Part shown: positions 1-34,737 of the stretch, piece by piece
Position numbering within the stretch: the first letter of the stretch is position 1
Layout of the letters: each line of letters opens with the position of its first letter
Notes under the pieces: generated by a model
What the model was told of the DNA's origin: nothing
The model's database searches: none
What the model saw: the letters and a program-made list of their open reading frames with translations, nothing else
Program-made: the position numbers and the translations under genes
NCBI GenBank assembly: GCA_015655545.1
Contig: JAATET010000037.1
Coordinates: 1-34,737, forward strand
Source: Chthoniobacterales bacterium
Lineage (GTDB): Bacteria > Verrucomicrobiota > Verrucomicrobiia > Chthoniobacterales > JAATET01
Reading direction: 5' to 3'
DNA: 34,737 nt

Positions 1-818
<818 letters not shown>

Positions 819-841
819 GGCGAAGATAGACGCTCCAGTGG

Positions 842-887
842 ACGCCCGGTCGGGCGTGGACGTCGGTTAGGCGCGCCTGGTGGCGCG
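842..887 (-). promoter_or_regulatory. Two GC-rich hairpins in the carB leader
   Basis: Two perfect short dyads lie in the 141 bases between carB and the broken PEP-CTERM gene. At 842-857, ACGCCC pairs with GGGCGT across a 4-base loop. At 872-887, CGCGCC pairs with GGCGCG across TGGT. Neither is followed by a T-tract in either direction, so simple intrinsic terminators are doubtful. They could be a leader control element for carB or a REP-like palindrome. The structure is seen; any role is inferred. Confidence 0.35.
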
Positions 888-959
888 GGCGCAGCCTACG
901 AAACGCGACGCATGAGGCGCAAAAGGATTTCCGCAAAAATCCCGCGACCTATATGCCAC

Positions 960-1660
960 TCATTCCCGGCCCGGCACGGCGCGGCGGATGCGCCATGCGA
1001 GCCCGGCGAGACCTCCCGCCGCGAGCAACGCCCAAATGGCGGGCTCGGGCACGACGCCTGTCGCGATGGCTTCCATCTGCGTGTCGAGATCCTTGATGGA
1101 AAGGACCGCGCCCGTCGAAATGTCGAACGTGTAGATTTTGTGGTCGTCCGTGAAGGCATACGCGAGCCCAGATTCGGCTCGCCTACCATCCCGCTCGCAA
1201 GCCCATTGCCGCTGAGGGTGACGGTGTTGAGCAGGACGGTCGCGCCGGTGACGGGATCGATGGACCGAAACTCGGCATCCCCGCTGATGCTGTTGTAATT
1301 GATCCCGACGAGCTTCCCGCCGACACCCTGCATGAATGTCGCCATATTCTGCGCGATATCCAGGGGCACGGCCGAAAGAATTGCCCCGCTGGCGTAATCG
1401 AAAGTATAGAGCTTGTTATCCTCGGAAAAAGCGTAGGCGGTGCCCAGGCCAGCAATGGGAACGAGATCGCCCAGCCAGAAACCCGTGCTGAAGTCGAAGG
1501 TGTTGAGCACCGTGGTGACGCCGGTCGCCGGATCGAGGGACAGGAATTCGTTGTGCATCGTCGCCTCGTTGTAGGTGATCGCGCGCATGACGCCGTTGAC
1601 GGAAATAAAATCCTGCAGCAAACGATCGGGCGTGGGGCTTTCACCTCCGCTGCCACGATT
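960..1660 (-). pseudogene. Broken PEP-CTERM protein with DUF4394-like repeats
   Basis: Minus-strand reading shows two copies of a beta-propeller-like segment: AYAFSEDNKLYTFDYASGA in one frame and AYAFTDDHKIYTFDISTGA in another. The second frame ends in VVPEPAIWALLAAGGLAGLA then WRIRR, a textbook PEP-CTERM signal (PEP motif, hydrophobic helix, basic tail) that exosortase/archaeosortase-type systems recognise. The repeats resemble DUF4394. Two things are wrong. First, the reading frame changes near 1167-1189, where a 23-base palindromic insertion appears to have entered. Second, there is no signal peptide: the frame is open only to a TGA at 1661-1663, and the only initiator near the N-terminal part is a TTG at 1619-1621. 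It is best read as a 5'-truncated, frameshifted remnant. A sequencing error at the shift is possible but would not restore the missing N-terminus. Confidence 0.72.
1162..1189. repeat. 23-base palindromic insertion causing the frameshift
   Basis: GCGAGCC (1162-1168) pairs with GGCTCGC (1176-1182) across a 7-base loop. Removing exactly 23 bases (1167-1189) rejoins the minus-strand protein as ...NGLASG-LAYAFTDD..., restores the frame and leaves one copy of the triplet CCC, which otherwise flanks the insert on both sides. This fits a small palindromic insertion with a 3-base duplication. Confidence 0.5.
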
Positions 1661-1729
1661 TCACGTGGGGCTCTCGATAGCGCACGATATGTGCTTGTCC
1701 CGAGAGATTCTCCCGAAGCCGTGCCATCG

Positions 1730-2254
1730 ATGATTTCACCCACCCGTCTCGCTCTCCCCTTTCTCGCCATCGCTCTTTGGATGCCGCCCGCCGCCCGCGG
1801 CGCGGGGAAAGCGGTGCTTTCCGAGAAATTTCGTTTCCCGGGCTTCGTCGCTTACGTGCATGGCTCGGAGGTGACTTCCCTCAACTTCAAATTCATGGTG
1901 AATCGCCTCGGCTTCATCCGGGGGAGCGTCGTGAAGGTGTTGTCGAGGAACAAAGGCAGCGCAACGACGGTTCTCACGGACATCGAAAAGGTCTGCTACC
2001 TGCGGGGACGGCTCATCGGGGAATTCCAACACAAGGCCGGCAGGCTGCGGAGCTGGATCCAATTGCGCTCGTCGAATGGAGGCGTTGTCTCCGGCCGCGT
2101 GCGCTTGGGACGGCGGGGAGGCACCTTCTTTGCGCAGACGAAAACGCCCGGTCTTTTCGGCCTCGAAGCGACCGCGACGAAGATTTCTTCTCTCACGTTC
2201 GTGCGTTTCCTTGCGTTTCCTACGCCTGTGTCGGACCCGTTTTCGCCGCTGTAG
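1730..2254 (+). CDS. Small secreted protein of unknown function
   Basis: A 174-residue protein that I do not recognise. It opens with a classical signal peptide: a basic residue in MISPTR, a hydrophobic core LALPFLAIALW and a likely cleavage after AARGA, so the mature protein is probably periplasmic or exported. The mature part is basic and glycine-rich, with short alternating hydrophobic stretches (FVAYVHG, GGVVSGRVRLG, GTFFAQTK) suggesting a beta-strand fold. One cysteine is visible (KVCYLRG). The start at ATG 1730 was chosen because the signal peptide begins there; an in-frame upstream extension to 1553 lacks any signal-like composition. It is flanked by a minus-strand pseudogene and convergent gpgS, so it appears monocistronic. 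It could be lineage-specific. Confidence 0.55.
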   Translation: MISPTRLALPFLAIALWMPPAARGAGKAVLSEKFRFPGFVAYVHGSEVTSLNFKFMVNRLGFIRGSVVKVLSRNKGSATTVLTDIEKVCYLRGRLIGEFQHKAGRLRSWIQLRSSNGGVVSGRVRLGRRGGTFFAQTKTPGLFGLEATATKISSLTFVRFLAFPTPVSDPFSPL

Positions 2255-2294
2255 ATATCCTTCCAAGGGAAGCTCTATGCCTTCTCGCACCGTA

Positions 2295-3500
2295 TCAGGC
2301 ATTGTCGCGTTGCACCGCCGCGCGCAATTCCTCGAAAAATCCAGGCAGCGCCGAGTCCACGCGGTTCCAGTTTGGAATCAGCGGTTCGCCGAGCGGGTCG
2401 GCGAGGAAGGCGTCCGCTGCGGCGCGCACGCTGCGCACGAAGGCGGCGGCGATGCCTTCCTCCTCGTGGCGGTCGTAGCCGAGGCCGTTGAGATCCGCAT
2501 CGGCGGCGTGGAAGCGGATGGCATCCTCGGCGGTCCGCAGGTAGATGGCGATCAGCGTGTCGAAGAGGCCGCGATCGAGCACCACGCCCTGCACGGCGAG
2601 GGTGCGGAAGACGCATTTCGCAACGTCGGCGGCGATCGCATCGAGTCCGCCGCCCTTCCGCATGGTGACCGGCCGGTGTTTGTGGTCGTAACGCTCGGCG
2701 ACGTCCACCTGGCAGATGGCCTTTGGCGAAACGACGCGAAACATTTCCGCAAGCAAACCCACCTCGACGCCCCAATCGCCCGGCATGCGCGTGCGCCGCA
2801 GGATGTCCGCGTCGAGGCACATTTCGCCGGAGAGCGCGTAGCGGAAGCTGTCGAGATAGGCGAGGAAGGGGTGCGGCCCGAGGATCGCGCCGAGCGAGTG
2901 GACGAGGGGAGTGAAGAGCAGCCGGGTGACGCGGCCGTGCAGCCGGTCGGAAAATCGGGCGCTGTAGCCTTTCGCAAAATCGAAGCCGAGCGCGGGATTC
3001 GCCACCGGATAGCAGAGCCGCGCGAGGAATGCGCGGTCGTAGGTGAGGATGTCGCAATCATGCACGGCCACGACACGCGCCCGGTCGTTCGCGAGCAGTT
3101 GGCCGAAGCAGAGCCAGAGGTTCCGCCCCTTGCCTGGTTCGCCGATCGAGAGATCGCTGTTGCGCAGTTGGGCGATGAGTTTCTTCAAGTGCGGGCCGTC
3201 GTTCCAAAGCAGGCGCACGGGCGCGGGCAGGCCGGCGAAGACTTGACGCGCTTTTTTCCAAACGGCCGGGCTCGCGCCGTCGAGGCCGACGACGATCTCC
3301 GCGAGGTAGGGCACGTCGCGCAGATGGCGGAGGATGTTTTCCAGCGCGGGCGTGCCGATCTCGCGGGCGTGACAGGGCAGGGTCAGCGCGATGGGCCGCT
3401 CGGCGGAAAAGGCCGTGAGCTCGCTCTCGAGCCGCGCGAGATCCGGCTCGCCGAGGCGATGCAGCGTGGCGATGGAGCCGTTCTGGAAAAAGTCCGCCAT
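2295..3500 (-). CDS. gpgS: Glucosyl-3-phosphoglycerate synthase
   Basis: GpgS transfers glucose from an NDP-glucose to 3-phosphoglycerate, the first step towards glucosylglycerate, a compatible solute. The 401-residue protein begins MADFFQNGSIATLHRLG and carries family landmarks in order: LPC (41-43), PYLAEIVVGLD (64-74), LWNDGP (98-103), PGKGRNLW (122-129), the metal-binding DCD at 148-150 inside VAVHDCDILTYD, then YLDSFRYALSGE and DWGVEVGLLAE, and CQVDVAERYDHKHR late in the catalytic half. Length matches the bacterial family. ATG 3498-3500 is the natural start. The sequence just upstream is pyrimidine-rich with no Shine-Dalgarno, because the leader is occupied by an inverted-repeat relic (3515-3572). 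It is divergent from a GT4 glycosyltransferase. No gpgP-type phosphatase is in the window. Confidence 0.85.
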   Translation of the reverse strand: MADFFQNGSIATLHRLGEPDLARLESELTAFSAERPIALTLPCHAREIGTPALENILRHLRDVPYLAEIVVGLDGASPAVWKKARQVFAGLPAPVRLLWNDGPHLKKLIAQLRNSDLSIGEPGKGRNLWLCFGQLLANDRARVVAVHDCDILTYDRAFLARLCYPVANPALGFDFAKGYSARFSDRLHGRVTRLLFTPLVHSLGAILGPHPFLAYLDSFRYALSGEMCLDADILRRTRMPGDWGVEVGLLAEMFRVVSPKAICQVDVAERYDHKHRPVTMRKGGGLDAIAADVAKCVFRTLAVQGVVLDRGLFDTLIAIYLRTAEDAIRFHAADADLNGLGYDRHEEEGIAAAFVRSVRAAADAFLADPLGEPLIPNWNRVDSALPGFFEELRAAVQRDNA

Positions 3501-3514
3501 GGTGAGGAGAGGTC

Positions 3515-3572
3515 TACAGGAGGCAACGGAGAAAACGGAGAGACATTTCCCGGTGACCTCCGTTATCTCATG
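3515..3572. repeat. Cargo-less relic of the GxxExxY-associated inverted repeat
   Basis: The left arm, 3515-3543, starts TACAGGAGGCAACGGAG; the right arm, 3557-3572, read on the minus strand is CATGAGATAACGGAGG. They pair imperfectly (about 12 of 15 core positions) across roughly 13 bases. The left arm matches the right arm of the element at 9033-9503 (GGAGGCAACGGAG), and the right arm matches that element's left arm (GAGATAACGGAGG). The copy is therefore inverted and has lost the gene. It fills the 69 bases between the gpgS and GT4 start codons, and its right end contains the GT4 ATG. Confidence 0.7.
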
Positions 3573-4883
3573 TTCGAAACCGTGCCTTCGCCCGTCACCA
3601 TTCCCTTCCGCCGCGTCGGCTTCGTCTCCACGCGTTTCGCGGGGACGGATGGCGTGAGCTTCGAGGCGGGCAAATGGACGCGGATCTTCGAGGCGGAGGG
3701 CGCGGCGTGTTTTTGGTTTGCGGGCCAGCTTGAGGCGCCGCCGGAGAGCAGCTACCTCGTGCCCGAGGCATTTTTCAATCACCCGGACGTGCTGGAGATT
3801 CAGGCCGGATTGTTCGGAACGACGGAGCGGACGCCGGAGATCGAGCGCCGTGTGGAATCGATGGCGGGGCGGCTGAAAGCGGCGTTGCGGGATTTTATCG
3901 AACGATTCGGAATCGATCTGCTCGTGGTGGAAAATGCGCTGGCGATCCCGATGCACATTCCATTCGGGCTGGCGCTCGCGGAAGTGATCGGGGAGACGAA
4001 AATTCCGACGATCGCGCATCATCACGATTTTGCCTGGGAGCGCGAGAGATTCACGGTGAACGATGCCGCGGATTATTTCGGCGCAGCCTTCCCGCCGAGG
4101 CTGTCGAACATCGTGCATGTCGTGATCAATTCGCTGCAGAAAGCCGCGCTCGCCGAGCGCTGCGGATTGGATGCGGTGGTGATTCCCAACGTGCTCGACT
4201 TCGACGTGCCGCCGCCGGAGCTGGATGCCTACGCGCGGAGCTTCCGGAGCGAAATCGGTGTGCCGCGAGACGCGACGCTCGTGCTGCAGCCGACGCGCAT
4301 CGTGGCGCGGAAGGGCATCGCGCACAGCGTGGAGCTCGTGCGGCGGCTGGCGGACCGGCGGGCCGTGCTCGTGCTGTCGCATCCGGCGGGCGATGAAGGA
4401 TGGGATTATCTCGCGGAGGTCGAAGGGCGCATCCTCGAAGCGGGAATTCCGGCCATTTTTCTCTCCGGCCGCGTCGGTCAAACACGAGGGACGACCGCGG
4501 ATGGCGGGAAGATCTACACGCTGGCCGACATTTACCCGCAGGCGGACCTGGTGACGTATCCGTCCTCGTGGGAGGGCTTCGGCAACGCGTTGCTCGAGGC
4601 CGTGTCTTTCGGCCGGCCCGTGCTGGTGAATGCGTATCCGGTCTATCGAAGCGACATCGCTCCGGCCGGGCTGAGAGTCGTGGAAATGGATGGCCGGGTG
4701 ACGGACGAAGTCGTCGCCGAAGTGCGCCGCGTGCTCGACGATCGTCAAATGCAAAGCGATTGGGCGCGTGAAAATTTCGCCATCGGGCGCCGGCATTTTT
4801 CCATGGCGCTCGCCCGGGAGCGGCTGCGGGGAATTTTGACCGGTTTGCGCCAGCCGCTTGCCAGTTCGCGGGCCGGCGGTTAG
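3570..4883 (+). CDS. GT4-family glycosyltransferase, possibly mannosylglucosylglycerate synthase type
   Basis: A 437-residue GT-B fold retaining glycosyltransferase. The N-terminal acceptor half starts VGFVSTRFAGTDGVS (about 16-30), with the glycine-rich loop that contacts sugar donor. The C-terminal half has LQPTRIVARKG (donor phosphate contact Arg/Lys) and SSWEGFGNALLEAVSFGRPV, which contains the EX7E pair Glu335 and Glu343. It is divergent from gpgS. In the known mannosylglucosylglycerate pathway a GT4 enzyme adds mannose to glucosyl(-3-phospho)glycerate, so that role is a reasonable inference from context; a trehalose- or LPS-type GT4 cannot be excluded. The ATG at 3570 lies in the arm of a repeat and has no Shine-Dalgarno; a GTG at 3582 is an alternative start. 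The first strongly conserved residues begin after both. Confidence 0.82.
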   Translation: MFETVPSPVTIPFRRVGFVSTRFAGTDGVSFEAGKWTRIFEAEGAACFWFAGQLEAPPESSYLVPEAFFNHPDVLEIQAGLFGTTERTPEIERRVESMAGRLKAALRDFIERFGIDLLVVENALAIPMHIPFGLALAEVIGETKIPTIAHHHDFAWERERFTVNDAADYFGAAFPPRLSNIVHVVINSLQKAALAERCGLDAVVIPNVLDFDVPPPELDAYARSFRSEIGVPRDATLVLQPTRIVARKGIAHSVELVRRLADRRAVLVLSHPAGDEGWDYLAEVEGRILEAGIPAIFLSGRVGQTRGTTADGGKIYTLADIYPQADLVTYPSSWEGFGNALLEAVSFGRPVLVNAYPVYRSDIAPAGLRVVEMDGRVTDEVVAEVRRVLDDRQMQSDWARENFAIGRRHFSMALARERLRGILTGLRQPLASSRAGG

Positions 4884-4899
4884 GCTCCGCGCCCTTCCG

Positions 4900-6909
4900 A
4901 TGTTGGAAATTGCCCGCCGTCTCGCCCTTGGTCTCGCGCTTATTCTCGGCGCGTCCGCCCTGCTGCTTTTTTCCGATCTCGGATCGCGTGTCGAGGCCTC
5001 GAAAGTCGCCCAGCGCGACCGCGCGGCTCGCGTCGCCCTGGCCCAGCCGGCCTCGCAAGGCGTGCTCGATGACGGCGTGCGCGGCATTGTCGATGCGCTG
5101 GCCGCGCGCGGCTACGTGGATGGCCAGACGCTCGCGCTGAAAAAATACAACGCGGAGGGCGACGCCGGTGTCTCCGCCGCGATCGCGAAGGAAATGGCCA
5201 ACGGCGACGCCGACCTGCTCGTCACCGTCAGCACGCTCTCGCTCCAATCGGTCGCGAACGCCAACCGCACGACCCGGAAGCCGCATGTCTTCGGCGTCGT
5301 GAGCGATCCCGCCGCCGCCGGCGTGGGCATTTCCCGCGACCAGCCGCTCGATCATCCGGCGTGGCTGGCGGGCTTCGGAACCATGCAGCCCGTCGAGGCG
5401 GCCTTCAAAATCGCCCGCGAAATGAAGCCCGATCTCAAGCGCGTCGGCGTGGTCTGGAATGCCGCCGAGGCGAACTCCGAAGCGCAAATCAAGATCGCCC
5501 GCCAGGTCTGCGCCGGCCTGGGCATCGAGCTCATGGAATCAACCATCGATTCCTCCTCCGGCGTCGGCGAGGCCGCGGGCGCGCTCATCGCGCGGGGCGT
5601 CGAAGCGATTTTCATGGCGGGCGACGTCATGGTGATGGTGGGCGCGGAGCCCTTGCTGGCGGCCGCGAAGAAGAGCGACATCGCGGTCTTCAGTGTCATT
5701 CCGCCGAACGCGCGGAAGGGGGCGCTGTTCGACATCGGCGCCGATTATTACCAGGTGGGCCGCCACGCCGGCGATCTCGCCGCCGATGTGCTCGACGGCC
5801 GCGATCCCGCGAAGGTGGAGATCGTCAATTACCTTCCCGAGTCCATTTTCATCAACGAGCAAACCCTCTCCGCGCTCGTGAAAAAAGGCTGGCGGCTGCC
5901 CGACTCGGTGCGCAGTCGCGCGAAGGTCATCATCAATTCCGCCGGCCAGGAAATCCCCGGCCCCGCCGCCAGCGTCGCCGCCGCGCCGCCGCCCGCCCGC
6001 AAGCGCGAGAAGCCGTGGAACCTTTACGCGATCATGTATACCGAGTCGCCGCCCGCCGAGGAAACGGTCGCCGGTTTGCACGAGGGCATGAAGAAGTGGC
6101 CGCTCGTCGAGGGGCGCGACTACACCTTCCATCTCCTCAACGCCCAGGGCGACATCGGCACGTTGAACAGCCTGATCGACGCCGCGCTCACCGACGGCGC
6201 GGACATCATCATCCCGATTTCCACGCCGTCGCTCCAGGCCGCGATCCGCAAGGTGAAGGACCGTCCCGTCGTCTTCTCGCTCATCGCGAATCCCATCGCC
6301 GCCGGCGCGGGAAAATCCTACGAGGATCACCTCCCGAATGTCACCGGCATCACCGTTCTCGCCCCCACCGACGACCTGCTCGACCTGCTTCGCAAGCACT
6401 TCCCGCAATACCGCCGCATCGGCACGCTCTATTGTCCCGCGGAAGCCAACTCCGTCGACTTGAAGGACACGCTCGTCTCGCATGGAAAAGCCCGCGGCTT
6501 CGAGGTCGAGACCGTCGCCGTGAGCACGCCGTCCGAGTTGCCCGATGCCGCGATGTCGCTCGCCGGCAAGCCGATCGACGCCATCGTCCAGATCTCCGAC
6601 AACCTCACCAGCGCCGGATTCACCGCCATCTCGCGCGCAGCGAATCAAGTGCGCAAGCCGCTCTTCTCGCTCAACAGCACGACGATCGGTCTCGGCGCGC
6701 CGATCTCGTTTGGTCGCGATTATCACGAGTGCGGCATCCAGACCGCGACCATGTTGCTGCGTGTCATGAATGGCGAATCTCCCGCGCGCATGCCGTTCCT
6801 GCTCTCCCCGCACGTCGTCAAAAAAGCGAGCCTTCCCAATGCCCGCGCGAACGGCCTGCTCATCCCGCAGGGCTATCTCGACGAGATGGAAACCGTCATC
6901 CCGCAATAA
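4900..6909 (+). CDS. ABC transporter substrate-binding protein, tandem-duplicated
   Basis: This 669-residue protein contains two complete ABC_sub_bind-type (TrpX-like, PF04392 style) periplasmic binding domains in one chain. Residues about 7-26 form a hydrophobic segment that anchors or exports it; no lipobox cysteine is visible. Domain 1 spans about 40-345 (LLVTVSTLSLQSVA, VGVVWNAAEANSEAQIK, GADYYQVGRHAGDLAADVL). An Ala/Pro linker lies at about 347-367. Domain 2 spans about 370-665 (IIIPISTPSLQAAI, IGTLYCPAEANSVDLKDT, FGRDYHECGIQTATMLL). The paired landmarks show an internal duplication, though the halves have diverged. Usual family length is about 320. ATG 4900 was chosen because upstream in-frame codons overlap the preceding gene's end. 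It heads the importer operon, two bases before the STAS gene. Amino-acid-like or purine-like ligands are typical; the substrate is unknown. Confidence 0.85.
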   Translation: MLEIARRLALGLALILGASALLLFSDLGSRVEASKVAQRDRAARVALAQPASQGVLDDGVRGIVDALAARGYVDGQTLALKKYNAEGDAGVSAAIAKEMANGDADLLVTVSTLSLQSVANANRTTRKPHVFGVVSDPAAAGVGISRDQPLDHPAWLAGFGTMQPVEAAFKIAREMKPDLKRVGVVWNAAEANSEAQIKIARQVCAGLGIELMESTIDSSSGVGEAAGALIARGVEAIFMAGDVMVMVGAEPLLAAAKKSDIAVFSVIPPNARKGALFDIGADYYQVGRHAGDLAADVLDGRDPAKVEIVNYLPESIFINEQTLSALVKKGWRLPDSVRSRAKVIINSAGQEIPGPAASVAAAPPPARKREKPWNLYAIMYTESPPAEETVAGLHEGMKKWPLVEGRDYTFHLLNAQGDIGTLNSLIDAALTDGADIIIPISTPSLQAAIRKVKDRPVVFSLIANPIAAGAGKSYEDHLPNVTGITVLAPTDDLLDLLRKHFPQYRRIGTLYCPAEANSVDLKDTLVSHGKARGFEVETVAVSTPSELPDAAMSLAGKPIDAIVQISDNLTSAGFTAISRAANQVRKPLFSLNSTTIGLGAPISFGRDYHECGIQTATMLLRVMNGESPARMPFLLSPHVVKKASLPNARANGLLIPQGYLDEMETVIPQ

Positions 6910-6911
6910 CG

Positions 6912-8111
6912 ATGGACATCCAGCGCACCCACGAAAACGGCGCCTTCCTCCTCACTCTCGCGGGGCGGCTCGACGCCACCTGGGCCGACGCCGTGCAGGC
7001 TGCGCTCGACGCCGCCGTGCGCGCCGGAGAGCACCGCATCGTGATGGATATGGCCGGCGTCGATTACATCAGCTCCGCCGGCCTCCGCGTCGTGATCGCC
7101 GGATACAAGCAACTCCGCGCCGTCCAGGGCGGCTTCGCCCTGCGCAACGTGCAGCCCGGCGTGGCGAAGGTCATCGAGCTTTCCGGCCTGGGTGTTTTGT
7201 TGAATGCGCCGGCTCCCGTCGTTGCGGAATCCCGGGCCGTCCGCCGCTCCGAAAGCGCGAGCGCGACCTGGGAAAGTCACGGCACGGTCACGCCTGTGAA
7301 ACTGCGGGCGATCGGCGGAGCCTCCGCCTTCGATGTCGCCGGCGGCGAGTCGGTCGAATTTTCGGCTGCGCGTTTTGGTCTCGGCATTGCCGCGCTGGCG
7401 GGAAGTCGTGAAGAAGCGCTTCCGCGGCTGGGAGAATTTTTAGCCCTCGCGGGTTGCGCCGCGCATTTGCCGGCCGGCGGGGCGAATCGTCCCGACTTCC
7501 TCGTTGCCGAAAAAGCCTTTGTTCCGTCCGCCTGGATTTCGAGCGGCCTGATCGCCGAAGGATCTCCCGGCCTTTTGCTGCGCTTCGAAGTGCGTCCGGA
7601 AAGCCGCGGCGTGCCGCTGGTGGAGATCGCCTCCGCAGCGCTCGAAGCCTCCGGCGCATCGGTCGCGATTTTTGTGACCGTGGCCGAGGTTGCCGGACTG
7701 GTCGGCGGGTCCTTGCGCCAGTCGCCCGCGGCGGCCAGCGGCGACCCGTTCGCCTTTCCCGGCATCCGCGAGCGCCTGAGCTTCACGAGCGAGCGCGCTT
7801 TCCGCGACACGACCTGCATCACGGTCGGCGTCGTGGCGAAATCTGGATCCGCCTGGGAAAAGCAGCTTCGTCCGCTGAGTGCGACTGGCGAGACTCTTGG
7901 GCACATTCACGCCGCGGTTTTTCCCTACCGTCCGATCCGCAAGGGCGAGATCGCCCTCGACGAAACCGTGCGCGGTCTTTTCGAGGTCGGCGGCTTGCAA
8001 TCCCTGCTTCATTTGCTCAACGACACGCGCGATCCGGAAGGCTCCGGCGACAGCGAATTCCATCGCGGCGCGTGCTGGGTCGCGCCCGTCTCGAACCCCA
8101 GCGAACCATGA
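6912..8111 (+). CDS. STAS-domain protein with unknown C-terminal domain
   Basis: This is a 399-residue cytoplasmic protein. Residues 1-105 form a STAS domain of the anti-sigma-factor-antagonist type: a GRLDATWADAVQ strand-helix start, VMDMAGVDYISSAGLRVVI (44-62) with Ser55 at the position phosphorylated in SpoIIAA, and FALRNVQPGVAKVIELSGL. Residues about 125-399 form a second domain I cannot assign; it includes FAFPGIRERLSFTSERAF, TTCITVGVVAKSG, LGHIHAAVFPYRPIRKGE and LQSLLHLLNDTRD. The gene begins two bases after the substrate-binding gene and its stop overlaps the permease start (ATGA at 8108-8111), so it is co-translated with the importer. STAS partners of ABC systems are known (MlaB), so a regulatory or structural role at the transporter is plausible; a partner-switching role is the alternative. 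Confidence 0.75.
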   Translation: MDIQRTHENGAFLLTLAGRLDATWADAVQAALDAAVRAGEHRIVMDMAGVDYISSAGLRVVIAGYKQLRAVQGGFALRNVQPGVAKVIELSGLGVLLNAPAPVVAESRAVRRSESASATWESHGTVTPVKLRAIGGASAFDVAGGESVEFSAARFGLGIAALAGSREEALPRLGEFLALAGCAAHLPAGGANRPDFLVAEKAFVPSAWISSGLIAEGSPGLLLRFEVRPESRGVPLVEIASAALEASGASVAIFVTVAEVAGLVGGSLRQSPAAASGDPFAFPGIRERLSFTSERAFRDTTCITVGVVAKSGSAWEKQLRPLSATGETLGHIHAAVFPYRPIRKGEIALDETVRGLFEVGGLQSLLHLLNDTRDPEGSGDSEFHRGACWVAPVSNPSEP

Positions 8112-9031
8112 CGCTTCTCCTCGGCGCCCTCACCATTGGCCTGATCCTCTCGCTGCTCGCGATGGGCGTGATGGTGTCGTTTCGTATTTTCTCCGTGCCC
8201 GACATCACGACCGACGGCTCGATCACGCTCGGCGCGGCGGTGGCCGCCACCTTGATCGTGATGGGGGTGCCGCCGTCGCTCGCCACGCTCGCGGCGCTGG
8301 TTGCCGGATTGCTCGCCGGAGCGACGACCGGCGTCATTCACACGAAATTCAAAATCGACGCGCTGCTCTCCGGCATCCTCGTGATGACCGCGCTCTATTC
8401 CGTGAACCTCCGCGTCATGGGCAAGAGCAACGTCCCGCTCATGAGTAACGCGACGCTCGCCAGCGAGGCTGGCGCGTTGGGCGAAAAAATTCTCGGCGCC
8501 ACTCGCGTGCATGTGTTCGGCTGGCCGGTTTCCGCGGCGGATCTCAGCGTGCTCTTCGGCGCGTTGATTTGCGCGATCATCGGCGCGCTGGTGGTTTATT
8601 TTTTCTTCCGCACGCAAATCGGCACCGCCATGCGCGCGACCGGCGACAACGCGCAAATGGTCCGCGCGCTCGGGGCGAACGTTGAAGTCTACCGCGTCTT
8701 CGGCCTTGCGATGGCGAACGGTCTCATCGCCCTCTCGGGCGCGCTGCTGGCGCAGTTCCAGGGTTTCGCCGACGCGCAAATGGGCATCGGCATGGTCGTG
8801 ACCGGCCTTGCCAGCGTGATCATCGGCGAGTCGCTCACCGGGGGAAATCGCAGCCTTGGCCTCACCTTGATCGGCGCGATTTTCGGGTCAGTGCTTTTCC
8901 GCCTGCTTGTGGCGATCGCCTTGCGATGGGGGCTCAATCCAAACGACCTCAAGCTCATCACCGCCATCTTCGTGCTGGCCGCCTTGGTCCTGCCCGGCCT
9001 GCTCGGCAAACTCCGGAGGAAAACGGCATGA
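8108..9031 (+). CDS. ABC transporter permease (branched-chain-type fold)
   Basis: A 307-residue integral membrane protein with about eight hydrophobic segments, in the family of permeases that pair with ABC_sub_bind receptors (distant LivH/YufPQ type). It shows SVPDITTDGSITLGAAVAA near the N-terminus, AMRATGDNAQMVRALGANVE, which is the cytoplasmic EAA-like loop contacting the ATPase, and GLASVIIGESLTGGNRSLG later. The start ATG 8108 overlaps the preceding stop by four bases. The gene ends at 9031 and the inverted-repeat arm begins two bases later, separating it from its ATPase at 9506. It should form the transmembrane channel of the importer. Confidence 0.9.
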   Translation: MTLLLGALTIGLILSLLAMGVMVSFRIFSVPDITTDGSITLGAAVAATLIVMGVPPSLATLAALVAGLLAGATTGVIHTKFKIDALLSGILVMTALYSVNLRVMGKSNVPLMSNATLASEAGALGEKILGATRVHVFGWPVSAADLSVLFGALICAIIGALVVYFFFRTQIGTAMRATGDNAQMVRALGANVEVYRVFGLAMANGLIALSGALLAQFQGFADAQMGIGMVVTGLASVIIGESLTGGNRSLGLTLIGAIFGSVLFRLLVAIALRWGLNPNDLKLITAIFVLAALVLPGLLGKLRRKTA

Positions 9032-9032
9032 T

Positions 9033-9062
9033 TTTTACAGGAGATAACGGAGGAAAGGGAGG
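9033..9062 (+). repeat. Left terminal inverted repeat
   Basis: The arm begins TTTTACAGGAG and continues ATAACGGAGGAAAGGGAGG. Its inner end contains GGAGGG about 5 bases before the ATG at 9069, so the repeat itself supplies the Shine-Dalgarno sequence of the cargo gene. Confidence 0.75.
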
Positions 9063-9068
9063 GACGGT

Positions 9069-9470
9069 ATGCACCCGCTTTTCTTGAAGGCGAATTCCAT
9101 GACGGAAGACATCATTGGCGCCACGATCGAGGTTCATCGCTTGAAGGGGCCGGGCTTGATCGAGTCGATTTACGAAAAATTCCTCCGCCGCGAACTCGAA
9201 CTTCGCAACCGCGCCGTCCTCAGCCAGCGAGCGGTGAAGATCGAATACAAAGGTTTCGAGTTTGAAGAGGCACTGAGATTCGATCTCCTGGTTGAGGGAT
9301 GCGTATTGCTGGAGTTGAAGTCTGTCGAGGTTGTGCTGCCCATCCACAAAGCTCAACTTTTTAGCTACATGAAGCTGCTCGACGTGCCGATCGGATTGTT
9401 GATCAATTTCCGATCAACGAAACTCGTCGAAGGCGTTCACCGCATGATTCTACCGGGAGCGAATGAATGA
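9069..9470 (+). CDS. GxxExxY family protein
   Basis: A 133-residue member of the GxxExxY family (PDDEXK_3-type, PF13366 style), whose signature is seen as GPGLIESIYEKFL: Gly, then Glu three residues on, then Tyr. Further landmarks are VKIEYKGFEF, FDLLVEGCVLLELKSVE (Asp...Glu-x-Lys, resembling a PD-(D/E)xK nuclease core), and HKAQLFSYMKLLDVPIGLLINF. Family function is not established; the nuclease-like core makes a DNA-processing role conceivable. ATG 9069 has a strong Shine-Dalgarno provided by the left repeat arm; ATG 9099 is an alternative that also starts near the conserved domain. The stop overlaps an ATG (9467-9470) in frame with the downstream ATPase. It has no obvious link to transport and is best read as cargo. 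Confidence 0.88.
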   Translation: MHPLFLKANSMTEDIIGATIEVHRLKGPGLIESIYEKFLRRELELRNRAVLSQRAVKIEYKGFEFEEALRFDLLVEGCVLLELKSVEVVLPIHKAQLFSYMKLLDVPIGLLINFRSTKLVEGVHRMILPGANE

Positions 9471-9473
9471 CCC

Positions 9474-9503
9474 CCTCTGTTTCCTCCGTTGCCTCCTGTA
9501 AAA
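9474..9503 (-). repeat. Right terminal inverted repeat
   Basis: Read on the minus strand it is TTTTACAGGAGGCAACGGAG followed by GAAACAGAGG. It ends two bases before the native ATG (9506) of the ABC ATPase. On the plus strand it stays open in the ATPase frame, encoding a short PSVSSVASCKT-like extension if translation starts at 9467. Confidence 0.75.
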
Positions 9504-9505
9504 CA

Positions 9506-10318
9506 ATGCTTTCCCTCACTGGTCTCCGCCGCACGTTCAACGCCGGAACGGTCAACGAAGTCCGCGCCCTGCAAGGTATCGACCTCGAGGTCGAGGAAGG
9601 CTCCTTCGTCCAGCTTCTCGGCATGAACGGCTCCGGAAAGTCCACGCTGCTCAATGCCGTCGCGGGTTCCTTCTATCTGGATTCCGGCACGATCAAACTC
9701 GACGGCGTGAATCTTACCCGCTGGACGGAGCATCGCCGCGCCGCCCTCGTCGGTCGCGTATTCCAAAATCCCTTCAGCGGCACCGCGCCGAATCTCTCCA
9801 TCGCCGAAAACTTCGCGCTCGCGTCCCGCCGTGGGCTTGGCCGGGGCCTCGGCTGGGCGCTCAATCGCAAGCTCATGGACGATCTCCGCGCCCGGGTCGC
9901 CTCGCTGCGCATGGGCCTCGAAGACCGCCTCGACAACGCCATCGGCTCGCTCTCCGGCGGCCAGCGGCAGGCGCTCACGCTGCTCATGGCGACATGGCTG
10001 CGGCCCAAATTGCTCCTGCTCGACGAGCACACGGCCGCGCTCGATCCGAAAAGCGCGGACCAGGTGATCCAGCTCACCGAGGAGATCATTCGCCGCGAAA
10101 AGCTGACGACGCTCATGGTCACGCACTCGATGCAGCAGGCCGTGAATCTCGGCGGCCGCATCGTGATGCTGCACAAGGGCGAGGTCGCCCACGACCTGCG
10201 CGGCGCGGAGAAACGCCGCCTGCGTCCCGAGGACCTCGTAGACCGCTTCCACGAAATCCGCGCCCGCGAATTGCTCGACGAGCGCGCCGCCGAGCTGCTG
10301 CGCGCGAGCTACGTCTAA
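9506..10318 (+). CDS. ABC transporter ATP-binding protein
   Basis: A 270-residue ABC ATPase energising the importer. It shows Walker A GMNGSGKST, a Q-loop in GRVFQNPFSG, the signature LSGGQRQAL, Walker B LLLLDEH followed by the D-loop TAALDPKSA, and the switch His in MVTHSMQQA. MLSLTGLRRTFN at ATG 9506 is the normal family N-terminus, so I chose that start. A second in-frame ATG at 9467 overlaps the GxxExxY stop and would add 13 residues encoded by the repeat arm; this may be used through translational coupling. The conserved Glu after Walker B Asp is present (DEH). The gene lies downstream of the permease but is separated from it by the inserted element. Confidence 0.93.
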   Translation: MLSLTGLRRTFNAGTVNEVRALQGIDLEVEEGSFVQLLGMNGSGKSTLLNAVAGSFYLDSGTIKLDGVNLTRWTEHRRAALVGRVFQNPFSGTAPNLSIAENFALASRRGLGRGLGWALNRKLMDDLRARVASLRMGLEDRLDNAIGSLSGGQRQALTLLMATWLRPKLLLLDEHTAALDPKSADQVIQLTEEIIRREKLTTLMVTHSMQQAVNLGGRIVMLHKGEVAHDLRGAEKRRLRPEDLVDRFHEIRARELLDERAAELLRASYV

Positions 10319-10358
10319 CCGACCGGGCTCGAACGAGCGTCACAGTTTTAATAAATGC

Positions 10359-10392
10359 CTACGTTTGTAGTTGACTGTATTTACATACGTAG
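10359..10392. promoter_or_regulatory. Paired BlaI/MecI-type operator dyads
   Basis: Two 12-base dyads lie directly upstream of the BlaI-type gene. CTACGTTTGTAG is at 10359-10370 and TTACATACGTAG at 10381-10392. The second, read on the minus strand, matches the first at 10 of 12 positions. Their centres are 22 bases apart, about two helical turns. BlaI/MecI repressors recognise TACA/TGTA half-sites in dyads of this size, so autoregulation is a good inference. TTGACT at 10371-10376 between them resembles a -35 box, but no convincing -10 follows at normal spacing. Confidence 0.65.
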
Positions 10393-10406
10393 TCAATTTG
10401 TGGTTC

Positions 10407-10784
10407 ATGAGCCGACCACCAAAAATATCCGAATCCGAATGGACGGTGATGGAACTCGTCTGGAGCACATCGCCCATCACCGCGGCCGAGATCATCGAGC
10501 GGCTGGGAGCACCGATGAACTGGAAGCACCAGACCGTTCGCACGCTGCTGGCCCGATTGGTGAAAAAAGGCGCGTTGTCCTCCGAGGCGGATGGGAATCG
10601 CTATCTTTATCGTCCGCTTTTCACGCGTGACGAGTGCGTCGGCGTGGAAAGTGAATCCTTCCTCAAGCGAATGTTCGGCGGTGCCACCCAGCCATTGCTC
10701 GTCCATTTTGCGAGCCGCGGTGAGCTGACCAAGGAAGAGCTTAATGAGTTGAAGCGAATTCTTAATCGGAAGGATCCAAAATGA
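10407..10784 (+). CDS. blaI: BlaI/MecI/CopY-family transcriptional repressor
   Basis: A 125-residue winged-helix repressor. Residues about 5-75 hold the DNA-binding fold: ISESEWTVMELVWSTSPITA, AEIIERL, and WKHQTVRTLLARLVKKGALS, the recognition helix and wing typical of BlaI/MecI. The C-terminal part (FLKRMFGG, LVHFASRGELTKEELNELKRIL) is the helical dimerisation region. ATG 10407 was chosen because it gives the usual SRPPKISESEW N-terminus; the in-frame TTG upstream lies within the operator. Its stop overlaps the start of the M56/PBP gene (ATGA at 10781-10784), the standard blaI-blaR1 arrangement. In the characterised systems BlaI is removed after the M56 sensor binds a beta-lactam. Confidence 0.92.
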   Translation: MSRPPKISESEWTVMELVWSTSPITAAEIIERLGAPMNWKHQTVRTLLARLVKKGALSSEADGNRYLYRPLFTRDECVGVESESFLKRMFGGATQPLLVHFASRGELTKEELNELKRILNRKDPK

Positions 10785-13399
10785 ACGCGGTTTTGATTGT
10801 CGAAAATCTCTTCGACTGGCTGCTCGAGCGATCCTGGCAGGGGGCGGTGCTGGCGATCTCGATCGTGCTGGTGCAGCGGGCCCTTGGAGCTGCGCTGCCT
10901 GCGAAATGGCGCTATGGATTTTGGTTCGTGCTGCTCGGCGTGTTGCTCCTGCCATCGCTGCCCGAAAGTCCGCTCAGCATTTACAACGCGTTGCCGAAAG
11001 CGCGCACGACCGCCGTGCCCGTGGGTCCACTCATTGCCCTGCCGATCAAGCAGGACGACGCTCCGCCAGCGACATCCGGCGGGCAGGCTTATGCGGTATC
11101 TTCGGAAAAAGAGAGCGGCGACATCACGGAAAGTCCGAGCGCGTGGCAATGGCTGGCGATGATTTGGGCCGGGACCGCCGGCATGGGCCTGGGCTTTTTG
11201 CTCCTGATAAACATTCGCTTCGCCCGGCGCATCCGCTCGCTCGCCGAAGTGGCTGACACTCGGACGCGGGAAATTTTCTGCGTCTGCAAGAAGGAGTTGG
11301 GCATTCGCAGGAGCGTGCGATTGGTGGAGGCGCCGGCAGTGGCGAGTCCGGCAATCACAGGCTTTTTTCGTCCGACGCTGCTCGTGCCCACGGGGTTTGC
11401 GCACAGTCTGGAGCCTGCGGAGATGCGTTATGTTTTTCTGCACGAACTCGGCCATTTGGTTCGCGGCGATGTGCAGGTGAATGTTCTATTGGCGGTCATC
11501 CAGGCGGTGCACTGGTTCAATCCTTTGTTGTGGTGGGCCTTTCGGCAAATGCGGGCGGATCGCGAACTCGCATGCGATGCCTTGGTGCTGGCCCGAGTCG
11601 ATATTCGGGAAGGCGGCGGCTATGGCGAAACGCTGCTCAAGCTGATGGGTCGCTTTCGGCCGGGCCGTCGAGGTGTCGGCTTGGTGGGAATCCTCGAGAA
11701 TCATCGCGCTTTGAAGGCCCGTATCGAGCGAATCGCCGCTTTTTCCGCGGCGAGTCGAGCCTGGTCGTTCGCCGGGGCCGCGGTCATCCTTGGATTGAGC
11801 GTTTTCTTCCTGACCGCCGCGAAGAATCCGAAATCGGCAGCAGCGAATTTCGAAGCGCCGGCTCTGCCCGAGGATCCCGCTGTCGGACGTATATGCGATC
11901 GGCATGGCGTGCTGCTCGCGGAATATCGCATCGACGATTCGACGGGAAAGCCCCGCAACCGGCCAATCAGATATCCGCTCGGCGCGTTTGCCGCGCAGTT
12001 GCTGGAATCGCTCGATGAATCCGCCCTGCCGAAACCTGGCGAGACGATCAGGCTGACGATTGATGCGCGGATTCAAATGATCGCCGAGCAGGAACTGCGC
12101 AAGGTCGGACGAGGCGCGGCAGTCGTGCTCGATCCCAATAACGGCGATATCCTCGCGATGGCGTCCGTGCCGTCATTCGATCCGAACAAATTCGTTCCCG
12201 CAATCGACGAGAAGGATTGGCAGGAACTTTCCCAGGACAAAACCTCCCCGCTACTGAATCGCGCGCTCACAGCCTACACGCCCGGCTCGGTCTACAAGCC
12301 GGTCACGGCGCTGGCGGGTGCGACCATGGGCCTCGAATCGAAGCGCTACACCTGCAAGGGAGGAGTCGAAATCGGAAATGCCTATTTCAAGTGCTGGTCC
12401 TTCGCAAATGGGGGACACGGCGAACTCTCGCTTGCGGATGCCTTGAAGGTCTCGTGCAACCCCTACTTCTACGAATATGGCATTGCGGCTGGTGACCGGC
12501 TGCAAACGATGGCAGACCGGCTCGGAATGGGAAAGACTTCGGGGATTCCCGTGCGCGGAGAGGCCGCGGGAGTCGTGGACGGCCCCGACCATTTGAAGAA
12601 GGTCAACCCTCGCGATTCCTGGAGAGATATCCTTTCCGCCAATGTCGCGATCGGAATGGGGGCGGTTCAAGCCACGCCCCTGCAACTCGCCGGAATGATG
12701 GAGGCCATCGGCAACGGCGGAACCTTGTATTGGCCGCGTCTGGTCAAGAGCGTCACGCGTTCGGACCCGGGGACGCTCGAGCAGCCGGAGGCGCGGGTGC
12801 GGACAAATCTGCTCTCGGACGGCGTGACGCCGACAGGGCTCGAAAGCGTGCGGACGGGATTGTGGAAAGTGGTGAATGAGGACGGCGGCACAGCGCGGAA
12901 GGCGGCCGTCAGCGGGCTCGATATATCCGGAAAGACGGGCACGGCGCAGGTCTGGCGCATCGACGGAGATCAAAAGATCGCGGATAACAACGTGTGGTTT
13001 GCGGGATTTGCTCCGTTCAAAAATCCACGCTACGCCTTCGCGATTCTGGTGCAGGGCGCGAGTTCCGGTGGCGGCGTTCCCGCCCCGCTGGCGGCTGGAA
13101 TGTTGCGTCGATTCGAAGACCGTTCCGAGCTGTTTGTTCCGAAAATGCTCAAGGCTGCTTCGGGTAATTTTAAGGTGATCGACCGGCCTTCCGCCAAAGG
13201 CGAGGTCGAGAATGTTTCCTCGAACTCACCCACGATGGCATCGATCAATGATCATGTTTTACCGATCGCACAACGAACTCCAGGAAAGTCTGGAATGGTC
13301 GTGAGCCCGTTCTCCGGACAATTGGTGGACGTCAGCGCTTATCCATCCGGCGAAGTCGTGAAGGATCCTTATTCGGGGCGACAGTTCAAAGTGCCGTAA
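10781..13399 (+). CDS. BlaR1-like M56 peptidase fused to a class-B transpeptidase domain
   Basis: An 872-residue membrane protein. Residues 1-350 form a BlaR1/MecR1-type M56 peptidase: transmembrane segments at about 20-62, 122-145 and 326-347, and the zinc motif HELGH at 221-225 followed by ADRELACD, whose Glu is the likely third ligand. From about 370 the chain becomes a penicillin-binding protein: GRICDRHGVLLAEY (start of a pedestal), GAAVVLDPNNGDILAMASVP, then the catalytic SVYK (Ser503, Lys506), SCN (Ser558-Asn560) and KTG (718-720). These are PBP2/FtsI-like sequences, unlike the class-D-like sensor of classical BlaR1 (about 600 residues). All active-site residues are present, so it could acylate with beta-lactams and perhaps still crosslink peptidoglycan. 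The last 40 residues form a tail with SPFSGQ and DPYSGRQFKVP. It is translationally coupled to the BlaI-type repressor. Confidence 0.88.
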   Translation: MNAVLIVENLFDWLLERSWQGAVLAISIVLVQRALGAALPAKWRYGFWFVLLGVLLLPSLPESPLSIYNALPKARTTAVPVGPLIALPIKQDDAPPATSGGQAYAVSSEKESGDITESPSAWQWLAMIWAGTAGMGLGFLLLINIRFARRIRSLAEVADTRTREIFCVCKKELGIRRSVRLVEAPAVASPAITGFFRPTLLVPTGFAHSLEPAEMRYVFLHELGHLVRGDVQVNVLLAVIQAVHWFNPLLWWAFRQMRADRELACDALVLARVDIREGGGYGETLLKLMGRFRPGRRGVGLVGILENHRALKARIERIAAFSAASRAWSFAGAAVILGLSVFFLTAAKNPKSAAANFEAPALPEDPAVGRICDRHGVLLAEYRIDDSTGKPRNRPIRYPLGAFAAQLLESLDESALPKPGETIRLTIDARIQMIAEQELRKVGRGAAVVLDPNNGDILAMASVPSFDPNKFVPAIDEKDWQELSQDKTSPLLNRALTAYTPGSVYKPVTALAGATMGLESKRYTCKGGVEIGNAYFKCWSFANGGHGELSLADALKVSCNPYFYEYGIAAGDRLQTMADRLGMGKTSGIPVRGEAAGVVDGPDHLKKVNPRDSWRDILSANVAIGMGAVQATPLQLAGMMEAIGNGGTLYWPRLVKSVTRSDPGTLEQPEARVRTNLLSDGVTPTGLESVRTGLWKVVNEDGGTARKAAVSGLDISGKTGTAQVWRIDGDQKIADNNVWFAGFAPFKNPRYAFAILVQGASSGGGVPAPLAAGMLRRFEDRSELFVPKMLKAASGNFKVIDRPSAKGEVENVSSNSPTMASINDHVLPIAQRTPGKSGMVVSPFSGQLVDVSAYPSGEVVKDPYSGRQFKVP

Positions 13400-13421
13400 A
13401 CGCTTCGAATGATTGTTGACA

Positions 13422-13901
13422 TTACGCCAGCGCTGTCAGCGCGTCCTCGATCTTCTCGAAGCTCGGCAGATCCTTCGGCGTCGGGGTCTGCTCGCTGTAG
13501 ACAATTTTTCCGGCCTTATCGATGACGAACGCCGCGCGGGCCGACGTGTCGCCGATCCCGGCGAGGTTTGGGAACAGCACGTCGTAGGCCTTCGTCACTT
13601 CCTTGTTGAGGTCGCTCGCGAGCGGGATCGCGATGCCCTCCTTCTTCGCCCACGCGTCCTGCGCGAACGGTGTGTCCACGCTGATGCCGATGACCTTCGC
13701 GCCGAGGTCGGCGTATTTCTGAAGACCGCCGGAAATGTCGCACATCTCCGCGGTGCAGACGCTCGTGAAGGCGGCCGGAAAAAATAGCAGCACCGTATTC
13801 GTGGCGCCGAAGTTCGCGCTCAGCGTCAGGTCGGCGAGGCCTTCCGGGCCCATGGTTTTGAGGGTGAAGTCGGGAGCCTGCGTGCCGGATGGAAGTGCCA
13901 T
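13422..13901 (-). CDS. Peroxiredoxin (AhpE/BCP-like)
   Basis: A 159-residue thiol peroxidase reducing hydrogen peroxide and organic peroxides. The thioredoxin-like fold starts SGTQAPDFTLKTMG. The active site is FFPAAFTSVCTAEMCD, with the Pro-x-x-x-Thr-x-x-Cys motif giving peroxidatic Cys49. Cys54, five residues on, sits where BCP/PrxQ-type enzymes carry a resolving cysteine. IGISVDTPFAQDAWAKK and PLASDLNKEVTKAYDV follow, as usual. ATG 13899-13901 gives the conserved N-terminus; upstream in-frame codons overlap the divergent pxpB leader. It converges on the M56/PBP gene with 22 bases between stops and is divergent from the pxp operon. Confidence 0.93.
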   Translation of the reverse strand: MALPSGTQAPDFTLKTMGPEGLADLTLSANFGATNTVLLFFPAAFTSVCTAEMCDISGGLQKYADLGAKVIGISVDTPFAQDAWAKKEGIAIPLASDLNKEVTKAYDVLFPNLAGIGDTSARAAFVIDKAGKIVYSEQTPTPKDLPSFEKIEDALTALA

Positions 13902-13977
13902 GATCTTGGATTGGGTTTGAGGCGACTTAATGAGGGAATGATTGGTGTCGCAAGGCGAATCTGGTTTGCTTGCCGCC

Positions 13978-14625
13978 ATGAGATGGACGCCCTGCGGACC
14001 CCACGCCGCGCTCATCGAGCTTGCGGAGACGGATGACGCCGCCACGCGCGCGCGCAGCCGTGCCATTCTGCGGTTTCTCGAGCGGGAACGCGTCCGGGCG
14101 ATTGTCGATTTTTCCGCGGCCTTCGACAAGGTGCTGCTCGAATTCCGGACAGGCGAAGATGTCGCCGCGCTGGCCTCGCAGTGGATGCGAAAATTTTCCG
14201 CACTCAAGCCGGTGGACGCCGCCGCCTCGGCGCTGCACGAAATCCCCGTCGTTTACGACGGCGAAGATATTGCGGAGCTCGCCGAGCGGCACGGCCTCGG
14301 TGTCGGGGAGGTGATTTCCCGGCACAGCGCGCCCATTTACGAAGTCGTGCTGCTCGGCTTCTCTCCCGGGTTTCCCTATCTCGCCGGCCTGGATCCGAAA
14401 TTGTGCACGCCCCGCCGCGCCAGCCCGCGTCCGCGAGTGCCTGCGGGCTCGGTGGCCATCGGAGGCAGCCACACCGGCATCTACAGCATCGAGAGCCCGG
14501 GCGGCTGGCATCTGCTCGGCACGACGCCGGTGCGGATTTTCGATCCCGCCCGGCGGGAGCCGGATGACGAGGCCATGTTCCTGCTTCGCGCGGGAGATCG
14601 CGTGAAATTCGTGCCTGCGGAGTGA
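13978..14625 (+). CDS. pxpB: 5-oxoprolinase subunit B
   Basis: PxpB is part of the bacterial PxpABC enzyme, which uses ATP to hydrolyse 5-oxoproline (pyroglutamate) to glutamate. The 215-residue protein is of the KipI/allophanate hydrolase subunit 1 family. It shows EIPVVYDGEDIAELAE, the segment HSAPIYEVVLLGFSPGFPYL, PRRASPRPRVPAGSVAIGG and TGIYSIESPGGWHLLGTTPV, all family landmarks. ATG 13978 was preferred over an in-frame TTG at 13942, since MRWTPCGPHAALIEL resembles the normal N-terminus. It leads a three-gene operon with spacing of 2 bases to pxpC. Confidence 0.92.
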   Translation: MRWTPCGPHAALIELAETDDAATRARSRAILRFLERERVRAIVDFSAAFDKVLLEFRTGEDVAALASQWMRKFSALKPVDAAASALHEIPVVYDGEDIAELAERHGLGVGEVISRHSAPIYEVVLLGFSPGFPYLAGLDPKLCTPRRASPRPRVPAGSVAIGGSHTGIYSIESPGGWHLLGTTPVRIFDPARREPDDEAMFLLRAGDRVKFVPAE

Positions 14626-14627
14626 AC

Positions 14628-15476
14628 ATGGAGGTGCTGGAAATCGTAAAAACAGGGCTGGGCGCGAGCGTGCAGGACCTTGGGCGCATCGGCTGGAAGC
14701 GCTTCGGGGTGCCGCCGAGCGGTGTGATGGATCCCCATGCCGCGGCGTGGGCCAATCGGCTGGTGGGCAACTCCGACGGCGCGCCGTTGCTGGAGCTTCT
14801 CCTGCAGGGGGCGAAGTTTCGAGTGCTCACGGAGCGGCGATTTGCGGTCGCCGGGGCGGAAGCGGGAGCCCGCATTTCCGCATGGCATGCCCGTTCGATC
14901 GCGCGGGGGGAGGTCCTGGAATTTCCAAGAAACCAAAAGGGATTGTGGACGTATGTGGCGGTGCATGGGGGATTCGAGGCCGGGGAAGTGCTCGGCAGCA
15001 GCAGCGCTTATCCGCGCGGAGGAATCGGCCGCATGCTGCAGCCTGGGGACCGGCTGAGCGCGGGCAGCGCCTCGGATGTGTTGCATGTCGGCGAGAGCTG
15101 GACGGCGTGGAGCGAGCAGCGCGATTATGATGCGCCGCCTTTGTCGAGGGTTTGGCGCGGGCCGCAATGGGAGCTGTTCGATCCGGCCGAGCAGCGTTGC
15201 TTTCTTGACGCGGAATGGGAGGTATCGTCCCGCAGCGACCGCGTCGGCTACCGGCTCGAGGGCGCTCGCCTGAATGCGCCTGCCGGCGAAATGCGCAGCG
15301 AGCCGGTGGTCGTCGGCTCGATCCAGGTCCCGCCGAATGGCCAGCCGATCGTGACCATGCGCGACGGCCCGACCGTGGGCGGCTATCCGAAGATCGGAAT
15401 CGTCGATCCCGAGTCGCTTTCCTGGCTGGCGCAATGCCGCCCGGGCGTGCGATTCCGATGGGCGCCCGCCGAATGA
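14628..15476 (+). CDS. pxpC: 5-oxoprolinase subunit C (biotin-dependent-carboxyltransferase-like)
   Basis: The 282-residue partner of PxpB, of the KipA/allophanate hydrolase subunit 2 family. Landmarks are GLGASVQDLGRIGWKRFGVP, SGVMDPHAAAWANRLVGN, YVAVHGGFE, GSSSAYPRGGIGR, SDRVGYRLEG and PPNGQPIVTMRDGPTVGGYP, which ends in the typical KIG. ATG 14628 was chosen because GGAG lies 5 bases upstream; a GTG at 14622 overlapping the pxpB stop is the alternative. The stop overlaps the pxpA start (ATGA, 15473-15476). Together with PxpB it is thought to form the ATP-binding/phosphorylating part of the complex. Confidence 0.93.
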   Translation: MEVLEIVKTGLGASVQDLGRIGWKRFGVPPSGVMDPHAAAWANRLVGNSDGAPLLELLLQGAKFRVLTERRFAVAGAEAGARISAWHARSIARGEVLEFPRNQKGLWTYVAVHGGFEAGEVLGSSSAYPRGGIGRMLQPGDRLSAGSASDVLHVGESWTAWSEQRDYDAPPLSRVWRGPQWELFDPAEQRCFLDAEWEVSSRSDRVGYRLEGARLNAPAGEMRSEPVVVGSIQVPPNGQPIVTMRDGPTVGGYPKIGIVDPESLSWLAQCRPGVRFRWAPAE

Positions 15477-16186
15477 AACTCAACGCCGATCTCGGAGAAA
15501 ACGAACCGCCCGCCCGCACCGCGGCTTTGATGAGTCTCATCGACTTGGCGAATATCGCGTGCGGAGGCCATGCCGGCACGGAGGAAACCATGGAACGGGC
15601 CGTGCGACTGGCCCTCGAAAATCGCGTCGGGATCGGAGCGCACCCGGGGTGGGCGGCGGATTTTGGACGCGGCGCGGCGAAGATCGACACGCCGGAGCTG
15701 GGAGTTCTGCTCGACGCACAAATCCACGCTCTGGAGAGGGTCGCGGGACGGCTGGGCGGATCGCTGTCCCACGTCAAACTCCATGGCGCGCTCTACCATG
15801 CGGTCGAGCGGTCCGAAGAGCTCGCCCGAGGCTATGTGGATCTCGTGCGCGCCCGATACGCCGGCCTGAAAATCGTCGCTCTCGCCGGCGGCCGGCTGAT
15901 CGCCCTTTGTCGAGAGCGCGGTGTGGAGGCGATGCCCGAGGCCTTCGTCGAGCGCGGTTACCGCGAGGATGGAGGATTGATTCCTCGCGGGGAGCCCGGA
16001 GATTTGATTTTCGAGCCCGGGATCGTCGCGGAGAGAGTCCGATCGCTGGCGGAAAACGGCTGCCTCCGCGCCGTGTCGGGAGCCGTCGTGCGGATCGACG
16101 CCACGACGGTCTGCGTGCATTCCGATACGCCCAACGCCGTCCGCATCGCGCGGGCCGCGCGGGAGGTTCTGGGGCCGCGCGCTTAG
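15473..16186 (+). CDS. pxpA: 5-oxoprolinase subunit A (LamB/YcsF family)
   Basis: The 237-residue LamB/YcsF-family subunit of 5-oxoprolinase. It begins MKLNADLGENEP, with LANIACGGHAG (metal/active-site loop), VGIGAHPGWAADFGRG, HVKLHGALYH and EAFVERGYREDGGLIPRG, all in family order. CVHSDTPNA is near the C-terminus. Length is slightly below the usual 250. The family's common AHPSYPD segment reads AHPGWAA here, a moderate divergence. It completes the B-C-A operon. The stop overlaps the stop of the convergent BI-1-type gene, so no terminator fits between them. Confidence 0.92.
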   Translation: MKLNADLGENEPPARTAALMSLIDLANIACGGHAGTEETMERAVRLALENRVGIGAHPGWAADFGRGAAKIDTPELGVLLDAQIHALERVAGRLGGSLSHVKLHGALYHAVERSEELARGYVDLVRARYAGLKIVALAGGRLIALCRERGVEAMPEAFVERGYREDGGLIPRGEPGDLIFEPGIVAERVRSLAENGCLRAVSGAVVRIDATTVCVHSDTPNAVRIARAAREVLGPRA

Positions 16187-16893
16187 TTGCGGCGTCCGAT
16201 CAGGATCTGCAGGACGTAGAAGAACATCGTCGCGACCGAGGCGAAAAGCCCGAGCGACGCCGCGACGTATTGGTTGGTCGAGTATTGATTAAAGATCGCC
16301 GAGGTCTGGTAGAGAATCACGGCGCCGACGAAGAGCACCATCACCGCGGCAAAGAACGTGCCGAGCGTGAATCCGAAGAGGATGCTGGCAACGATGAGCC
16401 CGAGCGCCACGAAGCTGCCGACCTTCAGGATGCCGCCGAGGAACGAAAAATCCTTCTTCGTGGTCACGACGATCGCGGTGAGTCCGAGAAACAGGCCGAT
16501 CGTGATCATGCCGGCCATGGCGATGAGGTTCGGCTCGTTCAGGTAATGGACCGCGATCGTCAGAATCGGCATCAGGACGAAGGCTTCCGCCAGCACATAA
16601 AGACCGAGGCCGGCGTATTGGATTCCGAGGCTCGTTCCGGATAGCGCCCATTTCTGTGCCAGCCAGGAAGCGCCCATGAAAAGAGCCAGCACGGCGAGCC
16701 ACGCGTATTGCGTGCCGATCATCAGTTTGGTCATGGGCAGGGCGATCGGCGAATTGAGGAGCATCGCCTCGAGTCCGATGAGCGCCAGGATGGCTCCGGC
16801 AAGATGCAGGTAGGTGCGGCGGAGAAACTGGCTGCGCTCCACGGTGCTGGAGTCGGCGGCGAGGACGTAGGGATTTTGGTAGGCGTTGCTCAT
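16183..16893 (-). CDS. Bax inhibitor-1/YccA family membrane protein
   Basis: A 236-residue inner-membrane protein with about seven transmembrane segments: HLAGAILALIGLEAMLL, YAWLAVLALFMGASWLA, LGLYVLAEAFVLMPIL, MAGMITIGLFLGLTAIVV, VGSFVALGLIVASILFG, TFFAAVMVLFVGAVILY and AASLGLFASVATMFFYVLQI. It matches the BI-1/YccA/YbhL family, whose members are proton- or calcium-leak channels or FtsH-associated; the bacterial role is not settled. The start overlaps the GluQ-RS stop (ATGA at 16890-16893), so the two are translated from one message. Confidence 0.9.
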   Translation of the reverse strand: MSNAYQNPYVLAADSSTVERSQFLRRTYLHLAGAILALIGLEAMLLNSPIALPMTKLMIGTQYAWLAVLALFMGASWLAQKWALSGTSLGIQYAGLGLYVLAEAFVLMPILTIAVHYLNEPNLIAMAGMITIGLFLGLTAIVVTTKKDFSFLGGILKVGSFVALGLIVASILFGFTLGTFFAAVMVLFVGAVILYQTSAIFNQYSTNQYVAASLGLFASVATMFFYVLQILIGRRN

Positions 16894-17735
16894 ATACGCG
16901 GATTTTCCGCAACGTGCGGCGCGGAACCAAACGAGTCAAGCACCGCTTCCGGCGTGAGCCCCGCCTCCCGTAGCGCACGAAGACTGAGCGCGGCATCGCG
17001 CTTGGCCAGACGACGGCCGGCGGTGTCGCGAAGCAGCGGGCCATGATAAAACTTCGGTGGCGTCGCGCCCAGCGCGCGGTAGAGCAGAAGCTGCCGCGCG
17101 GTGGAGACGAGCAGATCCTCCCCGCGCACCACTTCGGTGATGCTCATGGCGATATCATCGGCCACGACCGCGAGCTCGTAAGCCGGCACGTCGTCTCTGC
17201 GCCATACGACGAAATCGCCGAAGTCGCGCCCGGCCACCAGCTCCACGGCCCCCACGCGTCCGTCGTGAAAGGAGATCGCCTCTCCATCGGGCACGCGAAA
17301 CCGCCAGTTTACGCCCGCGGGCGTTTTCCACGGCAGCGATTCCGTTGCGGGCTGGCGCCATTCGACCGGGAAAACCGGCTCCTCTTCGTGCGGGGCCTGG
17401 GCGGCGAGTTCGACATCGCGGCGGGAATGCGGTGACGGATAAATGAATCCGCCGGCGCGAAGTCGTGTCCAGGCGTCGAGGAAGACGGTGCGACGTTCGC
17501 TTTGCCGGACCGGCCCCTCGTCCCAAGTGATCCCGAGCCATGTCAGATCTTCGAGGCAGGCGGAGGCAAATTCCGGCTTGCAGCGCAGGGGATCGATATC
17601 CTCGATGCGCAGGATGAGGCGCCCGCCGGCTGCGCGGGCGCGCTCGTGCACGGTTCGAAAGGTCGCGGCATGTCCGGCGTGCAGCAATCCTGTCGGAGTC
17701 GGTGCGAGGCGGCCGATGTAGGCGGGCGGCGTCAT
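16890..17735 (-). CDS. gluQ: Glutamyl-Q tRNA(Asp) synthetase
   Basis: A 281-residue, anticodon-domain-less relative of GluRS, the size and layout of GluQ-RS (YadB), which attaches glutamate to queuosine in tRNA(Asp). It shows YIGRLAPTPTGLLHAGHAAT with the HIGH-type motif HAGH (19-22), LRIEDIDPLR, the catalytic-core segment VVRGEDLLVSTARQLLLYRAL, and the KMSKS-equivalent RLAKRDAALS. ATG 17733-17735 gives this N-terminus; an upstream in-frame start would add six residues. The cysteine-rich zinc site usual in the family (near IYPSPHSRRD) is absent: no CxC is seen there. A diverged discriminating GluRS fragment is the alternative, but family size and motifs favour GluQ-RS. It is upstream of, and coupled to, the BI-1 gene. 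Confidence 0.87.
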   Translation of the reverse strand: MTPPAYIGRLAPTPTGLLHAGHAATFRTVHERARAAGGRLILRIEDIDPLRCKPEFASACLEDLTWLGITWDEGPVRQSERRTVFLDAWTRLRAGGFIYPSPHSRRDVELAAQAPHEEEPVFPVEWRQPATESLPWKTPAGVNWRFRVPDGEAISFHDGRVGAVELVAGRDFGDFVVWRRDDVPAYELAVVADDIAMSITEVVRGEDLLVSTARQLLLYRALGATPPKFYHGPLLRDTAGRRLAKRDAALSLRALREAGLTPEAVLDSFGSAPHVAENPRI

Positions 17736-17778
17736 TCTCCGGCATCCTTGCACGGCGCAATGGTTTGCACAGCGCGGA

Positions 17779-19359
17779 ATGAATGGTCATCTTCGCGGTC
17801 CGCCAATGTCGTCGCCAGCGTCAACTCTCCGCCGTTTTTTTTCGCGGCACCCCTTGTTGCGCGATGCGATTTTGTGGGCGATTCCGGCGCTCATTTTCGG
17901 CGCGATCCTGCGGCTGCTGCTCCTGAGCTACTCGCCGTATGCGTTCTGGGGCAGCGACTCGCGTTCCTACTTTGGATTTACGAACGGCGTGCTGAACGAC
18001 TTTTATTTCAGCCTCAACGAAAAGCGGCGCTACCTCTACCCGATCTTTCTGCTGCCGGTGTCGTTGCTGCCGGGTTCCGCGCTTCGTGCCATCGCATGGA
18101 TCCAGCCGCTGCTCGGCCTGCTGACGATTGTGCCGTTCGCTTACATCGTGCGGCGGATTTTTGTCGGTTGGAAAATCCTGATCATCCCGCTCACCGCGCT
18201 CTACGCGGGCCTGCCGGTTTTCATTTGGTATGAGCACGAGCTTATCGCCGACACGATCCTTTTCAGCGGCATGGTGTGGATGCTGGGGGGCTGGATGGCC
18301 TGGGTCGGCCAGGCGCGGATCGAACGAGCGCGGGCGCTCTGGTGGTGGTTTTTCACGCCGCTGGCGATCATCGCGCTCACCAAGCCGTCGGTGAAATTTT
18401 TCTGGCCAGGCATCCTGTTCGCGCTCCTGGTCGCAAAAGCCTGGCGGGTGTTGAACTGGAAGCAATGGTCCGCGCTCGCGGCGGTTTTTCTGATCGGCTT
18501 CTCGATGGGCGACGACGACCAGGGCTCGTGGCTGCTCTACAACACCGCGTTTCCCTACACCCAGCTCGATACCCCGCGGCATGCGGAATACAAGGCCGAG
18601 ATTAGCGACTGGGTGCTGGCGAAACGCGCGCGCATCGACTCCTACGCGGACGAAGATTACGAGGTGCAGAAATACCTGCGCGGCCCCGGCAAGGACAAAA
18701 GCCGTCCGCTCTGGGCGGCGCTGGGGAAGGACAAAAACCGGATGGCGCGCGTTTCCCGCGACCTTGCGATGGAGTCGATTCTCGCGCGGCCCGACATGTT
18801 CCTGAAAATCGGCCTGCATCGCCTCCTCGGCTCGTGCAATCCCGCCGATCTCGATTACGACCGCTTCGAGGCCGATTATTTCGCCGCGCGCCTGCGGGTG
18901 GATCTCGCCGGCAAGCGCACGCCCGAGGAAATGCTGCGCATCGCCTTTGGCATCCCGTCGAAAGCTCCGTTTCCTTCCAAGGAGCAATTCTGGAGCTGGA
19001 CCTGTCCGCATCCCGACTCCGCGGTGAGCCGGTGGATGGTGTCCTACGTGAAAACCTACCAGCAACTCGGCGAGCTCGTGAAACGGCCGACGGGCGAGCG
19101 GCGTTCGTTCGATCAGTATCGCCTCACCTGGCTCGGATGGGCCCTTTTGCTTGGCGCCATCGCGGCCTGCTTCCCGCCGTTCCTGCGCACGGTCGGCGTG
19201 TGGGTGATCGGCATGACAGCCGCGATGCTCGCCACGTATCTCGTGGGAATCCAGCACGTGCGCTATTTCGCGCCCATGTGGCCGATCGTCCTGCTTGCGC
19301 TGGCGATCGTCATCGACTGGCCGATCCGGATCGCGCAAGGCTTCCGGCGAAAGGTCTGA
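17779..19359 (+). CDS. Multi-pass membrane protein, glycosyltransferase-39/PMT-like
   Basis: A 526-residue integral membrane protein with about nine to ten hydrophobic segments and one long hydrophilic stretch (about 255-430). An acidic residue in the first external loop (YSPYAFWGSDSRSYFGFTNG) is reminiscent of the catalytic Asp of dolichyl-phosphate-mannose-type (GT-C) transferases, and the C-terminal HVRYFAPMWPIVLLALAIVI resembles the ends of such proteins. I cannot assign a substrate; lipid-linked sugar transfer to an envelope glycan or protein is a guess from fold class. ATG 17779 is the longest start; ATG 17806 (MSSPASTLRRFF) is equally possible and neither has a clear Shine-Dalgarno. 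It is divergent from gluQ and lies 59 bases before an EamA-type transporter on the same strand. Confidence 0.75.
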   Translation: MNGHLRGPPMSSPASTLRRFFSRHPLLRDAILWAIPALIFGAILRLLLLSYSPYAFWGSDSRSYFGFTNGVLNDFYFSLNEKRRYLYPIFLLPVSLLPGSALRAIAWIQPLLGLLTIVPFAYIVRRIFVGWKILIIPLTALYAGLPVFIWYEHELIADTILFSGMVWMLGGWMAWVGQARIERARALWWWFFTPLAIIALTKPSVKFFWPGILFALLVAKAWRVLNWKQWSALAAVFLIGFSMGDDDQGSWLLYNTAFPYTQLDTPRHAEYKAEISDWVLAKRARIDSYADEDYEVQKYLRGPGKDKSRPLWAALGKDKNRMARVSRDLAMESILARPDMFLKIGLHRLLGSCNPADLDYDRFEADYFAARLRVDLAGKRTPEEMLRIAFGIPSKAPFPSKEQFWSWTCPHPDSAVSRWMVSYVKTYQQLGELVKRPTGERRSFDQYRLTWLGWALLLGAIAACFPPFLRTVGVWVIGMTAAMLATYLVGIQHVRYFAPMWPIVLLALAIVIDWPIRIAQGFRRKV

Positions 19360-19418
19360 TTCCGCTCGCGCGAAGCCGCCGCGCTTTCCTTCCGCGGCCG
19401 GATGCACTAGATGGGGCC

Positions 19419-19859
19419 ATGTGGCTCGTCTACGCGCTGTCGGCATCGATCATCTGGGGCATCAGCTACGCGGCCAGCGGACGGGCCATCGAGCGCGGAG
19501 TCTCGCCGCTCGTTTTCTTCACCCTCTACGCCGCCGTCGGCGCGGTCATGGGCCTCGGCACACTCGCCGCAACGGGAAAAATCGCCACGTTCCCCGAGGA
19601 AATCCGCGGTGTCGGCAAAGACTGGGTCTGGCTCGTCGTCGCGGTAATCACCTCCGGCGTCGGCGCCCTGCTCATCTACATGGCGATCGGCGAGAAGAAC
19701 GCCACGCTCGCCTCGCTCATCGAGATTTCCTACCCGCTTTTCGTGGCCTTTTTCGCGTGGCTGTTCTTCCGCGAGACACAATTCAATGCCGCGACCGCTG
19801 CTGGCGCCGTCCTGATACTCTCCGGAGTCGCGGTCGTTTTTTTCAGCAATCGGCACTGA
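19419..19859 (+). CDS. Half-size EamA/DMT-family transporter
   Basis: A 146-residue membrane protein with five hydrophobic segments (WLVYALSASIIWGISYA, LVFFTLYAAVGAVMGLG, WVWLVVAVITSGVGALLIYM, LIEISYPLFVAFFAWLFF, AATAAGAVLILSGVAVVFF). This is a single EamA repeat, whereas most family members have two and about 290 residues. Single-repeat members exist and would work as dimers. LIEISYPLFVAFFAWLFFRE is the family's conserved penultimate-helix pattern. ATG 19419 was chosen since the hydrophobic N-terminus begins there. Substrate unknown; metabolite export is typical of the family. Confidence 0.85.
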   Translation: MWLVYALSASIIWGISYAASGRAIERGVSPLVFFTLYAAVGAVMGLGTLAATGKIATFPEEIRGVGKDWVWLVVAVITSGVGALLIYMAIGEKNATLASLIEISYPLFVAFFAWLFFRETQFNAATAAGAVLILSGVAVVFFSNRH

Positions 19860-19926
19860 GGCAATCAGCACGGCGGCCAGTGTTCTGGATTTGCGCGGCC
19901 ATTGGGCATAGCCTGCGGACAATGCG

Positions 19927-22043
<2,117 letters not shown>

Positions 22044-22047
<4 letters not shown>

Positions 22048-22655
22048 GAGCGTGTCGCGGGATGATCGGCGAGTAATTTCAGCGATTGCGCGAGCAGGTT
22101 TTTTCCGGGTTCCGTGCGATGCCAGGTCGAGGCGCCGGAAGGGTGCGGCAGCGGCAGCAGGTCGCAGGCATGGCCGCTGTAGCGGATGCGCTCGATGCGG
22201 CCCACGATCTCGGAAAGCAGCGCGAAGGAATGAAACTGCGAGATGGCCAGCTTGCCGACCGCGATGACGAGCGACGGCTGAAGAAGGTCGAACTCCCGCC
22301 GCAGCCAATGCGAGCAATTCACGATTTCCTCCGGATCGGGCACGCGGTAGCCGCCCTTGGGATTTTTTCCCGGGAAGAATCGGCACACCGCCGCGAAATA
22401 AATCCGCTCGCGCGCCTCGCCCTCCGTCCAGCCCGTGGCGGATTCGATCCATTTGAAAAGCGTTTTTCCGGCCGTCCACGCGAACGGCCGCCCGAGCACG
22501 GGCTCCTTCACGCCGGGTGCCTGGCCGACGAGCAGGATGCGGCTGACCACGGGCAGACCGGCGACCACGGGCTTGTGCATGCGCGGGCAGCGGGTGCAGG
22601 CCAGCAATTCGTGGCGATGAGTGGTGAGTGCGTCGGCGGCGCTGGACATTCCCAT
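22044..22655 (-). CDS. Uracil-DNA glycosylase, family 4/5-like iron-sulfur type
   Basis: A 203-residue base-excision-repair enzyme removing uracil from DNA. Motif 1 reads [15 protein letters not shown] and the late motif [10 protein letters not shown]. Four cysteines that would hold a [4Fe-4S] cluster are visible: Cys20-x2-Cys23, Cys91 ([10 protein letters not shown]) and Cys114 ([10 protein letters not shown]). The gap between the last two is 22 residues, longer than the roughly 15 usual in family 4, so assignment to a sub-family is open. ATG 22653-22655 was chosen over a TTG at 22719-22721 whose extra 22 residues look non-conserved; ATG 22647-22649 is also possible. It lies 117 bases after the GNAT gene on the same strand. 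Confidence 0.85.
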
Positions 22656-22772
22656 GGGTCGGGCGACCAGCTTGTCACAAACCAGTCGCCCTGCGCATCG
22701 CCTATTTTCCGCCTCCGCCAAGCCCCTGCCAAACAGCGCCGACGAGGATTGCCTCTCGCGGCGCTTTTGGCG

Positions 22773-23333
22773 CTAAGCGACAGTCTGCGGGGAAGAGCCT
22801 GGAGGGTGGAGCGCATAGATCGTTTCCACCGCACCGGAGCCCGCGCGGCGCTCGGAAACCAAATCGCCTCTTCGAGCCAGAAGTCGAGGTGCGGCGATAT
22901 TATCCTCGAGCGAAAATGCGAGCCAGCGTCGGATGCCGGCGTCCCACGCCAGCCGCGCGAGGTGGCGCAGCAAGGCATCGCCGCCGCCGTGACGCTGCCA
23001 CTCGTCCACCAGGACAATGGCGACTTCGGCGAGCTGCGGATCTTCTTTCGTGCGAATGCAGCGGGCGACGCCGACTTGATCGATTTCGCGTCCGTCGCGA
23101 TCGAGGATCGCGAGGATGAGCGCGATGTGATCGACGAAATCGCAGTGCGTCAAATAGTGGAGCTCCGGCTCCGTGAAGCGCTTCCGATATTGGAGAAAAC
23201 GATAGGCATGGCCGGTGGGCGACAGGCGCGCGAGACCGCGAGTCAAAGCGGCGCCGTCCGCCGGACGGATCTGCCGCGTGATGGCGGATGTCCCGCCACG
23301 CAATGGGACGAGCTCGGAAGAAACCGCGTTCAT
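22773..23333 (-). CDS. GNAT-family N-acetyltransferase
   Basis: A 186-residue acetyltransferase fold. IRPADGAALTRGLARLSPTG is the usual N-terminal strand-helix, with LILAILDRDGREIDQVGVARC in the middle. AEVAIVLVDEWQRHGGGDALLRHLARLA is the acetyl-CoA-binding beta4-alpha3 segment; the pyrophosphate loop Q/RxxGxG/A reads QRHGGGDALL. ALILAI then LAFSLEDNIAAPRLLARRGD completes the fold. The substrate is unknown; the region is typical of GNATs fused to or related to protein-lysine acetyltransferases. The gene starts 4 bases after the DUF1345 stop, so it is the last member of the oxyR-clpB string. Confidence 0.86.
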   Translation of the reverse strand: MNAVSSELVPLRGGTSAITRQIRPADGAALTRGLARLSPTGHAYRFLQYRKRFTEPELHYLTHCDFVDHIALILAILDRDGREIDQVGVARCIRTKEDPQLAEVAIVLVDEWQRHGGGDALLRHLARLAWDAGIRRWLAFSLEDNIAAPRLLARRGDLVSERRAGSGAVETIYALHPPGSSPQTVA

Positions 23334-23337
23334 GAAT

Positions 23338-24021
23338 CTACGGCTGCAGCAGCGAGGCGAGCATGTTGATGCTGAGGGCGAGGATGAAGGTATTGAAAAG
23401 GAACGAAAGCACGCCGTGGAGCAGGACGAGCCGGCGCATCTCCGGCGAAGTGACGCCGATGTCCGAGGTCTGGGCGGTGGCGCCGATCACGAAGGCGAAG
23501 TAAGCGAAATCGAGATAGTCGGGAGATTTTTCGCCCGGAATGTCGAGACCGATGCGGCGCGGAGTGGCAGAGGCGCCGCGGTAAAAAACGTGGGCGTAAT
23601 GCAGCGTGAAAAGCGTGTGCACGAGCGTCCAGGACGCCAGGACCGTGAAGAGAGTTTGTCCGAGCTGAAGGTTGCGATGGGCCGCGCCGGCATCTTTCTG
23701 CGCGTGAAGCGTGAGCACGACAGCCATCACGCTGATGCAGACGCCAATGAGCACGAACCCGAAGATCATGGCGCGGCCGGAGTCCTGCAGCCGGGCGTTG
23801 CGATGGGCGTGCGCGGGATCGCCGGTGAGGATCGAGATCCAGGCCAGAACGAGTAAAGCCGCGGCGTAAACATCCCAGGCATTGATGAAGCGGGTGAGCG
23901 GCGTGTCGCCATGCGCCAGGAATCCTGCGGCGAGCGCGAGCGGCAGCGCGATCCATTGGCGATGATGGGCGTCGAGCCGGCCGATGGCGGACAGAGGACG
24001 AGTCGACGTGGCGGCCTTCAC
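23338..24021 (-). CDS. DUF1345 family membrane protein
   Basis: A 227-residue inner-membrane protein of the DUF1345 family, recognised by SPDYLDFAYFAFVIGATAQTSD near residue 170 and the following helix LHGVLSFLFNTFILALSINM. Hydrophobic segments: WIALPLALAAGFLAHG, WDVYAAALLVLAWISIL, IFGFVLIGVCISVMAVVLTL, FTVLASWTLVHTLFTLHYA and two later. Function is unknown. It starts at GTG 24019-24021, 7 bases after the clpB stop, and is followed by the GNAT gene after 4 bases, so translation is probably coupled along the string. Confidence 0.87.
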   Translation of the reverse strand: MKAATSTRPLSAIGRLDAHHRQWIALPLALAAGFLAHGDTPLTRFINAWDVYAAALLVLAWISILTGDPAHAHRNARLQDSGRAMIFGFVLIGVCISVMAVVLTLHAQKDAGAAHRNLQLGQTLFTVLASWTLVHTLFTLHYAHVFYRGASATPRRIGLDIPGEKSPDYLDFAYFAFVIGATAQTSDIGVTSPEMRRLVLLHGVLSFLFNTFILALSINMLASLLQP

Positions 24022-24028
24022 GGGAGAT

Positions 24029-26599
<2,571 letters not shown>

Positions 26600-26610
26600 G
26601 GATGGGATGG

Positions 26611-27516
26611 TTAGGTTTTGGGACGACGGATGGGGCGAGGGCAGGACTCGCGGAGATCTTCGAGGAAAACGGTGGCGGCGCGGGAAAGGGGGCGGCGCCT
26701 GTTCCAGAATGCCACGATGGTGCGCTGCGGCCGCGGAGCGCGGAGAGAACGGTAGATCGGCTGTTCCGGCGCCGCCTGCGCTGCGGCCATTTTTGGAATG
26801 AGGGAGATGCCGAGGCCGGCGTGGACGAGCCGGCGGATCGTTTCGACCTGGGCGCTGCGTGAAATGACGCGCGGCTGCACGCCGCTCTGGTGGCAGAACT
26901 GGAGCGCCTGGTCGCCGAGGCAGTGGCCTTCCTTCATCAGCACAAACGTCGAGTTTTCGAGGTCGCCGGCGGAGATCGATTTTTTGACGGCGAGCGGATG
27001 GGACGGCGGCACGGCCAGCAGCAGTTCCTCGGTGAAAAGCGGCGCGATTTCAAATGCCGTATCGCGCAGCGGCAGGCTGGCGATGGCGAAATCGACCTCG
27101 TAGCTCGAGACGAGCGAGGCGAGGGTGGCCGTGGTGTCCTCGTGGATGACGATCTGCACGCCCGGGTAGCGCTCCGTGAAGCTGCCGATCAGCGACGGCA
27201 GCAGGTAAGGCGCGATCGTGGGGAGCACGCCAACCGAGACCTGGCCGCGCGTGATCGTGTGGGTCTCGCGGGCTTCGCGCTCCGCTTCGGCGAGCTCGTC
27301 GAGAATGCGCGCGGCCCGGACGATGAACCGCTCGCCGCTGGAGGTGACCCGCGTGCGGCGCCGGTCGCGCTCGAACAGGCGCTCTCCGAGCTCCTCCTCG
27401 AGTTTGCGCACCTGCTGGCTCAACGAGGGCTGCGAGATGTGGCAGTCGCCCGCCGCCCGGCTGAAGCTGCCGGTGCGGGCCACGGCCACGACATAGCGAA
27501 GCTGGTGCACTTCCAT
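26611..27516 (-). CDS. oxyR: LysR-family peroxide sensor OxyR
   Basis: OxyR is activated by peroxide through an intramolecular disulfide and turns on catalase and related genes. The 301-residue protein starts [20 protein letters not shown], with the helix-turn-helix [20 protein letters not shown] (21-40). The regulatory domain carries both redox cysteines in [14 protein letters not shown]: Cys199 and Cys208, the same numbers as in E. coli Oxy[19 protein letters not shown] follows. ATG 27514-27516 lies inside the first ATAG block of the operator, so the regulator can bind over its own start codon and probably controls itself. The gene is divergent from catalase and continuous with clpB. Confidence 0.95.
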
Positions 27517-27551
27517 AGGCGTTTCCTATTTATACGATAGGAAAGAAGTAT
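27515..27551. promoter_or_regulatory. OxyR operator, four-block consensus
   Basis: The classical OxyR recognition pattern is ATAG-N7-CTAT-N7-ATAG-N7-CTAT. Here it reads ATAG (27515-27518), CTAT (27526-27529), ATAG (27537-27540), GTAT (27548-27551), all with exact 7-base spacing: 15 of 16 defined bases match. It sits between divergent oxyR and katA, ending 83 bases before the katA ATG, a normal place for activation of katA and autoregulation of oxyR. Confidence 0.88.
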
Positions 27552-27634
27552 TTCAACTATGACGTAGATCAAGGGCATGATGGCGGCCCGTTGCGATCCT
27601 TGCGATCGCTTGCACCTCAACCAGGAAAAATCTC

Positions 27635-29146
27635 ATGTCCCAGGAAAACACCACTCCGCCGATGCTCACCACCGCCTCCGGCATTCCGGTGGCCGACAAC
27701 CAGAACACGCTGACCGCCGGCCCGCGCGGCCCGGTGCTCCTCCAGGATTTCTGGCTTCTCGAAAAGCTCGCGCACTTCAACCGCGAGCGCATTCCCGAGC
27801 GGGTGGTTCACGCCAAGGGCTCCGCCGCCTACGGAAAGCTCACCGTCACGCACGACATCTCGAAGTATTCCAAGGCGAAGCTCTTCGCCAAAGTCGGCAC
27901 GGAGGTCGAAGCCTTCCTGCGCTTTTCCACGGTCGCCGGCGAGCGCGGCGCGGCCGACGCCGAGCGCGACGTGCGCGGCTTCGCCCTGCGTTTTTACACC
28001 GACGAGGGCAATTGGGACATTGTGGGCAACAACACCCCGGTCTTTTTCATCCGCGACCCGCTGAAGTTCCCCGACTTCATTCACACCCAGAAGCGCGATC
28101 CGCACACGAACCTGCGCAGCAACACCGCGGCGTGGGATTTCTGGTCCCTTTCCCCGGAGTCCCTTCACCAGGTGACGATTCTCATGAGCGATCGCGGCAT
28201 TCCGCAGAACCTGCGCCAGATGCACGGCTTCGGCTCGCACACGTATTCGTTCGTCAACGCCATCGGCGAGCGCTACTGGGTGAAGTTCCATTTCAAGTCC
28301 CTCCAGGGGATCGCCTACTACACCGACGCCGAGGCCACCGAGGCCGTGGGGCAGAACCGCGAGACTTCGCAGGCCGATCTCTTCCATGCGATCGCCGACG
28401 GAAATTTCCCCCGCTGGCGCTTCGCGGTGCAGATCATGCCCGAGGCCGACGCCGCCGATTACAAGGTCAATCCCTTCGACCTCACCAAGGTCTGGCCGCA
28501 TGCCGACTACCCGCTCATCGATGTCGGCGTCCTCGAGCTCAATCGCAACCCTCACAACTATCACGCCGAGGTCGAGCAGGCCGCGTTTTCGCCGGCGAAC
28601 GTCGTTCCCGGCGTCGGGCACTCGCCCGACAAGGTGCTTCAATCCCGCATCTTCTCCTATGCGGACGCCCAACGCTACCGCCTCGGCGTCAATTACCAGC
28701 AGCTCCCTGTCAATGCGCCCCGCTGTCCCGTCTTCAACTACCAGCGCGACGGCTCCATGCGCTTCGACGCCAGCAAGGACGTGAGCCCGAACTACGAGCC
28801 GAACTCCTTCAATGGCCCGCAGGAATGCCCCGCCTTCGCCGAGCCCGTGCTCAAGCTCGAGGGCGACGCCGACCGTTACAATCACCGCGCCGGCAACGAC
28901 GATTACACGCAGCCCGGAAACCTCTTCCGCCTGATGACGCCCGACGCGCAGGAGCGCCTCTGCGCCAATATCGGCCGCCATATGACCGGCGTGCCGGTGG
29001 AGATCCAGATGCGCGCCATCTGCCATTTCTTCCGTGCGGATCCGGACTACGGCCTCGGCGTCGCCAGGGCCCTCGGCCTCGACATCAGCGAATTCGCGGC
29101 CAAGGCGCATTCCGCACCCGCGCCCGAATTGGCATCCGCCGGTTAG
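27635..29146 (+). CDS. katA: Monofunctional haem catalase
   Basis: Catalase dismutates hydrogen peroxide to water and oxygen. The 503-residue protein is of the small-subunit haem catalase type. It shows distal His59 in [18 protein letters not shown], catalytic Asn in [18 protein letters not shown] (Asn132/133), FRFSTV-type [12 protein letters not shown], and the proximal haem-ligand segment [14 protein letters not shown] with Tyr342. There is no signal peptide, so it acts in the cytoplasm. ATG 27635 has AGGA about 8 bases upstream. It is divergent from oxyR across a nearly perfect OxyR operator and ends 20 bases from the convergent ftsZ stop. Confidence 0.96.
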
Positions 29147-29166
29147 GAACCCGGAATCGCGCCCGC

Positions 29167-30462
29167 TCAACGCAGCTTGATTTTCTGGCGCAGAAACGTC
29201 GGCACGTCGAGGTCTTCGCCGCCGACGATCGTGGGTTCGCTTTTTTCGAAGCGGCCGCGGGCGACAGGATCGAGACGCAGCGTTTTCTGCTCGGGCTTCG
29301 GCTGCCTTTTGGCGCCCGCGGCTTTCGCCACGGCATAGGGGCTGGTGTCGAAAAGCTCGCTTGCCTTCGCGGGGGCGGTCTCCGCATCGGCGGGTTCGAA
29401 TTCCTCCGCGGGCTCGGAAGTTGCTTCCTCCGACTCCGGAACGGGGGCGGCTGCCGGCCGCTGCTGGCGGACGGGAGCTCGGACAGGCGCCGCTCCTCCG
29501 GTGGCGGCGAGGATCGAGACGCCGAGTGATGAATAGCTCGGGTCGAGGCCGATGCCGAGATGCAGGTGGCCGTCGGTGTGGCGCGAGACGGCTTCCATGA
29601 TCACGCGAATCTCGGCGATATGAAGATCGGGCGTGGCGCTGATGTGAACGAGCGCCGCATGGGTGTCGGCGAGGGATTTCCCGCGGGCGAGCAGCGGGGA
29701 TTTCAGCGCGCGCTCGACGGCTTCGTTGGCACGGTTGCCGCCGGTGGCCTCGCCGAAGCCGAAAAGGCTGGTCGAGCCGGAGCGGCGGAAAACGGCGAGC
29801 AGGTCGGCGGGCGTCACGCGGATCGGTCCGGGCGTGAGGGTCAGTCGGGCGATTGCGCCGATCGTCTCGGCCAGCACCTGATCGGACGCGGCAAAGGTAT
29901 CGTGCACGCCGGCCAGCGGCTCGGAGAGCTCGGCCATGCGGTCGTTCTCGAAGGTGAGGAACGCGTCGGCGGATTTTGCGAGCTCCGCCTGCGCGTCGGC
30001 GGCCTGTTGGAGGCGACGGCGGCCTTCAAAGGAAAAGGGCAGGGTGGCGAGCGTGACCACCAGCGCGCCCTGCTTTTTGGCGAACTCAGCGAAAACGGGG
30101 GCCGCTCCGCTGCCGACGCCGCCGCCGAGGCCCGCGCAAATAATGACGATGTGCGCGCCTTGCAAGGCGGCGGTCAATTCGGGCTCCGCTTCCTCGGCGG
30201 CTTCGGCGCCGACTTCAGGGTCGCCGCCGGTGCCCAGGCCGCGCGCGGTCTTCGAGCCGAGGAGAATTTTTTTTCCGGCGACGGAACTGCCGAGCGAGAC
30301 GCTGTCGGTATTGATCGCAAGGAGGTCGAGCGCGTTGCCGAAGCCGGCGAGCGTGAGGCGATCGACAAGGGCGACGCCGGCATTGCCGATGCCGGCGACC
30401 AGAATGCGCGGCGCGCTGGCGGCGCCGTCGTCCGTGAGAAGGGTGCGCGGGATTTCGAGCAT
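29167..30462 (-). CDS. ftsZ: Cell-division GTPase FtsZ, divergent
   Basis: FtsZ polymerises into the division ring. The 431 residues keep the overall layout: T2 AINTDS (49-54), T3 LGSKTARGLGTGGDPEVG, LPFSFEGRRR, and the C-terminal FtsA-binding peptide DLDVPTFLRQK after a long Pro/Ala/Glu linker (about 320-415). Several catalytic features are altered. The tubulin signature GGGTGTG reads GGGVGSG (113-119). The T1 loop is GIGNAG rather than GGGGN. The T7 synergy loop NVDFADV reads RVTPADL: Asn becomes Arg215, the first Asp becomes Thr217, and only Asp220 remains. Position within a complete dcw cluster just after ftsA supports ftsZ identity. Whether this GTPase is fully active is uncertain; part of the divergence may be usual for the phylum. 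Confidence 0.93.
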   Translation of the reverse strand: MLEIPRTLLTDDGAASAPRILVAGIGNAGVALVDRLTLAGFGNALDLLAINTDSVSLGSSVAGKKILLGSKTARGLGTGGDPEVGAEAAEEAEPELTAALQGAHIVIICAGLGGGVGSGAAPVFAEFAKKQGALVVTLATLPFSFEGRRRLQQAADAQAELAKSADAFLTFENDRMAELSEPLAGVHDTFAASDQVLAETIGAIARLTLTPGPIRVTPADLLAVFRRSGSTSLFGFGEATGGNRANEAVERALKSPLLARGKSLADTHAALVHISATPDLHIAEIRVIMEAVSRHTDGHLHLGIGLDPSYSSLGVSILAATGGAAPVRAPVRQQRPAAAPVPESEEATSEPAEEFEPADAETAPAKASELFDTSPYAVAKAAGAKRQPKPEQKTLRLDPVARGRFEKSEPTIVGGEDLDVPTFLRQKIKLR

Positions 30463-30467
30463 GATGT

Positions 30468-31685
30468 TCAGGAATGGCTGCGGCGACTGAACAGGCCGCC
30501 GAGGATTTTACCGAAGAAAGAACTCGTTTCCTGCTCCACCTGCATGAGCTGCGCGTATTTGACGACGCCGATCGCGGTGGCGTATTGCGGGTTTTGAAAA
30601 ACGGACGTCGGGCCGGTGACTTCCTGGGCGGCCACGGAATGCACGGGATGATCGAAGACTTCCCCGGCGACCTGCGCGAGCCCGCGCAGCCGCGAGCAGC
30701 CGCCGGTGAGCATCACGCCGGAGCGGACGAGATCGAGGTCGCAATGCGCGGCGATGTCCTTGCGCACGAGTTCGAGCAGCTCGCGGACGCGGGCGTGGAT
30801 GATGCGGTTGAGGTTCGCGCGCTCGATTTCGCAGCCGGAAAAACCTGAGTCGTTCTTGAGGATGATCGTGTCGCCGGGCTGGGCCTCGTCGGGATTCGCG
30901 CTGCCTTCCTCGATTTTGAGCCGTTCGGCGCGGGCGATGGGAATGCGCAGGCCGATGGAAATGTCGTTCGTGATGTGGTCGCCGCCGATGGCGAGCACGC
31001 CGCTGTGCTGCACGGCGCCGTCGATGTAGACGAGGTAGTCGGTGGTGCCGCCGCCGATATCGAGCACGATGGCGCCGAGATCCTTCTGGTGCTGGTCGAG
31101 CACGACCTGCGCGGAGGCCACGGAATTGATGACGACTTCCTCGACCTCGACGCCGGCTTCCTTGATGCAGCGGAGGGTATTCTGGATGCGGGTCTTCACG
31201 CCGTGGACGATGTGATAATCGGCCTCGAGCTTGTGACCGACCATGCCGATCGGGTTTACGACGCCTTCTTGATTATCCACGTAGTAGTGCTGCGTGATCG
31301 TGTGAATGAACCAGTTCTGGTCGGGAATGTTGACCTCCTTCGCGCTGGCTTCGACATCGCGAATATCTTCGCCGTCGATCTCGCCGCGATCCTCGGGGAT
31401 GGGCGTCACGCCGCGATTGTTGAAGCTTTGAATGTGCGCTCCGGTCACCGCGGCCCAGACGCTTTCGATCTCGGCGTCGGCTTTTTCCTCGGCGTCGGCG
31501 ATGGCGTCGCGCACGCATTGAATCGCGTTGTTGAAATCGACGATCTCGCCTTTGCGAATGCCGACCGACTTCGACTCTCCCACGCCCAGAATGCGCAGCG
31601 AACCGTCGGGCCGCGCCTCGGCGACGACGGCGCAGACCTTGAAGGTTCCGATTTCCAGTCCGACGAGCAGGCGGTCCTTGGCCAT
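30468..31685 (-). CDS. ftsA: Cell-division protein FtsA
   Basis: FtsA is the actin-like membrane tether of the FtsZ ring. The 405 residues begin LLVGLEIGTFKVCAVVAE (phosphate-1 motif), then the SHS2 insertion, then IVLDIGGGTTDYLVYIDGAV (phosphate-2) and GVMLTGGCSRLRGLAQVA (adenosine motif). The C-terminus SSFFGKILGGLFSRR is the amphipathic membrane-targeting helix. ATG 31683-31685 directly abuts the ftsQ stop, and ftsZ begins 5 bases after the ftsA stop, so the ftsQ-ftsA-ftsZ block is tightly coupled. Confidence 0.96.
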   Translation of the reverse strand: MAKDRLLVGLEIGTFKVCAVVAEARPDGSLRILGVGESKSVGIRKGEIVDFNNAIQCVRDAIADAEEKADAEIESVWAAVTGAHIQSFNNRGVTPIPEDRGEIDGEDIRDVEASAKEVNIPDQNWFIHTITQHYYVDNQEGVVNPIGMVGHKLEADYHIVHGVKTRIQNTLRCIKEAGVEVEEVVINSVASAQVVLDQHQKDLGAIVLDIGGGTTDYLVYIDGAVQHSGVLAIGGDHITNDISIGLRIPIARAERLKIEEGSANPDEAQPGDTIILKNDSGFSGCEIERANLNRIIHARVRELLELVRKDIAAHCDLDLVRSGVMLTGGCSRLRGLAQVAGEVFDHPVHSVAAQEVTGPTSVFQNPQYATAIGVVKYAQLMQVEQETSSFFGKILGGLFSRRSHS

Positions 31686-32627
31686 TTAATGGGAGTCCTC
31701 CATGTTGCGATCTTCGATGGGCTTCGCTCCCGCCGCGGCGACGAGCTGAAAGCGAACCGGGGTGTATTTTTTCGGGATCAAGTTCACGCTTTCAATCTGG
31801 CGATTGTTGTCGCGGCAATTCACGAGCAATTTTTGCAGGCGGTCGAGCTGGCCGGCGGGATCCTGCGGCGCGAAGGTGAAGTGCGCTTTGTCGGTCGCGA
31901 TGACGTCCAGCGCGTAGCCTTTCGTGATGTCGATGGAGCTGATTTCGAGCAGGGAGTCGGCGCGTTCTGTGCGGGCGGCGAGGAGGTCGAGCGCGGCCTG
32001 AAGATCGGCGACGGCGAGGATGTCGCCTTGTTGAATGAGCGCCGTGTCGGGCGCATAAATCACCGGCAATCGCCAATAGTCGGGCTCGATGCGGTAGGGC
32101 TTCATCGTGTGGCCCTTGGCGTCGAGAAGGAGGGTGTGGTCGGTCGCGAGGTTTCCGGAGTCGGAGCGCGCGAGCCACGCGATGGGAACGCGCTTCGTGA
32201 GCTTGATCGTGATCTTGTCCGGCCAGTCGCGCTGGATGGCCACGTTTTCGATCTGGTCGATCTGCTGGAGGGCGTGTTCGGCCGCGCCGAGATCGATCTG
32301 AAAAATATTTTTTCCGAGCGTGATGCCGGTGAGATTCATCGCTTCGTCGCGCGACATCAGATCGTCGAGCTGGGCATCGACGAGGCGGAGATTGTATTCG
32401 GGATTCCGGAGGAAAAATTTATCGACGATGGCGTGGAAACCGAAGACCGCCCCCGCGGCGAGCCCGACCCAAAGAGTGGCGCCAAAGACGACGCGAAGAG
32501 CCCGGTTTTTCCGCTGCCGCTTCGCGGTCGAGCGGCGCACGCGCACGTCGAGCAAATGCTCGCGGCCCGATCCGGATTTTCCCGGCCGGCGGTTCTTTGC
32601 GGTGCGGCTGCCGGCGGTGCGCGTCAT
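31686..32627 (-). CDS. ftsQ: Cell-division protein FtsQ/DivIB type
   Basis: A 313-residue bitopic divisome protein. A basic cytoplasmic tail (residues 1-43, rich in Arg/Lys) precedes one transmembrane helix, LRVVFGATLWVGLAAGAVFG (about 44-63). A periplasmic POTRA domain follows (NLTGITLGKNIFQIDLGAAE, IENVAIQRDWPDKITIKLTK with the typical RxxPxxxxI pattern), then the FtsQ beta domain (VPIAWLA, LLLDAKGH, LPVI). The C-terminal 30 residues form a polar extension. ATG 32625-32627 overlaps the ddl stop (ATGA). FtsQ is weakly conserved, so identity rests on topology, POTRA pattern and position between ddl and ftsA. Confidence 0.9.
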   Translation of the reverse strand: MTRTAGSRTAKNRRPGKSGSGREHLLDVRVRRSTAKRQRKNRALRVVFGATLWVGLAAGAVFGFHAIVDKFFLRNPEYNLRLVDAQLDDLMSRDEAMNLTGITLGKNIFQIDLGAAEHALQQIDQIENVAIQRDWPDKITIKLTKRVPIAWLARSDSGNLATDHTLLLDAKGHTMKPYRIEPDYWRLPVIYAPDTALIQQGDILAVADLQAALDLLAARTERADSLLEISSIDITKGYALDVIATDKAHFTFAPQDPAGQLDRLQKLLVNCRDNNRQIESVNLIPKKYTPVRFQLVAAAGAKPIEDRNMEDSH

Positions 32628-33526
32628 TTGTTTCCTTTCTTCAGCGAGAGCGCGGCGATGCGCGCGCAGAGTTCGGGAAAGTCGATGCCGACCGCAGCCG
32701 CGCTTTTTGGCAACAGGCTGGTCTCGGTCATGCCGGGAATGGTGTTCACTTCGAGGACGTAGGGATTGCCGGTGGCGTCGAGGAGCACATCGACCCGTGC
32801 GTAGACTTCCAACCCAAGGGAGCGATAGGCTGCCAAAGCGGCAGATTGGACTTTGCGGGCCGTGGCGTCGTCGAGACGGGCAGGACAATAATAGTCGGAT
32901 GCGCCCTTCGTATATTTGTTCTCGTAGGTGTAAAAATCGACCTTGGGTACGATCTCGACGATGGGGAGAACCTCGTCACCGAGGATGCCGACGGTGAGTT
33001 CCGCGCCTTGGATGAATTCTTCGATGAGCACTTCGTGATCCCGAGCGAAGCAATCTTCGAGCGCCGCATCGAGTGCGAGGGTGTCCAGCACGATATGCAC
33101 GCCCACGCTGGAGCCCTCGCGAGGAGGCTTGACCACAAAGGGCAGTGGCAGGGTCGGAGCGTTTCCCTTGACGACGATTTCCCACCCGGCGGTTGGCACG
33201 CCCTCGGCTTCGAATTTTTTCTTGCTGGCGATCTTGTCGAACGCGAGACGGCTTGGCGCTTCGCTGTCGCCTGTATAGGGAATGCCGCGGCCGTCCAATA
33301 CGGCTTGAAGCTGTCCGTCCTCGCCGAAGGTTCCGGGAATCATGTTGAATGCGAGTTCGGTGCCTTCAGGAAGAATGAAATGCTCGTCCCGAATATCGAG
33401 TTCCGTGACGTTCGCACCGAGCGATCGGAGGGCGCCGGCGACGGCGGCACCGCATTTAAGGGAAACTTCGCGCTCGGCGCCGGGGCCGCCCTTTAGCACC
33501 ACGATATTTTTGGGAAGAGTGTTCAT
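32624..33526 (-). CDS. ddl: D-alanine--D-alanine ligase
   Basis: Ddl joins two D-alanines for the peptidoglycan stem peptide. The 300-residue ATP-grasp enzyme shows VVLKGGPGAEREVSLKCG (with Glu of the catalytic triad), FGEDGQLQAV, PFVVKPPREGSSVGV (triad Ser), the omega-loop FYTYENKYTKGASDYYCPA (Tyr typical of D-Ala-D-Ala rather than D-Ala-D-Lac enzymes), and RVDVLLD...VLEVNTIPGMT metal ligands. One oddity: the usual HG before xxGEDG reads PG (NMIPGTFGEDG), so a normally conserved His is Pro. It begins 4 bases after the murC-murB stop and overlaps ftsQ by four bases. Confidence 0.94.
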   Translation of the reverse strand: MNTLPKNIVVLKGGPGAEREVSLKCGAAVAGALRSLGANVTELDIRDEHFILPEGTELAFNMIPGTFGEDGQLQAVLDGRGIPYTGDSEAPSRLAFDKIASKKKFEAEGVPTAGWEIVVKGNAPTLPLPFVVKPPREGSSVGVHIVLDTLALDAALEDCFARDHEVLIEEFIQGAELTVGILGDEVLPIVEIVPKVDFYTYENKYTKGASDYYCPARLDDATARKVQSAALAAYRSLGLEVYARVDVLLDATGNPYVLEVNTIPGMTETSLLPKSAAAVGIDFPELCARIAALSLKKGNK

Positions 33527-33530
33527 GTGA

Positions 33531-34737
33531 TTAAGCTTCTTTTCCGACGATCTGCACCTCGGTCTGCAGGTCGATGCCGCGCTCGCGCATGGCGGCGGCC
33601 TTGATTTCCTCGATGAGGGTGAGGACTTCGTCCGCGGTCGCGCCGCCGTCGTTCACGATGAAGTTGCCGTGCACCTCGGAGACGCGGGCCTTGCCGACGG
33701 TGAAGTTTTTGAAGCCGAGTTCGTCGATCAATTTTCCAGCCGGAGTTTCATCGGGATTTTTGAAAATGCAGCCTGCGCTCGCGGCGATGGGCTGGGATTC
33801 CTTGCGCTTGCTCTCCGACTCGCCAAGGCGCCGGTCGATGTCGGCCGCCGGAGCGGGAGCTCCGCGCAGCACGGCGGAGAGGGCGAAGTTTTTGGCGAGC
33901 GTGGGCACGTTGCGATAGTGGATTTCCATGTCGGCGGGCGTGCGGGTGAAGATATTGCCGTCCTGGTCGCAGTAGCGCACGCGCACGACGTGGTCGAAGA
34001 GCTGCGCGCCCATCGCGCCGGCGTTCATGCGCAGGCTGCCGCCGAGGTTGCCGGGGATTCCGTCCATCCATTCGAAGCCGCCGAGGCCGGCGTTGCGCGC
34101 GGTGGCGGCGAGCTGCTTGAGCTTCACTCCGACGCCGGCGTGAATTTCCTCGCCGACGACTTTCTGCCGCGCGAACTCGCCTTTCGACAAATGCGCGACG
34201 ACGCCGGGGATTCCGCCGTCGCGCACGAGGAGATTCGAGCCGCGGCCCATGACCATGAAGGGAACGTCCTCGTCGAAGCAGTAACGGATGAGCTCGGCGA
34301 GGCCTTCCTCGGTTTCGGGCTCGACCCAGAATTGCGCCGGGCCGCCGACGCGCAGCGTGGTGTGGCGCGAGAGCGGCTCGTAGAGGCGGATCGCGCCGGG
34401 GCCGAGAATCTCCTGCAGCGTGTCGCGAAGCGTGAGGTCGACGGTGAGCTGGCTGCCGCATTCGTGGATGTTGCCGGCGCCAAGACTCATGATGAGGTCG
34501 CCGTCCTCGATCTCGGGGCCGAGTTCCCACGGCAGCTTCGGCACCTCGGCCTGGAAGCGCGCAAAGGGATGGCCGTTACGCTCGAGCGCCTCGACGATGG
34601 TGAGGCCGGAGACGCCCGTAATCGGCTTTTCGCTCGCGGGATAAACGTCCGCGATGAAGGCGGCGTCGGCATCCTTGAATGCACGGCCAAACTCCTCCTT
34701 GAGCGCCAGCGTGCGCGTGTAGCGGTGCGGCTGGAAC
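33531..34737 (-). CDS. murC-murB: MurC-MurB fusion protein, C-terminal part (partial)
   Basis: One continuous minus-strand frame runs in from the right edge. Codons down to about 34400 encode the end of MurC (UDP-MurNAc--L-alanine ligase): FQPHRYTRTLALKEEFGRAF, DVYPASEKPI, GDLIMSLGAGNIHE. With no stop the chain continues into MurB (UDP-N-acetylenolpyruvoylglucosamine reductase) from about 34386: LYEPLSRHTTLRVGGPAQFW, the FAD-binding MGRGSNLLVRDGGIPGVV, GIPGNLGGSLRMNAGAMG and SAGCIFKNPDETPAGKLIDE. A GTG at 34542-34544 could start MurB alone but lies within MurC-like sequence. The position of the proton-donating Ser (Ser229 in E. coli MurB) is Cys here (SAGC). The fusion would carry out two steps that are not consecutive by reaction order (MurB then MurC) but are adjacent in the pathway. 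ddl follows after 4 bases. Confidence 0.92.
   Translation of the reverse strand, partial: FQPHRYTRTLALKEEFGRAFKDADAAFIADVYPASEKPITGVSGLTIVEALERNGHPFARFQAEVPKLPWELGPEIEDGDLIMSLGAGNIHECGSQLTVDLTLRDTLQEILGPGAIRLYEPLSRHTTLRVGGPAQFWVEPETEEGLAELIRYCFDEDVPFMVMGRGSNLLVRDGGIPGVVAHLSKGEFARQKVVGEEIHAGVGVKLKQLAATARNAGLGGFEWMDGIPGNLGGSLRMNAGAMGAQLFDHVVRVRYCDQDGNIFTRTPADMEIHYRNVPTLAKNFALSAVLRGAPAPAADIDRRLGESESKRKESQPIAASAGCIFKNPDETPAGKLIDELGFKNFTVGKARVSEVHGNFIVNDGGATADEVLTLIEEIKAAAMRERGIDLQTEVQIVGKEA

Follow-up and report, generated by a model that had tools for sequence, protein, structure and literature searches.

A GxxExxY gene between lineage-specific inverted arms: a candidate REPIN/RAYT-like system built on a predicted PD-(D/E)xK nuclease

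The closest described counterpart of the locus analysed here is the REPIN/RAYT system (PMC3116915). Its main features recur in the GxxExxY genes and repeats presented below: the repeat flanks a single dedicated enzyme gene, inverted doublets lacking the gene occur by the dozen in extragenic space, and the repeat type is specific to the enzyme lineage, with several types per genome and old, slowly evolving populations. The two differ in the enzyme, an HUH tyrosine transposase in the case of RAYT and a predicted PD-(D/E)xK nuclease in the case of GxxExxY, and in the repeat, one REP on one side and an arm of about three tandem cores with 8-11-nt spacing on the other. Moreover, compensatory changes are common in REPIN hairpins (PMC3116915), whereas the spacers of paired GxxExxY arms do not covary. 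IS and MITE elements offer a second parallel, with one gene between inverted repeats, shorter gene-less derivatives and clean empty sites. Unlike them, the GxxExxY unit has no recognisable transposase and no detected target-site duplication, and its gene-less copies are independent in sequence outside the cores rather than deletion derivatives of the gene copy. A third comparison is with the Rpn/YhgA-like proteins (PF04754), which are reported to promote RecA-independent transfer (PMC5350276) and, as toxin-antitoxins, to act in phage defence (PMC10327210). Like the predicted GxxExxY nucleases, they are PD-(D/E)xK enzymes linked to DNA mobilisation; however, the gene studied here matches PF13366 only, and the abstract of PMC5350276 states no flanking-repeat rule for Rpn. 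Overall, the GxxExxY system is a variant of the enzyme-plus-palindrome kind, which by its enzyme and repeat architecture is neither REPIN/RAYT nor any of the IS families compared. The texts that we found naming GxxExxY state neither a function nor an association with repeats, and a search of openly accessible journal papers returned none that contains any of six representative arm sequences.

The window, by which we mean the whole 34,737-nt stretch analysed, is contig C103 of assembly G000 (3.0 Mb, 134 contigs), a MAG that is 84% complete and whose incompleteness may hide genes or copies. The unit itself is compact. Its left arm (9033..9063, plus strand) reads TTTT-ACAGGAG-AT-AACGGAG-GA-AAGGGAG and consists of three inward-pointing tandem cores at 9-nt spacing; the same arm occupies the same junction in the sister species G001. 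The gene (9069..9470, plus strand) encodes the 133-residue GxxExxY protein P0001, a clear member of TIGR04256/PF13366 (PDDEXK_3), and was characterised by both profiles, alignment, AlphaFold2, Foldseek and dN/dS. The inverted right arm (9473..9503, minus strand) reads TTTT-ACAGGAG-GC-AACGGAG-GA-AACAGAG on its own strand. The two 31-nt arms are 87% complementary, lie 409 nt apart and enclose exactly one ORF, as the sequence-only reading had proposed; that this ORF is GxxExxY also bears out its description of a unit devoid of a transposase. Allowing up to 3 mismatches, the arm pattern occurs 3 times in the window, whereas shuffled sequence predicts 0 occurrences. Chance pairing was rejected for this arm pair, which scores 42 against a shuffle maximum of 28. 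Upstream of the insertion lies an ABC permease gene (BPD_transp_2; 8108..9031, plus strand), whose stop is separated from the left arm by 1 nt; downstream, 2 nt separate the right arm from the ATG of an ABC ATPase gene (9506..10318, plus strand), for which the listed ORF start, 9467, falls inside the element. Further upstream, a gene for a 916-residue protein (5361-8111) overlaps the permease gene by 4 nt, in agreement with the earlier view that a repeat-bounded gene splits permease from ATPase in a tight operon.

Comparison of orthologous operons shows that the window unit is a discrete inserted element. We located the permease gene in six further genomes of the order. Five of these (G033, G048, G027, G025 and G035) have an empty junction, with a permease-ATPase gap of about 10-30 nt and no arms, and the sixth, G001, has the same unit there, with a protein 85% identical to that of the window; none has the gene without arms. 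The proposal of a discrete, possibly mobile or domesticated unit is thus borne out as far as insertion is concerned. Between G000 and G001 the gene shows dN of 0.079 and dS of 1.23 (dN/dS 0.064), indicating strong purifying selection. The window copy is therefore old and functional rather than freshly inserted. Since its place has been kept in two species about 1.2 synonymous substitutions per site apart, it may even be immobile.

Arms of this kind are not peculiar to the window. GxxExxY genes are present in 42 of the 57 genomes of the order, and we counted a gene as bracketed if an inverted repeat flanking it within 300 bp scored above the shuffle maximum of 28. This holds for 78 of 90 testable GxxExxY genes of the order, whereas among 221 ordinary genes of these genomes only 4 qualify. 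A wider scan, using one genome per prokaryotic species, returned more than 592 pattern matches; among the 79 loci with enough flanking sequence, 65 are bracketed by the same measure, and the phyla include Verrucomicrobiota, Planctomycetota, Bacteroidota, Pseudomonadota, Chloroflexota, Acidobacteriota, Cyanobacteria and others. All five relatives on viral contigs also have arms, so the bracketing rule may extend to viruses. Arm bracketing is a rule of the whole family that crosses phyla, each lineage having its own arms, and it has apparently not been described. Three of the viral genes, on IMG/VR contigs (L309, L311 and L312), are bordered by long inverted arms containing tandem units of the TTAAAATT type. 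Plasmid or phage cargo was rejected as the nature of the unit: there was no phage match, and 6 plasmid records and 5 viral contigs stand against the more than 592 matches on genome contigs. One GxxExxY gene in G000 (L063, C52:6107-6447) is broken by a stop and a frame change and retains both arms. Among the control regions, L142:15661-16123 is the only one with strong flanking arms, which are of CTCTGTG type and outward-facing.

Arm sequences vary greatly, within a common layout of usually three purine-rich tandem cores spaced by 8-11 nt. In 65 of 73 arms, self-matching is strongest at a lag of 8-10 nt, and the gene plus its arms has a median span of 485 nt. Examples range from ACAGGAG.AACGGAG.AACGGAG through CCGCAGATT.CGCAGATT.CGCAGATT, CACCAAG.CACCAAG.CACCAAG and ACAGGATTTACAGGATTAACAGGAT to ACCATTAAG.ATTAAG.ATTAAG in Flavobacterium. 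This variation follows the protein. Arm similarity drops as protein distance grows (79 genes; Mantel r=-0.45, 0/2000 permutations), and the correlation persists among pairs separated by more than 1.0 substitution (r=-0.30, 0/2000 permutations). An arm is more similar to that of its closest protein relative in a different genome (0.49) than to the arms of other GxxExxY genes in its own genome (0.28; random pairs 0.25; p=5e-7). Thus, the arm belongs to the protein lineage and not to the host, and the co-diversification of the two is established; indeed, single genomes may hold several arm types, each beside its own GxxExxY protein. Such a tie between a protein and its own arm fits the idea, put forward in the sequence-only reading, that the GxxExxY protein itself may process the repeat. 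Origin of the arms from a general host repeat was rejected, as arms from the same genome are no more alike than random pairs (p=0.30). Several copies of the window subfamily (L158, L165, L173 and L174/L253) have outward-pointing arms with their A/T ends toward the gene.

Arm pairs also occur on their own. Pattern scans, on which all solo counts rest, detected about 22 gene-less palindromes of the window arm type at intergenic sites of G000. One of them lies in the window at 3516..3573 (about 3512-3575; no strand). The sequence-only reading had taken it for a second relic copy; it is a solo palindrome of two arms containing no gene relic, and the orthologous intergenic site in G001 lacks it. 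The arms do recur throughout the genome, yet they associate with GxxExxY, contrary to the independent scatter that had been considered beforehand. For three arm patterns across the 57 genomes, we compared genomes that have a gene with matching arms with those that do not. ACAGGAG sites number 39 and 4 in genomes with a matching gene and zero in 50 of the 55 others (p=2e-5); ACAGGATT sites number 27, 12, 10 and 39, with zero in 40 of 53 others (p=4e-5); GCAGATT sites number 10, 38 and 46, with zero in 38 of 54 others (p=6e-4). Patterns read backward, used as controls, had almost no matches. In G022 there are 161 GCAGATT sites, and a GxxExxY gene of this genome has a GCAGATT-type palindrome at its 3′ end. 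The correspondence holds even within one protein subfamily: genomes with ACAGGAG-arm genes have ACAGGAG solos in 7 of 7 cases (the second pattern being uncounted in G001), and those with ACAGAAG-arm genes have mainly ACAGAAG solos in 7 of 9 (p=0.003 for one type against the other). Together these counts establish the association of solos with the gene. There are exceptions. G001 has the gene, yet only one solo; G072 (97 arms) and G059 (26) have ACAGGAG solos and gene arms of the ACAGAAG type; and G029 and G032 (15 arms each) have ACAGGATT solos with no matching gene detected. Orphan solos could reflect lost genes, assembly gaps or cross-activity.

Several solos are insertions. The G000 solo flanked by what we take, from reading the sequence, to be rplL and rplJ is missing from G001, G002 and G003, and the one at the L029 junction is missing from G002 and G003, where the junction measures 10 and 18 bp instead of 78. 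No target-site duplication above chance was found in 20 aged copies. Spacers and loops differ widely among solos, so there is no visible recent burst from a single master copy. These populations invite another explanation, namely that an unrelated transposase acts in trans on MITE-like elements, of which the arms are the terminal repeats and GxxExxY a passenger. Terminal inverted repeats and many gene-less copies are typical of MITEs, and orphan solo populations lacking a GxxExxY gene would be natural for such elements. However, a passenger would not be expected to have arms that track its own protein tree rather than the host, with several types per genome each beside its own protein. In G000, moreover, no gene other than GxxExxY was found between type-A arms. 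That no target-site duplication was detected in the aged copies and that the bracketing rule spans phyla speak against this explanation as well, which we regard as improbable.

Cores and spacers of the arms evolve differently. Across 20 solos and the gene copy, the cores hardly vary (conservation of 85-100% in most columns), whereas the two-base spacers are variable. If stem pairing were maintained, spacers would agree within a palindrome, but agreement is 32.5% within and 41.6% between palindromes (permutation p=0.97 for an excess). The orthologous gene insertions of G000 and G001 show the same pattern, with 2 differences over 42 core sites against 5 over 8 spacer sites (p=5e-4). Conserved cores next to drifting, non-covarying spacers make the constraint look like site recognition of each core rather than stem pairing. 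An RNA or terminator element was rejected separately: there was no Rfam match, the T-runs lie outside the arms, on the wrong side for a terminator, and the arms do not covary. Recognition of single cores, maintained even at a fixed orthologous insertion, would also suit arms that are operators. In that case GxxExxY would be a domesticated DNA-binding protein or nuclease that regulates itself and a dispersed regulon through them, the palindromes being kept for host function and mobility being incidental or past. Arms often lie no more than about 50 nt from the gene start or overlap it, the solos are located at gene junctions, and the gene is under strong purifying selection at a fixed site. On the other hand, autoregulation needs no inverted right arm behind the gene, and the catalytic motifs are retained across the family. 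A conserved regulon would also predict solos at orthologous sites of the sister species, but these sites lack them although G001 has the gene. We therefore consider the operator explanation unlikely, if less so than MITE-like passengers.

P0001 matches TIGR04256 with E=6e-36 (123.3 bits, cut-off 35) and PF13366 with E=3e-34 (118.2 bits, cut-off 22); the Pfam scan returned PF13366 alone, hence no match to an HUH (Y1) transposase. G29, E32, Y35, K84 and N113 are invariant in the family alignment, and D72, E82 and Q96 nearly so. A D, an ExK motif and a QxxxY motif are the residues expected of RecB/Cas4-type nucleases; D72, E82xK84 and Q96xxxY100 are all present in P0001, and the catalytic motifs are kept family-wide. 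The AlphaFold2 model (pLDDT 93.6) has as its best Foldseek neighbour the Cas4 protein SSO0001 (4ic1; probability 1.0, E 4e-4), followed by Cas4-like ACE1 and lambda exonuclease, with moderate TM-scores of 0.4-0.6; a sequence search of solved structures with GxxExxY found nothing. On this modelling, P0001 has a PD-(D/E)xK fold of the RecB/Cas4/lambda-exonuclease type and is a predicted nuclease. One member, L099 (G017:C66:32508-33269), is a single-frame fusion of two GxxExxY domains, of which the second has no ExK motif. The Cas4-like fold, with a weak PADLOC match to Cas4 (E=0.017), might also suggest a nuclease of defence or genome surveillance for which the palindromes are marks, used for example in self-recognition or in processing of replication-fork hairpins, with no role in transposition; other PD-(D/E)xK proteins, those of the Rpn family, are reported to act in transfer (PMC5350276) and phage defence (PMC10327210). 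Yet the unit is a single gene between arms with no partner gene, the arms show no hairpin covariation, and copies have been gained at new sites between sister species, which makes such a role very improbable.

Given the arms, the solos and the predicted fold, the GxxExxY unit is probably a REPIN/RAYT-like mobile system of nuclease plus repeat, built on a PD-(D/E)xK enzyme. We infer the steps themselves, namely binding, cutting and mobilisation by the protein, copying and the route of insertion, as follows. Positions 9033-9503 would be one full-length copy of the system. The stand-alone RecB/Cas4-type nuclease would recognise its lineage-specific arm, usually through triple cores about one DNA turn apart, and act on inverted pairs of arms that enclose either its own gene or a short loop, in a manner resembling the proposed action of RAYTs on REP doublets. 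Solo palindromes, which have the short loop, would be non-autonomous elements. The paired arms might be cut within or next to their sequence, after which the replication or repair machinery of the host would finish the copy, with new copies landing at A/T-rich intergenic sites. Considering the age of the window copy, many such units may now be domesticated. More tentatively, GxxExxY elements might constitute a phylum-spanning class of mobile DNA, in which a stand-alone PD-(D/E)xK mobilising enzyme goes with a lineage-specific triplet-core code in two inverted arms, protein and cores co-diversifying. Its footprints would be many of the dispersed repeats of environmental bacteria, such as the CACAGAG, CGCAGATT, CACGAAG and ATTAAG triplets, and their counterparts at viral GxxExxY genes. 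Such a reading assigns a testable function to a widespread family of enzymes for which texts give a name and no role, and it offers a common origin for many dispersed palindromic repeats usually left unexplained. As protein and site have co-diversified in many lineages, the family provides extensive natural data from which to read a protein-DNA recognition code, and it might yield a compact site-specific nuclease. If mobility is real, it would also be a REPIN-like system with unrelated enzyme chemistry.

Some palindromes are arranged in more complex ways. At two places in G000 (L011, C1:6750-6875, and L023/L250, C119:41979-42127), palindromes are nested, one of a different type (ACGGAAGG/AACAAAGG or ACAGAAGG/ATGCGAAGG) lying in a type-A loop. 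A junction occupied by a solo in G000 holds about 990 bp of other sequence in G001 (L302, C83:9730-10719). Finally, palindromes or arms form tandem arrays of fixed period in G071 (C180:8-1194, about 163 bp) and G002 (C48:5507-6098, about 192 bp).
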